Shown: one piece after another, positions 1 through 64,000 of the stretch | How positions within the stretch are numbered: position 1 is the first letter of the stretch | Layout: the number at the start of each line of letters is the position of its first letter | Source: Halorubrum lacusprofundi ATCC 49239 | GTDB taxonomy: Archaea; Halobacteriota; Halobacteria; Halobacteriales; Haloferacaceae | Direction: 5' to 3' | Assembly (NCBI RefSeq): GCF_000022205.1 | Contig: NC_012029.1 | Coordinates: 1,054,001-1,118,000, forward strand | Length of the DNA: 64,000 bases | Position numbers and translations under genes: made by a program | The notes under the pieces: model-generated | Told to the model about the DNA's origin: nothing | Database searches by the model: none | The model's input: the letters and a program-made list of their open reading frames with translations, nothing else

Positions 1-645
1 CTCCACGCCGGCGACGATCTCACCTGTTGGGTGATCGAGGCCGACGTGGAGCGCAAACAGGTAATCGACGCCGTCGAGGTGGCCGCTCTCGGCCATCGCC
101 TTGCCGCCCCCGGAAATCTCCTCTGCCGGCTGGAAGAGCACCTTGAGCGTTCCCTCGAACGCGCTCTGTTTGACCGCCTCTAGCGTCCCGAGTGCGATCG
201 CGAGGTGCGCGTCGTGGCCGCAGGCGTGCATGTACCCGTCGTGTTCCGAGCGGAACCCCTCCGCCTCCGGCCGGTGGTCGCGTTCCTCCGATTCGTGAAT
301 CGAGATCGCGTCGAGATCGACGCGCAGCCCGATACACGGCCCCTCGCCCTGTGAGAGCGTCGCGACGACGCCCGTGTGGCCACCCGCAGTGCGTTCGAGG
401 AGGTCGTCGCTGACCCCGGCCCGACGAGCGCGGTCGAGCCACGGCTGGATCTCGTCGTCGTCGGGGACGGCCATCCGCGCATCGGTCGCGAGCGCCTCGC
501 GACCGACGGCAATCTCGTCGACGCCGATTCGCTCCAGCTCCTCGACGACGCGGGCGGTCGTCTGAAACTCGCGCCACCCCGGCTCCGGGTGGCGGTGGAA
601 CGTCCGCCGGAGGTCGCTCAGTCTGGCTCGCGCGTCGTGGGACAT
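1..645 (-). CDS. M20-family amidohydrolase (AbgA/IAA-amino acid hydrolase-like), C-terminus cut by window edge
   Basis: The reading frame starts at an ATG (reverse strand, base 645) and stays open to the window edge, so only about 215 N-terminal residues are seen. The motif MHACGHDAH near residue 140 is the metal-binding signature of M20 carboxypeptidase/aminoacylase enzymes, and GLRVDLDAISIHE upstream and FQPAEE downstream also fit. The family hydrolyses N-acyl or N-aroyl amino acids, such as p-aminobenzoyl-glutamate or auxin conjugates, in the cytoplasm with two divalent metals. The substrate here cannot be told from sequence. Confidence 0.88.
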   Translation of the reverse strand, partial: MSHDARARLSDLRRTFHRHPEPGWREFQTTARVVEELERIGVDEIAVGREALATDARMAVPDDDEIQPWLDRARRAGVSDDLLERTAGGHTGVVATLSQGEGPCIGLRVDLDAISIHESEERDHRPEAEGFRSEHDGYMHACGHDAHLAIALGTLEAVKQSAFEGTLKVLFQPAEEISGGGKAMAESGHLDGVDYLFALHVGLDHPTGEIVAGVE

Positions 646-787
646 CTGTCAGAAGGGGAAGCAGTCAGGGCACTTAATCATGGTCGATGGCTCAACCGTC
701 TGAGAGCTGACGGCCCAGTTCGTACCGTCGGGGAGCTCGAATACAGGCGACGTCGACGTGGTCGTCCGCCGATCGGATTGGGTCTCG

Positions 788-1810
788 CTACTCCTCGTCT
801 GCGGCCGACACCTGCACCACCTGCTTGCCGATGTTGTCGCCGGAGAAGAGCCCGAGGAAGGCGTCGGGGGCGTTCTCCAACCCCTCCACGATCGTCTCGC
901 GGTGTTCGAGTTCCCCGCTCGCGACCCAGCGCCCGAGTCGCTCGCTCGCCTCGCCGAACCGGGTCGCGAAGTCGCCGACGAGCAGCCCTTGCACCCGCGC
1001 TCGCACCGGGATCAGCGCCGGGAGCTTCCGCGGCCCGGTCGGGACCTCCTCGTCGTTGTAGTGGGCGATCTGCCCGCAGACCGCGACCCGCGCGTCGAGA
1101 TTCAGCTGCGTGAACACGGCGTCGGTGATCGGGCCGCCGACGTTGTCGAAGTACACGTCCACACCGTCGGGCGCGGCTTCATCGAGCGCGGCGCGGTAGT
1201 CGTCGGTCGTCTTGTAGTTGATCGCGGCGTCGAAGCCGAGATCGTCGGTGAGCCACGCCGTCTTCTCGTCGCTGCCGGCGAAGCCGACCACGCGACAGCC
1301 GTTGCGCTTGGCGATCTGGCCGACGACGGACCCGACCGCGCCCGCAGCGCCGGAGACGACGACCGTGTCGCCGGGCGTGGGCTCGCCGACTTCCAATAGC
1401 CCGAAGTACGCGGTCCGTCCGGGCATGCCGAGGACGCCGAGGTACGCCTCCGGGTCGGCGACCGTCGGATCGACCGGTGCGACCGCGTCGGCGTCGAGGG
1501 TCGAGTAATCGGCCCACCGCCCCTCGCCGGTCACGAGGTCGCCCGCGTCGTAGGCGTCGCTCTCGCTCTCGATCACTTTGCCGACGATCCCCCCTTTGAG
1601 CGCGTCGCCAACGTCCCACGGCTCGGCGTACGACTCGGCGTCGCGCATCCGACCGCGCATGTACGGGTCGACCGAGAGGAATCGGGTGCGAACGAGGAGT
1701 TCGCCGGGGGCAGGGGAGGGTACGTCCGTCTCGTGCAGTTCGAAGCAGTCCATGTCGGGCTCGCCTTCGGGTCGCTCGGCGAGAAGCCACTCGCGGTTGG
1801 TGTTCGTCAC
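788..1810 (-). CDS. NADP-dependent MDR oxidoreductase (CurA/PTGR-like)
   Basis: The 340-residue protein has the zinc-free medium-chain reductase layout. The N-terminal part contains VDPYMRGRM, typical of the leukotriene B4 12-hydroxydehydrogenase / curcumin reductase branch. A Rossmann segment VVVSGAAGAVGSVVGQIAK lies around residues 150-170, and YFDNVGG lies near 220. Members reduce alpha,beta-unsaturated ketones or aldehydes with NADPH, commonly for detoxification. The length is normal for the family. It stands alone between the amidohydrolase and the CapA-like gene, with no evident operon. Confidence 0.9.
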   Translation of the reverse strand: MTNTNREWLLAERPEGEPDMDCFELHETDVPSPAPGELLVRTRFLSVDPYMRGRMRDAESYAEPWDVGDALKGGIVGKVIESESDAYDAGDLVTGEGRWADYSTLDADAVAPVDPTVADPEAYLGVLGMPGRTAYFGLLEVGEPTPGDTVVVSGAAGAVGSVVGQIAKRNGCRVVGFAGSDEKTAWLTDDLGFDAAINYKTTDDYRAALDEAAPDGVDVYFDNVGGPITDAVFTQLNLDARVAVCGQIAHYNDEEVPTGPRKLPALIPVRARVQGLLVGDFATRFGEASERLGRWVASGELEHRETIVEGLENAPDAFLGLFSGDNIGKQVVQVSAADEE

Positions 1811-1889
1811 GGTTGATGTTGGGGCATGAGAGTCAATAGGGTTTGGACGCCAGCAGCCGTCGTGGGGTTCGGAAGCGGTCGCCGTCGGC

Positions 1890-3062
1890 TCAGTCCTCGC
1901 CCAGCGGGAACGCCAACCGGGCGTCCCTCCGCTCGACCTCGGTCCCGAACGCCTCAGACCGCTCTACGAGGGTGTCGCGCACCCACTCGGCGATATTGTC
2001 GTCCGCCAGCGTCGCCGCCTCGTCGACGATCGCGGTCGGCTCGACGACCAGCTCGTCGAGGTCGCCGTCGCGCACGACCAGCTCGAAGAGGGCGCTCCGC
2101 TTGTTGTGGACGCCCTCCCGATCGATGTAGTCGACGTAGTCGTCGACGAAGTCTCCCGCGTCGTAGATGATCGGGCGCCCTCGGTACACCTCGACCCCTT
2201 GGAGGACGTGCGCGCTGTGGCCGTGGACCACGTCGACACCCTGATCGACGAGCCACCGGCCGAACCGCTCGTGGACCGCTCGGGGTTCGGTCTCCCAGTT
2301 CGGTCCCCAGTGGAGCGAGGCGACGACGAGATCGGGGTCGTGTGTCTCCGCGCGGTCGAGAATCTCCTCGACGAGCGAGCGCGTCGGGGACACGGCGGGA
2401 TCGAGCGTCGCGAAGGCGGTTCCCGGCTCCGACGCTCCCGCCGCGAACTCCTCGGACTGGTCGGTGAGGCCGAACGCCGCGACGGTCAGGTCGTCCGCCT
2501 CGAACACCGCGGGTTCGAGCGCCGACTCCCGGTTAGTGCCGGCGCCGGCGTGTGCGATTCCCGCGTCGGTCAGGTGCGAGGCGGTGTCGCGCAGCGCGGG
2601 CTCGCGGTAGTCGAGAACGTGATTGTTCGCGAGCGAGACGAACGAGGCACCTGCGGCTTCGAGGGCCGGCACCGCGAAGGCGGGAGCCGCTCGGAAGTAG
2701 TACCCCTTGTTCGGCCAGCGCGTCCCGCGATCGGAGACGCAACACTCCAAGTTCCCGACCAGTCCGTCGAGTTCCTGAAGCCGCGAGAGCGTCGATCCCC
2801 AGACGTTTTCAGGATTGTCGTCGTCGACCCACCGCTCGTTGACGCTCCGGCCGAGCATCAGGTCGCCGACGAACCCGATCCGGGTCACGTCGCCTTCGGT
2901 GGTGTCCTCGTCGCTCGCGTCAGCGTCGTCGTCGCCCGTGGCGGAGGCGTTGCCGGTCGCTCTGCGACGTTCGTCGTCCGCAGTCGGCGGCGTAGCGGCG
3001 CACCCGGCGAGTCCCACGAGTCCGGCGACGCCCGATGCCAGCAGAGTCCGGCGTGTTCGCAT
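1890..3062 (-). CDS. CapA-family lipoprotein (PGA capsule synthesis-like metallophosphatase fold)
   Basis: The N-terminus MRTRRTLLASGVAGLVGLAG followed by Cys is a twin-arginine signal with a lipobox, so the protein is probably exported folded and lipid anchored. An acidic linker follows. The CapA domain shows GFVGDLMLGRSVNERW near residue 65, LANNHVLDY near 145, HWGPNWE near 255, and GHSAHVLQGVE near 280. CapA proteins are linked to poly-gamma-glutamate handling in bacteria, but in haloarchaea the substrate is unknown. Nothing nearby (no CapBC) supports capsule synthesis, so a general cell-surface hydrolase role is equally possible. Confidence 0.88.
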   Translation of the reverse strand: MRTRRTLLASGVAGLVGLAGCAATPPTADDERRRATGNASATGDDDADASDEDTTEGDVTRIGFVGDLMLGRSVNERWVDDDNPENVWGSTLSRLQELDGLVGNLECCVSDRGTRWPNKGYYFRAAPAFAVPALEAAGASFVSLANNHVLDYREPALRDTASHLTDAGIAHAGAGTNRESALEPAVFEADDLTVAAFGLTDQSEEFAAGASEPGTAFATLDPAVSPTRSLVEEILDRAETHDPDLVVASLHWGPNWETEPRAVHERFGRWLVDQGVDVVHGHSAHVLQGVEVYRGRPIIYDAGDFVDDYVDYIDREGVHNKRSALFELVVRDGDLDELVVEPTAIVDEAATLADDNIAEWVRDTLVERSEAFGTEVERRDARLAFPLGED

Positions 3063-3146
3063 CGGCCGATAGTTCGCTGAGCGGCGATTTGAAGGCTGCG
3101 GCCGAGCGCGAAGCCGGGTTACTGTCCCAACCGGTTGTCGTGTCGC

Positions 3147-3488
3147 CTACTCGCCGACACTGTTGAGTGCGCTGTTCAACTCGAAGAGTTCTCGAACGAC
3201 ATCGCTATCAGCGACGCGGTAGCGACGCGGTGACGTGTTCGGAATCTCCTCGATGAGTTCGGCTTCCAGTAGCAGATCGGCGTAGTTACCGACGGTCTGT
3301 CGCGTGACTCCCGCGTGCTCGGCGAATTCGGTCTTGGTGAACTCTCGATTCGGAGAGAGAGCTAAAAGTGCATCGACGAGAATCGGAACGGCGTCATGCT
3401 GCGTGAAATGGAACCATCCACTTGGATACTCTCTGCGGAGCTCCTTCTTTTGTTTTCGATTGTCTTCCTGGCGCTCGATACTACTCAT
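3147..3488 (-). CDS. Small winged-helix DNA-binding protein
   Basis: The chosen start gives MSSIERQEDN and a 113-residue protein. The upstream extension of 18 residues looks non-native and is left out. The segment EFTKTEFAEHAGVTRQTVGNY is a clear helix-turn-helix, followed by a wing-like LIEEIPNTSPRRYRVADS. This is typical of small haloarchaeal winged-helix regulators of unknown target. It stands alone, so its regulon is not predictable. Confidence 0.72.
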   Translation of the reverse strand: MSSIERQEDNRKQKKELRREYPSGWFHFTQHDAVPILVDALLALSPNREFTKTEFAEHAGVTRQTVGNYADLLLEAELIEEIPNTSPRRYRVADSDVVRELFELNSALNSVGE

Positions 3489-3674
3489 ACTCAGCAGAAA
3501 TGGTGTGGTCGAATAAGCGCTTCCACAGGTAACAGCAAGCAACGTCCTCTATGGAGGGGAGACAATCACGAGTGGGGGTAGCGCGAATCGACACGGGTCT
3601 GTCCAATTTTCCTACTCATCACACAGGCAACCGGTGTCGAAACATGCTCTCTCACCCGGAACGGCCCCGGTCCG

Positions 3675-4619
<945 letters not shown>

Positions 4620-4679
4620 CTTCGTACGGCGACAAGCGGGGCGGCGGTAATGAAGGGTGGGATCAGGCGGCGGGCGGGA

Positions 4680-7600
4680 TCAGGCGGCGACGGGCGTCAT
4701 CGTCGCGGCCGACTCGGTCGCGACCAGTGTCATCGCGCCGTCGACCGCGTTGGTGGTGTTGCCGTCGTCGCTGCCGTCGCTTCCGTCGGACCCGTCACTG
4801 CCCTTGTCGCTCTGCTCGACCGAACAGTCCGGGTCGCCGCTCGGGCAGTCGATGACCTCCTCGGTGAGGTCGACCGTCGCCGCCGCGTCGTCCGCGCCGA
4901 CGACCTGCCCCTCGGTCACCTCGACCTGCCCGACGCGCTGTGTCGTGGTGAGGTCGTCGTCGGTGGTCGCCTCTGTGGTGACGTTGTAGGGGCCAGTGGC
5001 GCGGACGCTCGTGTTCGTGTAGCCGTTCTCGGGACCGAACTCGTCGTAGCCCGTCGTCGAGTACGGGACCGTGAGCTCGAAGTTCCCGTTCTCGTCGGCC
5101 TCGGCGTACTGGGTGTACTCGAAGGTCTGTCCCGTGGACTTCTCCAGCTCCACGGTCGCTTCGACCTCTTGGCCGGGCGCCGCGCCCGAGCCTTCGATCG
5201 TCGCGCCGGGAACGCGTTCGAACGTCTTCACGAAGTCGTCTTGGAACGCCTGCAGGGTCGACTCGCCGAGGACGCTCTGCACGTCGACGCCGAGCTGCTG
5301 CAGGATCTGCACCTGTCTCGCCGAGGGCGACTGCCCTGCCGCCTGCGATGTGTGGACGAGCCGGTGGTGTTCGAGGGCTTCGACGCGCTCCGAGGGGAGG
5401 TCGCCGACGCCGCCGAGCTGCGCGCTGCCGTCTTCCTCGACGTACGCGCGGGCGGCCGAGACGTTGTCGAACTGTCGGATCGTCGCTCCCGGATCGCTCG
5501 GGAGGGTGTTAATCTCGATCTGCTCGCCGCTCCCGGTCTGGGCGCTCTGCGTCTCCCAGTCGACGACGACCGGTGCGGGGTCGACCGCGCTGCCGTAGTG
5601 CTCGTACAGCCGAATCATCTGGCTCTCGTGGTAGCGCTGCGTGTTCACCTGCATCACCGTCTGGAACCCGCCCTGCTCGGTCTGCTGATAGAGGACGCGG
5701 TTGAAGTCGTCGCGCGTCTCGTTGCCCGAGTAGAACGTGACGGGCGCGCCGAACTTGGAGTTCGGCGAGGCCATCTGCGAGTCCACCATCACGTAGCGGG
5801 TGTTCTCGCCCTCCGTGCTCTGGCTCGCGAGCACCTCGCGGGACGCCTCTTCGCTCGGTGCCAGGAGGTAGTCAGCCGCTTCGCCCGCGTTCTGCTGGAA
5901 CGGGTTCGCGTTCGGGATGCGCTCGGCGCGCGTGGTGATCCAGTGGCCGTAGTCCCACCACGACTGCACGCCGTACGCGCCCTCCGGGTACTCGAAGTCG
6001 CCGTCGGCGGGGCGCTCGTAGGTGCCGTACAGCTCCATGGGGTTGTCGGCGCCTTCGAGCTCGCCCGGCGTGGGCGTCTCGTCGTTCATCCACTGGAGGC
6101 TCCCGTCCCACTGCGTGACGCTGCCGGGGCCGGTGTTCGCGCCCGCGGCCCACACCGGCGTCGCCATCGCGACGAGCGGGACGAGGACGATGACGACGAG
6201 GACGAGCGCGCCCATCGCCTGCCACCCCTCGACGTCGCGAACGCCCGAGAGCGAGCGCAGGCGGAGGAAGTCGACGGCCAGCTGCACGAAGTAGGCCGCG
6301 CCGACCGCGACGATCACCGCGAGGTAGTAGTTGAAGCGAACTTGGGTGAACGCGGCGCTCCCGATGAACGCCGCCCACACGACGAAGTACAGCTCCTCGG
6401 CGTCGTACTCGACGAGGAACGTCGCGCCGACGAGCAAGGCGGCCGCGATGAGGAGTCCGATCACCTGCCAGCTCACGCCGACGACGCCGCCGATGGCGTC
6501 GTAGAGCTGGGGGACCGCGTAGACGGAGCCGACCACGGCGAGTGCGGCCGGGATGTAGAGCGTGTGGTTCGCGTCGTCGGAACGGTAGAGGGGACGCGCG
6601 AGGATGTAGAGAACAGCGGCGAGCGCGAGGAAGAACGCGAGGCCGTACTGGCCGAGGACGAAGTCGGCGAGGGAGGCGTCCTGGAGGGGCGGCTGGGCCT
6701 CACCGATGGTGCGAGCGCCGGCGCTGGCCGAGAAGCCGACGGTGTTGAGGAGGCTGCCGGTGAGCGTCGACCACAGCGAGGGGATCGCGAGCCAGACGAC
6801 GCCCGCGGACGCGAGAATGAGGCCGCCGACCGCGGGCGGGTAGGTGGCTGCGTCGAGGTCGCGCGACTCCCACTGGCGGGCGAGCCACGCGAGGAAGACC
6901 GCGCCGAGCGCGACGCCGAGCGGGGAGACGATCTGGAGGAACGAGTACTCGCTCACAGCGAACCGGAACGTGTCGAGCGGGACGATCTGCATCAGTCCGG
7001 CGACGACCATCGACACCGCGCCCGCGAAGGCGATGGGCTCCGGGCTCTTCCCGTGGGACACGTCGCTGGTGATCTTGATCGCGAGGAAGACTCCGGTGAA
7101 CCCGACCATGAGGGCTCCCGGCTGCCACGTCCACATGTAGAGACCGAGCGCGACGCCCGCGGCGGCCGCGTACGCGGCGGGACGCTTGAGTGCGGCCCAG
7201 TCGCGGTCGACGACGAGCTCCCAGACGGGTGCCTCGCGCTCGGCGACCGCGACGGCGACGAGGAACGCGAGGATGGCGAGACTCTGGAAGAGCACTTCGG
7301 CCGCACTGTGGTCCGGGAAGCCGACGAGACTGTAGCTGAAGAAGGTCCCCGGCAGGAGCGCGAGCACGACGACCGCGGCGAGCGCCGCGAAGCGATCGAC
7401 GAACCGACGTGCGATGAAGTACGTCGGGATCGCAACGAGCATCCCCGCGATGGGGGCCATGATGAGCATGACCTCCTCGGCGCTGCCCATGATCGGGCGA
7501 GCGATCCAGATGCCGACCGCCATGATGTGGTCCCAGAGTGTGCCGAACTGGCCGGCCTGGTTCCCGAGCGGGAACCCGGTCCAGACGTCGAAGGGCATCC

Positions 7601-7826
7601 GATTCGGGTAGTTCTCCATGATGTACATCGTTTCGCGGAAGTGGTACCACGGGTCGTTGCCGCGGAAGTACACCTCGCCGTTCTGGACGAAGTTCCCGTA
7701 CGACTGGAGGCGGGTCCAGAGCATGAAGGCCAGTACGCCGAGAAGAACCGGGACGTGGTACCACCGTGCGAGGAGGTCGGCGGAGGACCGATCCGACGCC
7801 GCCGGTGGATCGCTCGAGTCGCTCAT
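4680..7826 (-). CDS. aglB: Dolichyl-phosphooligosaccharide-protein glycotransferase AglB (STT3)
   Basis: The catalytic subunit of archaeal N-glycosylation moves the lipid-linked glycan to Asn in N-X-S/T on the outer membrane face. The start MSDSSDPP was chosen because 46 extra upstream residues are not STT3-like. The first outer loop carries GNDPWYHFRETMY near residue 55 (metal-binding acidic motif). About a dozen membrane helices follow, and the catalytic WWDYGHWITTRAERIPNAN lies near residue 622 in the soluble domain. Length (1048 aa) is normal for haloarchaea. The C-terminal tail is a low-complexity Gly-Ser-Asp stretch. It is divergent from an AglG-like glycosyltransferase, which fits an agl locus. 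Confidence 0.96.
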   Translation of the reverse strand: MSDSSDPPAASDRSSADLLARWYHVPVLLGVLAFMLWTRLQSYGNFVQNGEVYFRGNDPWYHFRETMYIMENYPNRMPFDVWTGFPLGNQAGQFGTLWDHIMAVGIWIARPIMGSAEEVMLIMAPIAGMLVAIPTYFIARRFVDRFAALAAVVVLALLPGTFFSYSLVGFPDHSAAEVLFQSLAILAFLVAVAVAEREAPVWELVVDRDWAALKRPAAYAAAAGVALGLYMWTWQPGALMVGFTGVFLAIKITSDVSHGKSPEPIAFAGAVSMVVAGLMQIVPLDTFRFAVSEYSFLQIVSPLGVALGAVFLAWLARQWESRDLDAATYPPAVGGLILASAGVVWLAIPSLWSTLTGSLLNTVGFSASAGARTIGEAQPPLQDASLADFVLGQYGLAFFLALAAVLYILARPLYRSDDANHTLYIPAALAVVGSVYAVPQLYDAIGGVVGVSWQVIGLLIAAALLVGATFLVEYDAEELYFVVWAAFIGSAAFTQVRFNYYLAVIVAVGAAYFVQLAVDFLRLRSLSGVRDVEGWQAMGALVLVVIVLVPLVAMATPVWAAGANTGPGSVTQWDGSLQWMNDETPTPGELEGADNPMELYGTYERPADGDFEYPEGAYGVQSWWDYGHWITTRAERIPNANPFQQNAGEAADYLLAPSEEASREVLASQSTEGENTRYVMVDSQMASPNSKFGAPVTFYSGNETRDDFNRVLYQQTEQGGFQTVMQVNTQRYHESQMIRLYEHYGSAVDPAPVVVDWETQSAQTGSGEQIEINTLPSDPGATIRQFDNVSAARAYVEEDGSAQLGGVGDLPSERVEALEHHRLVHTSQAAGQSPSARQVQILQQLGVDVQSVLGESTLQAFQDDFVKTFERVPGATIEGSGAAPGQEVEATVELEKSTGQTFEYTQYAEADENGNFELTVPYSTTGYDEFGPENGYTNTSVRATGPYNVTTEATTDDDLTTTQRVGQVEVTEGQVVGADDAAATVDLTEEVIDCPSGDPDCSVEQSDKGSDGSDGSDGSDDGNTTNAVDGAMTLVATESAATMTPVAA

Positions 7827-7923
7827 TACGTGAAGACGACTGTCAAAACGCGCATAAGGCTTGTGATAAAGCGAGCGACCGGAGGCGGAAGGTCTAAGCG
7901 CTCCGGTCGGGGAGTATGCCTCC

Positions 7924-8847
7924 GTGAAGGTCTCGGTCGTCGTCTGTACGTACACGCTCGACATGTACGAGCACTTCCGCGAGGCCGCCGACAGCGTCCT
8001 CGCGCAGACGCACGACGACGTCGAGCTCGTCGTGGTCGTCGACGGAACGCCCGAGGTGTACGAGCAGGTCGTCGACGACTACGGCGACCGCGAGGACGTG
8101 GTCATCGAGTGCAACGACGAGAACGTGGGGTTGTTGGAGAGTCGGAACCGGGGTGCAGCAATCGCGTCCGGTGACGTGGTCGCGTTTATCGACGACGACG
8201 CGATCGCCGACGAGGCGTGGGTCGAGCGGCTGGTCCGCGCCTATGAAGAGGAGGACGCGATCGCGGCCGGCGGGAAGATGACGCCCGCGTGGGTCGCCGG
8301 CAAGCCGTCGTTTCTCCCCGAGGAGTTCTACTGGCTGATCGGCGTGACGCATCGCGGATTCGCCGACGGGCCAGGCGAGGTGCGGAACACGTTCGGATCG
8401 AACATCTCGTTCCGGGCGGACGTGTTCGAGGTGTTGGGCGGGTTCGACGTCGATATCGGCGGGCGGAAGGGCGACAAGAACCTGCAGGGTGGAGAGACAG
8501 AGCTGTGTGCGCGGATGCGAGAGGAGTACGGAGGGGGAGTGTGGTACGATCCCGAGGCAGAGGTGGCACACAAGGTGTTCGAGTACCGGACGGAGTTCCG
8601 GTGGCTGGTGGATCGGGCATTCTGGCAGGGGTACTCGAAGCGGGCGATGGAGTCGTTCGTTGAGGATGAGGGTGGTGAAGAGGGGGCGTTTCTTAAATAC
8701 ATTCTCACGAATACAACCCCTCGGCGAGTAAAACGCCTCGTGTCGAGAGAGCCGCTCACGGAGATCAAACTGTTCGTTATGGTCTACCTGCTTACTGGTT
8801 TGGTCGGGTTCGGATATCTCTACGGTACACTCACTTACTCAGCATAA
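7924..8847 (+). CDS. GT2 glycosyltransferase, AglG/AglI-like
   Basis: The start is GTG; the nearby ATG at 7916 is out of frame. The 307-residue protein has a GT-A fold: VSVVVCTYTLDMYE at the N-terminus, VVVVDGTPE near 37, and the DXD-like FIDDDAIAD near residue 90. FGSNISFRADVFEVLGGFD and GGETELCARMREE follow. A hydrophobic C-terminal segment near 275-305 suggests membrane association. This resembles Haloferax AglG-type enzymes that add a hexuronic acid or hexose to dolichyl-phosphate glycans. It is divergent from aglB across 97 bp and overlaps the next convergent gene by 13 bp. The sugar donor is unknown. Confidence 0.88.
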   Translation: MKVSVVVCTYTLDMYEHFREAADSVLAQTHDDVELVVVVDGTPEVYEQVVDDYGDREDVVIECNDENVGLLESRNRGAAIASGDVVAFIDDDAIADEAWVERLVRAYEEEDAIAAGGKMTPAWVAGKPSFLPEEFYWLIGVTHRGFADGPGEVRNTFGSNISFRADVFEVLGGFDVDIGGRKGDKNLQGGETELCARMREEYGGGVWYDPEAEVAHKVFEYRTEFRWLVDRAFWQGYSKRAMESFVEDEGGEEGAFLKYILTNTTPRRVKRLVSREPLTEIKLFVMVYLLTGLVGFGYLYGTLTYSA

Positions 8848-9788
8848 CCGAGCATACGAAGACGTTCGTTTGTGGCTTCATCAATCTCCTGTCCTTCAAT
8901 TTCAGGTGGCTCTGCGACGATTTCTTTCCGATCACCGTTGGTGTGTGTAAGCCACGGAACTTCCGTGAGTGGTGGGATCAGAATACCGAGAGGGTGACCG
9001 TACACGCGAATTGGGAACGGCCACGCCCGTTCACCCATTGCGTTTCCGTGGTCCGACGTTACGGCCGTGAGACCGGGGAGCTCGTTGAGGAGTTGGTTTA
9101 CAGCCGGCCATGCGAATTCGAGGTTCGAACGGTAGGCACCCCACACCTCTTCCTGGGTTACTTCTCCGGCGTCGAGCATCTCGAAGGGGGTCCGGTGGCG
9201 TGTGGTCGCGTCAGTGTCGCCGAGTGCCTGCTCACGGATAGCAAATGTATCTCGCTGGCCCAGAGTAACGTCGCCAACGAATGGAGTATGTGGCTGGAGA
9301 AAATGGATTATGATACGCTTGTTTGGGTAGTTTTCAGCTATTTCCATAGCTCGATTGGCCATTGTAGCCGGATGAATTGTCTGGAGGTCGTCATCCCAGC
9401 CATCTTTCCAGACTGACTCGACAGCGTGAAAGGTTTTATCCGGGAGGTTCGTGTTCACATACGGATTTCCAGTGACATAGACAATATCATCAAATTGCTC
9501 ATCATCAAAATTTTCTGATAGAAATCCTGGCGTTCCCGACTCCACACTCTGTCGTTTCTCCAACATTCCTGGAAGTGAGTTTTCCTCAAATAATTCCGCA
9601 AATAGGTCGTATCGGCATGCGTCCAAAATGATCAAATTATCCCAATCTTCCTCGGTGATCGGATCAGATACAGGCCGTCCTATTCCGGTGAAATACCTAC
9701 TTACGACGTGCGTCAGGAACCGTTTCCGCCACCATGTTCGATCAAGGCCATGATGTCGTATCTCAGACAGAGCGTAAGGAAGGTTCAT
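8835..9788 (-). CDS. AlkP-superfamily (sulfatase/phosphatase fold) protein, short form
   Basis: I chose MNLPYALSEIRHHG as the start because a TATA-like element sits immediately before the longer start at 9812. The 317-residue protein shows NLIILDACRYDLFAELF near residue 52 and VTSDHGNAMGERAW near 260, both metal-binding signatures of the alkaline phosphatase superfamily. It lacks the C-terminal domain of full sulfatases. It shares architecture and ending (RLRMLGYAE) with the gene at 13370. The family can act as phosphatase, sulfatase or phospho-group transferase; in a glycan locus it may trim or decorate sugars. The gene is noticeably more AT-rich than its neighbours, suggesting recent transfer. 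Confidence 0.82.
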   Translation of the reverse strand: MNLPYALSEIRHHGLDRTWWRKRFLTHVVSRYFTGIGRPVSDPITEEDWDNLIILDACRYDLFAELFEENSLPGMLEKRQSVESGTPGFLSENFDDEQFDDIVYVTGNPYVNTNLPDKTFHAVESVWKDGWDDDLQTIHPATMANRAMEIAENYPNKRIIIHFLQPHTPFVGDVTLGQRDTFAIREQALGDTDATTRHRTPFEMLDAGEVTQEEVWGAYRSNLEFAWPAVNQLLNELPGLTAVTSDHGNAMGERAWPFPIRVYGHPLGILIPPLTEVPWLTHTNGDRKEIVAEPPEIEGQEIDEATNERLRMLGYAE

Positions 9789-9863
9789 ATTCGTATATCC
9801 GCCGGAGACCATTTAATATGTTATCAACGGAGCGTTCTTATTGGTGGAAGAAGTCATTCAGAT

Positions 9864-10862
9864 GTGACTCAGGCGAACCCCAAAGTTCGGTGGTTTACTC
9901 CAGATAAACCGGACAACATCAGTGTTGGGAGAGAACGAATTGCCTCCCATCTCCGACAAAACGAGGGGTTCCACGTTGATGTTGTGGGAACTACACTCCC
10001 AACTGTCCGAACAGCGATCAGAGAACGTGACCGATACGACGTGATCCTTGGAACCACTCGTGCAGGGGCGATTGCCGGGACACTGATCGGACGCGTAACC
10101 GGAAAGCCCGTGATTGTTGACCACGTAGATCCCATTCGACAGTTCCGTGAAAACAACTCTCCGTTCTTTTCGATCCCAGTTCGAATAGCCGAAAATATCT
10201 CATTCGCGCTAGCCGAGTTGGTACTGTACGTGTACGAGGAAGAGTACGATCGGGTTTCTCGCTACGCTAGCCAGCATATGAAAACCGAACTCGGTGTTGA
10301 TTATCGTCGGTTTGCTAGTCCCAATTCAGAGATCATTGATTCTGTTCAGGATCAGTTAGCTGAATACGAGCTTCGTGAATATGTAGCAATCTACGTCGGC
10401 GGGCTTGAACCCATATATCACATCAGAGAGTTACTGATGGCGATGTCGTATCTTCCTGACTGGTCGTTGATTGTTCTCGGAGAGGGCAGTCTCAGAGGAA
10501 TGCTTGAAGAGGTGGATGCCGACCAAGAGAACATTCACTATTTAGGACTCGTTCCACACGAGACCATCCCTGGGTATCTCAATGTGGCTGATGTCGGCGT
10601 TTCATTGGTTGATGACCCTCATACACTCAAGATATTAGAGTACGGTGCTGCGGGACTATCGGTCGTTCAAGCTAGTGGACTAGCGGAAGAGAGATTCCGG
10701 GAACGGGTGGAATATGCCGATTCCGATCCAAGATCTATAGCGGATGCTATCAGGCGTGCCGGAGAGCGTGAAAACGTTGAACAACTCCAGTCGTTCATAT
10801 CTGAATTTGATTGGAAGCAGATCGCTGGAGATTATGTGGATGCGCTCAAAAGCATAAAATAG
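9864..10862 (+). CDS. GT4-type glycosyltransferase
   Basis: The protein begins VTQANPKVRWFTPDKPDNIS and continues SVGRERIASHLRQ. I chose the GTG at 9864 because a TATA-like CTTATT lies about 27 bp before it and the upstream frame would overlap the divergent gene. The 332-residue GT-B protein has an N-terminal acceptor domain and a C-terminal donor domain with YVGGLEPIYHIRELLMAM (near 200), VLGEGSLRGMLEE, and KILEYGAAGLSVV (near 285), where E and GAAG fit the nucleotide-sugar site. AT-rich like its neighbours at 8.8-12.2 kb. Linkage and donor are unknown. Confidence 0.86.
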   Translation: MTQANPKVRWFTPDKPDNISVGRERIASHLRQNEGFHVDVVGTTLPTVRTAIRERDRYDVILGTTRAGAIAGTLIGRVTGKPVIVDHVDPIRQFRENNSPFFSIPVRIAENISFALAELVLYVYEEEYDRVSRYASQHMKTELGVDYRRFASPNSEIIDSVQDQLAEYELREYVAIYVGGLEPIYHIRELLMAMSYLPDWSLIVLGEGSLRGMLEEVDADQENIHYLGLVPHETIPGYLNVADVGVSLVDDPHTLKILEYGAAGLSVVQASGLAEERFRERVEYADSDPRSIADAIRRAGERENVEQLQSFISEFDWKQIAGDYVDALKSIK

Positions 10863-10884
10863 GTCGCTAGCAACACGTGTATAT

Positions 10885-12240
10885 ATGCGCGATATCGTTT
10901 TAGTAACAGTCGACTCGTTACGCGCCGATCACGTCGGTTGGCACGGCTACGATCGGAATACAACGCCAAATCTCGACCAGCGCGCGGCATCGGCCCAGAC
11001 GTTCACGTCCGCCTTTGCCCACGCATGTTCAACACGACCTTCGTTTCCGTCTATTATGACTTCGTCGTACGCTCTTGAGTACGGAGGATTCGAACGACTC
11101 TCCTCGAAACGAACCACAATTGCCGAACTTTTAGAAGAGGCTGAGTACGAGACTGCTGGCTTCCACTCGAACCTCTATCTCTCTGCTGATTTTGGCTACG
11201 ATAGAGGATTCAGTCGGTTCTTTGATTCGAAATCGGACCCAGGGACACTCGCTAAACTTCGACAGGAGGTCAAAACACACCTTGACTCCGATGGCCATCT
11301 CTACGGTTTTCTTCAGCAGGCGTTCAACGCAACGGAGAAACGAGCAGGTATTGAACTCGGTTCTGCCTACATCGACGCTGAGGAAATCACCGATCGTGCG
11401 CTCTCTTGGGCGTCTTCAACGAGTAGCAATCCCCGCTTCCTTTGGGTACACTACATGGATGTCCACCATCCGTACGTCCCACCAGCGGAGCATCAGCGGC
11501 GATTCCGCGATGAACCTGTCACCGACCGTGACGCCGTTCAACTTCGGAGGAAGATGTTGGAATCACCGGAGGAGATAACTGATCAGGAGTTCAACACTCT
11601 CATTGACCTCTATGACTCCGAAATCGCCTATGTCGACGCACAAGTGGATCGGCTGATCGAAACACTTCAGACGGAGTGGGAAAATGATCCCGTAATCGCG
11701 TTCACTGCTGATCACGGTGAGGAGTTCCTTGACCACGGTGGATTCAGTCACAGTGCTACCTTCCACGACGAAGTAATTCATGTGCCGCTGTTAGTTGGGA
11801 CTGGAGAAGAAGAAACAGGAGAAAGCGACAATCTCGTCGGCTTGATGGATCTGGCACCTACTCTCGCTGATAAAGCAGATGTCGATCGACCAGGGACCTA
11901 TCGGGGTCAACCGCTGAGTCAAGTTGAGGACCAGTGGAACCGGTCAGAAGTCATCGCCGAATGGACCGACACCGACACAGATGATCGTCGGTTTGCCGTT
12001 CGGACCACGAACTGGAAGTATATCCGCGAGGAAAACGGAGATGAGCAACTTTACGACCTTACCGCTGATCCGGATGAGATGAACGATCTTGCTACTGAGA
12101 CTCTCGATGTATTATCGGACCTCCGCGAAACGCTTGAGGACCATCTGGTGACGTTAGATGAAAGCCGCGAGGACCTCGGTGACGTCGAGATGGATGAGGA
12201 GGTGCGCCAGCGACTTCGCGACCTCGGATATCAGGAGTAG
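10885..12240 (+). CDS. Sulfatase-family (AlkP superfamily) hydrolase or transferase
   Basis: The 451-residue protein has the full sulfatase layout: IVLVTVDSLRADHVGWHGY at the start (metal ligand D), HACSTRPSFPSIMTSS near residue 45 as the nucleophile region, HYMDVHHPY near 190, AFTADHGEEFLDHGG near 270, and FAVRTTNWKYI near 370. The canonical C/S-x-P-x-R formylglycine motif is not matched in that order, so classical sulfatase activity is uncertain. It ends RLRDLGYQE. A TATA-like CATAAAATA lies about 28 bp upstream of the start, so it is likely leaderless. It is flanked by glycosyltransferases, suggesting glycan modification. Confidence 0.85.
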   Translation: MRDIVLVTVDSLRADHVGWHGYDRNTTPNLDQRAASAQTFTSAFAHACSTRPSFPSIMTSSYALEYGGFERLSSKRTTIAELLEEAEYETAGFHSNLYLSADFGYDRGFSRFFDSKSDPGTLAKLRQEVKTHLDSDGHLYGFLQQAFNATEKRAGIELGSAYIDAEEITDRALSWASSTSSNPRFLWVHYMDVHHPYVPPAEHQRRFRDEPVTDRDAVQLRRKMLESPEEITDQEFNTLIDLYDSEIAYVDAQVDRLIETLQTEWENDPVIAFTADHGEEFLDHGGFSHSATFHDEVIHVPLLVGTGEEETGESDNLVGLMDLAPTLADKADVDRPGTYRGQPLSQVEDQWNRSEVIAEWTDTDTDDRRFAVRTTNWKYIREENGDEQLYDLTADPDEMNDLATETLDVLSDLRETLEDHLVTLDESREDLGDVEMDEEVRQRLRDLGYQE

Positions 12241-12258
12241 CGCAGGTTCGACCGCTGA

Positions 12259-13260
12259 CTATGTATCGAGTACTCGTTCCCAGACATCGACGTGACCAGC
12301 GGCGCACTCCTCGTTGTACGTTGCCATCTTCTTACCGCTTTGGGTAGCGAGCGACTCGTGGTGGTCGTCGTCGGTGATGAGGCGTTCGAGTGCATCGCGG
12401 ATGCCGTCAGGTGTCGGGGGACAGACCTCACCGGCGTCCCCGACGGCTTCCGGAACTCCCATGGCGTCACCGCCGATAACGGGGAGGCCGGCGGCCTGTG
12501 CTTCCAGTACTACGGTCCCGTAAGAGTCGAGAAAGCTCACGTAGACGAATGCGTTGGCGCTGGCGAACTCGCCTTCGACGGCGTCAACGAACCCGAGGAC
12601 GGTCACGCGGTCGGCGTATTCGTAGTCACCGAGATACTTGCGGAGCGCATCCAGATACTGTCCGCCGCCGGCGACTCTGTATCGGAGTGTCGGATGCGCT
12701 TCGAACAGCGGTCGGAGGGCGCGCAACACTGTCAGGATGCCATCGTACTTCTCCTCGTAGCGCAGGTTCGTGACGGTGAGGAGGTCGAACGTCTCCCGGT
12801 CGGTCGCCCGGTCAGTACCATACCGGTCAATGTCGATGGGGCGTCTCACGACAGAATACTGGGAAACCGGATACTGCTCGCGAAACGTCTCACTGGTGGT
12901 ATCGCTGATGAATATCACCTCAGACGCCCGGTGGAGGGCGAGACGGGTTCGGGCCCGGATGCTGGCGTCCTTGAGCCAGCCGTACTGTCCGTGAGCGTTC
13001 GTGTAGTCAGCCCACCCGCGAATCGCGACGACGAGCGGAATGTCGAAAACCACCGACGCACCGGTGGCGAGCATTCCGTTGGCTATCAGCTCGTCTGTCT
13101 GAATAAGGTCGTACTCGCGTGCGAGGAGGGCCCGAAGGCGTTCCGGAACGGGGACGCGAGAGACGACATCGACATCATAGGACGGATACTCGGTTGAGAC
13201 GTAGCGGGCCAGCATTTCCGCGTACGATTCGTTCGTGTGAAGGAGGAGGATCTGGACCAC
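12259..13260 (-). CDS. GT4-family glycosyltransferase
   Basis: GTG start gives a 333-residue GT-B enzyme beginning VVQILLLHTNESYAEMLARY. The donor half contains LLTVTNLRYEEKYDGILTVL near residue 170, VTVLGFVDAVEGEFASANAF near 230, and DSYGTVVLEAQAAGLPVIGG near 258, with the E-x7-E style nucleotide-sugar site of group 1 transferases. It is convergent with the sulfatase gene, 18 bp away. It likely builds the variable part of the surface glycan; acceptor and sugar are not evident. Confidence 0.88.
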   Translation of the reverse strand: MVQILLLHTNESYAEMLARYVSTEYPSYDVDVVSRVPVPERLRALLAREYDLIQTDELIANGMLATGASVVFDIPLVVAIRGWADYTNAHGQYGWLKDASIRARTRLALHRASEVIFISDTTSETFREQYPVSQYSVVRRPIDIDRYGTDRATDRETFDLLTVTNLRYEEKYDGILTVLRALRPLFEAHPTLRYRVAGGGQYLDALRKYLGDYEYADRVTVLGFVDAVEGEFASANAFVYVSFLDSYGTVVLEAQAAGLPVIGGDAMGVPEAVGDAGEVCPPTPDGIRDALERLITDDDHHESLATQSGKKMATYNEECAAGHVDVWERVLDT

Positions 13261-13369
13261 GTCATCGATACCTCATAGGAGCAAAGGTACCGTTTCGGAC
13301 TTCAAGATGTCGGTGACAAACAGTCGAAAGAGATTTATTCGCAGTTTGGGATTGATAGGTATATCCTCG

Positions 13370-14290
13370 ATGCTAGGAAAGCTACGGTACGCCATTGACG
13401 AGATTGCGGCGAACTACGACCGCCAGACCTGGTGGCAAAACAGGGCAGCGAATCGGGTTGTCGGGCCAATCCAATCTCGTTTCCATAAAAATGACGGCAT
13501 CCGCGTGCTGGATCGTGAGTGGGACACCCTCCTCGTGTTGGACGCCTGCCGTGCAGACCTGTTTGAGGAGATAGCTGACACGGACACTTACGACAGTTAC
13601 GAACGCGTCTATAGCGCGGGTAGTGCGACCCACGAGTGGACAAAGGCCAACTTCAGAAGTCCTGCGAAGACCGACTGCGTCTACGTCACCGGCAATCCGG
13701 TTGTCTCCCGGCAAGTCGAAACGGCGTTCCACTGCTTTCTCGAACCTTGGCGGGAGTCGTTCGATTCCGAAATCGGCACGGTTCCACCCGAAGGTGTTAC
13801 CGAAGCGGCGCTCGAGGCCCGCGAGCAGTTCCCCGAAAAGCGCCTCATCGTTCACTACCTCCAGCCACACTACCCGTTCATTGGTGCGCCAAATCTCCGC
13901 TACGCGGCGTTCAACGGGACCGAGGAAGTGACCACCGAAGACGTCAAGCAGGGCGCGACGGATATTTGGGAGGCGGTCGGACTCGGCTACGAGGACGCAG
14001 ACGAGGTCTGGGAAGCCTACGGCAATAACCTCCAGCGCGTGCTTGATACCATTGAACCGCTGCTCAACCACGATGGTCGGACCGTCGTTACGTCGGATCA
14101 CGGAAATAATTTAGGCGAGCGTATGCCACTACTGCCAATGCGACTCTACGGGCATCCGACCGGTATCCACCACCCAGCCCTCCGGGAAGTGCCATGGGCC
14201 GTCATCGACGGCGAATCGGTGGGCGATGGCGACCGACAGATGACCGTAGACGTAGAAGAGCAACTGCGTAGTCTCGGCTACGCCGACTGA
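13370..14290 (+). CDS. AlkP-superfamily protein, short form (paralogue of the gene at 8835)
   Basis: I chose MLGKLRYAIDE as the start because a TTTATT box lies about 34 bp upstream and the 21 residues of the longer form are not similar to the paralogue. The 306-residue protein has TLLVLDACRADLFEEI near residue 48 and VTSDHGNNLGERM near 248, and its core VYVTGNPVVSRQVETAFH matches VYVTGNPYVNTNLPDKTFH of the gene at 8835. It ends QLRSLGYAD. Two diverged copies of this short AlkP-like type in one glycan locus suggest separate modification steps or gene replacement. Substrate unknown. Confidence 0.82.
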   Translation: MLGKLRYAIDEIAANYDRQTWWQNRAANRVVGPIQSRFHKNDGIRVLDREWDTLLVLDACRADLFEEIADTDTYDSYERVYSAGSATHEWTKANFRSPAKTDCVYVTGNPVVSRQVETAFHCFLEPWRESFDSEIGTVPPEGVTEAALEAREQFPEKRLIVHYLQPHYPFIGAPNLRYAAFNGTEEVTTEDVKQGATDIWEAVGLGYEDADEVWEAYGNNLQRVLDTIEPLLNHDGRTVVTSDHGNNLGERMPLLPMRLYGHPTGIHHPALREVPWAVIDGESVGDGDRQMTVDVEEQLRSLGYAD

Positions 14291-14367
14291 GTGCCGCAAC
14301 GGGTCGGAATTAGTTCACATGATCGGACACCGTTCCCAGAAACCGTTCGTTTCCACTTTCTGTCTGC

Positions 14368-15906
14368 ATGTTTGAGAAACAGAATTCAATCATCCGTCGA
14401 CTGTTCAAGAGCGGGCTCCTGCTGTTCGCCGGTCTCGTGCTTGAACTCGGGATCTCCTTTGCAGCCAAAATACTCATCGCCAGACTGCTTGGTCGTCCGG
14501 CATACGGCGTCGCGACCATCGGCATTACGACGCTGTCTTTCGCTTCCACGATTCTGCTGTTCGGGATGAATACCGGCGTCGGCCGCTACCTGCCGCGCTT
14601 CGACGACGAGGCCGACCGCAAGGGCATCATGGCGTCCGGTCTGCAGGTCGTGATAGGTTTCTCCGTCAGTTGCGCCGTTCTTCTGTTCATTTTTGCCGAA
14701 CCGTTCGCGACGCGGGTTTTAGGCGCGCCAGAGGCCGTCGTCGTGGTGCGCATCGCGTCGCTCGGCATCCCCTTCGCGGTGGTGATGAAATTCACTATCG
14801 GCGTCGTGCAAGGACTCCAGCGGTCGCTCCCGAAGGTGCTCATCAGGAACATCGGCCAGCCAATCGTCAGGTTCTCGCTGGTCGTCGTCTCGCTCTACTT
14901 CGGCCTCGGTGCCGCGGGCATCGTTGGGGCCTATTCGGCGACGTTCGCCGCCGCCGGTCTGGCGGGGCTTTACTACGTTCTCACGCGGACGAACCTTCGG
15001 TCCTCCGTCACCGCGAACATGCGACAGCGAGAACTCGTCAGGTTCTCTGCACCGCTGATGCTCACCGCTGCGATGCTGATGGTCCTCTCGTATTTCGACA
15101 TCTTCATGCTGAGTTACTTCCGGACATCCGGGGAAGTCGGGAGCTACAACGTGGTGTATCCGCTTGCGGAACTGCTGACAGCGACGCTCTCGGCATTCAG
15201 CTTTATCGCGATGCCCATCCTCTCGCAGTTGCATTCCGACGAGCGGATCACTGAAATGGACCGCACGTACAAGGTCGTCACCAAGTGGATATTCATGGCT
15301 ACGCTGCCGCCTATGCTCATCCTCATTTTCTTCCCGACGGCGTCGATTCGGATGACGTTTGGACCGGAGTACACGGATGGGTCGCTGGCACTCGTGACGC
15401 TCGCGCTCGGGTTCTTCACGCACTCCGTGGCCGGCCCAAACGTGAACACGCTCACGGCAATCGGGCGGACGCGAATCATCATGTGGGATAATCTCCTCGC
15501 GGGCGTGACCAACATCGCGCTCAACTTTGCGCTCATCCCGGAGTACGGTATCCTCGGCGCGGCAGTGGCGACTGCCGTCTCCTACGCAGGGCTGAACGTC
15601 CTCTACTCGGCTCAGCTCTACCGGCAAACAGGCATCCATCCGATGACAGCAGCGTTGTTCAAACCCGCAATCGCCGGCACCTTGTCAATGGTGGGTATCT
15701 ACTACGTCGTCACACGATTTCTCGATACGACGGCGCCGGTGTTGGTCGGCATGGGTATCGTGTTCGTGAGTCTCTACAGCATCGCGATTCTGGCACTCGG
15801 CGGCATTGAGGAGGAAGAAATTATGCTCGTGCTGAGCTTTGAGGAGCGGTTCGGCGTGGACCTCGGACCGTTCAAGCGCGTCGCCCGGTTCTTCGTGGAC
15901 GAGTAA
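14368..15906 (+). CDS. Polysaccharide/oligosaccharide flippase of the MOP (Wzx/AglR-like) family
   Basis: The 512-residue protein is a polytopic membrane protein with roughly 14 predicted helices, starting with LFAGLVLELGISFAAKILIA and RLLGRPAYGVATIGITTLSF. This is the flippase signature region of Wzx-like proteins. Such proteins move lipid-linked glycans across the membrane; Haloferax AglR is the haloarchaeal analogue in N-glycosylation. The C-terminus LVLSFEERFGVDLGPFKR is also found in a decayed copy at 17.86-18.34 kb. Located amid glycosyltransferases, it is a good candidate for flipping the charged dolichol of this locus. Confidence 0.9.
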   Translation: MFEKQNSIIRRLFKSGLLLFAGLVLELGISFAAKILIARLLGRPAYGVATIGITTLSFASTILLFGMNTGVGRYLPRFDDEADRKGIMASGLQVVIGFSVSCAVLLFIFAEPFATRVLGAPEAVVVVRIASLGIPFAVVMKFTIGVVQGLQRSLPKVLIRNIGQPIVRFSLVVVSLYFGLGAAGIVGAYSATFAAAGLAGLYYVLTRTNLRSSVTANMRQRELVRFSAPLMLTAAMLMVLSYFDIFMLSYFRTSGEVGSYNVVYPLAELLTATLSAFSFIAMPILSQLHSDERITEMDRTYKVVTKWIFMATLPPMLILIFFPTASIRMTFGPEYTDGSLALVTLALGFFTHSVAGPNVNTLTAIGRTRIIMWDNLLAGVTNIALNFALIPEYGILGAAVATAVSYAGLNVLYSAQLYRQTGIHPMTAALFKPAIAGTLSMVGIYYVVTRFLDTTAPVLVGMGIVFVSLYSIAILALGGIEEEEIMLVLSFEERFGVDLGPFKRVARFFVDE

Positions 15907-15952
15907 GCCAGGCGCGTCTGCTCGCTCCGGCACCGTCGAGACCCGTCCCGAC

Positions 15953-16777
15953 TCACAGGTCCGTTGCTTCCCGAACCCAACCGGGGATGGTTCGGCCGAG
16001 GTAGCGCATCGTCATCATGCACGTCCGTTGACCGGGACGGTACACTGGTCCCAAACGGTCGGGGGACTCGACGTCGAGAGTTCCCTCGTCGAGATTGCAG
16101 AGTCCGTCCGCCAGCAGTTCAGAACTGGCTGCACAGAGGTGGTGACGAACCGACCGCCAGGTGTACGCATCACCGATATCGACCGTTCTCTCGGCCACGA
16201 TGCCGCCGGCGTCTAGATCTTCGGTGTATCGCTGGAGCGTCACGCCGGCCCGCTCGTCGCCGTGGAGGTACTCCCAGAAACCGGGCGGTCCGCCTCGATA
16301 TTTTCGAATATTCCCCTGATGGACACCCCAGACGCCGTGTTCCGGGGCGGAGAGAACGTCACCGCTGAGAATGCCGATGCCCCAGTGGAACGCTACATCT
16401 GACTCGGTGAGCGCGTCGACGGCCGACTCGGGGAGTTCGTAGCGGTATTCGGAGGACCGTTCGAGCCTGCAGCTCTCGATGAGTTCCTCGTTGACGGGTG
16501 CGGTGGTCGAGAGTGGGACGCGTTCCAGAGCAGACAACGGGCCCAGCATGGTCTCGCCGAGTTTTTGACCCGCCGCGACTGCTGTCCAACACCCCTTCGA
16601 TCGCACCTGATCCAAATAAAAGCGGATATCCTTCTCCGGTGCCGCTGGCGAGGACTGTTCAGGAACCAGCACTCGTTCGATAGTCCCGTGCTCGTCTCGC
16701 TCGGCGCGAGTGAGTGTGTCTGCTACCCACCGTGGCACCTGCCGACTGCCCAGCAGGAGCGCCAGCGAGTGCGACAT
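15953..16777 (-). CDS. Formyltransferase-family protein (Fmt-like fold)
   Basis: The 274-residue protein contains GVHQGNIRKYRGGPPGFWEY near residue 150 and LQRYTEDLDAGGIVAERTVD near 182. These match the 10-formyl-THF transferase fold: H and the D of DLDAG are kept, but the Asn that usually precedes the His (N-x-H) is Gly. It lacks the C-terminal Fmt tRNA domain, so it is not methionyl-tRNA formyltransferase. Likely it formylates or otherwise acts on an amino sugar. It is divergent from the GINT1-like gene, with 56 bp and a single TATA box between them. Confidence 0.83.
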   Translation of the reverse strand: MSHSLALLLGSRQVPRWVADTLTRAERDEHGTIERVLVPEQSSPAAPEKDIRFYLDQVRSKGCWTAVAAGQKLGETMLGPLSALERVPLSTTAPVNEELIESCRLERSSEYRYELPESAVDALTESDVAFHWGIGILSGDVLSAPEHGVWGVHQGNIRKYRGGPPGFWEYLHGDERAGVTLQRYTEDLDAGGIVAERTVDIGDAYTWRSVRHHLCAASSELLADGLCNLDEGTLDVESPDRLGPVYRPGQRTCMMTMRYLGRTIPGWVREATDL

Positions 16778-16801
16778 AGTGAGGGTAACGTAATCAGTAG
16801 G

Positions 16802-16809
16802 TATAAATT
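16802..16809. promoter_or_regulatory. Single TATA box shared by two divergent genes
   Basis: TATAAATT is the only TATA-like element in the 56-bp gap between the formyltransferase-like gene (starts at 16777 on the reverse strand) and the GINT1-like gene (starts at 16834). Its centre, 16805.5, is 28.5 bp from each start codon, the spacing expected for leaderless haloarchaeal transcripts. Read on either strand it is a plausible box A (TATAAATT or AATTTATA). Confidence 0.6.
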
Positions 16810-16833
16810 CCCGAGATTACCAGAAGGCACACG

Positions 16834-17856
16834 GTGAATCGATATATCAGCGCACTGCGACGATTCGTTCGGGTCTGGATACTTGGCGTTCACCACACCC
16901 TCGCCAGTCGGAATCGTCGCCCCTTCCAATTTGGGACGACCGACGTGCGAACTGCGCTGGACCGCCTCAAAGGCACCTCCCTGCCCGGGCCTACTTTCCG
17001 TGCCAACGATGTGACTGACCACGGTGACCTCGGGTTCGTTGCCGACCCGTTTCTCTACGTGGAAGACAGGACTATGCACCTCTTTTTTGAGGTGTTCAGT
17101 CCGCACCGCGACCCGACGGCGGCAATCGGGCACGCGGTCAGCGACGACGAGGGTGAGTCGTGGACGTACACGGGTCTGGCCCTCGATACCGACCACCATC
17201 TCTCGTTTCCGTACGTTTTCGCCGCCAACGATGAGATATACATGGTCCCGGACATCGCGAACTCGGGTGACTACAGAGCTCCGGCCCGACTCTACCGGAC
17301 GACAGCGTTCCCCCTCAAGTGGGAGCCCGTCACCGACATAATCATTGGCCCCGATAAGTACCAAGACACGGTCGTCTTCCAGTGGGGATCCCGGTGGTGG
17401 GCAATCACAGGTACCGGTTCAAACGACGAACTCAGTGTCTACTACTCCGAGACGCTGACAACCCCCGGATGGACGCCACACCCGGAAAATCCGGTGGTCA
17501 CTGATCGACCAAGTGCTGGACGTCCTGCCGGTCGTCCGCTCGTGCGAGAGGACAGCATCGTCGCATTCTTCCAAGATTGTACCGCCGAGTACGGCGACCA
17601 ACTTCGGGCCTACGAGATTACTTCGCTGGATACGTTGACGTACGAGGACCGACCGTTATCCGACAACGCGCTGCTGGGAGGAACGGGTGGATTGGGATGG
17701 AACTCCGGTCGAATGCATCACCTTGACCTCCAGTCGGTCGATGGAGAAATCTATTGTGCATACGACGGCGACGTGGGTATCGGTCGGAACCGGGTCAGCG
17801 GGTCGATGTGGTCTATCGGAGTCGGTACGACGGACCCGACAGGCAATAGCCAGTGA
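16834..17856 (+). CDS. GINT1-like beta-propeller protein (GH43-like fold, glycan-associated)
   Basis: GTG start, set by the TATA box 28 bp upstream. The 340-residue protein has repeated beta-propeller blades: DLGFVADPFLYVEDRTMHLF near residue 68, SFPYVFAANDEIYMVPDIAN near 128, and GRPLVREDSIVAFFQD near 230. This is the domain called the glucosamine inositolphosphorylceramide transferase N-terminal type, which in many bacteria is fused to a formyltransferase domain. Here the two halves are separate divergent genes, supporting joint function in making or modifying a sugar. Enzymatic activity is not proven by sequence. Confidence 0.75.
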   Translation: MNRYISALRRFVRVWILGVHHTLASRNRRPFQFGTTDVRTALDRLKGTSLPGPTFRANDVTDHGDLGFVADPFLYVEDRTMHLFFEVFSPHRDPTAAIGHAVSDDEGESWTYTGLALDTDHHLSFPYVFAANDEIYMVPDIANSGDYRAPARLYRTTAFPLKWEPVTDIIIGPDKYQDTVVFQWGSRWWAITGTGSNDELSVYYSETLTTPGWTPHPENPVVTDRPSAGRPAGRPLVREDSIVAFFQDCTAEYGDQLRAYEITSLDTLTYEDRPLSDNALLGGTGGLGWNSGRMHHLDLQSVDGEIYCAYDGDVGIGRNRVSGSMWSIGVGTTDPTGNSQ

Positions 17857-18343
17857 CTTTCACGTTGCAGTCTTTAGCAACTCAACCGCTACATACGTGT
17901 TTACCGATCCGTCGACAGCAGTGTATATCCGTATCTTTGGACTTGCTATCCGCTTCACCGCGATCCTGAACCTCGCTCTGATCCCCAAATACGGCTACCT
18001 CGGTGCGGGAGTCGCGACCGCCATATCGTACGTCACTCTCAATCTGCTCTACTCGGCACAGCTCTATCGCGAGACCGGCATTCACCCGTACCACCGCACT
18101 TGCTTATCCAGGAGTGGTCGCGGCTATCCTCGTAACATTCATTTACTGGGTGACTATCAACTACCTCACCGTCACGGTTCCCGTGCTCGTGGTGATGTTC
18201 GTCTTCTTCATGATTCTATATGCCGTCATTATCCTTCGATTTGGTGGCATAGAAGAAGAGATCGCGATCGTCCTCAGCTTCAAGAGCGATTTGATATCGA
18301 TCTTGGGCCATTAAAAGAGATCGCCGAACGCCTCATTTGGTGA
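17857..18343 (+). pseudogene. C-terminal remnant of a MOP flippase, with two compensating frameshifts
   Basis: The frame after 17857 reads TAILNLALIPKYGYLGAGVA and LLYSAQLYRETGIHP, then shifts near 18090 to GVVAAILVTFIYWVTINYLT and RFGGIEEEIAIVLSF, and shifts back near 18285 to ERFDIDLGPLKEIAERLIW before a stop. These segments line up in order with the last 150 residues of the flippase at 14368-15906 (LIPEYGILGAAVATA, YSAQLYRQTGIHP, GGIEEEEIMLVLSF, FGVDLGPFKR). No N-terminal part is present. It is a relic of a duplicated or replaced flippase gene. Confidence 0.8.
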
Positions 18344-18353
18344 AACGTACAAC

Positions 18354-19391
18354 CTACGAATCAGATTTTGGAGTCAACAGATGTCGAACTGACTCGTTCA
18401 CACTCTCGCTTGGTGCCCATCCTAACCGTTCCCCCGCCGCCGAAATATCCACCCCAAACTCCTCAACCATCGTCTCCGCACTTCGCGGATTCTCGACCAA
18501 CTCCACGTCGACGTCGATCTCGCGCTCCTCGTGCGCCACCTCCCGCACGATCTCCGCGACCTCCATCACGCTCATGTCCTCCTCACTCGCGATTTCGAAC
18601 GTTTCGGTTCCAGTCTCCCCACTCGCGAGCTGCTCCAGCAGCCGCTCCGCGCTCCGGACGTACACGCGCGCCACGTCCTTCACGTGGACGAAGTTCCGTG
18701 CCTGCGTGCCGGGCTCGTAGACGGTCAGCGTTTCGCCCGCGAGCGCCCGGTTCACGAAGAAATTGATCACGGTCGGCTTGCTCACCGTCGTCCCGTCGAC
18801 GACGTGCTCGCCGTAGAGGTTCGACTTCAAAAAGAGGTGCGCGGGGAACGCGCCGTCGGCGAACGTCTCGATCGCGCGCTCGCCGAGCAGCTTCGTCCGC
18901 CCGTACCAGTTCAACGGGTCGCGCGGCTGGTCGGCCGTGATCGGGAACGACTGCGGGTCCCCCAATACTGCCATGCTGAACGGGAACGCCAGCGCCGCAC
19001 CGGTCTTCCGACAGAACCACGCGACGTTGTTCGTCCCGGTGACGTTCACCTCGTACGCGAGGTCGGCGTTCTCCTCGCAGTCGTCGACGCCGCTTATCGC
19101 CGCGAGGTGACACACCACGTCCGCGCCCGCGAGCGCGTCCTCCAGCCGGTCGCGGTTTCGGATGTCGACGTGCTGAATCTCCACCTCACCGACCGAATCC
19201 ACCTGCCCGCGGTACTGGTTGTCGATCGCGACGATCTCCCAGTCGGGGTGCGCCTCTTGGAACTCCACGATCACGCGGCTTCCGATGTATCCGGCCGCGC
19301 CGGTGACCGCGATCGTCGGAGTCGACCCGTCGCCGTTCGGTTCCGTCGTCTGCTCCGTCTCACTCTCGATATCGGATTCTTGGTCCGTCAT
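18354..19391 (-). CDS. NAD-dependent epimerase/dehydratase (extended SDR), third gene of nucleotide-sugar operon
   Basis: Start MTDQESD overlaps the stop of the preceding gene (ATGA), implying coupled translation. After an acidic leader the Rossmann motif IAVTGAAGYIGSRVIVEF appears near residue 30, DVVCHLAAISGVDDCEENAD near 90, and the catalytic NWYGRTKLLGER (Y-x3-K) near 160. Extended SDRs of this kind epimerise or dehydrate nucleotide sugars. The reaction cannot be named with certainty; the operon with an SQD1-like enzyme suggests synthesis of an unusual sugar donor for the glycan locus. Confidence 0.88.
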   Translation of the reverse strand: MTDQESDIESETEQTTEPNGDGSTPTIAVTGAAGYIGSRVIVEFQEAHPDWEIVAIDNQYRGQVDSVGEVEIQHVDIRNRDRLEDALAGADVVCHLAAISGVDDCEENADLAYEVNVTGTNNVAWFCRKTGAALAFPFSMAVLGDPQSFPITADQPRDPLNWYGRTKLLGERAIETFADGAFPAHLFLKSNLYGEHVVDGTTVSKPTVINFFVNRALAGETLTVYEPGTQARNFVHVKDVARVYVRSAERLLEQLASGETGTETFEIASEEDMSVMEVAEIVREVAHEEREIDVDVELVENPRSAETMVEEFGVDISAAGERLGWAPSESVNESVRHLLTPKSDS

Positions 19392-20365
19392 GCGGTCACC
19401 TCTTCGCGCGCGTCTCCGCGCAACTCGTCTGCGATGTCGCGGATTCCCTCCCGCAGCGTCCACTCCGTCTCGAAGCCGGTCTCGGCGAGTCGGTCGAAGT
19501 TCACGTGGTAGGAGGGGCCGGGCTGTTCGTCCTCCAGATACGTCACGTCGAGGTCGCGATCGAGCTCCTCACGAACGATCTCCGCGATCTCCGCGATCCG
19601 GTAGTTGCCGTCGTTCGACCCGACGTTGTACACGCGTTCGTCCCACGCGTCGGGGGAGAGCGCGGCGTCGGCGTACGCCCGCGCCGCGTCGCGCACGTGG
19701 ATAAACGGGCGCCAGTTCGATCCGTCGCCGTAGACCGTCAAGGGGCGGTCGGTGAGCCCGCGGAAGACGAAGTGGTTCACCACGAGGTTGAACCGGACCC
19801 CGAGCGACCAGCCGTAGTTCGTGCTCATCCGCAGGGCAGTGCCGTCGAAGCCGTGCGCTTCGATCGCCTCGTTGAGCAGACGCTCGCACGCGACCTTCGA
19901 CTCGGCGTAGGGGTTCAGCGGGTTCTGCTCGGTCTCCTCGTCGATGTCGGTGCTCGCGGCGCGCCCGTAGTTGTTACACGAGGAAGCGACCACGACGTTC
20001 TCGACATCGAACTTGCCCGCGGCCGTGAGCACGTTCTCGGTCCCGTCGCGATTCACCGCGAACGTCTCGGCCTTCCGGTCGTGCGTCGAGGCCGCCCCGG
20101 TGATCGCCGCGAGATGGATCACGGCGTCGACGCCGCGAACCGCTCCCTCAACCGCACCGTACTCCCGCACGTCGCCGCGTCGAAAGGTCAGATCGTCGCG
20201 GATACTCCCCGCGAGGTTCGCGGGCGATCCCGACGAGAGCGAGTCGAGGACTACCACGTCGCCGACGCGCTCGTCCGCCAGCAACCGCGGGATCAACGCG
20301 CTCCCGATGTAGCCACAGCCGCCGGTGATGAGGACGCTCGTATCGCGTCCCGACTCCTCACTCAT
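19388..20365 (-). CDS. NAD-dependent epimerase/dehydratase (extended SDR), second gene of operon
   Basis: The 325-residue protein has LITGGCGYIGSALIPRLLAD at the N-terminus, VIHLAAITGAASTHDRKAE near residue 85, SSCNNYG near 128, and catalytic YAESKVACERLL near 152. It overlaps the SQD1-like gene by 8 bp upstream and the next epimerase by 4 bp downstream, so the three form one transcriptional and translational unit on the reverse strand. It is related to UDP-glucose 4-epimerase / dTDP-sugar dehydratase families; exact substrate unknown. Confidence 0.88.
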   Translation of the reverse strand: MSEESGRDTSVLITGGCGYIGSALIPRLLADERVGDVVVLDSLSSGSPANLAGSIRDDLTFRRGDVREYGAVEGAVRGVDAVIHLAAITGAASTHDRKAETFAVNRDGTENVLTAAGKFDVENVVVASSCNNYGRAASTDIDEETEQNPLNPYAESKVACERLLNEAIEAHGFDGTALRMSTNYGWSLGVRFNLVVNHFVFRGLTDRPLTVYGDGSNWRPFIHVRDAARAYADAALSPDAWDERVYNVGSNDGNYRIAEIAEIVREELDRDLDVTYLEDEQPGPSYHVNFDRLAETGFETEWTLREGIRDIADELRGDAREEVTA

Positions 20366-21506
20366 CAGTCAACACGCCGGGCAGGAACCGGTCCTCGTGG
20401 GCCGCGATCCGGTCCTGCTCGTCGACGAGCGTTCCGAGCACATCGCGGATCCCCTCTTCCAAGGTCTGCTGCTGTCCGCCGACCAGATCGAGGAACCGGT
20501 CGTTCTCCATCTCCATCTTGTGTTCCTCGTCCTCGTTGCGCGGGTTCTCGTAGTGTTTCACCGCGGCGTCGAGGTCGAACTCGTCGCCGACCTCGGCGAT
20601 CGTCTCCGCGAGCTCGACGATGGCGACCGGGCGGGTGACCTGATTGTAGATGTCGATCCCGTCGTCGCCGGAGTGTCCCTCCTCGACGAGCCGGACGAGG
20701 CTCTCGACGGTGTCTTCGAGGCTCACCATCGGCTTGCGCTGTTCGCCCTTGCCGTAGACGGTGATCGGGTAGCCGGCGACCGCCTGCGCGCAGAAGCGGT
20801 TCACGACCGTGCCGAAGTAGTAGTCGAAGTCGAACCGCGTCGGGCTCTCGTGCGCCTGTGTCTCTTCGGTCTCCGTCCCGTACACGATCGCGGTCCGAAC
20901 CTCGCTCATCGGGAACTCGAACTGCGACTCCGCGAGCCGCATGTTCGCCGCGTCGAACGACTTCGTCTGGTGGTACCAGCTCCCGCCCATCGCCGGGAAC
21001 GGGACCTCGTCGCTGCCGTCTTTCCGCTCGACCTCCAGCCCGCCCTCCGGGATCGGGAAGTGCGGGGCGCCGTAGATGCCCGTCGTCGTCGTCTCGATGA
21101 AGTGCGTGTCGTCGAGCCCGCACTCGGCGAGCCCGTGGAGCAGGTTGAGGTTCATCGAGACGTTGTTCCGCTGGGTGTACAGCGCGCGCTCGCCGTTGAT
21201 CGACGAGTAGGGCGCGCTCGGCTGCGCGGCCGCGTGCAGCACGGTGTCCGGCTCGTACGTCTCCAACAGCTGGAGTACGAAGTCGCGGTCGGCCAGGTCG
21301 CCTTCCACGAGACTCAGGTTCTCCACCGCGTCGAATCGCTCCTCGGGGCTCTCGACCCGCGTCGCGGAGACGCTCCCCGACTCGGCGACCCAACTGCGTC
21401 GCGCGAAGTTGTCGACGCAGACGATCCGTTCGTCGAGCCGGTCTGCCAGTCGAAGCGCGGTCGGCCATCCGAGGTACCCGTCTGCACCGGTGAGTAGGAC
21501 AGTCAT
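20358..21506 (-). CDS. UDP-sulfoquinovose synthase-like enzyme (SQD1/Agl3 family)
   Basis: The 382-residue protein matches SQD1 closely: TGADGYLGWPTALRLADRLD then VCVDNFARRSW at the N-terminus, LHAAAQPSAPYSSINGERAL near residue 90, ETTTTGIYGAPHFPIPEG near 137, SWYHQTKSFDAANMR near 175 (Y-x3-K), and FGTVVNRFCAQAVAGYPITV near 230. SQD1 joins sulfite to UDP-glucose; Sulfolobus Agl3 does this for an N-glycan. Here it leads an operon of three SDRs inside a glycosylation locus. A box A (CTTTAGTC on the reverse strand) lies about 29 bp before the start, with a palindromic operator between them. Confidence 0.87.
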   Translation of the reverse strand: MTVLLTGADGYLGWPTALRLADRLDERIVCVDNFARRSWVAESGSVSATRVESPEERFDAVENLSLVEGDLADRDFVLQLLETYEPDTVLHAAAQPSAPYSSINGERALYTQRNNVSMNLNLLHGLAECGLDDTHFIETTTTGIYGAPHFPIPEGGLEVERKDGSDEVPFPAMGGSWYHQTKSFDAANMRLAESQFEFPMSEVRTAIVYGTETEETQAHESPTRFDFDYYFGTVVNRFCAQAVAGYPITVYGKGEQRKPMVSLEDTVESLVRLVEEGHSGDDGIDIYNQVTRPVAIVELAETIAEVGDEFDLDAAVKHYENPRNEDEEHKMEMENDRFLDLVGGQQQTLEEGIRDVLGTLVDEQDRIAAHEDRFLPGVLTDE

Positions 21507-21507
21507 C

Positions 21508-21528
21508 GTTACTCGGACATCGAGTAAC
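21508..21528. promoter_or_regulatory. Perfect palindromic operator GTTACTC-N7-GAGTAAC before the SQD1-like operon
   Basis: Arms 21508-21514 and 21522-21528 are exact reverse complements with a 7-bp spacer. The pattern satisfies TACT(N8)GAGTA, the form I recall for the Halobacterium TrmB site. It occupies the 2-22 bp before the operon start codon, just downstream of the box A at 21532-21539, so bound protein should block the start site. The TrmB-family gene is the next gene upstream. Confidence 0.8.
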
Positions 21529-21587
21529 TTAGACTAAAGGCTTTCTGGTTAGCGCGCGAGACGGTGCACGGGTCGGAACGCGTCGAG

Positions 21588-22433
21588 CTACTGCGTTCCG
21601 GATCGGCTCTCGTGTCGCCAAAGGAGATCGAAGTACTGCCAGAGTCCGGCCACGAACGACGGGTTCTCCGTGACCGCTGCCTGGCGGTGGTGGTTCGGGA
21701 TCTCCTCCTGTTCGACCATCAGGAGGCCCTGCCCACTGTCGTACTCGAGACTCGGGTCGATGAAGGTTCCCCGCCACGGGAGCACCCGATCGCTGATACG
21801 CACGGACACGGACGGGAATTCTGCTCCAAGGAGACCTCGGATCTCGTCTTGGCGGCGCTTGTTCTTCTCCGAGAGGTGTTCGGGTGCGAGCAGCAGCGCA
21901 TCGACATCGACGCCGTGCTCGATGGCGTCCCGCATCGCCGGTCGCACGGCGTCGATGTATCCGAAACTCTTCGTGAGGACGTACACGGACTCCTCGGCCT
22001 CGCGAAAGAGACGACGCGTCTCGCGTTCGCTCGGTTCGCCGACGTCGACGACGTGGAACAGGTCTTCGGTCGGGCTGAGATCGTCGACGCCTCTGTCTCG
22101 AACTGGTGTGTACGCGTCCACGAACGACTCTTCGACTGCTTCGACGTCCTCGCGAAATCGCTCGTAGGCGTGCCGCCTGTTCGCGACGGCGCGCTCTGCG
22201 ATCTCGGACGGGTCGTGCGGCTGATACCGCTTCGGACGGCCCGGGATGATCTTCACGTATCCCCCCTCTGACAGCGAATCGAGCACCCCATAGATTCTGG
22301 CTTTCGGGATACCGGTCGCCTCGGCGAGATCGGGTGCAGTCGTCCGACCCAATAGTAGCAACTCCTCCAGTGCGGCGGCTTCGTACTCCGTGAGATCGAG
22401 CAGCGAAAGGAAATCGTCGCCGGAATCGGACAT
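21588..22433 (-). CDS. TrmB-family transcriptional regulator
   Basis: The 281-residue protein has an N-terminal winged helix, LTEYEAAALEELLLLGRTTA continuing to TGIPKARIYGVLDSLSEGGY (residues 14-60), typical of TrmB/Sugar-specific regulators. The C-terminal PLD-like/effector half contains REAEESVYVLTKSFG and HGVDVDALLLAPEHL. TrmB proteins sense sugars and control sugar metabolism. Two identical-arm palindromes (21508-21528, 22508-22528) flank the gene. It probably controls the SQD1-like operon downstream and itself or the divergent small gene. The effector is unknown. Confidence 0.88.
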   Translation of the reverse strand: MSDSGDDFLSLLDLTEYEAAALEELLLLGRTTAPDLAEATGIPKARIYGVLDSLSEGGYVKIIPGRPKRYQPHDPSEIAERAVANRRHAYERFREDVEAVEESFVDAYTPVRDRGVDDLSPTEDLFHVVDVGEPSERETRRLFREAEESVYVLTKSFGYIDAVRPAMRDAIEHGVDVDALLLAPEHLSEKNKRRQDEIRGLLGAEFPSVSVRISDRVLPWRGTFIDPSLEYDSGQGLLMVEQEEIPNHHRQAAVTENPSFVAGLWQYFDLLWRHESRSGTQ

Positions 22434-22507
22434 GCCCCTCCGTCGTCGTCGCCCCCGTAAGTACGTACTGGTGGTGCCGGAACAGTTATGTTGTGTCGTT
22501 CTATAGA

Positions 22508-22528
22508 GTTACTCAGAATATGAGTAAC
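22508..22528. promoter_or_regulatory. Second perfect palindromic operator GTTACTC-N7-GAGTAAC
   Basis: Arms 22508-22514 and 22522-22528 are identical to those at 21508-21528; only the 7-bp spacer differs. It overlaps the start codon of a small gene (22520) and lies 75 bp upstream of the divergent trmB start. A half copy with the same spacer (GTTACTCAGAATAT) recurs at 23231-23244, just before the first orc1/cdc6 start codon. Confidence 0.75.
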
Positions 22529-22675
22529 CAAGTGCCCTCCGACAAAGACGACGCTCATCTCACAGACGTTCCCGACGGGGCGGGCTGTACGGAGATCTGG
22601 GAACACCTCTCGGACGGACGTGACGAAGAACGTCCGGGAGACGACAACCCTCGTAAGGATACCGGCGGCGTCTAA
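22520..22675 (+). CDS. Small acidic protein, unknown function
   Basis: The 51-residue frame starts MSNQVPSDKDDAHLTDVPDG and contains GAGCTEIWEHLSDGRD. Acidic, haloarchaeal-like composition and the operator exactly over its start codon argue for a real gene. No known domain is recognised; the single Cys and WEHLS helix might be a binding surface. A start 9 codons upstream exists but would place the operator inside the gene. Confidence 0.5.
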   Translation: MSNQVPSDKDDAHLTDVPDGAGCTEIWEHLSDGRDEERPGDDNPRKDTGGV

Positions 22676-22984
22676 GACCGCGACTAAGGCTGTTGAGATC
22701 GCCGAAGTCATCGAGAAACCCGATGATCTGCGAGCAACCTCGCGACAATCGGACCCTACAGGCTTACGCTTGGGATCTTCCACGCGTCCCACCTCGTTCA
22801 GCCCTCTGATCGTCGTTCACCCCTCTGATCGCCGTTCACCCCTCTGATCGCGACGAGTGTGAACTCCCCGATGCGGCCGGCCCTCTCATCCAATCCGATC
22901 GCACCGAGGAACGACTGGACGAACTAGCGGGTGAGACCGACGAAGCCGTGGTCGACGATTGATTGGTTGATCGCTGAACCGAGA
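22676..22984. other. Non-coding or decayed stretch with 19-bp tandem repeats
   Basis: This stretch between the small gene and the ORB repeats has coding-like fragments without starts, such as KAVEIAEVIEKPDDLRA near 22690-22740 and ECELPDAAGPLIQSDRTEE near 22855-22915, suggesting the remains of a gene. Positions 22801-22856 hold nearly three copies of a 19-bp unit CCCCTCTGATCGCCGTTCA. No intact gene is seen. Confidence 0.5.
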
Positions 22985-23131
22985 CGCACCCCTCATTTCG
23001 TCTGTTGTCCGCGCTGGTAACCAACGGTCAAAGCACGTCGGGCTCACACCCCTCGTTTCGTCTGTTCTCTCAGCAGACCGATGGGGACGCCACGATGAGC
23101 TATCGGCCACACCCCTCGTTTCGTCTGTTCT
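22985..23131 (+). repeat. Three origin recognition boxes (class A) upstream of orc1/cdc6 copy 1
   Basis: Copies at 22987-23008, 23045-23068 and 23108-23131 share CACCCCTCRTTTCGTCTGTT, spaced 60 and 63 bp. TTTCGTCTGT is the core; the C-run (G-string on the other strand) precedes it. The same element occurs three times, inverted, just after the gene. This arrangement marks a haloarchaeal replication origin of the orc-adjacent type. Confidence 0.88.
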
Positions 23132-23249
23132 GTGCCACACATTCCGAGTACCGATCTCTGATCGGCCGCAGCGACAAAACAAGCGAAACAAAGTAAACAG
23201 ACGAACGCCACTTTTAAGTTAGTAAATAGTGTTACTCAGAATATCAACG

Positions 23250-24446
23250 ATGTCTGAAGATCTCTTTGCGGAGATGACTGAAACGCTCTTTGAGGACAAA
23301 TCTATTCTCTCGGAAGAGTACCGTCCGGACGTTATTGTCGAGCGGGATGACGAGATCGACGCGTATCGATCGGCGTTAAAAGACGTTCTCTTCGGCCGAA
23401 ATCCCGCAAACGTGTTTATTTACGGAAAAACGGGTGTTGGAAAGACGGCCGTTACAGAGCACATGATGAGTGCCCTCCAAACGGAAGTGGAACGGCGCGA
23501 CGCAGCCGAGGAACTCCATGTTCACTTCCGGAACTGCAACGACGACAGCGTCTACAGAACGGTTCGATCGCTGATAAATAGTATCCGCGGAGATGAGGGA
23601 GAAACGTTTCCGGAAACCGGCCTCTCGACGTCGCACGCTCTCGAAACCTTGTACGAGGAAATGGAGGAACTCGGTGGCACATTTCTGTTCATTCTCGACG
23701 AAATCGACCACCTGTCTGACCCTGATACACTACTGTACGAACTCCCGCGCGCACGAGCGAACGGGCATCTCGACGCTGCCCGAGTTGGTGTGATCGGGAT
23801 CAGCAACAACTACACGTTCCGCTCGTCGCTGAGCCCGAAAGTCAAAGACACGCTGATGGAGAAGGAACTGGCCTTTTCGCCGTACGACGCAGACGAACTT
23901 CAGTCGATCCTCACTGCCAGAGCCGAGAAGGCGCTCGTTGACGGTGCATCAGAAGACTCTGCGATCAGACTCGCAGCCGCGAAGGCCGCGAAAGACACCG
24001 GAAGCGCACGGCAGGCGATAGACCTCCTTCGCGAGGGCGGTGATGTCGCTGAAGAACAGGGAGCGACGGCGATCACCGACGACCACATCGAAGTGGCTGC
24101 CGCACGCGTTCAGCGAGGTCGCGTCCAAGACAAGTTGCGTGACCAGACCATGCACGGGCAACTCATCTTAGAGTCACTCGCACGGATCGAAGCGAGCGGA
24201 GACGTTCCTGCACGGTCGAAAGAGATTCAGGCGGTGTACGAACGCGTCGCACGAAACTGGGGTCACGATCCACTAACCACGCTAAAGAGCATCCAGAATC
24301 ACCTCGCGGATCTCACGATGCTCGGGTTTCTCGAACGGACCGAACAGAACGAAGGGCGTGCGGGCGGCGTTCACTACCGATACGAGCTCGCGTTGGACCC
24401 CGAAATCATCTTGGAGACGCGCGAATCGATCGAGAATCAGCCGTAG
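23250..24446 (+). CDS. Orc1/Cdc6 replication initiator, copy 1
   Basis: The start MSEDLFAEM follows a box A (TTTTAAGT, 23212-23219). The 398-residue AAA+ protein has Walker A FIYGKTGVGKTAVTEHMM near residue 60, Walker B LFILDEIDHLSDPDTLLYEL near 145, and sensor region GVIGISNNYTFRSSLSPKVK near 185. SARQAIDLLREGG lies near 255, and a C-terminal winged helix contains DPLTTLKSIQNHLADLTMLG near 345. It should bind the six flanking class A boxes and load MCM. It is paralogous to the copy at 31512. Confidence 0.95.
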   Translation: MSEDLFAEMTETLFEDKSILSEEYRPDVIVERDDEIDAYRSALKDVLFGRNPANVFIYGKTGVGKTAVTEHMMSALQTEVERRDAAEELHVHFRNCNDDSVYRTVRSLINSIRGDEGETFPETGLSTSHALETLYEEMEELGGTFLFILDEIDHLSDPDTLLYELPRARANGHLDAARVGVIGISNNYTFRSSLSPKVKDTLMEKELAFSPYDADELQSILTARAEKALVDGASEDSAIRLAAAKAAKDTGSARQAIDLLREGGDVAEEQGATAITDDHIEVAAARVQRGRVQDKLRDQTMHGQLILESLARIEASGDVPARSKEIQAVYERVARNWGHDPLTTLKSIQNHLADLTMLGFLERTEQNEGRAGGVHYRYELALDPEIILETRESIENQP

Positions 24447-24462
24447 TCAGTTTCCAAACGGA

Positions 24463-24602
24463 AGAACAGACGAAATGAGGGGTGTCGATGCCTCAGAGAG
24501 GACCCTCTAGCTGAATAAGAACAGACGAAATGAGGGGTGTGATTCAAGCGAGAAGGACCCACCACGGACTCCAGCGACGAGAACAGACGAAACGAGGGGT
24601 GT
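24463..24602 (-). repeat. Three inverted origin recognition boxes (class A) downstream of orc1/cdc6 copy 1
   Basis: Copies at 24463-24485, 24518-24540 and 24580-24602 read AACAGACGAAATGAGGGGTG or the AACGAGG variant, the reverse complement of the upstream boxes, spaced 55 and 62 bp. With the upstream set they frame the gene symmetrically. Confidence 0.88.
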
Positions 24603-24606
24603 CCGG

Positions 24607-24672
24607 ACTCCACGAGCCGACCGTCAAAACTCCACGAGCCGACCGTCAAAACTCCACGAGCCGACCGTCAAA
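24607..24672. repeat. 22-bp unit in three perfect tandem copies
   Basis: Units at 24607-24628, 24629-24650 and 24651-24672 are identical and each contains ACTCCACGAGCCGACCGTC. They sit between the last class A box and the 3' end of glmS. No dyad is evident. They may be a spacer expansion or an origin accessory element. Confidence 0.85.
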
Positions 24673-24724
24673 CGCTGTCGAGCTATCGCACTCTCGAGCC
24701 TGACCGAAACCCCGACAAACCGCG

Positions 24725-26572
24725 TTACTCCACCGTCACGCTCTTCGCCAGATTTCGCGGCTTGTCGATCGCTCGGCCCTTGTCGTTCGCCACGTGATAC
24801 GCGAACAGCTGGAGGTACACGTTCGCCACCAAGGGCTCGACGACGCCCACGTCGGGCACCTCGAACGACACGTCCAGCGTGTCGTACTCGTCGCCCGCAG
24901 ACACACACCCCAACGCAGGCGCGCCCCGCGTCTGCGCCTCGGTGACGTTGTTCATCGTCTCGTCGGCCCGCGCACCATCTGTCAACACCGCCAACACGGG
25001 CGTCTCGGGCGTCACCAGCGCCAACGGGCCGTGTTTGAGCTCGCCTGCCGCGAACCCCTCGGCGTGGTCGTAGGAGATCTCCTTGAGCTTCAACGCGCCC
25101 TCTAAGGCCACGGGCACCCCCAACGCGCGCCCGACGAAGAAGAACGCCTCGCCGTCGCCGTACTCGCGGGCCGCCTCCCGCACCTGCTCCTCTTCGTCGA
25201 GCACCTGTTGGACCGCGCCCGGGAGCCCGCGCAGGTCCTCCAACACCGATCGCGCGTCGGCGGCCCCGAGCGCGCCGCGGTCCCGCCCCACAGCCACCGC
25301 GAGCATGGCGAGCGTCGCCACCTGCGAGGCGAACGTCTTCGTCGCCGCCACGCCGATCTCCGGGCCGGCGCGGATGAACGCCGTCCCGTCGACTTCCCGC
25401 GTGACGGTGCTCCCCAAGGTGTTCGTCACCGCGAACGTCCGCGCGCCCGCGGCGTTCGCGCGTCGCACCGCCCCGAGCGTGTCGGCCGTCTCCCCGCTCT
25501 GAGTCACGGCGACCACCAGCGTCCGATCGGGCGTCCGCCCCGCACCGAACTCGTACTCGCTGGCGATCTCGACGGTCGCGCGCACCCCGGCGAGGTCCTC
25601 GAACAACCGCGCGGCGTACCGGCCCGCGTAGTAGGAGGTCCCGCAGGCGACGATCCGGATCTCCTCCAGATCCGCGAGAAAGCCCGGCGGGAAGGAGACG
25701 TCGAGATCGACGTCCCCAGCGTCCACGTCCAGCCGCCCGGCGAGCGTCTGACGCAGCGACTCGGGCTGTTCGTGGATCTCCTTGCGCATGTAGTGGTCGT
25801 ACCCCCCTTTCTCCGCGGCGTCGGCCTCCCACGTCACGGTCTCGACCTCGCGCTCGACCGGCTCCCCGCGAGCAACGATCTCGACGCCGTCGGGCGACAG
25901 CGCCGCCACGTCGCCGTCCTCCAAGTACGTCACGTCGCGGGTGTGCTCCAAGAACGCCGTCACGTCGCTGGCGACGAACGACGCGTTCTCGCCGCGGCCC
26001 AACACTAACGGGCTCCCGCGTCGGGCGACGATGATCCGGTCGTTGCCCTCGCGGACCGCGCAGATCGCGTAGCTCCCCTCCAGTCGGTCCTCGACGCGTC
26101 GGACCGCGGCCAGCAGATCGGCGTCGGGGTCGGCCGCGAGCTCCTCCTCGATCAGGTGCGGGATGACCTCCGTGTCCGTATCGCTCGTGAACTCGTGGTC
26201 GGACAGCTCCGCTTTGAGCGCCTCGTAGTTCTCGACGATCCCGTTGTGGACGACCGCCACGTCGCCCGCGCAGTCGGTGTGCGGGTGGGCGTTCGCGTCC
26301 GTCGGCGGCCCGTGCGTGCTCCACCGCGTGTGGCCGACGCCGTGGGTCGCGTCCGGCACGTCCGGGACGGTGAGCCCGTCGACCTCACCCGACCGCTTCG
26401 CCACCGTGAGTCCGCTCGACGCGCCCACGAGCGCGACGCCCGCCGAGTCGTACCCGCGGTACTCCAGGTTGCGGAGTCCCTCGTGGACGATCGCGCCCAC
26501 GCTGTCGACCGCGCCGCCGTCAGTCTGCCCGCCGCTGTCCAGCTCGCCGACGTAGCCGATGATCCCACACAT
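24725..26572 (-). CDS. glmS: Glutamine-fructose-6-phosphate aminotransferase
   Basis: The 615-residue enzyme makes glucosamine-6-phosphate from fructose-6-phosphate and glutamine. MCGIIGYVG puts the catalytic Cys at position 2 of the glutaminase domain; HTRWSTHGPP, HNGIVENYEALK and GSYAIC follow. Two SIS sugar-isomerase domains follow, with ACGTSYYAGRYAARL near residue 310 and TQSGETADTLGAVR near 355. The ending KPRNLAKSVTVE is the conserved GlmS C-terminal tail. It starts 3 bp after the stop of the glmU-like gene, so they are one operon. First step toward UDP-GlcNAc. Confidence 0.95.
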   Translation of the reverse strand: MCGIIGYVGELDSGGQTDGGAVDSVGAIVHEGLRNLEYRGYDSAGVALVGASSGLTVAKRSGEVDGLTVPDVPDATHGVGHTRWSTHGPPTDANAHPHTDCAGDVAVVHNGIVENYEALKAELSDHEFTSDTDTEVIPHLIEEELAADPDADLLAAVRRVEDRLEGSYAICAVREGNDRIIVARRGSPLVLGRGENASFVASDVTAFLEHTRDVTYLEDGDVAALSPDGVEIVARGEPVEREVETVTWEADAAEKGGYDHYMRKEIHEQPESLRQTLAGRLDVDAGDVDLDVSFPPGFLADLEEIRIVACGTSYYAGRYAARLFEDLAGVRATVEIASEYEFGAGRTPDRTLVVAVTQSGETADTLGAVRRANAAGARTFAVTNTLGSTVTREVDGTAFIRAGPEIGVAATKTFASQVATLAMLAVAVGRDRGALGAADARSVLEDLRGLPGAVQQVLDEEEQVREAAREYGDGEAFFFVGRALGVPVALEGALKLKEISYDHAEGFAAGELKHGPLALVTPETPVLAVLTDGARADETMNNVTEAQTRGAPALGCVSAGDEYDTLDVSFEVPDVGVVEPLVANVYLQLFAYHVANDKGRAIDKPRNLAKSVTVE

Positions 26573-26574
26573 GG

Positions 26575-27750
26575 TTACCCCCTCCGGACGACCGCGCCAG
26601 ATTCAACGCGCCCGTCGATCACGACGCCGGCGTCGGCCCGCACGTCGTCGCCGACGACCGCACCGTCCGTGAGCGTCGCGCCGCCGCCGACGGTCGTGTT
26701 GTCGCCGACCACGCCGCCGAGTGCCACGTCGTGGTGGACCGCATCGCCCACGACGACGGTCGCAGGACCCCCGGCGATCGTCGCGTTCGCCCCGATTCGG
26801 GCGTTCCCGGCGACGATCGCGTCGCGGACGACGGCTCCGGCACCGATCACGGCGTCGGGGAAGATCACCGCGTTCTCGACGACCGCTCCCGCCTCGATCG
26901 TCGCGTTGCTCCCGATCGCGGTGCTCCCGCCGACCGTGACGTTCGGTCCGATTCGGACGTTGCCCGCGAGCGCCACGTCGTCGGCGACGGTCACCGACGC
27001 GCCGAAGGCGGCGTCGGTAGGCTCCGTCTGTTCGGACTCACCGATCAGCGCGGCGTTGACACCCAGCAGGTCCCAAAGGTTCGATACGTCGAGCCAGCGG
27101 CCATCGTACCCGACCGCGGTCAGGTCGCCCGCCGACGCGAGCTCGTTGAGCGTCGCCGTGATCGCCAGTTCGCCCGTCGTGTGCGTCTCGCGGATCGCGT
27201 CGAACACGGCCGGCGAGAAGGCGTAGACGCCGGCGTTGATCCGGTTCGTCTCAACCGGCCCCTCGGGCTTCTCGTCGATCCCCGTCACCCGGTCACCATC
27301 GAGTGTTACCACGCCGTACTCGCGCGGGCGTTCCGCGGTCGTGACCGCCATCGCCGGGTGGTCGCCGTCGCGCGCGAGATCACGGACCCGCGAGACGACC
27401 GCGGCGTCGACGATCCGGTCGCCGTTGAGCACGACGAAGGGGCCGTCGACGACGGGCTCGGCCTGCAAGACGGCGTGACCGGTTCCCAGTTGGGTCGACT
27501 GCTCGACGTACTCGATCGTCACGCCCCAGTCGTCGCCGTCGCCGAAGTGGTTCCGGATGCGCTCCTGTCTGTACCCGACGACGAGGGCGATCCGATTGAT
27601 CCCGGCCGCGGCGACGGCCTCAACGACGTGTTCGAGCAGCGGACGGTTCGCCACGGGGACCATCGGCTTCGGCCGCCGGTTCGTCAGCGGTTCTAACCGC
27701 CGTCCCTCGCCCGCGGCGAGGACCACCGCAGTCACGGGAGTGTCGCTCAT
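26575..27750 (-). CDS. Sugar-1-phosphate nucleotidyltransferase with left-handed beta-helix domain (GlmU-like, copy 1)
   Basis: The 391-residue protein has the nucleotidyltransferase signature VVLAAGEGRRLEPLTNRRPK at residues 9-28, IEYVEQSTQLGTGHAVLQAE near 85, and VVLNGDRIV near 108. From about 255 it is a hexapeptide-repeat beta-helix (VRIGPNVTVGGSTAIGSNAT). It probably makes UDP-GlcNAc or a related UDP/dTDP-sugar. It lacks the NVANLRHD-type acetyltransferase segment of the other copy, so the two may divide the reactions or use different sugars. Confidence 0.88.
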   Translation of the reverse strand: MSDTPVTAVVLAAGEGRRLEPLTNRRPKPMVPVANRPLLEHVVEAVAAAGINRIALVVGYRQERIRNHFGDGDDWGVTIEYVEQSTQLGTGHAVLQAEPVVDGPFVVLNGDRIVDAAVVSRVRDLARDGDHPAMAVTTAERPREYGVVTLDGDRVTGIDEKPEGPVETNRINAGVYAFSPAVFDAIRETHTTGELAITATLNELASAGDLTAVGYDGRWLDVSNLWDLLGVNAALIGESEQTEPTDAAFGASVTVADDVALAGNVRIGPNVTVGGSTAIGSNATIEAGAVVENAVIFPDAVIGAGAVVRDAIVAGNARIGANATIAGGPATVVVGDAVHHDVALGGVVGDNTTVGGGATLTDGAVVGDDVRADAGVVIDGRVESGAVVRRG

Positions 27751-27867
27751 GACGCAACCGTCGCCCGCCCGCGGTTTAAATCGCTCGCGGTCGGCTGTCC
27801 GAGTGCACCGTGACCGCTGTCACAGACGGTGTATAGATTAATTGGGTTGTAGACGCAACTGGTTTGT

Positions 27868-28143
27868 ATGTCGACAGCGGTGAAAATGGACGAAGATGCG
27901 AAATCAAAACTCGAGGAGCTTCAGGCAGAGATCAAACTGAAGACGGGGAAGAAGGTCACACAACAAGAAATCCTCACGCAGCTGATCGAATCAGCTGTCG
28001 AGTCCCGGGCAGAATTCGTCGACTCGTTTCGCGATGGGAGCACGAGTCTGAGTGAGACGGAGGTTCAAGCGTTCAACGAGGGGATGATCGCGTCCGGCGT
28101 GGAGACGGACGAAGATGACATCGACGACATTCTGTACGGATGA
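27868..28143 (+). CDS. VapB-like antitoxin
   Basis: The 91-residue protein begins MSTAVKMDEDAKSKLEELQA, then TGKKVTQQEILTQLIESAVE, a ribbon-helix-helix-like DNA-binding pattern, followed by an acidic C-terminal tail suited to neutralise a toxin. Its stop overlaps the start of the PIN-domain gene (ATGA). Together they form a VapBC-type toxin-antitoxin pair. The pair runs opposite to the surrounding glm genes and sits between the two glmU-like copies, consistent with insertion. Confidence 0.78.
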   Translation: MSTAVKMDEDAKSKLEELQAEIKLKTGKKVTQQEILTQLIESAVESRAEFVDSFRDGSTSLSETEVQAFNEGMIASGVETDEDDIDDILYG

Positions 28144-28583
28144 GTGTTTTCGTCGACACCGGAGTGTTCTACGCGCATCACGATACGGATGCCAGTCGCC
28201 ACGAGGCCGGGGCAGCGGCGCTGAACGCCGTTCTCAGATCGGCTGAGTACGGTCACGTAATGACGAGCGACTACATCTACGACGAGTCGGTGACGCTGAC
28301 ACACAGGCGAACGAGGGACATCGACGCCGGGCTCGAGATCGGACGGCGAATTCGGGGAGAGGGGTATCCGTCGGCTATCGAACTCCTCCACTCGTCCGAG
28401 ACGCTCTTCGATCGTGCCGTGACGATACAGGAGACGTACGCCAAACATCAGCTGAGTTTCACCGACGCGATGACCGTCGCTCACGTCGAACACCACGATA
28501 TCGACTGTGTGTTGAGTTTCGACGACGATTTCGACGGTGTCGTTACGCGTCTTGTGCCCGAGACGCTCTTTTCGAGAGACTGA
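28140..28583 (+). CDS. VapC-like PIN-domain toxin ribonuclease
   Basis: The 147-residue protein starts MSVFVDTGVFYAHHDTDASR (first acidic residue of the PIN site), has SDYIYDESVTLTHRR near residue 42, HQLSFTDAMTVAHVEHHDID near 105, and VLSFDDDFDGV near 124. The four acidic positions of a PIN nuclease are present. VapC toxins cut tRNA or rRNA when not bound by VapB. Start overlaps the antitoxin stop by 4 bp. Confidence 0.82.
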   Translation: MSVFVDTGVFYAHHDTDASRHEAGAAALNAVLRSAEYGHVMTSDYIYDESVTLTHRRTRDIDAGLEIGRRIRGEGYPSAIELLHSSETLFDRAVTIQETYAKHQLSFTDAMTVAHVEHHDIDCVLSFDDDFDGVVTRLVPETLFSRD

Positions 28584-28607
28584 TCGTCGCGCTGACGATA
28601 CTCCGAA

Positions 28608-29816
28608 CTACTCCGACACTCGATCGCGAGTCAGAACCTCTCCGGGACCGGTCGTCTCCGCTGCACCCAGTTTGACGCCGGCGTTCAGCGACGTGTTGAT
28701 CCCCGTCTTCGCGCCGTCGCCGACGATCGCCCCGAGCTTCCGGCGGCCGGTGTCGACGCGGTCGCCTTTAACGGTCATCCGGACGTTCCCGTCGTCGTGT
28801 CGGAGGTTCGCGACGTTCGTCCCGGCGCCGAAGTTCACGCCGCGACCCAGCACGGAGTCACCGACGTACGAGAGGTGCCCGACCGACGCGTCGGCCATGA
28901 GTACCGAGTTCTTCACCTCGACGCCGTGTCCGACGTGCACGTCCGGACCGACCACCGTCGACCCGCGAACGTACGCGTTCGGCCCGACTTCCGCGCCCTC
29001 GCGAATCAGCGCCGGCCCCTCGACATACGCTCCAGACCGGACCAGCGCTCCTTCCTCAATGACGATCGGGCCGTGGAGGTGGACGCCTTCCTCGACGGTC
29101 CCAGCGTTCTCGACGGCATCCGTGAACTCGGTGAGCGCTAGTTCGTTGGCTTTCAGCAGCTCCCAGGGACGACCGACGTCGAGCCACGTCCCCTCGTAGG
29201 GCGCCACGTCGATAGGATGGCCGTCGTCGAGGAGGAGCTCGATCGTCGTCGTGATCTCGTACTCGCCGCGTTCGCTCTCGGGGGTTCTATCGATATACTC
29301 GAAGACCTCGGGCGGAAACGCGTAACAGCCGACGTTCGCGAGATTCGTCGGCGGGTCGTCGGGCTTCTCGACGATCCCGGCGAGCGAGCCGTCCTCAGTC
29401 GTCGAAAGCACACCGTATGCCCGAGGATCGACGACCTCCGTGGCCGCGACTGCCGTCCCGTCGGCGTCGGCAAGGGAGCGGGGGAGCGATGCATCCACGA
29501 CCACGTCGCCGTTGAGCACGAGGAAGTCCTCGTCGACGACGGGCTCGGCCTGCGCGACGGCGTGAGCGGTCCCCAACGCCTCCGCCTGCTCGACGTAGTG
29601 GACCGGATAGCCTCGATACGACTCGCCGATCGCGTCGCGGATCGCGTCGCCGCGGTATCCGACTACGACGACGAACTCGTCGACGACACCGGCCACGGTG
29701 TCGAACACCCGTTCGAGCAGCGACCGATCGCCGACCGGAAGAAGTGGCTTCGGACGACGGTCCGTTAGCGGTCGCATGCGGGTCCCGCGGCCGGCCGCGA
29801 GCACGACTCCGTACAT
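28608..29816 (-). CDS. Bifunctional sugar-1-phosphate nucleotidylyltransferase/acetyltransferase (GlmU-like, copy 2)
   Basis: Start MYGVVLAAGRGTRMRPLTDR was chosen because upstream residues are arginine-rich and not family-like; this gives 402 residues. The N-terminal half is a nucleotidyltransferase (VHYVEQAEALGTAHAVAQAE, FLVLNGDVVVD). The C-terminal beta-helix ends with GVNFGAGTNVANLRHDDGNV and TGINTSLNAGVKLG, the archaeal acetyltransferase region. It should convert glucosamine-1-phosphate to UDP-GlcNAc, the last steps after GlmS and GlmM. Its gene is 26 bp downstream of glmM. Confidence 0.88.
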   Translation of the reverse strand: MYGVVLAAGRGTRMRPLTDRRPKPLLPVGDRSLLERVFDTVAGVVDEFVVVVGYRGDAIRDAIGESYRGYPVHYVEQAEALGTAHAVAQAEPVVDEDFLVLNGDVVVDASLPRSLADADGTAVAATEVVDPRAYGVLSTTEDGSLAGIVEKPDDPPTNLANVGCYAFPPEVFEYIDRTPESERGEYEITTTIELLLDDGHPIDVAPYEGTWLDVGRPWELLKANELALTEFTDAVENAGTVEEGVHLHGPIVIEEGALVRSGAYVEGPALIREGAEVGPNAYVRGSTVVGPDVHVGHGVEVKNSVLMADASVGHLSYVGDSVLGRGVNFGAGTNVANLRHDDGNVRMTVKGDRVDTGRRKLGAIVGDGAKTGINTSLNAGVKLGAAETTGPGEVLTRDRVSE

Positions 29817-29842
29817 GTCCGAGGCCGACGGGGTGACGGGGT

Positions 29843-31171
29843 TTATCGGCTGCGGTCGGCGGCGGCGCGATCGATGAGGTCTCGCGCCGTTTCGAAGAGA
29901 TCGTCTGCATCGTCCGCGTTCCGCGCCTCGGCGGTGATCCGCACTAGCGGCTCGGTGCCGCTCGCGCGCACGAGGAACCAGCCCGCGTCCGTCTCCACGC
30001 GAATCCCGTCGAGCGTCGAGACGGTTTCGAACCGCTCGTGGGCGAGTTCGGCGACGTGTTCGACCACCGCCTCCTTCGCGTCCGTCCGCACCGAATCCCG
30101 CCGAATCGGGTACGCGGGAAGCCCGTCGACCATCGCCGACAGCGATCCCTCCGCGCCGACCAGCGCGGCCAGCGTGCAGGCGGCGAGGGGGCCGTCGGGA
30201 CAGCGCGTCTGCTCGGGCCAGATCCATGCGCCGCTCGGTTCGCCGCCGAACACGACGCCGGGGTTCGCGGTCTCAGCGGCGACGTACGCGTCGCCGACCG
30301 GGGTGTACGTCACGTCCGCACCGACCTCGGCGAGCGTGTCCGCGACGAGGAGGCTCGTGTCCACCGGGACCGCCACGCGATCGCCCGCGTCGGCTTCGCG
30401 TCGACCGAACAGCGCGAGCAGCGCGTCGCCGGAGACGAACTGGCCGCGCTCGTCGATCGCCATCATCCGATCGGCGTCGCCGTCGTGAACGATCCCGAGG
30501 TCCGCGTCGGTGGCCTCGACGACCACGCAGGCCGTCTGGCAGTTCTCGGCCGTGGGCTCGCTCGGCCGTCCCGGGAACCGCCCGTCTCGCTGGGCGTTGA
30601 GCGTCTCCACGTCACAGCCGGTCGCGTGGAGCGCGTCGGCGGTGACTCGTCCCACGCCGTTGCCGAGGTCGACGACAACCGAGAGGTCGTCCGGGATCGC
30701 GACGGACTCCCGGAGCGCTCGCTCGTGGCGCTCGCGTGCGCCGTCTACGTGGCGGTGCTCGCCGAGTTCGTCCCACGCGCCGAGGTTGAACGCCGCTTCC
30801 TCGACGATCTCGGCGATTCTGTCGTTTTCGTCTTCGTCGAATGCCCGCCCGTCGGCCGCCCAGAGCTTGATCCCGTTGTCGGGCGCGGGGTTGTGTGAGG
30901 CGGTGACGACGACGCCGGCGTCGGCCCCTTCCCGGACGACGCTCCGCGCGACGGTCGGTGTCGGCTGGACGCCCACGTCGATCACGTCGCCGCCGCACTC
31001 GGTGACGCCGGCCGAGAGGGCGCGACTCAGCGTGCGTCCGCTCTCGCGAGCGTCCCGTCCGAGGACGACGGTGTCGGCGCCGTCGGTCACCAATGCACGT
31101 CCAATGTCGAGCGCGAGGTCGGCCGTGATCGTCTCTCCAACGCGACCTCGGACACCGCTCGTTCCGAACAT
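29843..31171 (-). CDS. glmM: Phosphoglucosamine mutase
   Basis: The 442-residue protein begins MFGTSGVRGRVGETITADLA, carries the phosphoserine loop VVVTASHNPAPDNGIKLWAA near residue 90, the metal loop VHDGDADRMMAIDERG near 222, a sugar-binding GGEPSGAWIWPE near 305, and VRASGTEPLVRITAEA near 405. It isomerises glucosamine-6-phosphate to glucosamine-1-phosphate (or other hexose phosphates). It lies in the same direction as the glmU-like and glmS genes, supporting UDP-GlcNAc production. The next feature upstream is the second origin. Confidence 0.92.
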   Translation of the reverse strand: MFGTSGVRGRVGETITADLALDIGRALVTDGADTVVLGRDARESGRTLSRALSAGVTECGGDVIDVGVQPTPTVARSVVREGADAGVVVTASHNPAPDNGIKLWAADGRAFDEDENDRIAEIVEEAAFNLGAWDELGEHRHVDGARERHERALRESVAIPDDLSVVVDLGNGVGRVTADALHATGCDVETLNAQRDGRFPGRPSEPTAENCQTACVVVEATDADLGIVHDGDADRMMAIDERGQFVSGDALLALFGRREADAGDRVAVPVDTSLLVADTLAEVGADVTYTPVGDAYVAAETANPGVVFGGEPSGAWIWPEQTRCPDGPLAACTLAALVGAEGSLSAMVDGLPAYPIRRDSVRTDAKEAVVEHVAELAHERFETVSTLDGIRVETDAGWFLVRASGTEPLVRITAEARNADDADDLFETARDLIDRAAADRSR

Positions 31172-31282
31172 ACCTCGGCTTCAGCGGCGGGAGAAAAGAC
31201 ATTTCGGGTGGTGAACGAGAATCTCGCAAGCACCGCGGGCAGAACCGTGAGTGATAGAAGCGCCCAGTGGATCGACGTGAGG

Positions 31283-31396
31283 GAGAGTACGTTTCGTCTG
31301 TCTGTGGTAGTAGCGGTTGGACGGAACTGATGAAGTAAGACTGTCCTCCGATGGCACACCGCCTGCCGTCTCGGAGAGAGTACGTTTCGTCTGTCT
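31283..31396 (+). repeat. Two origin recognition boxes (class B) upstream of orc1/cdc6 copy 2
   Basis: Copies at 31283-31303 and 31376-31396 read GAGAGTACGTTTCGTCTGTC, 93 bp apart. They share the TTTCGTCTGT core with the class A boxes but replace the preceding CACCCCTC with GAGAGTAC. A weaker partial core is seen at 31449-31460. Confidence 0.85.
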
Positions 31397-31511
31397 TCTC
31401 GAAATTCCCGCGGATGGGACGGAGATCCAGTTGTTTTCGAGCCTCCGAATAGACAGACGAGACAAACAAAAGCAGGTTTTAAGTACTTATGTCGGTTCAT
31501 CGCACGTACGC

Positions 31512-32711
31512 ATGGCCGGGCCATTCAGTGATATCGAGCGTTCGATTTTTGTCTCGAAGGAAGTTCTCTCCGAAGATCATCAGCCTGATCAGATTCTCGA
31601 ACGCGACGAGGAGATCGATCAATACCGCCACGCGCTTCAAGATGTTCTCTTCGGTCGCACCCCACAGAACGTCATGCTGTACGGGAAGGCCGGGCTCGGC
31701 AAAACCGCTGTCACGACGTATATGATGGAGGCGCTTCAAGACGAGGTCACGAAGCGACCGGACGCCGACGACGTACACGTACACGAATTGAACTGTAACG
31801 GAAAGTCTCTCTACACTGTCGTTCGCACTCTGGTCAACGGACTGTTACCCGAGCATGCAAGCGAGTTCCCGAAACGTGGTCTTGGAACGGCTGACGCCTT
31901 CGAGGAACTCTACACTCAACTTGACCGAATCGGCGGAACTCACCTCGTCGTCTTCGACGAGATTGATCACTTGGACGATGTCGACACCCTCCTGTATGAA
32001 CTCCCGCGAGCGCGATCGATCGGTCACATCACGAACTCGAAGGTCGGAGTCATCGGAATCAGTAACAACTACACGTTTCGGCAGTCGCTCTCGCCGAAGG
32101 TGAAAGACACGCTGATGGAGACAGAGATATCGTTCAGCCCGTACGATGCGAGCGAGCTCCGTACAATTCTCGCGGACCGTGCCGATCGGGCGTTCGTAGA
32201 AGGTACCTGTGACGACTCGGCCATCGCGAGGGCGGCGGCGATCGCGGCCAAGGATCGCGGAAACGCGCGCCAAGCGATAGATCTCCTCCGTGTCGGCGGC
32301 GAAGTCGCCACACGGGGTGACGACGAACGGGTCGACGACTCACACATCGTCAAAGCCCAAGAACTCGTGCAGCGGGGACGATTGCGGAACCGCATTCGAG
32401 ATCAGACACAGCACGCACAGCTCCTGCTCGAAACCGCGGCGTACATCGAACAACAAGGGGAGTCACCGGCACGGTCGAGAACGATCAAGGACCGATACGA
32501 GGCGGTCGCCGAATCACACGCTGTGGATCCACTTACGACCCTTAAGAGCATCCAGAACCATCTCTCTGACCTCCACATGCTCGGGTTTCTGCAGCGGAGA
32601 GACCGAAATCACGGCGAAGGCGGCGGTCGGTACTACGAGTACCAACTCGACCTCGATCCGCAGATCGTCGTCGAAATCCGACAGGAGGCCGAAGCCAAAC
32701 CCTCCCCATAA
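31512..32711 (+). CDS. Orc1/Cdc6 replication initiator, copy 2
   Basis: Start MAGPFSDIERS follows a box A TTTTAAGT at 31477-31484, the same box as copy 1. The 399-residue AAA+ protein has Walker A MLYGKAGLGKTAVTTYMM, Walker B VVFDEIDHLDDVDTLLYELP, sensor GVIGISNNYTFRQSLSPKVK and a C-terminal winged helix with DPLTTLKSIQNHLSDLHMLG. It is clearly paralogous to copy 1 but differs in the N-terminus and the ATPase lid. It likely binds the class B boxes beside it. Confidence 0.95.
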   Translation: MAGPFSDIERSIFVSKEVLSEDHQPDQILERDEEIDQYRHALQDVLFGRTPQNVMLYGKAGLGKTAVTTYMMEALQDEVTKRPDADDVHVHELNCNGKSLYTVVRTLVNGLLPEHASEFPKRGLGTADAFEELYTQLDRIGGTHLVVFDEIDHLDDVDTLLYELPRARSIGHITNSKVGVIGISNNYTFRQSLSPKVKDTLMETEISFSPYDASELRTILADRADRAFVEGTCDDSAIARAAAIAAKDRGNARQAIDLLRVGGEVATRGDDERVDDSHIVKAQELVQRGRLRNRIRDQTQHAQLLLETAAYIEQQGESPARSRTIKDRYEAVAESHAVDPLTTLKSIQNHLSDLHMLGFLQRRDRNHGEGGGRYYEYQLDLDPQIVVEIRQEAEAKPSP

Positions 32712-32721
32712 GACGCCACAA

Positions 32722-32955
32722 AGACAGACGAAATGTACTCTCTCACTCCTCGATGACACACGGTGCAGAAAGGAGCGGGACACACCACTGTTGCGAGTGA
32801 AGCGCGGTCACGCGACACCCCGATCGATTCGATCTGTCGGATTCGATGATATCGCTCATCGATCTGATCTCACGAATGGTTTCGATATCGGGTGACGGAG
32901 CCCCCTGACGGAGCGCCCGGTCGATTGACGCGGGAGAGTACGTTTCGTCTGTCTG
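32722..32955. repeat. Two class B origin boxes downstream of orc1/cdc6 copy 2, in opposite orientations
   Basis: An inverted copy (AGACAGACGAAATGTACTCT) lies at 32722-32742, 11 bp after the gene, and a direct copy (GAGAGTACGTTTCGTCTGTC) at 32935-32955. Between them no gene is seen. Together with the upstream pair they surround the initiator gene. Confidence 0.82.
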
Positions 32956-33040
32956 CCGAACGCACGCACCGTCGGGACGGATATTCAGTCGTTCGTCCAG
33001 CAGCGACAGGAACGGGGGTCACAGAGATACGAGGAGGAAG

Positions 33041-33125
33041 CCCACGGCTTTAGCCGTGGGAGGAATCCGACAATTCATTCCACAGACCACGAGCGGTGAC
33101 ATCCTCCCCGTCGTAAACGACGGGG
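33041..33125. repeat. Two facing IS1341-type end hairpins
   Basis: Hairpin 1 (33041-33060) has stem CCCACGGC/GCCGTGGG and loop TTTA, preceded by GGAAG and followed by AGGA. Hairpin 2 (33106-33125) has stem CCCCGTCG/CGACGGGG with loop TAAA and is the same design read on the reverse strand, with GACATCCTC before it. The intact tnpB downstream ends with a hairpin of the same type. They are solo ends of IS200/IS605-like elements. Confidence 0.7.
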
Positions 33126-33688
33126 CTTCCCCCGCACGAGGAATCCCGGCCTGTCGCCGAGTAGGTTTCAGGACCCTCTCCCGAGGTCGGTGGGACGGGT
33201 TTCGTCCCTCGCTCGGGAGCGTCCTGTGGCGCTGTCACGGGCGCTCCCATCCGCAAGCGAGTCATCGACGCCCGGTTTCTCAGGGGGGCTCTCTCCCAAG
33301 CGGTCATGCCTCACGGCACGGTCGGTTCGGTCACACTTCCCCGACCCGTAGGCCGGGTTCCCGTGCTGACGAACGACGCGAACCCCGCAGTCGGTTGCAG
33401 AACCGACCCGTGGGAACCGACGCCCCGAAATATTCGGGACGCTGGTTTCAGCGCGTCTCGTACTCCCGCGCAAGTGCCGAGAGTCGACGTAACCCTTGCT
33501 AACGTGTACGAAACGGCGTGTACTAAGCGTTTGGGTTTCGATAAGCAATCGTCGGCGGTTGCTCAGTACCATGTCGGATTCACGCCCGTCGTGAACGGCG
33601 GGATTCTCTCCTTGCATCAAGATAGCCATCCGACTCCCCTACGCCAGCCACAGTATTTATAAAAATTAATACTATATGTGAAACACAG
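33126..33688. other. Probable decayed IS1341-type element and tnpB promoter region
   Basis: About 560 bp with no intact gene. Several overlapping frames are open for up to 150 codons but show no family motif, and no HxH...Y (TnpA) transposase is present. Given the reverse-strand end hairpin at its left border it is probably the remains of an element oriented on the reverse strand. At 33652-33673 an inverted repeat AGTATT...AATACT with TTTATA forms the likely tnpB promoter or left end. Confidence 0.45.
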
Positions 33689-34993
33689 ATGGAGGGCGTA
33701 ATTCGCACCGCTAAAGTTAAACTTGACGTACCCAGCGAGCGGTGCGACGATCTCCATCAGACGAAAAATCAGTTCCTCCACTGTGCGAACATCACTTCAG
33801 AGTGGGCGTGGAAACACCCGAACGACTACTGCGTAACCTCCAAACAGAAAGCCGAGAACGCTCTCTACGACCAACTTCGTAACGAGACGGAGTTGACCGC
33901 GAATCTCGTTCAGAAAGGGATCCGGCGTGCTATTGAGGCCACAAAAAGTGGTGTTGCCCGTCTCAAAAAACAGGAGAGAACGAGTCAACCGCACTTCGAC
34001 GCGTGGAGCGTCGTCTACGACAAGCGAAGTGCGACGTTCCACCGTGACCACGTTTCGCTCTCAACTGTGAACGGTCGCGTTGAGTGTGACTACGTGATTC
34101 CCGACGATCCCGAGGAAACACCGATCGGTGAGTACCTGTTGAACGAGGACTACGAGTTCCGTATGTCCACGTTGCAGTACGACCGCTCCACAGAGTCGTT
34201 CTATCTCCACGCAAAAATGCGCCGAACCGAACGTGACGAGAAAGAGCAGTCTACGACTACTTTTGATGACGCCAAGCACAGAACAGTCCTTGGCGTTGAC
34301 CTGAACGTGGACGGCTCGCTCGCCGTGACTTCGACAGGCGTGTTCATCGGGAATGCCGACGAAATGAATCATCGACGCCGAGAGTTCGAGAAGACCCGCG
34401 GGTCGATGCACCAGACGGGCACGCGGTCGGCACACCTGTCGATTCAGTCGATGAACGACCGCGAACACCGGTGGATGCAGGACGAGCTGCACCGAGCCTC
34501 GAACCGGATTCTGGAAGAAGCCCACGAACACGACTGCACGCATATCGCGTTCGAGAATCTGACGGACATTCGCAAGCGGATGGCGGGTGCGAAGCGATTC
34601 CATGCGTGGGCGTTTCGACGCCTGTACCAGTACGTCGAATACAAAGCTGAGATGATCGGGATCGAGGTCGAGCAGGTGAGTCCGGCGTACACGTCTCAAC
34701 GGTGTTCGTCATGTGGGTTTACGCACGAAACTAATCGACAGTCGAAGCACCAGTTTGTCTGTCAGAAGTGCGAGTACGAACTGAACGCCGACTATAACGC
34801 GAGCAAGAATATCGGTCACAAACTTCTCAAACGCCTCCGCTCGGGGCAGAAGTCTTCGAGCGGAGGCGCACCCTGTCAGTGTGCGCTGAAGTCAGGGACA
34901 TTGAACCTGAATGGTGATTTCTACGCCTCCGTCGAGTCGACGGCAGAAGGGGAGTCTACTGACAAGCCCACGACTTCAGTCGTGGGTAACTGA
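33689..34993 (+). CDS. tnpB: TnpB, RNA-guided endonuclease of an IS1341-type (IS200/IS605) element
   Basis: The 434-residue protein has all RuvC parts: VLGVDLNVDGSLAVTSTG near residue 210 (first Asp), HIAFENLTDIRKRM near 288 (Glu), and ELNADYNASKNIGHKL near 368 (last Asp). A zinc finger, RCSSCGFTHE with CQKCEYE, lies between the last two. It therefore looks catalytically intact. TnpB cuts DNA guided by an RNA from the element right end, favouring element retention. No tnpA accompanies it, as is usual for IS1341 types. Its coding end overlaps a hairpin at the element border. Confidence 0.94.
   Translation: MEGVIRTAKVKLDVPSERCDDLHQTKNQFLHCANITSEWAWKHPNDYCVTSKQKAENALYDQLRNETELTANLVQKGIRRAIEATKSGVARLKKQERTSQPHFDAWSVVYDKRSATFHRDHVSLSTVNGRVECDYVIPDDPEETPIGEYLLNEDYEFRMSTLQYDRSTESFYLHAKMRRTERDEKEQSTTTFDDAKHRTVLGVDLNVDGSLAVTSTGVFIGNADEMNHRRREFEKTRGSMHQTGTRSAHLSIQSMNDREHRWMQDELHRASNRILEEAHEHDCTHIAFENLTDIRKRMAGAKRFHAWAFRRLYQYVEYKAEMIGIEVEQVSPAYTSQRCSSCGFTHETNRQSKHQFVCQKCEYELNADYNASKNIGHKLLKRLRSGQKSSSGGAPCQCALKSGTLNLNGDFYASVESTAEGESTDKPTTSVVGN
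34832..34993 (+). ncRNA. Predicted omega RNA (reRNA/sotRNA) at the 3' end of tnpB
   Basis: Inside the last 160 bp of tnpB is a perfect 12-bp stem, CGCCTCCGCTCG (34832-34843) with its complement at 34857-34868. An adjoining GCGCAC/GTGCGC stem spans 34866-34886, and the border hairpin CCCACGAC-TTCA-GTCGTGGG lies at 34967-34986. Guide RNAs of TnpB come from exactly this location, and haloarchaeal IS1341 elements make sense overlapping transcripts there. The guide would be the flank starting near 34994. Transcript ends are not visible in sequence. Confidence 0.6.
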
Positions 34994-35933
34994 CTCGTCG
35001 ATCCGCGGAAGAACCGTCGTTTCAAGAACGCGCGTGAGATCTATCTCCGGCGATCGGCTCGGCGGACGATCCAGACGTGACAGAGAACCAGCGGCGACAG
35101 TCGTCGGCGATCGTGTGCCTGTCTATGGGGAGTCCGTTTCATATTTAGTAAATAGAATGTGTTAGCTATACCAAAATAAATTTGATAATTCGTGATCTCA
35201 TGTTAACCTCAACACTCTCACGACGTGACCTCGACCGTCGACGAGCTTCACGCAGGAGCCGGGTTTTCCAAGAGAGTGCACCTTCGGAACGTTCGTCGAT
35301 ATCGACAACGAACCCGCTGGCGACGATCACAGGTACCCTCGCTAGGTCAAGAAGTATTTAGACGAATATGCAATTATACTCCATTTATAAATGTATATAT
35401 ACATTTAAATAGCAAGTTATTGGTATCAGCTCGATGAAAACGGACGGTACGTGCTGGTTATCTCTCGTTCGAATCGCCGTTTGATCGACTGCAACGCGAT
35501 CCGATCCTCGTCGCGGACCGATCGTCGCTGACCAATCGTCGCGGACCGACCGTCGCTGACCGATCGTCGCTCGATCTCTTGAACGCGATGATGAACAGCA
35601 GAGTGTCTCTGATCGACACCAGAATTACCAGATATAGAAGATATATTTAAATATGATATGATCGTGAGATAGCGACGAACATCGTCTCCCACGACTGTCG
35701 GCGACGACCCGAATCACCGAAACGGATCGGTGGCGGTTGCTCATTAGCATTACAGTCGTACTGATGTAATTAGTGTCTTAGAACTGTACACCACCCCGAC
35801 GCGGAAGATGGAGAGAGTGACCGTGAGAAGACGCCGTGCGAAACGATGAGGACAGAGGCGCTCGGCGGTGCCCACGCGATCGAGAATGAACGCTCGTTCG
35901 GCAGCGCAAAACGCTACGAAACGCCACGAAACG
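34994..35933. other. AT-rich gene-free region with 14-bp tandem repeats
   Basis: No gene with family support or convincing codon use is seen in about 940 bp. The stretch 35140-35440 and 35620-35780 is far more AT-rich than the genome around it. At 35516-35571 there are four tandem copies of a 14-bp unit, GACCGATCGTCGCT with small changes. It may be an integration scar or a regulatory/structural region. Confidence 0.6.
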
Positions 35934-36710
35934 CTACGAGTACGTCGCGCGAATCCCGATGATCCGGGCGGACTGCGCGACCATCTCGGGGACCTCCTCA
36001 TGGTACCACGTTCCGTTCATCCGGGTGGTCGGCCCCGAGACGCTGATCGCGCCGAGGACGTGCCCGTCATCCGCCGACAGGATAGGCGCGCCGACCGCTC
36101 GCATCCCGACGGTTCGCTCCTCGTCGTTGAACGCGTACCCTCGCTCGGCGATCTCGTCGAGTTCGGTCCGCAGCGCCTCGGCGTCCGTAAGCGTCTGGGG
36201 CGTCTGATCGTCGAACGCCACGCGGTCAAGCAGCGCGTCGAGTCGGTCGTCGGAAAGGTGCGCGAGGTACGCCTTGCCGACCGAGGTCGCGTGGAGGTCG
36301 ACGACGGTTCCGATGTGCGAGTCGGTTCGCACCGCCTGATCCGCCAGCGACTGGTAGACGTAGATCCCGACGCCTCCTTCCTCGACCATCACCTGCGCAC
36401 GCTCGCCGACCGCCTCGACCAGGCTGTCCGTCTCGGGCTTGACAACGTGATACAGGTCGTGACGCTGGCGCGCGCGATCTCCCAGTCCGAGGAACTGCAG
36501 CCCGAGTCGGTACTCGTCGCCGTCCTGAACGACGTACCCCAGCTCCCGGAGCGTCTGGAGGTGGTTGTGGACCGTGCTCTTCGAGATCGACAGCGACTCC
36601 GCCAGCTCCGAGACGCCGCACCCCTCCCGCTCACCGAGCTGTTCGATGATACGGAACGATCGTTCTGTCGCTCCGACCGATGCCGTGTTCGGTGTGTCGT
36701 CGCGTGCCAT
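35934..36710 (-). CDS. IclR-family transcriptional regulator
   Basis: The 258-residue protein has the winged helix EREGCGVSELAESLSISKST and VHNHLQTLRELGYVVQDG (residues 27-62) and an IclR effector domain with GERAQVMVEEGGVGIYVYQS, DLHATSVGKAYLAHL and GYAFNDEERTVGMRAVGAPI. IclR regulators control catabolic operons by binding a small-molecule effector. It lies 71 bp downstream of two PrpD-family genes and closes the reverse-strand arm of the catabolic cluster, so it is the best candidate regulator for that cluster. Confidence 0.92.
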   Translation of the reverse strand: MARDDTPNTASVGATERSFRIIEQLGEREGCGVSELAESLSISKSTVHNHLQTLRELGYVVQDGDEYRLGLQFLGLGDRARQRHDLYHVVKPETDSLVEAVGERAQVMVEEGGVGIYVYQSLADQAVRTDSHIGTVVDLHATSVGKAYLAHLSDDRLDALLDRVAFDDQTPQTLTDAEALRTELDEIAERGYAFNDEERTVGMRAVGAPILSADDGHVLGAISVSGPTTRMNGTWYHEEVPEMVAQSARIIGIRATYS

Positions 36711-36781
36711 ACTCGACGGAACGCATGGCCGGGTGAAGTATCTGTCGCGTCCGTTCAGTCCAACAGAACGTCTGTTCCGTA

Positions 36782-38200
36782 TTACGGTCGGAGCGTGTCG
36801 ACCGTCGACCGGACCGGGCGCTCCGCGACCGCGTCGAGGGCGTCGAGCGCCTCGTCGACTCGGGCGTTATGTTCCCGCCCCCCGCCGAGCCCGTGCGCCA
36901 GGAGCGCACGGTTCCGAGCGCGATACTCCGCGTCGGGAATGGGGTCGCGGTAGTCTCCCCGGGGGTAGTCGCGCGCACCGGTCAGAGTCGTCCCGTCGCG
37001 CAGTTCGACGACGACACTCGCTCCCCACGACTCGGGGAACGCCGCCTCGTACCCGTCGTCTTCGCGGAGTTCGACGCGTGCGGCCACGGACTGAACCGTC
37101 TCGTCGGCCAGCGCCTCGGCCGTGAAGTGGTCGAGGTCGACGCTCCCCCGACAGAGGTACGTCGCCAGCACGTACGGTGCGGAGAACTTCCCGGCGGTCA
37201 TCGTCTCGGGCTCGGCGTGAGACATGTCGGTCGCGTTGGCGAACGTCCTGACCGTGATCGCCTCCACGTCGGCCGGGTCGATCGCCTGCCTGTCGCCCGA
37301 TCGCTCGCTGCCGTCTCCCGCCCGCCCGTCGATCGCCTCGCGGAGCGCGTCGAGCGGCGGGTGGGTGTACCGGCAGGACGGGTACGGTTTGAAGTAGTGT
37401 TCCGCGATCGCCCACTCCTCGCCGAGCGTCTCGAACTGGCTGGCGAATCCGTCCGGCAGCAGCTCCTCGAAGGGGTCGTACACCTCCTCGATCGCCGCGC
37501 GCGAGCCCTCCAGTCCCGCGAGCGCGGTCAGCGCTGCGGTCACGCCGGCCTGCGCCGAGAAGCCAGCGGTGAAGTTCCGCGCGGGCGCGCCCTCCGCGTA
37601 CGGGTCGTGCATCGAGACCACCGCGAGGTTCGCAGCGATCCGGAACGTCTCCGTGAGCTCCTCGGGGGTCGCGTCCAGACAGAGGGCGCTCGTCACGGCC
37701 GGCCCCACGGTCGTCCACGTCGAGTGCGGGTTCCGAACGAGCCACGGGATCGCGTCGTTCATCCGGTCTTTCATCGCGAAGATCGCCCGTTCCAGCCGGA
37801 CACAGATATCGTAGGCCCGAGTACACGCGTCGACGAACGCCTCGCCGTCGACGTTGTTCGCCTCCGCGGCGGCGAGCCCGCCGGCGACGATCCCGGCACC
37901 GACGTGGCCCCCCGTGTTGTGCCCCTCCTCGATCTCCTGTGCGATGGCGGCCGCTGCGTTGGTCATGGCGGCCTGCGGTGGCGCGACTCGTCGATCAGTC
38001 CCGAGTATTGACGCCTTGCCGTCGACGAACGCACCGTCTCTCGCGACGCCGGCGACCCCGGGTGCCGCCGATCCGGCGACGGCGGCCGCCAGTACGTCCG
38101 CGACCACTGCCCGTCCGTGCTTGCGGGCCACGTCGTCGACGGGCGACGCGAGAAACTCGGCGACCGCTCGCTCCCACTGTCGTGTGTGTCGTATTGCCAT
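36782..38200 (-). CDS. MmgE/PrpD-family protein, copy 1
   Basis: The 472-residue protein has ATG start and family motifs EEGHNTGGHVGAGIVAGGLA near residue 90, NPHSTWTTVGPAVTSALC near 158, YFKPYPSCRYTHPPLDALRE near 272, and MTAGKFSAPYVLATYLCRGS near 330. The family includes 2-methylcitrate dehydratase, cis-aconitate decarboxylase and an epimerase of iminodisuccinate, all acting on small tri- or dicarboxylates. The exact reaction is unknown. It follows copy 2 in the same operon as a LivHM-type importer. Confidence 0.88.
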   Translation of the reverse strand: MAIRHTRQWERAVAEFLASPVDDVARKHGRAVVADVLAAAVAGSAAPGVAGVARDGAFVDGKASILGTDRRVAPPQAAMTNAAAAIAQEIEEGHNTGGHVGAGIVAGGLAAAEANNVDGEAFVDACTRAYDICVRLERAIFAMKDRMNDAIPWLVRNPHSTWTTVGPAVTSALCLDATPEELTETFRIAANLAVVSMHDPYAEGAPARNFTAGFSAQAGVTAALTALAGLEGSRAAIEEVYDPFEELLPDGFASQFETLGEEWAIAEHYFKPYPSCRYTHPPLDALREAIDGRAGDGSERSGDRQAIDPADVEAITVRTFANATDMSHAEPETMTAGKFSAPYVLATYLCRGSVDLDHFTAEALADETVQSVAARVELREDDGYEAAFPESWGASVVVELRDGTTLTGARDYPRGDYRDPIPDAEYRARNRALLAHGLGGGREHNARVDEALDALDAVAERPVRSTVDTLRP

Positions 38201-38272
38201 ACCCGGGAGACGCGCGTCGCGGGCAAAAGCGTATGGGCCGCGGCGGGCGTCGTAAAACGGAACGCCGCGGTG

Positions 38273-39598
38273 TCAGCGCCGGGCGAGCGTACAGAGCACG
38301 CGCGGCGGCTCCGGCGCCCTGGCGCTCTCCCAGAGCGTGGCCGCCCGGTCCGCGCCAATCACGGGCGCGACCAGCTCTCGGAACTTCGATTCGAGCCGCC
38401 CCTCGTCGAACGGGTCGTGCTCGCCGCCTCGCGGGGCGACGACCTCTCGCGAGAAGCGCTCGTTCGCCGTCTCGACGATCACCCGTGCGCCCCGCTGTTC
38501 GGGAGCCCGGGCGGCGATCTCGTCGTCGACAGCGACCGTGACGCGTTCGGCGAGCGCGATCGCTTCTGAAGTTATCGCCTCGTCCACGAACGCGGTCGGT
38601 CCGGTCTCGCCGCGCAGCAGCGCCGTCGCGACCGCGAACGGGATCGAGAACTTCGCCTGCAGTTGGTTTTGCGGTCGCGACTCCGTCAGCCGTGCGGCCG
38701 CCGGATACGTCTCGACGCGGACCGACTCCACCGCGGCCGCATCCAACCCGTCCGGGAGGGCCGCGATGGCATCCAGCGTCGGGTGGGTGTACCGACACGC
38801 GGCGTGGATCTTGAAGTAGCCGTGTTCCAGCTCCCAGCGCTCGCCGAGTCCCGCCGAGAGGGCTGCCTCGTCGACCCCGTCGGCGGCGGATTCGAGGTGC
38901 CGCGCGACGCCGTTCTCCAAGCCGCCGAACCCGGCTTCCGCCTGATCGACGGCGACCAGCGCCGCGAGGTTGCTCATGCCGGCGTAGACGTTCCGCACGG
39001 TCGCGCCCTCCGTCGCCGCCTCGAACCGGGTGTGTTGCGCGTAGTTCGCCGCGATGGCCATGGCCGAGCGCGTCGTCTCCGGGTCGAGTCCGCGAGAGCG
39101 TGCCACTGCGGCCGCGCCGCCGACCGCCCCCCACACGCCGTGCGGGTGGTACCCCGATTCGAGCGTCCCGACCGCGCGGGCGGTTCGGACGGCGACCTCG
39201 TAGCCCGCGACGAACGAGCGCACGAACGCGTCACTGTCGCCGTAGCCGATCTCGGCGTCGGCCAACAGCGCGGGCAACACGTGGATCGCCGGGTGGCCGG
39301 CGGCGAACCGATGCCCCTCGTCGAGTTCGAGGACGGTGCCCGCCGCGCCGTTGCAGAGCGCCGCCAGCGGCGGGACCGTCTCGCCGCCGTCGGCGCCGAG
39401 CACCGTCGCCCCGCCGGAGACGCCGTCGGTCCAGCGCCGCGCGAGCGCGACGACCGCGTCGTCGGTCGACCCCGCGACGATTGCGCCGAGCGTGTCGGCG
39501 ATTGTGAGTCCCGCCCGGTCGCGGACCCGGTCGGGAATCGCTTCCGTCTCAAGCTCCGCGGCGAACGCCGCCAGATCGCGTTCGGGCTCAGGCGGCAT
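38273..39598 (-). CDS. MmgE/PrpD-family protein, copy 2
   Basis: Start MPPEPERDLAAFAAELETEA gives 441 residues and overlaps the livM-type stop by 11 bp, implying co-translation. Motifs LDEGHRFAAGHPAIHVLPAL near 85, YHPHGVWGAVGGAAAVARS near 140, YFKIHAACRYTHPTLDAI near 257, and LQAKFSIPFAVATALLRGE near 310 place it in MmgE/PrpD. It is diverged from copy 1, so the pair may form a heteromer or act on two stereoisomers. A carboxylate from the imported substrate is the likely target. Confidence 0.88.
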   Translation of the reverse strand: MPPEPERDLAAFAAELETEAIPDRVRDRAGLTIADTLGAIVAGSTDDAVVALARRWTDGVSGGATVLGADGGETVPPLAALCNGAAGTVLELDEGHRFAAGHPAIHVLPALLADAEIGYGDSDAFVRSFVAGYEVAVRTARAVGTLESGYHPHGVWGAVGGAAAVARSRGLDPETTRSAMAIAANYAQHTRFEAATEGATVRNVYAGMSNLAALVAVDQAEAGFGGLENGVARHLESAADGVDEAALSAGLGERWELEHGYFKIHAACRYTHPTLDAIAALPDGLDAAAVESVRVETYPAAARLTESRPQNQLQAKFSIPFAVATALLRGETGPTAFVDEAITSEAIALAERVTVAVDDEIAARAPEQRGARVIVETANERFSREVVAPRGGEHDPFDEGRLESKFRELVAPVIGADRAATLWESARAPEPPRVLCTLARR

Positions 39599-40667
39599 CG
39601 TCGTCCAACAGGTCGGTGCGCGCACGGAGCAGTTCGACAAAGCGAGACGGCCACGAGACGACGCCCTTCGGGCTGTACAACACTATCGCGATGAGGATGA
39701 CCCCGTAGACGGCGTTGTTCAGCCCGGGGACGGAGAAGGACTGGCGGACGAACTCGCTGACCGGGATGACGATGAACGACCCCACGATCGGGCCGAGAAC
39801 GGTGCCGATCCCGCCGACGATCGCCGGCAGGAGAATCTCGATGTTGACGAGCAGATCGAACACCGTCGTCGGACGGATCGTGTTGAAGTACATCGCCCAG
39901 AACGCCCCGGGCCACGCCGTGAAGAAGGCGCTCACGGCGACCGCCAACAGCTTGTACCGGTAGGTCGGGACCCCGATGGCGGCCGCAGCCTGCTCCCGCT
40001 CGCGGATCGCGAACAGGTAGTAGCCGAGCTGCGACCGGTTGATCGCGAGCGAGACGACGGTGACGACCGTCAGGAACCCGAGAATGAGGTAGTAGTACGG
40101 CAGGTCGCCGGTGAACTGGAACGCGGCCAGCCCCGGCCCGTCGGCGTACTCGCGCGCGAGCGGCCTGAAGAACCCGCTTGCACCGCCGAGTTGCGGAACG
40201 TTCGTGAACACGTACCGCAACAGCTCCGCGAACGCCAACGTCGCCAGCGCGAAGTAGTGCCCCTCCAGATCGTAGCGGAAGGTCAACGCGCCGATCAACA
40301 GCCCGTATATCCCCGCGAGGACGCTGCCGAGCAGCATCCCGATCCACGGGGAGATCCCGAAGGTTCCGGTCAGGATGATCGTCGCGTACGCGCCGAGTCC
40401 GAAGAACGCGGCGTGCCCGAACGAGAACTGTCCGGTGTACCCCGACATGATGTTCCACGCCTGAGCGGTCGTCGCCCAGATGAGGGTAATGATGAGCATG
40501 TTCAGGCTGAGCCAGCCTAGCGGGGCGTACCCGAACAGCGCGAGCTGTCGGAGGAACGGCATCGCCGCGAGCAGGATGAGACTCGCCGCGACCAGCGCCG
40601 GAAGCGCGTACCACTCGTCCCGGAACGCGCCGTACCGCTCGACGGCCCGCGAGAGCGCGTTACTCAT
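39588..40667 (-). CDS. LivM-type ABC transporter permease
   Basis: The 359-residue membrane protein has WNIMSGYTGQFSFGHAAFFG near residue 65, the hallmark of LivM permeases, and AFSAFF/FWAMYFNTIRPTTV near 250 with LPAIVGGIGTVLGPIVGSF. It pairs with the LivH-type permease whose gene overlaps it by 8 bp. The LivFGHMJK class carries branched-chain amino acids, but relatives import urea, amides and aromatic acids. Given its catabolic neighbours, a non-amino-acid substrate is plausible. Confidence 0.93.
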   Translation of the reverse strand: MSNALSRAVERYGAFRDEWYALPALVAASLILLAAMPFLRQLALFGYAPLGWLSLNMLIITLIWATTAQAWNIMSGYTGQFSFGHAAFFGLGAYATIILTGTFGISPWIGMLLGSVLAGIYGLLIGALTFRYDLEGHYFALATLAFAELLRYVFTNVPQLGGASGFFRPLAREYADGPGLAAFQFTGDLPYYYLILGFLTVVTVVSLAINRSQLGYYLFAIREREQAAAAIGVPTYRYKLLAVAVSAFFTAWPGAFWAMYFNTIRPTTVFDLLVNIEILLPAIVGGIGTVLGPIVGSFIVIPVSEFVRQSFSVPGLNNAVYGVILIAIVLYSPKGVVSWPSRFVELLRARTDLLDDDAA

Positions 40668-41637
40668 CGTCGCTCCCTCCGAGCAGTCCCTCCGGTTTCA
40701 CAAGCAACACGAGGATGAAGGCCATGAAGATCACGATCTGGTAGGTGGAGCCGCCCAGGTACGCCGAGCCGAACACCTGGATAAAGCCGATGATGAGCCC
40801 GCCGACGAACGCGCCGGGGAAGGATCCGAGCCCGCCCAGCACGACCACGACGAACGCGTTTATCAGGTACTGGTCGCCGAGCGCCGGCGTGAACGACTGG
40901 AACAGCGGGATAACTGCACCCGCGAGTCCCGCCAGCGCGGCACCGATCCCGAAGGTGAGCGCGTCGATCCGGGGGACGTCGATCCCGACGTACTGCGCGC
41001 CGTCGCGGTTGTCCGCGGTCCCGCGGATCGCGCGACCGAGCATTGTTCGCTGGAGGAACAGCCACGTTCCAGACAGCGCGACGAGCGCGATGATGAGCGC
41101 GTACAGCTGCCCCTGCGGAACGAACACGCCGGAGATTTCGAGGGAGCCGAGGTCGAGCCCGAGCTGTCGCGGGTCGGAGCCGAAGGCGATCTCGACACCG
41201 CTGATGAGGATCAACAGAACGCCGAAGGTGACGATCAGCTGGTTCTCCTGTGGCGCGTCGATGATCGGTGCGATCGTCGACCGATAGATGACGACACCGA
41301 AGACGAACAGCAACAGGACGGCGAACGGGATGGCGAAAAACGGCGAGAGGCCTGTGGCGTCCGAGAAGACCAACACCGCGTACATCGCGACCACCATCAG
41401 TGCCCCGTGCGCGAAGTTGATGACGTCCATCACGCCGAAGATCATCGTCAGCCCGAGCGCAATGAGTCCGTAGATCCCGCCGAGCAGCACCGCGAACACG
41501 AAGTACTGGGCGAATATCGTCGGAGACGGCAGCGAGAGGCCGAGCGCTGTCTGTATCCCGAGCGCATCGAACGCGCCGACGAACGCCACGCCGGCGGCTT
41601 CTCGACAGCAGGCGTCAGGGAGAAACGAGGAAAGCAT
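40660..41637 (-). CDS. LivH-type ABC transporter permease
   Basis: The 325-residue membrane protein contains GGIYGLIALGLTMIFGVMDV and INFAHGALMVVAMYAV near residues 53-85, the LivH signature, and VVVVLGGLGSFPGAFVGGLI near 265. The first 20 residues are unusual (MLSSFLPDACCREAAGV) and may not be translated, but the chosen start is 5 bp after the substrate-binding protein stop. It forms the inner-membrane pore with the LivM partner. Confidence 0.93.
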   Translation of the reverse strand: MLSSFLPDACCREAAGVAFVGAFDALGIQTALGLSLPSPTIFAQYFVFAVLLGGIYGLIALGLTMIFGVMDVINFAHGALMVVAMYAVLVFSDATGLSPFFAIPFAVLLLFVFGVVIYRSTIAPIIDAPQENQLIVTFGVLLILISGVEIAFGSDPRQLGLDLGSLEISGVFVPQGQLYALIIALVALSGTWLFLQRTMLGRAIRGTADNRDGAQYVGIDVPRIDALTFGIGAALAGLAGAVIPLFQSFTPALGDQYLINAFVVVVLGGLGSFPGAFVGGLIIGFIQVFGSAYLGGSTYQIVIFMAFILVLLVKPEGLLGGSDDE

Positions 41638-41642
41638 GTGGG

Positions 41643-42947
41643 TCAGAACTGCGCGTCGGTCTCGGCGAACTCCTCGGGTGCGACGACGCGGTCCTCGAGA
41701 TCCTGAATCTGGAACAGCGGAGCGAGCGCGTTCTCGTTTTCACCGTTGTCGGCGAAGGTGATAGGCGGCATCGCCGCGATGTGATCCTCGACGGTGATCT
41801 CTCCGAGCGCATTGTTGATGTCTTCGGGGTCGGCCGAGCCCGCCTCCTCGATCGCCGCGATGATGACCTCGGTGGCCGCGTAGGTCATCGCGACGTTCGC
41901 GTCGAATCCGGAGTCGAACTCCGACTCGAAGCGCGATCGGACCTCGCCGGCGCGGTCGGACGTCGGGTCGAGCGCGAAGTTGGTTGCGAACCCGCCCTCT
42001 ACGGTGTCGCCCATCTCTTCGAGCGCACTGATGTCGTTCATCGCCGCGTTCGAACAGCCGGTCACGTAGTCCGGCTGGTAGTTCTGGTTGTCCATCGCGT
42101 TGACGAGCTCGATCGTCCCCGACCGGTAGGTGGTCGCGATGACGGCGTCGGGGTCCGCGTCCCGGAGCGACGTGACCTGCGTGTCTGCGGTGTCGCCCGG
42201 CTCGTAGGCGGTCTCGGCGACGATCTCGATGTCGTTCGCCGGGAGCTCCTCCCGGAGCGCGTCGCGGATCGACTGGCCGAAGCTGATGTCGATGTAGAAC
42301 AGCCCCGCGGTCTCGATCTCCTCGCCGGCGTTCCGGATGGTGTCAGCGAGGAGTCGCGCGTGGTCGATCGCCATCTGGTCCGCCGGCGGCTGGGGCCGGT
42401 ACGCGTAGTTGAGCTGCGTCTCCCGCAGGATCGAGTTGGCCACGGACACCGAGATGACGAACGGCACGCCCGCGCTCTCCGACGTCCGGGTCGCGGCGCT
42501 CGTCACCGGCGAGGAGTAGCAGCCGGTCAGCACGCTGGCACCGTCGTCGATGAGCTCTTGGGCGACTTCGCCGCCGAGCTCCTGTGCGCCCTCGTTGTCC
42601 CCGCTGATGACGCTGAGCTCTGCCCCGTCGAGCGACTCGATGCCGCCCGACTCGTTCTTCATCATCGCGGCCAGTCGGACCGCTTGGTCCATGCGCTCGC
42701 CGGTGTTGCTGAGCGCCCCGCTCAGCGGGTGGTTCGACCCGATGATCACCTCGTCTGGGGCGTCGCCGCCGTCGCTTCCGTCACCGCCTCCGCCGCTACC
42801 ACCATCGCCGCCGTCGCCGCCATCACTGCCGTCGCCGCCGTCGCCGCCGTTACTGCTACAGCCAGCCAGGGCACCGGTGACGCCGGCCGCACCGCTGTAT
42901 TTGACAAACGACCGTCTACTGACACTATCCGCGGGATTTCCTCCCAT
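41643..42947 (-). CDS. ABC transporter substrate-binding lipoprotein (LivJ/AmiC type)
   Basis: The 434-residue precursor has a canonical Tat signal VSRRSFVKYSGAAGVTGALA followed by GC lipobox, then a Gly/Asp/Ser tether of about 35 residues rich in GGDG repeats. The binding domain starts EVIIGSNHPLSGALSNTGE, typical of type I periplasmic Leu/Ile/Val or amide-binding proteins. It captures substrate outside the cell for the LivHM-type pore. A box A read on the reverse strand (AACTATATG, 42973-42981) lies about 29 bp before the start, so it can be transcribed separately. Confidence 0.92.
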   Translation of the reverse strand: MGGNPADSVSRRSFVKYSGAAGVTGALAGCSSNGGDGGDGSDGGDGGDGGSGGGGDGSDGGDAPDEVIIGSNHPLSGALSNTGERMDQAVRLAAMMKNESGGIESLDGAELSVISGDNEGAQELGGEVAQELIDDGASVLTGCYSSPVTSAATRTSESAGVPFVISVSVANSILRETQLNYAYRPQPPADQMAIDHARLLADTIRNAGEEIETAGLFYIDISFGQSIRDALREELPANDIEIVAETAYEPGDTADTQVTSLRDADPDAVIATTYRSGTIELVNAMDNQNYQPDYVTGCSNAAMNDISALEEMGDTVEGGFATNFALDPTSDRAGEVRSRFESEFDSGFDANVAMTYAATEVIIAAIEEAGSADPEDINNALGEITVEDHIAAMPPITFADNGENENALAPLFQIQDLEDRVVAPEEFAETDAQF

Positions 42948-42971
42948 ACACGCTTTGTGTGTGACGGGTGC

Positions 42972-42981
42972 ACATATAGTT
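42972..42981 (-). promoter_or_regulatory. TATA box for the substrate-binding protein gene
   Basis: AACTATATG on the reverse strand is centred 29 bp before the ATG at 42947, matching the leaderless promoter spacing seen elsewhere in this window. It suggests the abundant binding protein has its own transcript. Confidence 0.45.
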
Positions 42982-43050
42982 TGTTACGGAAACTCGTGAT
43001 CGCTGTCACGGATCGTGGCAGGCCGTCGAGATTGACGGGAAAGAGGGATC

Positions 43051-43128
43051 GAGACTGGCGGGCAAGACGGGCGGTCGAGACGAGCGGGCAAGACGGGCGG
43101 TCGGGACGAGCGGGCAAGACGGGCGGTC
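43051..43128. repeat. 26-bp unit in three tandem copies
   Basis: Units at 43051-43076, 43077-43102 and 43103-43128 differ by one to three bases and share GCGGGCAAGACGGGCGGTC. They lie between the fused ATPase gene stop (43152) and the binding protein start. No coding role is seen; they may be a variable spacer or attenuating RNA structure. Confidence 0.85.
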
Positions 43129-43151
43129 GAGACGAGTGATCGAGACGGGCG

Positions 43152-44819
43152 TTAGTCGAGTCCGAGGTACAGTTCGACGAGGTCGTCCTCGTCGGTCAAG
43201 TCTGCCGGGGTCCCCTCGAACTGGAGCTGGCCCTGCGCCAGGATGTAGACGTAATCGGCGATCCGAAGCGCCTCGCGGACGTTCTGCTCGATGAGGATCA
43301 CCTGCGCGCCGCTGGCGACGAGCCGTCGCGTCATCTCGAACACCTGATCGATGAGGGAGGGGGCCAGCCCGCTCGACGGCTCGTCGAGGAGGTACACCTC
43401 CGCGCCGGTCATCATCGCGCGACCGTAGCTGAGCATCATCTGTTGGCCGCCCGACAGCGACCGCCCCCGATCGTCCAGTTTGTCCTTGAGCTCCGGGAAC
43501 GACGACAACACCTCGTCGAGTCGCTCCTCGCGGACCGCCCCCTCACCGACGGTGTACCCGCCGAGGAGGAGGTTCTCACGGACGGTGAGGCCGCCGAAAA
43601 TCCCGCCGTCCTGCGGGAGCATCGTGACGCCGCGGTGGACGTTCTCGGCCGGCCTGTTGTGGGTCACGTCGGTGCCGCGGTGGGTGACTCGGCCCTCCCA
43701 CGCCGGGACGACCCCGGCGAGCGTCTTCAAAAGCGTCGACTTCCCCGACCCGTTCGGCCCGAAGATGCAGGTCACGCCGTCCCGACTCTCCATCGAGATT
43801 CCGTCGACGACCCGGTGGTTCCCGTAGCCGCTGATGAGGTCCTCGCCGACGAGCCACGGCTCCCCGTCGGACTCCGAGCCGATCCCGGAGAGCGCGGACG
43901 TAGCGCTCGCCGCACCCCCGGTCGCCGCGGACCCGGCCGCCTCGCCCGCGCCGTCGGCCGGCACCGCTCCGCCACCGCCGGCGGTCGGCGTCGGTTCCGT
44001 CGCGGCGTCGGCGGGTGTGCCACGCTCCTCGGAGACCGGGGCATCCGCCTCCTCCCCGATGAGCGTCTCCAGCGACGCGTCGTGCTCGGCGGCGCCGCCG
44101 AGGTACGCGTCGCGGACGCGCTCGTCGCTCGTCACCGACTCGAAGTCGCCTTCGACGAGGACCTGTCCCTGATTGAACACGGTTACGCGGTCACACACGT
44201 CCGCGATGACGCGCATGTCGTGTTCGATGATCACGAACGTCGTGCCGCGGTCGTTGAGCGTCTCTAAGTGTTCGAGCAGGCGATTCCGGAGCGAGGGATT
44301 GACCCCCGCTGTGGGCTCGTCGAGCATCACGCAGGCCGGTTCGAGCATCAAGATCCGCCCGAGTTCGAGCAGTTTCTCCTGCCCGCCCGAGACCCCGCCG
44401 GCCTCCTGATCGGCGACGTGGTCGATCTCGAGGAGTTCGAGCAGTTCGTCGGCGCGGGCGCGTTTCGCCTCCGAGATCCGCATCCCGGAGCGAAGCCCGC
44501 CAGTGAACACGGCGAGCATGTTCTCCTTGACCGTGAGGTCCTCGAACGGCGACGGGATCTGGAAGGTCCGCGCGAGCCCGCGTCGGGCGATTTCGTCGGG
44601 TTTCCACCCGGTCACGTCCTCTCCGTCGAACCGGACCGTGCCGCCGTCGGGGCGGTAGAACCCGGTGACGGTGTTGAAAAACGTCGACTTCCCGGAGCCG
44701 TTCGGCCCCATGATGCCGTGGATCGTGTCCTCCTCGACGGTTACGGAGAGCCTGTCGTTTGCGACGAGCGAGCCGAACCGTTTAGTCAGCCCCTCGGTCT
44801 CTAAGATCGGGCGAGTCAC
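43152..44819 (-). CDS. Fused LivG-LivF ABC ATPase
   Basis: I chose the GTG giving VTRPILETEGLTKRFGSLVA because box A GTTTATTC (reverse strand, 44842-44849) is centred 26 bp before it and would fall inside the longer form. The 555-residue protein has two complete ATPase domains: first MGPNGSGKST Walker A, VSGGQEKLLELGR signature and MLDEPTAGVNPS; second FGPNGSGKSTLLKTLAGVVP, LSGGQQMMLSYGR and LLDEPSSGLAPS. A linker of about 90 residues rich in Ala, Gly, Pro and Ser joins them. LivG and LivF are usually separate. It powers the LivHM-type importer. Confidence 0.92.
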   Translation of the reverse strand: MTRPILETEGLTKRFGSLVANDRLSVTVEEDTIHGIMGPNGSGKSTFFNTVTGFYRPDGGTVRFDGEDVTGWKPDEIARRGLARTFQIPSPFEDLTVKENMLAVFTGGLRSGMRISEAKRARADELLELLEIDHVADQEAGGVSGGQEKLLELGRILMLEPACVMLDEPTAGVNPSLRNRLLEHLETLNDRGTTFVIIEHDMRVIADVCDRVTVFNQGQVLVEGDFESVTSDERVRDAYLGGAAEHDASLETLIGEEADAPVSEERGTPADAATEPTPTAGGGGAVPADGAGEAAGSAATGGAASATSALSGIGSESDGEPWLVGEDLISGYGNHRVVDGISMESRDGVTCIFGPNGSGKSTLLKTLAGVVPAWEGRVTHRGTDVTHNRPAENVHRGVTMLPQDGGIFGGLTVRENLLLGGYTVGEGAVREERLDEVLSSFPELKDKLDDRGRSLSGGQQMMLSYGRAMMTGAEVYLLDEPSSGLAPSLIDQVFEMTRRLVASGAQVILIEQNVREALRIADYVYILAQGQLQFEGTPADLTDEDDLVELYLGLD

Positions 44820-44841
44820 ACCCGAACGTAACCGCACGTGC

Positions 44842-44849
44842 GAATAAAC
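44842..44849 (-). promoter_or_regulatory. TATA box for the fused LivGF gene
   Basis: GTTTATTC on the reverse strand, centred about 26 bp before the GTG at 44819. It decides the start of the ATPase gene because the longer reading frame would begin upstream of it. Confidence 0.5.
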
Positions 44850-44941
44850 GTTTTCATGCTTGTGAGTCACACACGCGTGTTTGCGTCAAAAATGGTCCGT
44901 AGTCGCCGCCACCAGTCGATCGCCGTCGTCCGCCGACCGAT

Positions 44942-45721
44942 TCACTCCACGGTGGCTCGCCCGCCGTCGACGAGGACCGTCTCGCCCGTGACGAACGAGG
45001 CGTCGTCGCTCGCGAGGAAGGTGACGACGCTCGCGACCTCGCCCGGACCCCCGAGTCGTTCGAGGGCGGCGAGCTCCCGAAACCGCTCGCGCGCCGCATC
45101 GTCCTCGGCGTACGGCTCGGTCATCGGCGTCTCGATGAATCCCGGCGCGACGGCGTTGGCTCGGACCCCGTCCTCCCCGAGTTCGGCGGCGAGCGCGCGC
45201 GTTAACCCCTCTATCCCTGCCTTCGTCGACGCGTAGCCGGCGCGTTCGGCCGCGCCGATCTGGCCGTAGATCGACGAGATGTTGACGACCGCGCCACCGG
45301 TCTTCCGGAGGTGCGGCGCGGCCTCGCGGGCGATCCGGAACGGCGCGGTGAGGTTGACCGCCACCGATCGCTCCCACGGCTCGCCGTCGTGGGTCGCGAG
45401 CGGCTCGCGCGCGACGATTCCCGCCACGTTGACGACCGCGTCGACGCGTCCGGTGTCGGCCGCGCGCTCGACCAGCGCTTCGACCGCTTCGGGGTCGGTC
45501 ACGTCGGCAGCCACCGGCTCGAACGCCCCCGGGAGATCCGTACAGGTCCCCGCCGTCTCCGACTGATCGAGGCGGTCGCCGCCGACCACCGTCGCGCCGC
45601 GCTCGGCGAAGCGAACCGCACAGGCGCGGCCGATCCCCCGGGCGGTTCCGGTGATCAGTACCGTCTCGCCGGCAAACGCCGGTTCCGGCCTCGTCTCGTC
45701 GTCGGTCGGCTCCATCGTCAC
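44942..45721 (-). CDS. SDR-family oxidoreductase (FabG-like)
   Basis: The 259-residue protein has VLITGTARGIGRACAVRFAE near residue 20, VNVAGIVAREPL near 97, and the catalytic ISSIYGQIGAAERAGYASTK (S, Y-x3-K) near 148-168. The ending SFVTGETVLVDGGRATVE is typical. It reduces or oxidises a hydroxyl/keto group with NAD(P). GTG at 45721 overlaps the stop of the FAD oxidoreductase (GTGA); an ATG two codons later is an alternative. It belongs to the reverse-strand arm of the catabolic cluster. Confidence 0.9.
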   Translation of the reverse strand: MTMEPTDDETRPEPAFAGETVLITGTARGIGRACAVRFAERGATVVGGDRLDQSETAGTCTDLPGAFEPVAADVTDPEAVEALVERAADTGRVDAVVNVAGIVAREPLATHDGEPWERSVAVNLTAPFRIAREAAPHLRKTGGAVVNISSIYGQIGAAERAGYASTKAGIEGLTRALAAELGEDGVRANAVAPGFIETPMTEPYAEDDAARERFRELAALERLGGPGEVASVVTFLASDDASFVTGETVLVDGGRATVE

Positions 45722-47166
45722 TCACCCAGCGACCGGGCGGCGTGCAGACCGGCGAGCCGGCCGAGCCCCATGGCGGTCGTGAGCCCGTTCCCGGAGAGGT
45801 AGCCGTCGGCCCCGTGACCGCTGATGCCCGTCGCGGTGCCACCCCCGGCGTAGAGCCCGTCGACGGTCGACCCGTCCTCCCGGAGCACCCGCGCGTGTTC
45901 GTCGACGACCAGCCCGCCCTGCGTGTGGAACAGCGAGCCGGTGACCTCGGTCCCGTAGAACGGCGGGGAGAGGACGTTGCGGCCGTCGGCCCGCCCGACC
46001 TCGTCTGGTTCTCCCGCGTCGACGGCCGCGTTGTACGACTCGACCGCGTCCCGGGTCGCCTCCGGGGCACAGCCGAGTTCCGCGGCGAGTTCCTCGACGG
46101 TGTCGGCGCTGGTGTACGAGCCGAGTTCGACCGCGCGGTCGAAGTCGTCGAACTCGCCTTGAAGTCGCTCGAAGATGCGCTCGTCGAAGATCTCGTAGGC
46201 GACGCCGTCCGGCTGGCGGACCACGTCGACCGCGAACTCCGAGTACCCCTTCGACTCGTTACCGAAGCGCTCGCCGTCGGCGTTGACGAGTATCCCGCCG
46301 TTCATCACGACGGCGTACGTCGACAGCGCGCCGGTCCCGCTGACGACGGTCGCGTGGCCTTGGAAGGCGTCCATCGACGCGAGCGCGCCGCCGAGCTCCG
46401 CGCCCCAGCGAATCCCGTCTCCGGTGTTGCCGTCCGAGCCGTAGTAGAGCGCGTCGGCGATGTCGGCCTCGCAGTAGGCGCGGACCATCTCCCGGTTCCC
46501 GGCGAAGCCGTCGGTCGCGAGGATCACCTTCTCCGCGCGGATCGCCTCCTCCCGAACCGACCCGGCCACGACGCCCTCGACGGCCCCGTCTTTCGCGACC
46601 AGCTTCGTCACGGGCGTGTTCGTCAGCAGCTCCGCGTTCTCTCTCGCTTCGATCCGATCGCGCATCTCGGCGACGAGATGCTCGCCGTTCCGCCCCGGCG
46701 GCGCGTGCATCCGGTACTCGGAGTGTTTGGGGTATTTAAAGTCGTCCACGAGATGGAGAGAGAGGTCCCAGTCGTCGACGAGCCAGTGGATCAGATCGAC
46801 GCTGTTCTCACAGAGGTGCCGGACCAGTTCCTCGTCGGCCTCGTGGCCGTTCTTCTCCAAGATGTCCCGTGCCATGTCCGCGGGTCCCTCCTCGATCCCC
46901 ACTTCGCGCTGGAAGCGCGTGCCGGCCGCGGGGATCATCCCCGTCGACAGCGCGGCGTTGCCGCCGACCTCGCCGCTCTTCTCCAGGAGGGTGACGGTCA
47001 GGTCCTCGTTCTCGCAGGCCGCGAGCGTCGCCGTGAGCCCGCACCCGCCGGCCCCCGCGATCAGCACGTCGGTCTCCACGTCGAATTCGACCTCGCCGGC
47101 GGAGACGACCTCCGCGCTCGCGTCGTCTAGCGTCCGCCGCTGCGGCTCTGTATCGAGCGAACTCAT
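45718..47166 (-). CDS. FAD-dependent oxidoreductase (fumarate reductase/KstD flavoprotein type)
   Basis: Start MSSLDTEPQRRTLDDASAEV was chosen because upstream residues are arginine-rich and a box A (TAGATTTACG, reverse strand, near 47195) lies 29 bp before it. The 482-residue protein binds FAD via DVLIAGAGGCGLTATLAACE and LLEKSGEVGGNAALSTG, and has the substrate-side GILVNADGERFGNESKGYSE and FHTQGGLVVDEHARVLRE with GGGTATGISGHGADGYLSG. Such enzymes reduce or dehydrogenate C-C bonds next to carboxylate or ketone groups. Its stop overlaps the SDR start, so the two probably act in sequence. Confidence 0.9.
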   Translation of the reverse strand: MSSLDTEPQRRTLDDASAEVVSAGEVEFDVETDVLIAGAGGCGLTATLAACENEDLTVTLLEKSGEVGGNAALSTGMIPAAGTRFQREVGIEEGPADMARDILEKNGHEADEELVRHLCENSVDLIHWLVDDWDLSLHLVDDFKYPKHSEYRMHAPPGRNGEHLVAEMRDRIEARENAELLTNTPVTKLVAKDGAVEGVVAGSVREEAIRAEKVILATDGFAGNREMVRAYCEADIADALYYGSDGNTGDGIRWGAELGGALASMDAFQGHATVVSGTGALSTYAVVMNGGILVNADGERFGNESKGYSEFAVDVVRQPDGVAYEIFDERIFERLQGEFDDFDRAVELGSYTSADTVEELAAELGCAPEATRDAVESYNAAVDAGEPDEVGRADGRNVLSPPFYGTEVTGSLFHTQGGLVVDEHARVLREDGSTVDGLYAGGGTATGISGHGADGYLSGNGLTTAMGLGRLAGLHAARSLGE

Positions 47167-47316
47167 ACCACGGGGGAAGAAACCACACCGCGTAAATCTA
47201 CCGGTCGGCGGGGCGTCGCCGTTCGTGTGCCAACACTGATTTCCCCCGAGTCCGCGCCGCTGGCGACTCTTCCCGTCTGCGACCGCCGATCGGCATCCCG
47301 ACTGTCGGCAGTCCGA

Positions 47317-47323
47317 TTTATAT
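47317..47323 (+). promoter_or_regulatory. TATA box for the forward arm of the catabolic cluster
   Basis: TTTATAT centred about 27 bp before the ATG at 47347. The 180-bp gap to the divergent FAD gene holds both promoters and is the likely control point of the whole cluster. Confidence 0.55.
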
Positions 47324-47346
47324 CTCTTCGGGTGCGTACGGGTATC

Positions 47347-47724
47347 ATGGCCCGAACGCCACGCGAGACTGTCGAGGAGTTCTTCGAGCGGATGGGTGAC
47401 CCAGACGAACGGGGGACCGTCGGCGAGCTGTTCGCCGACGACGCGGTCGTCACGGTCCCGGGAGCGCGGTTTGAGGGGCCGGACGCCGCGGCGTCGTTTC
47501 TCGCGTTCCTCGAACCGCGCTACGAGCGCGCGGGCAAGGCGTTCGGCCAGTGGACCGTCGACGGCGATCGCGTCGTCAGTCAGGGGACCCTCCACGGCGT
47601 CGACAACGACGGCGAGCGGTTCGAGGACGTGCGGTACGTCGACGTCTACGAGGTCTGCGAGGGCGCGATCCGCCGGCTGGACGTGTACAACGACCTCGCG
47701 GTCGAGGGGGTGGTCGAGGCGTGA
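47347..47724 (+). CDS. SnoaL/NTF2-like protein
   Basis: The 125-residue protein begins MARTPRETVEEFFERMGDPD and shows the NTF2 pattern: VGELFADDAVVTVPG, FLAFLEPRYERAGKAFGQW, VVSQGTLHGVDNDGERFEDV and YVDVYEVCEGAIRRLDVYND. Such folds are small hydrolases, isomerases or binding proteins, often acting on polyketide or carboxylate ring substrates. The start is placed by the TATA box 27 bp upstream. It leads the forward operon and overlaps the LLM gene by 4 bp. Function in the pathway is unknown. Confidence 0.78.
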   Translation: MARTPRETVEEFFERMGDPDERGTVGELFADDAVVTVPGARFEGPDAAASFLAFLEPRYERAGKAFGQWTVDGDRVVSQGTLHGVDNDGERFEDVRYVDVYEVCEGAIRRLDVYNDLAVEGVVEA

Positions 47725-48728
47725 GCGACGCGAGCAACGAGGAGACTGCCGACCGCGTCGGCGTTCTCTTCGCGCTGCGCGACGAGCCGGCACTCGTCGT
47801 CCGCGCGGAGCAGCTTGGGTACGAGAGCGCGTGGGCCGCGGAGGGACAGGGGAAGTCGGCGTTCGGCAAGCTGGAGCGCTGGGCGGTCCACACCGAGCGG
47901 ATCGGGCTCGCGACGGGGATCGTCAACGTGTTCTCGCGGACGCCGGCCGCGATCGCGCAGGCGGTCGCGACCCTCGACGCGCACTCGGGCGGCCGCGCGG
48001 TCCTCGGGCTCGGCGTCGCCCACCCGGGCGTCGTCGAGGGGTTCCACGGCGCGGAGTTCGAGCGCCCCCTCCCGCGGATGGCCGAGTATATCGAACTGGT
48101 CCGCCGGTACCTCCGGGGCGACCCGGAGGGGTACGACGGGGAGTTCTTCTCGCCGTCGCGGACCGCGTTCTGGGAGGCGTTCGCGCCCGAGCGCGCGTCG
48201 ATCCCGATCTACAACGGCGCGCTGGGGCCCGGCAACGTCCGCCTGACCGGACAGTTCGCGGACGGGTGGGTGCCGAACCTCTACCCGGACTCGCAGTTCA
48301 AGGAGGCGAAGGGGTGGCTCGCCGACGGCGCGGCCCGCGGCGACAGGGACCCGGCGTCGATCGACGTGGCGATGTACGTGCTCACTGCGGTCGACGAAGA
48401 CCCCGAGCGCGCGCGTCGGGCCGCGGCCGAACACATTGCCTACTACCTGCGCGACATCCCGGGGTACTACGACCGCGCCGCCGTGGAGGCGGGGTTCGAA
48501 GACGTCGTCGACGCGGTCCGGGACGCCCCCTCGACGGACGCCGGCGCGGAGCGAGTCGAGACCGGGCTCCTCGATCACCTCGCGGTCGTCGGGACTCCCG
48601 AGGAGGCGCGGGCCCAACTGGACCACCTCCGAGAGATCGGCGTCGACCTCCCGATCGTCCGGGCCCCCGCCGGGAGCGACAGGGAGTGGGTGGAGCGCAC
48701 GCTGGAAGCGTTCGCGCCGTCGCGATGA
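47721..48728 (+). CDS. LLM-class flavin/F420-dependent oxidoreductase (Mer-like)
   Basis: GTG start overlaps the SnoaL stop (GTGA). The 335-residue TIM-barrel protein has LGYESAWAAEGQGKSAFGKL near 35, TERIGLATGIVNVFSRTPAA near 60, GRAVLGLGVAHPGVVEGFHG near 92, and IYNGALGPGNVRLTGQFADG near 165. This matches luciferase-like monooxygenases/F420 reductases of the methylene-H4MPT reductase type. It could reduce or oxygenate an imported ring substrate. LLM plus isochorismatase genes recall the RutA/RutB pair of pyrimidine breakdown, but the order of similarity favours F420 enzymes. Confidence 0.87.
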   Translation: MSDASNEETADRVGVLFALRDEPALVVRAEQLGYESAWAAEGQGKSAFGKLERWAVHTERIGLATGIVNVFSRTPAAIAQAVATLDAHSGGRAVLGLGVAHPGVVEGFHGAEFERPLPRMAEYIELVRRYLRGDPEGYDGEFFSPSRTAFWEAFAPERASIPIYNGALGPGNVRLTGQFADGWVPNLYPDSQFKEAKGWLADGAARGDRDPASIDVAMYVLTAVDEDPERARRAAAEHIAYYLRDIPGYYDRAAVEAGFEDVVDAVRDAPSTDAGAERVETGLLDHLAVVGTPEEARAQLDHLREIGVDLPIVRAPAGSDREWVERTLEAFAPSR

Positions 48729-48870
48729 GTCGGCGTGTTGTCGCGGTGAGTCGGTTGCTCTGTGCTGTCGCGATGAGGCGATCGCCCCGTGTCGGTACGT
48801 TGAGGGTTCCGAACCCCTCGCCCTCACCCACAGAATTATGCGACTCCTCGTCGTACTGGCACTCGTTAAC

Positions 48871-49536
48871 ATGACAAAGCGTATCTGGGAAGACCTGCTC
48901 ACCGAGCGCGACAAACAGGTCATCTCGGCAGCCGGCTACGACAAGGAGGGAGCGTCCTCGTGGGAGTCTCGCGGGATGGGGACGAACCCAATGGTCCTGG
49001 TCATCGACATGCAGCGGCTCGTGGTCGGCGCGGACGAGCCCATCCTCAACGCAGTCGAGGAGTATCGCACCGCCATGGGCGAGATCGCGTGGAACGCGAT
49101 CGACCACATCGAGCCGTTCCTCGAGTTCTCCCGGAACCACGAGATTCCGGTCACGTACACCCGGGTCGTCCCGTCGAGCTACGACGACCCGAACCACGAG
49201 GACCTCGACATCGTCGACGCCGTTGCCCCGAAAGAGGGCGAGACGGTGATCAACAAGTCGTACGCCTCCGCCTTCTACGGGACCGACCTGCTCTCGCGGC
49301 TGGTCCGCGGCGGCCACGACTCGGTGATCATCGTCGGGAACTCCACGAGCGGGTGCGTCCGCGCGACCGCGATCGATGCCCAGCAGAACGGGTTCAACGT
49401 CGTGTTGCCACAGGAGTGCGTGTTCGACCGGATCGAGGCGAGCCACAAGATCGCCTTGATGGACCTGTGGATGAAGTACGCCGAGGTGCTCGAACGCGAC
49501 GAGGTGGAGTCGTGGGTGGAGGGGATCGACGAATGA
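48871..49536 (+). CDS. Isochorismatase-family amidohydrolase (N-carbamoylsarcosine/maleamate amidase-like)
   Basis: Start MTKRIWEDLLTERDKQVISA gives 221 residues. The catalytic triad is visible: Asp in VLVIDMQRLVVG near 44, Lys in NKSYASAFYGTDL near 130, and Cys in VGNSTSGCVRATAIDAQQ near 160. N-terminal extension and active site resemble amidases that remove ammonia from carbamoyl or maleamate-type acids. It is next to a cyclic amidohydrolase, suggesting it deamidates the ring-opened product. Confidence 0.87.
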   Translation: MTKRIWEDLLTERDKQVISAAGYDKEGASSWESRGMGTNPMVLVIDMQRLVVGADEPILNAVEEYRTAMGEIAWNAIDHIEPFLEFSRNHEIPVTYTRVVPSSYDDPNHEDLDIVDAVAPKEGETVINKSYASAFYGTDLLSRLVRGGHDSVIIVGNSTSGCVRATAIDAQQNGFNVVLPQECVFDRIEASHKIALMDLWMKYAEVLERDEVESWVEGIDE

Positions 49537-49564
49537 CCCCGAGCGAACCGACGGAGGGCGCGCG

Positions 49565-50956
49565 ATGACACACGATCTCGTCATCGCGAACGGCACCGTC
49601 GTCACGCCCGAACTCGGCGCCTTCGAGGCCGATGTGGCCGCCGACGGCGACGAGATCGCCGCGATCGCGAGTTCGGGGACTCTCTCCGGCGACCGCGTGA
49701 TCGACGCCGAGGGGAAGTACGTCCTCCCGGGCGCGATCGACCCGCACACTCACCACGGGATCTACCGCGGGCTCGAAGCCGACGCCGAGACGGAGTCGCG
49801 CTCCGACCTCGTCGGCGGCGTCACGACTATCGGGAACTACTTCCGGCGGGGCGGCTCCTACGAGGAGATCATGGAGGGCTACTTCGCCGAGGCGGAGCCG
49901 AACTACTACCACGACTACTTCTTCTCGTTGGGACTGCTCTCGTTCGAGCACATCGAGGAGATTCCGTACATCGTCGAGGAGTTGGGGATTACGTCGTTCA
50001 AGTGGTACAAGAACTACAAAGACGTCGCGCCTGAGAAGTTCGGCACCGACTCCGAGATGCACGACGACTGGGCGGACGCGTTCATTCAGGCGCTCGCCGC
50101 GCAGGACGTGCCCACGACGCTCGGCCACCACTCCGAGAACATGGAGATCACGAGCGCGCTCGGCGACAACCCGTACCTCGACTCCGCGGTCGACGAGGAC
50201 CAGGAGTACCGCGACTACGACGTGTTGGTCGACCAGTTCCCGGACTACGCGGAGACGCAGAGCATGACCGCGAGCGGCTCGTTAGCCCGGCAACACGACT
50301 ACGACGACAGCTTCTACGCGGTCCACATTTCGGCCGGACGGACCGCGGACGAGCTGGCGATGCTCCACGACGCGGGGTGGGATATCACCGGGGAGACGTG
50401 TACCCACTACCTGACGCTCACCGCCGAGGAGTGCGACGAGCGCCACAACGTCAATCCGCCGGTGCGGTCGAAAGAAGACCAGGAGACGCTGTGGAAGCGC
50501 GTCGCCGACGGCACGATCTCCTGTATCGGCACCGACCACTGCGCGAACCTGCGCGACGACAAGGTCGGCGAGGACGTGCCAGACAGCCTCCCCGGCTTCC
50601 CCTCGACGGCGACGATGCTCCCGCTGATCCTCTCGGAGGGGGTCAACGAGGGACGCATCTCGCTCGAACGCGCGGTCGAGGTGACTTCCACGAACACCGC
50701 GAAAGCGTTCGATATATATCCGAAGAAAGGCTCCGTTCAGGTCGGAACCGATGCGGACCTGACGGTCGTCGACCTCGACGAGACGAAGACGGTGACCCCG
50801 GAGCTGCTCCGCAGCGGTGCGGACTACTCCCCGTACGAGGGGCGCGAGGTGACCGGGTGGCCGACGCACACGGTCGTTCGCGGTCAGGTCGCCTACGAGG
50901 AGGGCGAGATCGTCGGCGAGTCGGGGTACGGAACCCACATCGATCGCCCAATCTGA
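49565..50956 (+). CDS. Dihydropyrimidinase/hydantoinase-family cyclic amidohydrolase
   Basis: The 463-residue protein keeps the zinc site: IDPHTHHGIYRG near 60, the lysine segment SFKWYKNYKDV near 145, TLGHHSENM near 182, YAVHISAGRTADELAM near 255 and CIGTDHCAN near 323. The end of the barrel VTSTNTAKAFDIYPKKGSVQ is typical of hydantoinases. These enzymes open cyclic amides or imides such as dihydropyrimidines, hydantoins or succinimides/maleimides. It starts 28 bp after the isochorismatase-type amidase. It is the best clue to the substrate class of the cluster. Confidence 0.9.
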   Translation: MTHDLVIANGTVVTPELGAFEADVAADGDEIAAIASSGTLSGDRVIDAEGKYVLPGAIDPHTHHGIYRGLEADAETESRSDLVGGVTTIGNYFRRGGSYEEIMEGYFAEAEPNYYHDYFFSLGLLSFEHIEEIPYIVEELGITSFKWYKNYKDVAPEKFGTDSEMHDDWADAFIQALAAQDVPTTLGHHSENMEITSALGDNPYLDSAVDEDQEYRDYDVLVDQFPDYAETQSMTASGSLARQHDYDDSFYAVHISAGRTADELAMLHDAGWDITGETCTHYLTLTAEECDERHNVNPPVRSKEDQETLWKRVADGTISCIGTDHCANLRDDKVGEDVPDSLPGFPSTATMLPLILSEGVNEGRISLERAVEVTSTNTAKAFDIYPKKGSVQVGTDADLTVVDLDETKTVTPELLRSGADYSPYEGREVTGWPTHTVVRGQVAYEEGEIVGESGYGTHIDRPI

Positions 50957-51106
50957 CTGCGGCGACCGGACGCGGGGACCAGACGCAGTCCAGAACCACG
51001 CGACGACCACACACAGACCCGAAATGACAGGACACAGCACTCGAACGGCAACGGAACGAACAGCACGCACCGCCCACGGCGGTGTCGAGACACCGGGGAG
51101 ACCCTT

Positions 51107-52366
51107 ATGAGTCGCGACGCGGCCACCGACGGCGGGACCGCTTCCGACGACGCGTCGGCCGACGATGACTCCCCCGCCGGCCCCCTCGACGGCGTGACCG
51201 TGATCGAGGCCGGGTCGATGATCTCGATCGGGACGGTCGGACGCCTACTCGCGGACTTCGGCGCGGACGTGATCAAGGTCGAACACCCGGAGACCGGCGA
51301 CCACCTGCGCCACTTCGGTCCCCAGAAAGAAGGCGTCGGGCTCTGGTGGAAGTACCTCGGTCGCAACAAGCAGTCGGTGACCCTCGACATCTCCACCGAG
51401 GAGGGGAAAGTCGTCTTCGAGGACCTCGTCGCCGAGGCCGACGCGCTCATCGAGAACTTCCGCCCGGGCACCTTAGAGCGGTGGGGACTCGGCTATGATC
51501 ACCTCTCCGATCTCAACTCCGGGCTCGTGATGCTCCGGCTGAGCGGGTTCGGGCAGACCGGCCCGTACAGCGACCGCCCCGGATTCGGCACACTCGCCGA
51601 GGCGATGTCGGGGTTCGCGTACCTCAACGGCTACCCCGATCAGGAGCCGCTGTTGCCGCCGACCGGGCTGGCAGACGGGATCGCAGCGATGTTCTCCACG
51701 ATGGCGGTCGCGTTCGCGCTGTACAACCGCGACGCGAACGGCGGGACCGGCCAGTACATCGACACGAGCCTCATCGAGCCGATCTTCTCGCTCATCGGTC
51801 CCCAGCCGCTCCGCTACCAGCAGCTCGACGAGATCGAAACGCGGTCGGGGAACCGCTCGACGTCGTCCGCGCCGCGGAACGTGTACCAGACGGGCGACGG
51901 ACGGGCGGTCGCCATCTCGGCGAGCGCGCAGCCGATCGCGATGCGGGTGTTCGACGCGATCGAGCGGCCAGATTTAAAAGACGATCCCCGCTTCGCGGAC
52001 AACGAAAAGCGGCTGGAGAACGTCGAGGCGCTCGACGCGGCCATCCAAGACTGGATGGACGACCACACCCGCGAGGCGGTCATCGACCGTTTCGAGGAGT
52101 ACGAGGCGACGATCGCCCCGATCTACAACGTCGCCGATATCCTCGCAGACGAGCACTACCAGGCCCGCGACGCGGTCGTGGAGGTCCCGGACGACCAGCT
52201 CGGCGCCGGTGCGGTCCAGAACACCGTGCCCCGCTTCTCGGAGACGCCGGGGGAGATCACCCACCTCGGTCCGCAGCTCGGCGCGCACAACGAGGCGGTG
52301 TACGGCGAGCGCCTGTCGTACGACGACGAGACGCTTGCGGAGCTCGACTCGGAGGGCGTGATATGA
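51107..52366 (+). CDS. Class III CoA transferase (CaiB/BaiF/formyl-CoA transferase)
   Basis: The 419-residue protein has GVTVIEAGSMISIGTVGRLL near residue 28, ADVIKVEHPETGDHLRH, GRNKQSVTLDISTEEGK, LIENFRPGTLERWGL and SGFGQTGPYSDRPGFGTLAE. The catalytic Asp lies in PTGLADGIAAMFSTMAV near 190. It passes CoA from one acid to another, activating a dicarboxylic or hydroxy acid. It overlaps the lyase gene by 4 bp, so the CoA ester it makes is probably the lyase substrate. Confidence 0.93.
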   Translation: MSRDAATDGGTASDDASADDDSPAGPLDGVTVIEAGSMISIGTVGRLLADFGADVIKVEHPETGDHLRHFGPQKEGVGLWWKYLGRNKQSVTLDISTEEGKVVFEDLVAEADALIENFRPGTLERWGLGYDHLSDLNSGLVMLRLSGFGQTGPYSDRPGFGTLAEAMSGFAYLNGYPDQEPLLPPTGLADGIAAMFSTMAVAFALYNRDANGGTGQYIDTSLIEPIFSLIGPQPLRYQQLDEIETRSGNRSTSSAPRNVYQTGDGRAVAISASAQPIAMRVFDAIERPDLKDDPRFADNEKRLENVEALDAAIQDWMDDHTREAVIDRFEEYEATIAPIYNVADILADEHYQARDAVVEVPDDQLGAGAVQNTVPRFSETPGEITHLGPQLGAHNEAVYGERLSYDDETLAELDSEGVI

Positions 52367-53307
52367 TCGAGTACCCCTCGGACGTGACCCTCGTCGAGAT
52401 GCTCCCGCGTGACGGGTTCCAGCGACTCGATGAGTTCGTCCCGACCGACGAGAAAGTCGAGATCATCGACGCGCTCTCCGAGACTGGAGTCGACGAGATC
52501 GAGATCACTTCCTTCACCCACCCGAAGGCGGTCCCGACGCTGCGAGACGCGGACGAGGTCGCCCAACGCATCGAGCGGCACGACGACGTGACGTACCGCG
52601 CGCTGGTGCCGAACGCGGTCGGGATGGAGCGCGCGATCGACGCCGGCGTCGACAAGGTCAACGCCTTGGTGACCGTGAGCGAGACGTACAGCGAGCACAA
52701 CCAGAACATGACGGTCGAGGAGATCCTGACGGGGGTCGAAGAGATCGTCGAGATGGCCGAGGGAACGGGCATCGAGGTCGAGGCCGGGATGGGCACGAGC
52801 TTCTACTGTCCGTACGAGGGGCGGATTCCCATGGAAGACACGCTGTCGGTCGTCGACCGTGTCGTCGACGCCGGCGTCGACGAGGTGACGCTCGCGACGA
52901 CGATGGGGCTCGCCGACCCGGTCGAGATCGAGGAGATGTACACGACGGTGTTCGACCGGCATCCGGACCTGGATGCCGGGCTGCACCTCCACGACACGAA
53001 CGGGATGAGCCTCGCAAACACCCTCGTCGCGATGCAGTGCGGCGTCGACCGGTTCGACGCGTCTCACTGCGGGCTCGGCGGCGGCGTCGTCCTGCCGGAC
53101 GGGCTCGGCGGCGTCGGGAACACCCCGACGGAGGACCTCGTCCAAATGCTGACCAGAATGGATCTTGAAACGAACGCGGACTTCGAGCGCGTCGAGTCGG
53201 TCGCTCACGAGGTCGCCGACCGACTCGATATCGGGGCGACGAGCCACGTCCTGATGGGCGGGACCGTCGACCGCGTGTTAGCGACCGTCGCGGAGGACAA
53301 CGCATGA
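52363..53307 (+). CDS. HMG-CoA lyase-like acyl-CoA lyase without the usual loop cysteine
   Basis: The 314-residue TIM-barrel protein has VEMLPRDGFQRLDEFVP near 12 (metal Asp, base Arg), EITSFTHPKAVPTL near 47, HLHDTNGMSLANTLVAMQCG near 206 (metal His pair), and GLGGGVVLPDGLGGVGNTPT near 235. In true HMG-CoA lyases the last loop reads GLGGCPYA...GN, with a catalytic Cys; here it is Gly. The protein therefore likely cleaves another 3-hydroxyacyl-CoA (for example a malyl or citramalyl type). It overlaps the CoA transferase and the LeuC-like gene by 4 bp each. Confidence 0.88.
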   Translation: MIEYPSDVTLVEMLPRDGFQRLDEFVPTDEKVEIIDALSETGVDEIEITSFTHPKAVPTLRDADEVAQRIERHDDVTYRALVPNAVGMERAIDAGVDKVNALVTVSETYSEHNQNMTVEEILTGVEEIVEMAEGTGIEVEAGMGTSFYCPYEGRIPMEDTLSVVDRVVDAGVDEVTLATTMGLADPVEIEEMYTTVFDRHPDLDAGLHLHDTNGMSLANTLVAMQCGVDRFDASHCGLGGGVVLPDGLGGVGNTPTEDLVQMLTRMDLETNADFERVESVAHEVADRLDIGATSHVLMGGTVDRVLATVAEDNA

Positions 53308-54617
53308 CTGGAAAAACAATCTCGGAAAAGCTGCTGTCGGAGAAATCGGGACGCGACGTACGGGCCGGCGACTACGTGGAAGCCGAGGTCGACGTGATGA
53401 TGACCCACGACGTGACGGGACCACTGACCTTCGAGGTCTTTGAGGACGTGACGGGCGACGACCCCGAACTCGTCGATCCGGACAACACCGTCATCACGAT
53501 CGACCACCACGCGCCGGCCGACGGCGTCGAGGCCGCGAACAACCACAACATCGTCCGGGAGTTCGCCGACACGTACGGCGCCCAGCAGTACGACGTGGGC
53601 GACGGCATCTGTCACCAGGTGCTCGTCGAGGAGGGGTTCGTCTCCCCGGGCGACCTGGTGATCGGTGCGGACTCGCACTCGACCACCTTCGGCGGCGTCG
53701 GCGGCTTCGGCACCGGCGTCGGCTCCACCGACCTCGGGACGACGCTCGCGACCGGCGAGCTGTGGTTCCGGGTGCCGGAGACGCTCCGGTTCGAGGTCGA
53801 AGGCGACCTCCCCGACGGCGTGTACGCGAAGGACCTCATCCTGAAGTTCATCGGCGACGTGGGGTTCGACGGCTGCACGTACAAGACCGCCGAGTACGGC
53901 GGCTCGGCGGTCGAGGCGCTGCCGATCCACGAGCGGCTCGTCCTCTCGAACATGGCGATCGAGATGGGCGGAAAGGCCGGCATCGTCCCGCCCGATGAGC
54001 GGACCCTCGACTTCCTTGAGGCACAGACCGGGGAGCGCCCCGAGATACCGGCGTACACCCAGCCGGACGACGACGCCGACTACGAGGCGGTCCACACCTA
54101 TCAGGCCGAGTCGCTCTCGCCGCAGGTGTCGACGCCGTCGAACCCGGAGAACGCGGTCCCCGTCGACGAGGTCGTCGGCACGGAGATCGACCAGCTGTTC
54201 GTCGGGACGTGTACGAACGGACGGTACGAGGACATCCGGATCGTCGCGGACATCATCGAGGGCGAGCAGCTCGCCCCGGACACGCGGATGGTCGTCGTCC
54301 CGGCCTCGCGGTCGGTGTACAAACAGATGATGAACACCGGCGTCATGAAAACGTTCGTCGACGCGGGCGCGATCGTTCAGAGCGCCGGCTGTGGTTCCTG
54401 CTTCGGGACCCACCAAGGCGTGCTGGGCGACGGCGACGTCTGTCTCGCCACGGCGAACCGCAACTTCCCGGGCCGAGAGGGGTCGATGAAAAGCGAGGTG
54501 TATCTCGCCAGCCCCGCCACGGTGGGCGCGTCGGCGCTGTACGGCGAGATCACCGACCCGCGGGAGGTCGAACTGAATCGCTACGATGACTACGTCCTCG
54601 AGGGGGTGGGCGCGTGA
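53304..54617 (+). CDS. Aconitase-family hydro-lyase large subunit (LeuC-like)
   Basis: The 437-residue protein carries the three Fe-S cysteines: VGTCTNGRYEDIRIVADIIE near 300, and SAGCGSCFGTHQGVLG near 358. Upstream HHAPADGVEAANNHN and ADSHSTTFGGVGGFGTGVGS are typical. Members (LeuC, homoaconitase, dimethylmaleate or maleate/citraconate hydratases) add or remove water on di- or tricarboxylates. No leuA or leuB lies nearby and the partner genes are catabolic, so a leucine role is unlikely. Confidence 0.92.
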   Translation: MTGKTISEKLLSEKSGRDVRAGDYVEAEVDVMMTHDVTGPLTFEVFEDVTGDDPELVDPDNTVITIDHHAPADGVEAANNHNIVREFADTYGAQQYDVGDGICHQVLVEEGFVSPGDLVIGADSHSTTFGGVGGFGTGVGSTDLGTTLATGELWFRVPETLRFEVEGDLPDGVYAKDLILKFIGDVGFDGCTYKTAEYGGSAVEALPIHERLVLSNMAIEMGGKAGIVPPDERTLDFLEAQTGERPEIPAYTQPDDDADYEAVHTYQAESLSPQVSTPSNPENAVPVDEVVGTEIDQLFVGTCTNGRYEDIRIVADIIEGEQLAPDTRMVVVPASRSVYKQMMNTGVMKTFVDAGAIVQSAGCGSCFGTHQGVLGDGDVCLATANRNFPGREGSMKSEVYLASPATVGASALYGEITDPREVELNRYDDYVLEGVGA

Positions 54618-55141
54618 CCGACGCCGACGCGGGCCGCGATATCGACACGACTGAGCCCGGCCGAGCGTGGACGTTCGGCGACGACATCGACACCGACCAG
54701 ATCATCCCGTCGCGGTTCCTCGTCTCCAGCGATCCGGCGGAACTCGGCGAGCACGCGTTCAACGACCTCCGCCCGGAGTTCGCTCCGAACGTCGCCGACG
54801 GCGACTTCGTCGTGGGCGGGCACAACTTCGGGAGCGGCTCCTCCCGTGAGCACGCCCCGCTCTCGCTACTCGGTGCGGGGATCGACGGAATCGTCGCGCA
54901 GTCGTTCGCCCGGATCTTCTTCCGGAACGGGATCAACCTCGGGCTCCCCGTGTTGATCTGTCCGGACGCCGACCGGATCGACGACGGCGACGAGATCAGT
55001 CTCCGACTCGACGAAGGGGCCGTCATCAACCACACCGCGGACGAGCGGTACGACGCGGACCCGCTACCCGAATTCCTGCAGACACTCGTCGATCGCGGCG
55101 GACTCGAACCGTATACGCGAGCGAAACTTGGGACCGAATAA
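54614..55141 (+). CDS. Aconitase-family hydro-lyase small subunit (LeuD-like)
   Basis: The 175-residue swivel domain protein contains GDDIDTDQIIPSRFLVSSDP near 25 and VVGGHNFGSGSSREHAPLSL near 66, the conserved small-subunit motifs. It overlaps the large subunit by 4 bp and ends the forward operon. The pair forms a two-subunit hydratase/dehydratase. In the proposed route it would add water to the double bond of an unsaturated diacid before CoA activation and cleavage. Confidence 0.92.
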   Translation: MTDADAGRDIDTTEPGRAWTFGDDIDTDQIIPSRFLVSSDPAELGEHAFNDLRPEFAPNVADGDFVVGGHNFGSGSSREHAPLSLLGAGIDGIVAQSFARIFFRNGINLGLPVLICPDADRIDDGDEISLRLDEGAVINHTADERYDADPLPEFLQTLVDRGGLEPYTRAKLGTE

Positions 55142-55884
55142 GTTACTGAGATCTTATAGCTATAGATTTTTGTACGATTATTTATAAATTCTATAGGTGG
55201 TGTTTCTCCGTGATCTCACTCCGTAATTCTTGCGTTAAGACGATGTTTTGCAGTCGGTGGCTCTGTGGAAATTTGATTCGTTAAACAGGCAGGTGAATGA
55301 ACGACTGGTCGGTGAAGACTGCCTCTTGATCGATAGCGGGAGTACGTGTCTCAATTTGGTTGATCGGTTGTTTATAAGTGATCGAGTGGTGTTGCTGTCG
55401 GCTATTTATAAGTCTCAGACAGCACGGTGAACACCTTCAAAGCCCCAGCCTCGTCGGTGGCCCTCCGCTTCGCTCCGGACCACCGATCTCCCTCGCGCGT
55501 GCACCTCGCGGCCTGTCGGCCGCTCGTCGGCACGCGCCACCGCCGCGTCCATTTATAAGTGATCGTCGCTCTCGCTCATATCCATTTAAATACTGTATCG
55601 CTACCGACGGCCTGCAACACCCACTCCCGCTATCGATCGCCGCTGCTCTTGTTATTGACTGCAGTCGAGTCGACAAACGATTATGCCACTCCGGTTAACC
55701 GCAATTCTATCAAAAGTCAAAGTAGTATTGAATGCAGATAATACGGCACCGATCGGTAGCGCCGTCACTGGTTGCACCGGCGCACCAGTGAGCGCGTAGA
55801 CCGTTCTCCGTGGTGAGTAAATTCACAATTTTTGAGGTGAATAAAACCGAAGCGATAATTCCCCAGCCGTGAGTACACACACTC
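55142..55884. other. Repeat-bearing gene-free spacer
   Basis: No gene is supported in about 740 bp. TTTATAAGTGATCG occurs at 55371-55384 and 55552-55565, and TTTATAAGT again at 55405-55413. Between them (55440-55550) is a GC-rich block starting CTTCAAAGCCCCAGCC that looks unlike its AT-rich flanks. The pattern of an AT box, a GC-rich block and an AT box resembles a dispersed intergenic element. Confidence 0.55.
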
Positions 55885-56817
55885 ATGCACGATCAGCGCG
55901 TTCTCGTGACGGGTGGCGCGGGCTTTATCGGCTCGAATCTCGCGAACCGGCTCGCGGCCGACAACGACGTGATCGCCGTCGACGACACCTATCTCGGGAC
56001 GCCCGAGAATCTCGACGACAACGTGGAGTTCGTCGAGGCCGATGTGATCGACGACGACTTCCCCGCCGATGTCGACGTTCTGTTCCACCTCGCCGCGCTC
56101 TCCTCGCGGAACATGCACGAGAACGACCCTCAGCGCGGCTGCCGCGTCAACGTCGAGGGGTTCGTCAACGCGGTTGAGCGCGCTCGACAGGAAGGGTGCG
56201 AGACCGTCGTCTACGCCTCGACCTCCTCGATCTACGGGAACCGCACCGAGCCCTCCCCTGTGGACATGGATGTCGAGGCGCGCACCGCCTACGAGGCCTC
56301 GAAGCTCGCCCGCGAGCGCTACGCTGAGTACTACGGCAATTATCACGACATGGCGATGGCCGGCCTCCGGTTCTTTTCCGTCTACCAAGGATTTGGGGGC
56401 AACGAGAAACACAAAGGCGAGTACGCGAACACGGTTGCGCAGTTCGCGGACGCGATCGCGAACGGCGAGGCCCCCGAGCTGTTCGGCGACGGCAGCCAGA
56501 CGCGCGACTTCACGCATGTCTCGGACGTGGCGCGTGCCTGCGAACTCGCCGCCGACCACGAGCTAACGGGCGTGTACAACGTCGGTACCGAGGAAGCCTA
56601 CTCGTTCAACGAGATGGTAGCCATGATCAACGACGCGCTCGGCACCGACATCGATCCGGTGTACATCGAGTGCCCCTTCGACGGCTACGTCCACGACACC
56701 ATGGCGGACTACTCGACGTTCCACGAGGCGACCGGCTGGGAACCCGAGATCGGTTTCGAGGAGGGCGTCGAACTCGTGTGTGAGCCGTACTCCGAGCGCG
56801 CTCCCGAGGAGGTGTAG
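55885..56817 (+). CDS. NAD-dependent nucleotide-sugar epimerase (GalE-like)
   Basis: The 310-residue extended SDR has VLVTGGAGFIGSNLANRLAA near 5, VLFHLAALSSRNMHENDPQR near 65, YASTSSIYGNRTEP near 110, the catalytic YEASKLARERYAEYY near 137, and FGDGSQTRDFTHVSDVARAC near 198. It resembles UDP-glucose/UDP-GlcNAc 4-epimerases. No glycosyltransferase adjoins it, so its product could feed the glycan locus 34 kb away. Confidence 0.9.
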   Translation: MHDQRVLVTGGAGFIGSNLANRLAADNDVIAVDDTYLGTPENLDDNVEFVEADVIDDDFPADVDVLFHLAALSSRNMHENDPQRGCRVNVEGFVNAVERARQEGCETVVYASTSSIYGNRTEPSPVDMDVEARTAYEASKLARERYAEYYGNYHDMAMAGLRFFSVYQGFGGNEKHKGEYANTVAQFADAIANGEAPELFGDGSQTRDFTHVSDVARACELAADHELTGVYNVGTEEAYSFNEMVAMINDALGTDIDPVYIECPFDGYVHDTMADYSTFHEATGWEPEIGFEEGVELVCEPYSERAPEEV

Positions 56818-56910
56818 TCTCGGCGGGACAGCACCGGAACGCGGCGACCCTCCCTCCGAAGTGCGCTGATCCCGCTGGTTTAGGATGTCGCCCCCGTAGA
56901 CGACACACCA

Positions 56911-58179
56911 ATGACCGACGCCGATCGGACACACGACATCGTGGTGTGGGGCGCAACGGGCGTCGCCGGACGCTTCGTGGCCGAGTACCTGACCGAACGG
57001 TACGCGCCGGACGACCTCTCGCTGGCTGTCGGCGGGCGGAGCCCGGAGCGACTCGAACAACTCGTTAGTGACCTTACCGGCCGCAGCGACGCGTGGGACG
57101 ACGTTCCCGTCGTCGTGGGCGACGCGACTGATCCCGAAAGTCTGCGCGCCATCGCCCGGGACACGCGGGTCGTCTGTACGACCGTCGGTCCGTACACGAC
57201 GTACGGAACGCCGCTGGTCGACGCCTGCGTCGAGGCCGGCACGGACTACTGCGACCTCACCGGCGAGATAAACTGGGTGCGCGAGATCATCGACCGGTAC
57301 CACGAGGCAGCGGTCGACGCCGAAGCTCGGATCGTCCACAGCTGCGGTTTCGACTCCGTACCTGCGGATCTCGGAACGCTGCTCGCCCAGTCGTTCGCAG
57401 TGGAGACGTTCGACGCACCCTGTCAGACGGTTCGGATCTACCTCGAAGGCGGGAGCGGCGGTGTCAGCGGGGGCACCTTGGCGAGTTTCGGCGAGGTGTT
57501 TGAGGCGGCCGCCACCGACCCACTGGCCCGCCAGACGCTCCGGAATCCGTACTCGCTGGCGCCGCCCGGTGAGCGGAGCGGTGTCGATCCCGGTGAGCAG
57601 CGACGCCCGCGGAGGGACTCCCTGCGCTCGGCGTGGACGGCTCCCTCGCCGATGGCACCGGTAAACGAACGAGTGGTACGACGGAGCAACGCGCTCCTCG
57701 GGTACCCGTGGGGCCGCGAGTTCCGGTGTACGGAGGTCGTGCCGACCGGCGACGGACTCACCGGGGCGGCCACGGCCGGTCTCGTTGCCGTCGGACTCGG
57801 TGCGTTCACGGCCGCCATGTCCGTCGGACCGGTGCGCTCGGCGCTCCGTCGGTACGTCTTCCCGGACCCCGGCGAGGGACCGACGAGAGAGGAGGCCGAG
57901 GCCGGGCACTTCTCGATTCGCGTGCTCGGGCGGGGCACGGCCGCGGACGGGCCGTTCACCGTCGAGGTCGAGTTCGGCGCCGATCGGGACCCGGGCTACG
58001 GGGCGACCGCGCGGATGCTCGGCGAGGCGGCGGTGTGTCTGGCGACCGGCGACGTCGACTCGCCGCTCGACGGCGGCGTGCTGACGCCGGCGTCGGGGAT
58101 CGGTCTGCCGCTCGCGGAGCGACTCCGCGACGTCGGCTTCACCGTGTCGGTCGGCGAGGCGTCAGATACCCGACGCTGA
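56911..58179 (+). CDS. Saccharopine dehydrogenase-family (trans-acting enoyl reductase-like) protein
   Basis: The 422-residue protein starts with the NAD(P)-binding IVVWGATGVAGRFVAEYLTE and has VVCTTVGPYTTYGTPLVDAC near 90, DYCDLTGEINWVREI near 115, HSCGFDSVPADLGTLL near 148, and GGSGGVSGGTLASFGEVFEA near 190. It has hydrophobic segments near 290-310. The family includes Mycobacterium enoyl reductases acting on lipids rather than true saccharopine dehydrogenases, so a lipid role is more likely. No operon partner is evident. Confidence 0.85.
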   Translation: MTDADRTHDIVVWGATGVAGRFVAEYLTERYAPDDLSLAVGGRSPERLEQLVSDLTGRSDAWDDVPVVVGDATDPESLRAIARDTRVVCTTVGPYTTYGTPLVDACVEAGTDYCDLTGEINWVREIIDRYHEAAVDAEARIVHSCGFDSVPADLGTLLAQSFAVETFDAPCQTVRIYLEGGSGGVSGGTLASFGEVFEAAATDPLARQTLRNPYSLAPPGERSGVDPGEQRRPRRDSLRSAWTAPSPMAPVNERVVRRSNALLGYPWGREFRCTEVVPTGDGLTGAATAGLVAVGLGAFTAAMSVGPVRSALRRYVFPDPGEGPTREEAEAGHFSIRVLGRGTAADGPFTVEVEFGADRDPGYGATARMLGEAAVCLATGDVDSPLDGGVLTPASGIGLPLAERLRDVGFTVSVGEASDTRR

Positions 58180-58254
58180 GGAGAAGCCTGAGCGAGAAGC
58201 AGACGCGGAGTGCGAACCCCAACCCGAAAGAAGCGTTCGAGGGCTCGCGCCGGT

Positions 58255-59226
58255 TTACATGTAGCCGAGGTCGCGCAGGCGCTCCATCAGGTCTTCCTTG
58301 TCCTGGGCGCGGCCCGCGCGCTCGGTCGTGTCTTCGAGGTCCTGGAGCCACGCGGGCTCCTCGGTCGTTTTCTCCGTACTGACTTCGCTGCCGAGCGAGC
58401 GGAACCCGGCGAAGTACTTCGGCGATATCGGCACGTCCTCCTGCGCGACGCCCTCGGGGAGGTCGTCGTCGGCCTGCGGGACGTACCCTTCATCCGGGAA
58501 CGCCTCGACCGTGTCGGGGACGACGTAGTTCCAGAACGCCTCCCACACGTCGGCCTCGGCGAACTGCAGGATGGGTTGAATACGGTCGTGCGGCGGGAAC
58601 AGGTCGGGATCGTGACGCGGCGAGAAGAACGTCTCGTCGGCACGCGCCTCCTGTTCGTCCCAGCGGACACCGGAGATGACGCCGTCGATGTCGTACTCTT
58701 CGAGGGCGTTGTTGAGCGCGACGGTCTTCAGCAGGTGATTCCCGACGTAGGTGTCGAGCAGGAAGGGGAAGGTGTCCTCCTCGTACTCGAGGATGTCGCG
58801 GATGTGGTGCTGGTTCTGCTCGTTCAGCGCCGAGACCGGGATGTCGTCGCCGGGTTCGAGACCGTGTTCCTCGACGTACGCGCCCACGTCCTCGTTGCGG
58901 GCGTACACGAGGTCGATGTCCCACTCGTCGGCCCAGTGCTCGACGAAGTCGGTGATGTCGTCGAAGTGCTGGAAGTGGTCGATGAAGACGGCGGTCGGCT
59001 TCTCGTAGCCGAACTTCTCGGCGACCTGGTTGATGAAGTACAGCGTCAGCGTGGAGTCTTTCCCGCCCGTCCACATCACGGCCGGGTTGTCGTACTGCTC
59101 TAACCCTTGACGCGTGACCTCGATCGCCTTCTCGATTTTGTGTTGCAGCGACGGGTAGTCCGCCGGATCCTCGCCCTCGCCGTCGGTGTAGTCGACGTCG
59201 ACGCTCGCCGGGAAGTTGTCGGTCAT
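58255..59226 (-). CDS. PP-loop ATPase of the PAPS reductase / ATP sulfurylase-like family
   Basis: Start MTDNFPASVDVDYTDG gives 323 residues. The PP-loop WTGGKDSTLTLYFINQVAEK is near residue 50, then FIDHFQHFDDITDF and GVISGVRWDEQEARADETFF. The C-terminal Cys motif of assimilatory PAPS reductase (ECGLH) is not seen, so it may be CysD-like or use another substrate. It ends ERLRDLGYM, like the AlkP/sulfatase proteins of the glycan locus. It may serve sulfur activation for glycan sulfation. Confidence 0.85.
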   Translation of the reverse strand: MTDNFPASVDVDYTDGEGEDPADYPSLQHKIEKAIEVTRQGLEQYDNPAVMWTGGKDSTLTLYFINQVAEKFGYEKPTAVFIDHFQHFDDITDFVEHWADEWDIDLVYARNEDVGAYVEEHGLEPGDDIPVSALNEQNQHHIRDILEYEEDTFPFLLDTYVGNHLLKTVALNNALEEYDIDGVISGVRWDEQEARADETFFSPRHDPDLFPPHDRIQPILQFAEADVWEAFWNYVVPDTVEAFPDEGYVPQADDDLPEGVAQEDVPISPKYFAGFRSLGSEVSTEKTTEEPAWLQDLEDTTERAGRAQDKEDLMERLRDLGYM

Positions 59227-59410
59227 ACGCCAGATATGTCTCCGCGAAGGAAAATAGGCTTTCTGCATCGTCGGGGCTTGCCAACGCGCGCGAATTGCGG
59301 CCGGGCTCGCCGCGAACGGTAGACTGCGGCGGAACTCGCCGCGAACTGTGTGGTATGTTGTTACTTGTCAGAACACAAGGGATATGTCGGCCCGAAGTCA
59401 CCCCACAACT

Positions 59411-60757
59411 ATGGGACTGTTCGATCGACTGCGCGGCGACGACGACGAGCGCGTGGTCTTCCTCGGTATCGACGGTGTACCGTACGACCTGGTTCAGAAT
59501 CACCCCGATGTCTTCGAGAACCTGACCGACATCGCCGAGACGGGGTCGGCGGGTCGACTAGAGAGCATCGTACCCCCCGAGTCGAGCGCGTGCTGGCCGA
59601 GTCTCACGACGGGGAAAAATCCCGGCTCGACCGGCGTGTACGGCTTCCAGGACCGCGAGATCGACTCCTACGAGACGTACGTCCCGATGGGGAAACACGT
59701 GTCGGCGACGCGGCTGTGGGACCGCGTCACCGACGACGGCCGCGACGCGACCGTACTCAACGTTCCCGTCACGTTCCCGCCGTCGAGCCGGATCCAGCGG
59801 CAGGTCTCCGGGTTCCTCTCACCCTCAATCGATGCGGCCTCGAGCGACGACTCGGTCCGACAGGTCCTCGAGGACCACGACTACCGGATCGATGTGAACG
59901 CGAAGCTCGGACACGACGACGACAAGACCGAGTTCATCGAGAACGCGCACGCGACGCTCGACGCCCGCCACGACGTGTTCACTCACTACCTCGATCAGGA
60001 CGACTGGGACCTCTTCTTCGGCGTCTTCATGAGCACCGACCGGGTCAACCACTTCCTGTTCGGCGACTACGCGAACGACGGCGAGTACAAGGACGACTTC
60101 CTCGACTTCTACCGGACCCTCGACGGGTATATCGGTGAGATCCGCGACGCGCTCGACGACGACACGACCCTGATCGTCGCCTCCGACCACGGCTTCACCG
60201 AGTTGGTGTGGGAGGTGAACTGCAACCAGTTCCTCGCCGACGAGGGGTGGCTCTCGTACGACGGCGACGACCACGACTCGCTTGCCGACATCGACGACGA
60301 GGCCCGGGCGTACTCGCTCATCCCCGGCCGCTTTTACCTCAATCTGGAGGGTCGCGAGCCGGAGGGTGTCGTCCCCGAATCGGAGTACGAGGCGGTCCGC
60401 GAGGAGCTCCGCACCGACCTCGAATCGCTCACCGGCCCCGACGGCCGGCAGGTGTGCAAGCGGATCGTGGACGGCGAGACCGTCTTCGACGGCGACCACG
60501 ACGAGATCGCGCCCGACCTCGTGGTCATCCCCGCGGACGGCTTCGACCTGAAGTCCGGCTTCGGCGGGAAGAAGTCCGTCTTCACCGAAGGACCACGTAA
60601 CGGGATGCACAAGTTCGAGAATTCGCTGCTGTACTCGACCGACTCCGACCTCGACATCGAGGGCTCGAATCTCTTCGACGTGACCCCGACGATCCTCGAT
60701 CTGATGGATGTCGAACACGACGGCGACTTCGACGGCGATAGTCTCCTAGGCGCGTAA
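59411..60757 (+). CDS. AlkP-fold phosphodiesterase / nucleotide pyrophosphatase-like protein
   Basis: Start MGLFDRLRGDDDERVVFLGI gives 448 residues. VVFLGIDGVPYDLVQ near 16 holds the first metal Asp, PPESSACWPSLTTGKNPGST near 50 the nucleophile, STDRVNHFLFG near 215, TLIVASDHGFTELVWEVN near 260, and MHKFENSLLYSTD near 398. It belongs to the type I phosphodiesterase (Nucleotide pyrophosphatase) branch. It is divergent from the PP-loop gene across 184 bp, and both may act in sulfo/phospho-group chemistry. Confidence 0.88.
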   Translation: MGLFDRLRGDDDERVVFLGIDGVPYDLVQNHPDVFENLTDIAETGSAGRLESIVPPESSACWPSLTTGKNPGSTGVYGFQDREIDSYETYVPMGKHVSATRLWDRVTDDGRDATVLNVPVTFPPSSRIQRQVSGFLSPSIDAASSDDSVRQVLEDHDYRIDVNAKLGHDDDKTEFIENAHATLDARHDVFTHYLDQDDWDLFFGVFMSTDRVNHFLFGDYANDGEYKDDFLDFYRTLDGYIGEIRDALDDDTTLIVASDHGFTELVWEVNCNQFLADEGWLSYDGDDHDSLADIDDEARAYSLIPGRFYLNLEGREPEGVVPESEYEAVREELRTDLESLTGPDGRQVCKRIVDGETVFDGDHDEIAPDLVVIPADGFDLKSGFGGKKSVFTEGPRNGMHKFENSLLYSTDSDLDIEGSNLFDVTPTILDLMDVEHDGDFDGDSLLGA

Positions 60758-60785
60758 CTGGCCGTCTCGCGCAGCCGCACCGCCG

Positions 60786-60791
60786 TTTTTT
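60786..60791 (+). terminator. T-run after the phosphodiesterase gene
   Basis: Six T residues 29 bp after the stop, within otherwise GC-rich sequence, fit an archaeal oligo-T terminator. No hairpin is required or seen. Confidence 0.4.
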
Positions 60792-60974
60792 AACAGACGA
60801 AGCACCCGCAGAGCGAGTCTCTGAGCGCCAGTCACGGAAGTGCAAGGAGAGAGTTCCGCCGGTAGGGCGGGGAGGGTGCCAAGCGTTCCATAGCTATATG
60901 TTAATTGAGAATATAGTTCAGGATCCAAGCGATCGGGAAGAGCGCGCCACCCACCACGGCGGCTGGTTCACTCA

Positions 60975-61679
60975 ATGCCACACAGCATCTGTACGTCGAA
61001 AGGGAACGAGGGGTGGTCTTATTTTCAGCGGCTGTGGCGAACGTTGTTGGTCCCCGATATCGAACCACGACTCCGCCTCGAACAGCTGTTCGAAACCGAA
61101 ACCGACGAGTTCGACCTGCATTACGCGTTTCTGTCGCGTATCGATCTCGAAAACGAGACGGAGTGCTTCGACATCGTCTACGGCTCCCACGAGAGCCTCA
61201 GATCGGACACCACCGTCCCGCTCTCCGACACCTACTGTCGGGAAACCATCACAGACCCGGAAGGGACGCTGGCCGTCAGTGATGCCTCCGCTGAAGGGTG
61301 GGAAGGCGATCCGGCGTACGAGACGTTCGGGTTCGAAAGCTATCTGGGGACCACCATCTCGGTCGACGACGAACTCTACGGGACGCTCTGTTTCGCGGAC
61401 ACCGCCGCCCGTGACGACCCGATCAACGACAAAGAGAAGGCCCTCGTCGAGATGCACGGCCAGTGGGTGGAGTACACGATGACCCACTGGGGCGAGTCGT
61501 CGTTTCGGGAGGCGCGCATCGATGCTATCGAGGGACGCGCCGTCTCTTCGGACGCCATCGACTCGATGATGGACGCACTCGAGAGTCGCACACGGCGCGT
61601 CGTTCTCGCGACGCTGTTAGACACCAGCGAGACCAGTCTCGCCACCCTCGAACGGCGGGCAAGCGGCACGTCGTCGGAC
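60975..61679 (+). pseudogene. GAF-domain sensory regulator, C-terminus lost
   Basis: The frame from MPHSICTSKGNEG encodes a GAF domain: WRTLLVPDIEPRLRLEQLFE, LHYAFLSRIDLENETECFDI, VPLSDTYCRETITDPEG, FGFESYLGTTISVDDELYGT and CFADTAARDDPINDKEKALV. It then enters a helix-turn-helix-like segment MDALESRTRRVVLATLLDTS and stops resembling protein at about 61675. Past that the open frame is the antisense of the next gene. The 3' part of a typical haloarchaeal GAF regulator seems to have been deleted at this junction. Confidence 0.7.
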
Positions 61680-63053
61680 CTACCCGACCAGCGACCACCG
61701 CTCGCCCGGCGTCGCGCGGAGCCCGTACAGCTCCCCGCCGTCGACGACGATCACGTGACCCCCGACCGCGAACAGTTCGTCGACGGTGACGCTCTCGGGG
61801 AGCGGCGCCCGCCAGCGGTCTTCGCCGTCGGCGCCGACGGCGAGGACCGCTCGCGATCGGACCGCGTAGAGCCCGTCGGCGTCGACGGCGGGCCGCCGGT
61901 GAGTCGGCACGTCGGTCCGCTTCCACGCGACCTCTCCGTCGCCGGTGTCGAGCGCCCTGACCGCTCCGCCCCGACGGAGGTAGATCCGTCGCGTAGGGCC
62001 GTTCCCGTCGGGCCCGCCAGCCCCGTCGGCCACTTCGACGACCGGCGGACGATCGCTCGGCGTCGGTACCGACAGCGCGAACCGTCGGTCGAGATCCGCG
62101 TCGAACCCCCTCACCGTTCCCCCCGCGGCGCTCCCGACGACGAGCGTCTCGTCGACCGCGACGAGCCAGTCGACATCCACTGAGACCGACCGCTCCGCGC
62201 GGCGCTCACCGGACGGGCCGAACCGGACGAGAGTAGCCACCGGTTCCTCTGAGCCCCCGTCGACTTCGCCCTCACCTTCGCTTTCGACCGCGACCCACAC
62301 GCCTTCGCCGTCGACCGCGACGCGGTCGGCGGCGCCGTCCCCGCCATCCGGCCACGCCTCGGTGACGCTAAAGGCTCGTTCGCCCGTCTCGGCGTCGAGG
62401 GCGACCAGTTCCGATCCCGCGACCGCGGCGACCAGCCGATCGCCCGCGCGGATCCCGTCGACCGCTGGCGGCGCTTCCGTCCCGCCCGACCCGCTCGACT
62501 CGCCCGATTTGCTTGACTCGTCGGACTCGCTCGATTCGCCCGTTACGACGACATTGACCTGCCAGCGGATCTCGTCTCCCGACTCGGTCTCGTCGCCTTC
62601 GGTCCCGGCGGTCGTCTCCCGCGCGTCGGGGTCGATCCCCGCCGCGTCGCGGTCGATCGCGGTGGCTCGTCCCCCTTCCACAGGGACGAACACCGAACGC
62701 TCGGTAACGGCCGGCGGAGCGACCGCCTGCCGCTCCGTCTCCGCGGCGAGTCGGGTCGCCCCCGTCCCGTCGACCGCGCTCACGGTCGCGTTCTCCACGT
62801 TTCGCCACGTCTCGGTCTCGAAGTCGTACGTGCGTCCGGACTGGTTCCGGACGGCGAACAGGCGGTCCGCTGTGACCGCGAACCGCGTCGTTCCGGGTCC
62901 GAGGAGCCCGTTGGTCCGAATCGACGACTCCCACGCGAGGTCGCCGCCGCCGGGACGGTAGCCGCAGCCGGCGAGCGCGCCCGCGCCCGCGGTCGCCGCC
63001 GCCGCGAGTAACCGTCGGCGGGTGGGGGATCCCCCCGGACTCCGCTCGGTCAC
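61680..63053 (-). CDS. PQQ-like beta-propeller lipoprotein
   Basis: GTG start. The 457-residue precursor has a Tat signal SPTRRRLLAAAATAGAGALA followed by GC lipobox. The mature part shows propeller blade motifs such as GSELVALDAETGERAFSVTE, GAVRALDTGDGEVAWKRTDV and VDADGLYAVRSRAVLAVGAD. An Asp/Ser/Gly-rich insert lies near 170-190. Propellers of this type bind proteins or cofactors at the cell surface; no PQQ-enzyme motif is seen. The start overlaps the stop of the upstream HtpX gene by 4 bp (GTGA). Confidence 0.88.
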   Translation of the reverse strand: MTERSPGGSPTRRRLLAAAATAGAGALAGCGYRPGGGDLAWESSIRTNGLLGPGTTRFAVTADRLFAVRNQSGRTYDFETETWRNVENATVSAVDGTGATRLAAETERQAVAPPAVTERSVFVPVEGGRATAIDRDAAGIDPDARETTAGTEGDETESGDEIRWQVNVVVTGESSESDESSKSGESSGSGGTEAPPAVDGIRAGDRLVAAVAGSELVALDAETGERAFSVTEAWPDGGDGAADRVAVDGEGVWVAVESEGEGEVDGGSEEPVATLVRFGPSGERRAERSVSVDVDWLVAVDETLVVGSAAGGTVRGFDADLDRRFALSVPTPSDRPPVVEVADGAGGPDGNGPTRRIYLRRGGAVRALDTGDGEVAWKRTDVPTHRRPAVDADGLYAVRSRAVLAVGADGEDRWRAPLPESVTVDELFAVGGHVIVVDGGELYGLRATPGERWSLVG

Positions 63054-64000
63054 GCGGTCTCACCCGCCAGCTCGCGGAGCCGCTCGATCCGCTCGCGCGT
63101 CGGCGGGTGCGTCTCCGGGAACACGTCGGTACTCACGAGTTCCTTGTCGCCGAACGCGCGGCTCTCTAAGGGCGCGACGTACAGCGCCTCCGCGCCGCCG
63201 TCGAACTCGCGGAGATCGCGGTCGGGCACCTCCGGCATCGACTCGTCGAGGGCGTCGAGCGCGCTCGCGAGCGCCGCCGGCGACCCGGTGATCTCGGCGG
63301 CCGCGCGGTCGGCCGCGTACTCGCGGTATCGCGAGAGTACGCGGTGGATCAGGACGCTTCCGCACCAGAACATCGCCGAGACGGTGAGCGTGACGAGCGC
63401 GCTTACGGTGATCACGACGATCCCGACCGCGAGCGCTCGCCCGTCGCGGTCGCCGCCCGATCCGCCGCCGAAGCTGAGGAGTTTGAACAGGCCGTACAGC
63501 ACGTAGAACGCGAGCGCCGCGAGGTAGTAGGTGACCGTCGGCAACACCCACGCAACCGTCATCAGGCTCGCGTCCCGGTTTTTGAGGTGTGCAAGCTCGT
63601 GGGCCAACACCGCGTCGCGCTCGTCGTCGTCGAGCGTCTCCAACAGCGCGGTCGTGACCACGACGGTGCCGCTCTCTCGTCGGCCGACCGCGAAAGCGTT
63701 CGGGAGGTCCGTCCGCGCGACCGCCACGTCGGGCTTCGGCACGTCGGTCTGGGCCGCTAGCCGGGTGACCGCGGCGTGGAGTTCCGGGTACTCGTCCGCG
63801 GAGACGCGACGCCCGCCGACGGAGCGCACCACGGTCCGCGGGCCGTACCGGTACTGCACCGCCAGCCCGCCGAGCACGACGACCGCGAGGACGACGGGGT
63901 CGACGTAGAACTCCCCGGTGTAGGGGCGCTCGCTCGCCCACTCCAAGAGGGGGAGTCCGATGGTGTTGATCAGGAAGACGAACGTGTACGCGAACGCGAA
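63050..64000 (-). CDS. htpX: M48-family membrane metalloprotease (HtpX-like), N-terminus cut by window edge
   Basis: The frame is open to the window end and reads FAFAYTFVFLINTIGLPLL into the visible part, so the true start lies outside. About 316 residues are seen. The zinc site HELAHLKNRDASLMTVAW and the downstream glutamate in EYAADRAAAEITGSP are present, with membrane segments around VLPTVTYYLAALAFYVLYGL and VGIVVITVSALVTLTVSAMF. HtpX degrades damaged membrane proteins. It is translationally coupled to the propeller lipoprotein, which could be a partner or substrate adaptor. Confidence 0.92.
   Translation of the reverse strand, partial: FAFAYTFVFLINTIGLPLLEWASERPYTGEFYVDPVVLAVVVLGGLAVQYRYGPRTVVRSVGGRRVSADEYPELHAAVTRLAAQTDVPKPDVAVARTDLPNAFAVGRRESGTVVVTTALLETLDDDERDAVLAHELAHLKNRDASLMTVAWVLPTVTYYLAALAFYVLYGLFKLLSFGGGSGGDRDGRALAVGIVVITVSALVTLTVSAMFWCGSVLIHRVLSRYREYAADRAAAEITGSPAALASALDALDESMPEVPDRDLREFDGGAEALYVAPLESRAFGDKELVSTDVFPETHPPTRERIERLRELAGETA

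Follow-up and report, generated by a model that had tools for sequence, protein, structure and literature searches.

How two initiators that share a cell keep to their own origins is the question raised by the genes orcA and orcB of Halorubrum lacusprofundi ATCC 49239, which lie in a stretch of 64,000 nucleotides (the window) and are each flanked by a separate class of repeated boxes. In the haloarchaea, families of origins and the linkage between Orc family and box have been described (PMC3528665), and three origins of one species are reported each to need their own cdc6 (PMC3936714), and the comparison of OrcA with OrcB bears on the residues behind this pairing of one Cdc6 with one origin. 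The two proteins are 57% identical, both score above the Pfam / NCBIfam cut-off for the AAA+ domain, the Cdc6 lid and the C-terminal winged helix, and the recognition-helix stretch TLKSIQNHL is identical in the two.

Two classes of box beside two orc genes

Six class A boxes (consensus CACCCCTCrTTTCGTCTGTT) flank orcA, and four class B boxes (consensus GAGAGTACrTTTCGTCTGTCT) flank orcB; the class B consensus has four matches at ≤3 mismatches and none in 100 shuffles. A first-pass annotation of positions 31283-32955, an interval that also contains the orcB gene, had proposed that class A carries the G-string CACCCC before the core and that class B carries GAGAGTAC instead, and this is borne out by the six class A and four class B boxes, the outer side being CACCCCTC in the former and GAGAGTAC in the latter. 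Its description of the winged-helix core as unchanged is accurate for 12 bp but not beyond them: the core is followed by T in 6/6 class A boxes (TC in five, TG in one) and by CT in 4/4 class B boxes, so that the far end reads TGTTC or TGTTG in class A and TGTCT in class B. The exact 12-bp core, CRTTTCGTCTGT, has 10 copies in the whole 3,692,576-bp genome (a contig of 2,735,295 bp, which contains the window, and two others of 525,943 and 431,338 bp), and 10/10 are these class A and class B boxes; therefore the difference between the two systems must lie outside the 12 bp. At ≤1 mismatch the core is present 44 times in the genome, as compared with 8 for the reversed control pattern. Because the boxes differ at both ends, exchange of the outer 8 bp alone, the experiment suggested earlier, would test half of the difference.

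Table 1. Positions in the window of the orc genes, their boxes and associated features
Feature	Positions	Strand	Remarks
Class A box 1, CACCCC-core-TT	22987-23006	+	
Class A box 2	23047-23068	+	
Class A box 3	23110-23131	+	
Degenerate mini-site adjoining orcA start	23195-23206	-	far end TGTTT
orcA, Orc1/Cdc6 initiator	23250-24446	+	398 aa
Codon of OrcA Thr123	23616-23618	+	ISM loop
Codon of OrcA Arg370	24357-24359	+	wing tip
Class A box 4	24463-24484	-	
Class A box 5	24518-24539	-	
Class A box 6	24580-24601	-	
Class B box 1, GAGAGTAC-core-CT	31283-31303	+	exact match
Class B box 2	31376-31396	+	exact match
Degenerate mini-sites adjoining orcB start	31451-31471	-	far end TGTCT
AT-rich stretch, candidate unwinding element	31460-31499	no strand	35% GC
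orcB, Orc1/Cdc6 initiator	31512-32711	+	399 aa; TIGR02928, Cdc6 winged-helix and lid domains
Codon of OrcB Arg122	31875-31877	+	ISM loop, before Gly-Leu
Codon of OrcB Glu369	32616-32618	+	wing tip
Class B box 3, inverted, downstream of orcB	32722-32742	-	one mismatch
Class B box 4	32934-32954	+	exact match

The repeated boxes, some of them inverted, beside an orc gene are the arrangement of an orc1/cdc6-adjacent haloarchaeal origin. A mini-ORB is a core without a conserved outer element. Class B likewise has no G-string but, unlike mini-ORBs, retains a conserved outer element of its own, set at a constant distance from the core, and it falls outside that definition. The G-string-ORB origins of haloarchaea, as far as they are described for the origin families (PMC3528665) and for H. 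hispanica oriC1 (PMC3936714), have a similar layout, an orc1/cdc6 gene flanked by repeated boxes, some of them inverted, with an AT-rich stretch (here a candidate unwinding element); class A shares their G-string at the box end, whereas class B has GAGAGTA in its place. In the surveys, as these accounts present them, only G-string boxes were taken. Of 154 orc genes, 102 have boxes chosen in this way, as do 3 of the 5 on the H. lacusprofundi chromosome, and the sentence of PMC3528665 on orc genes with boxes on both sides lists Hlac_1078 and not Hlac_1085. Hlac_1086 has been named TnpB-like (PMC10544981) and is probably the TnpB-like ORF beside orcB, in which case orcB would be Hlac_1085 and orcA Hlac_1078. 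Judged by its sequence, class B appears to work like an ORB, yet it lacks the G-string by which PMC3528665, in the account it gives, recognizes one, and a G-string is no general hallmark of the boxes of haloarchaea.

The TnpB-like ORF (33689-34993), together with similar 23-nt hairpin-like repeats at 33038-33060 and 34964-34986, comes right behind the last class B box. Upstream of the class A boxes are three tandem 19-nt repeats, TCGTTCACCCCTCTGATCG (22794-22850), which contain a CACCCCTC-like element without the core, and directly behind the last class A box are three perfect tandem 22-nt repeats (24607-24672). No Rfam match was found within 22000-36000, a promoter/terminator scan gave nothing above chance, and a comparison with viral contigs found no relative.

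The outer element and the residue before the ISM Gly-Leu

The comparative sample was assembled in two rounds. In the first, 171 loci were read and 91 kept (distinct protein, ≥300 aa, ≥52% identity to OrcA or OrcB); the second comprised 35 loci, of which 12 were duplicates, 3 were too short or too remote and 20 were kept, giving 111 in total. At least two similar boxes are present in 91/91 kept loci of the first round, but the box scan imposes most of the core (≤1 mismatch) and conservation within the core is therefore not evidence. Outer elements with two or more C among the three G-string positions formed one class and all remaining ones the other, the latter taking in CACAGTA, GAGAGGA, GAGGGTA and one GAGGGGT. 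The C-run is present in 21/91 first-round loci; GAGAGTA is exact in 60 of the 90 non-G-string loci, with close variants in most others.

It had been suggested that the AAA+ insertions of the two proteins be compared, and the initiator-specific motif (ISM) of the AAA+ domain does differ, Thr123 of OrcA being replaced by Arg122 in OrcB. OrcA residue 123, directly before the conserved ISM Gly-Leu, ranks second of 319 columns at separating the outer classes: across the 111 loci Thr accompanies the C-run (CCCC) in 21/21 and Arg or Lys accompanies elements lacking it in 90/90. A second Orc family, ∼44% identical, has Arg at this site and GAGAGTA-type boxes (L090, L091 and L102; in L090 and L102 the best GAGAGTA copies fall inside the called gene), and L089, which joins these three on the tree, has Thr and C-rich boxes. 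With ten loci of other families added (121 in total), the counts become 28/28 and 93/93, with two tree changes, both shared by residue and box. It should be noted that these ten were labelled by eye from 24 distinct loci, that an eleventh, L195, is a duplicate, and that the other 14 were left out because their boxes were unclear or their proteins remote. Thr-Gly-Leu is also the sequence of the A. pernix and S. solfataricus Orc1-1 chains. According to PMC9738581, the ISM contacts the G-tract in the complex from A. pernix, whereas in the heterodimer from S. solfataricus it does not. The association at the outer end, which is one of sequences, supports an involvement of the AAA+ domain through the ISM.

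However, it should be recognized that this end has changed rarely. Sign tests on independent pairs cannot reach 0.05 with one change in the OrcA/OrcB family and two when the others are included, and other columns, such as 129, separate the outer classes about as well as 123. Enrichment of the ISM among the class-separating columns (10 of the top 30) was not used as evidence because ISM divergence is high at other deep splits too, which reach 14. A requirement of Thr before Gly-Leu for every G-string was also discarded, as it is broken by remote families with Gln, His or Ser and G-rich boxes; among the 14 loci left out, G-rich boxes go without Thr in L011, L095, L096 and L004 and are accompanied by Thr in L006, L007, L012 and L092. 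Since G-strings prevail in the other Orc families, the GAGAGTA type is probably the younger one, with two origins on the tree, and an older G-string has probably given way to it in at least two lineages, with a rooting that is uncertain because the deep forks of these quick trees are open.

The far end and the wing-tip residue

The far end has changed much more often. On the tree of the 91 first-round loci the outer class (C-run or not) changes once and the six-base far end 21 times; with all 111 loci the outer class again changes once and the three far-end bases 18 times. For box positions 19-20, OrcA residue 370 at the wing tip ranks first of 317 protein columns (normalised MI 0.83, the next being 0.51). 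A rule in which Arg or Gln goes with TTC, Leu with CTT, Glu with TCT and Lys with TTA fits 101/111 loci (Arg-TTC 44, Leu-CTT 29, Glu-TCT 16, Gln-TTC 8 and Lys-TTA 4), the remainder being Glu-TCC, Leu-CTC, Arg-CTA and Arg-TTT (2 each) and Val-TCC and Arg-TTn (1 each). At box position 18, 9/9 tree changes coincide with a change of residue 370, as compared with a mean of 2.4 and a maximum of 6 shared changes for 114 other columns with 10-24 changes; over box positions 18-20 the figure is 12/18, as compared with a mean of 3.9 and a maximum of 9 for 115 other columns. No single clear protein column was found for box position 15 (C/G).

As far as it concerns Arg, Leu, Glu and Lys, the rule was fixed before the second-round loci were fetched, and it fits 12/15 of the new loci with these residues, the misses being L185, L187 and L190; five new Gln loci, outside the written rule, all have TTC. 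Of the 20 new proteins, many nearly duplicate training ones and few are informative, but those few include two switches that were predicted and are absent from the nearest training relatives: L173/L174 (Glu), whose nearest training relative is at 70.6%, and L194/L196 (Lys), at ∼65%. Well supported independent Arg/Leu pairs number only 3, all in agreement. The end-residue rules were rejected as general for all Orc families, as L012, L006, L007 and L092 do not follow them.

In the OrcB model (mean pLDDT 88.9), whose best fold matches are 2qby and 2v1u, Arg122 falls in the loop that joins helices 100-111 and 126-140, and Glu369 is flanked by strands 360-366 and 373-379. The A. pernix Orc1-ORB (2v1u) and S. 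solfataricus Orc1-1/Orc1-3 (2qby) complexes have the same fold, with the ISM Gly-Leu and the DNA-near wing residue at the same aligned places, whereas in OrcB the ISM Thr is replaced by Arg and the second wing Arg by Glu; at the site of the recognition-helix Arg pair, both OrcA and OrcB carry Lys-Ser. In the alignment OrcA residue 370 corresponds to A. pernix Orc1 R369. PMC9738581 names the A. pernix Arg pairs R345/R346 and R367/R369 (both are numbered 12 lower in the A. pernix chain), puts wing R369 close to the DNA and, for the paralogue Orc1-2, takes the wing pair as the one engaged in specific binding. The wing presumably faces the far end of the box. Structures are described as showing few base contacts (PMC6742236).

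A core-like site on the minus strand lies ∼-20 to -130 upstream of the orc gene in 104/111 loci (≤1 mismatch, a count with no chance comparison). The first far-end letter of these mini-sites is C in 15/18 Glu/Val loci as against 4/86 others, and only 31/104 match the main boxes over the whole far end. That they lack the outer element was a view dropped when a crude test scored 45/104 as outer-like. Such sites near the orc gene starts are candidates for autoregulation or unwinding.

Proposed reading of the boxes at one end or both

Within single boxes the outer type and the far-end type are mostly matched, which is what reading of both ends by one protein would produce. Among boxes with the exact core, 18 orcA-type loci have 87 with C-run and T, 6 with AGT and C and 0 mixed; at 16 orcB-type loci, AGT with C accounts for 48, a C-rich outer part with T for 6 and hybrids for 4, and 1 is of another kind. 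The four hybrids combine a C-rich outer part (CACACCT or similar) with C, the class B far end, i.e. they keep the far end of the local protein. Three of these are at like positions in three genomes, 90-130 bp behind orcB (L017, L018 and L021), and the fourth is at -315 in L014. Whole boxes of the other class occur in four orcA-type loci (L044, L045, L116 and L117) and three orcB-type loci (L014, L015 and L075), a hint of cross-talk; in the L014 genome no OrcA-type match was found besides OrcB at E 1e-115.

Most likely, both ends of the box set the specificity. In the reading to which we give a probability of roughly two-thirds, two Orc1/Cdc6 origins lie next to each other and the two classes are their respective origin recognition boxes; each Orc reads its own boxes at both ends and would bind only those beside it. 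The same recognition helix would hold the shared core in both proteins, the ISM loop (OrcA Thr123, OrcB Arg122) would read the outer element, CCCC or GAGAGTA, and the wing tip (OrcA Arg370, OrcB Glu369) would read the far-end bases, TTC or TCT; in the OrcA/OrcB family the far end would then be the fast-changing and the outer end the slow part of the pairing.

The first-pass annotation had held that the contact on the AAA+ side mainly sets the specificity of the paralogues, so that the difference at the far end would be minor. The involvement of this contact is upheld by the separation of the outer classes with residue 123, without exception in 111 loci, and by the switch in the second family; further, the outer element is the larger difference (CACCCCT as against GAGAGTA), and the G-string is reported to be essential in H. 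hispanica oriC1 (PMC3936714). The word "mainly" is not supported, as the far end differs too and follows the wing residue through many more changes, the hybrid boxes retain the local far end, and both domains contribute in Sulfolobus according to PMC4010727, citing Dueber 2011; dominance of the outer end is an unlikely, though the least unlikely, alternative to recognition at both ends.

That the differences reflect descent only, both proteins binding both boxes and being held by the core, seems improbable. The invariant core, the identical recognition helix, the restriction of each box type to a clade and the seven loci with other-class boxes all agree with it, but the repeated joint changes of far end and wing residue at box position 18, beyond those of other columns, and the prediction of two distant held-out switches do not. 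Still less credible is a reading of GAGAGTA by another protein, such as a nucleoid protein, in place of the ISM: an essential Sulfolobus origin motif is indeed described as bound by the nucleoid-associated protein UBP (PMC12141716), but here, in two families, a switch of the outer element goes with one of a residue in the cognate Orc, and its distance from the core is constant.

Recognition at both ends amounts to a strong, testable correlation between residues and bases and to a mechanism proposed from it. We lean modestly toward its extension to haloarchaeal Orc1/Cdc6 proteins of the OrcA/OrcB kind in general, in which a two-residue, two-ended code would predict the box from the protein, paralogues would separate their origins by changes in these residues with the recognition helix retained, and origins lacking a G-string would be common and missed by G-string-based surveys. 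Such a code might account for the coexistence of several origins in one cell, each keeping to its own initiator. A residue-to-box rule was not found in titles and abstract openings of the open-access literature, which is weak evidence of novelty. OrcA, OrcB and their relatives single out a pair of residues and a pair of box ends, each of which can be swapped on its own. A further combination is seen in L203, on plasmid pHME132 of Haloferax mediterranei, a genetically tractable species, where an Orc with ISM Lys and wing Gln has its own boxes and lies beside an integrase gene.
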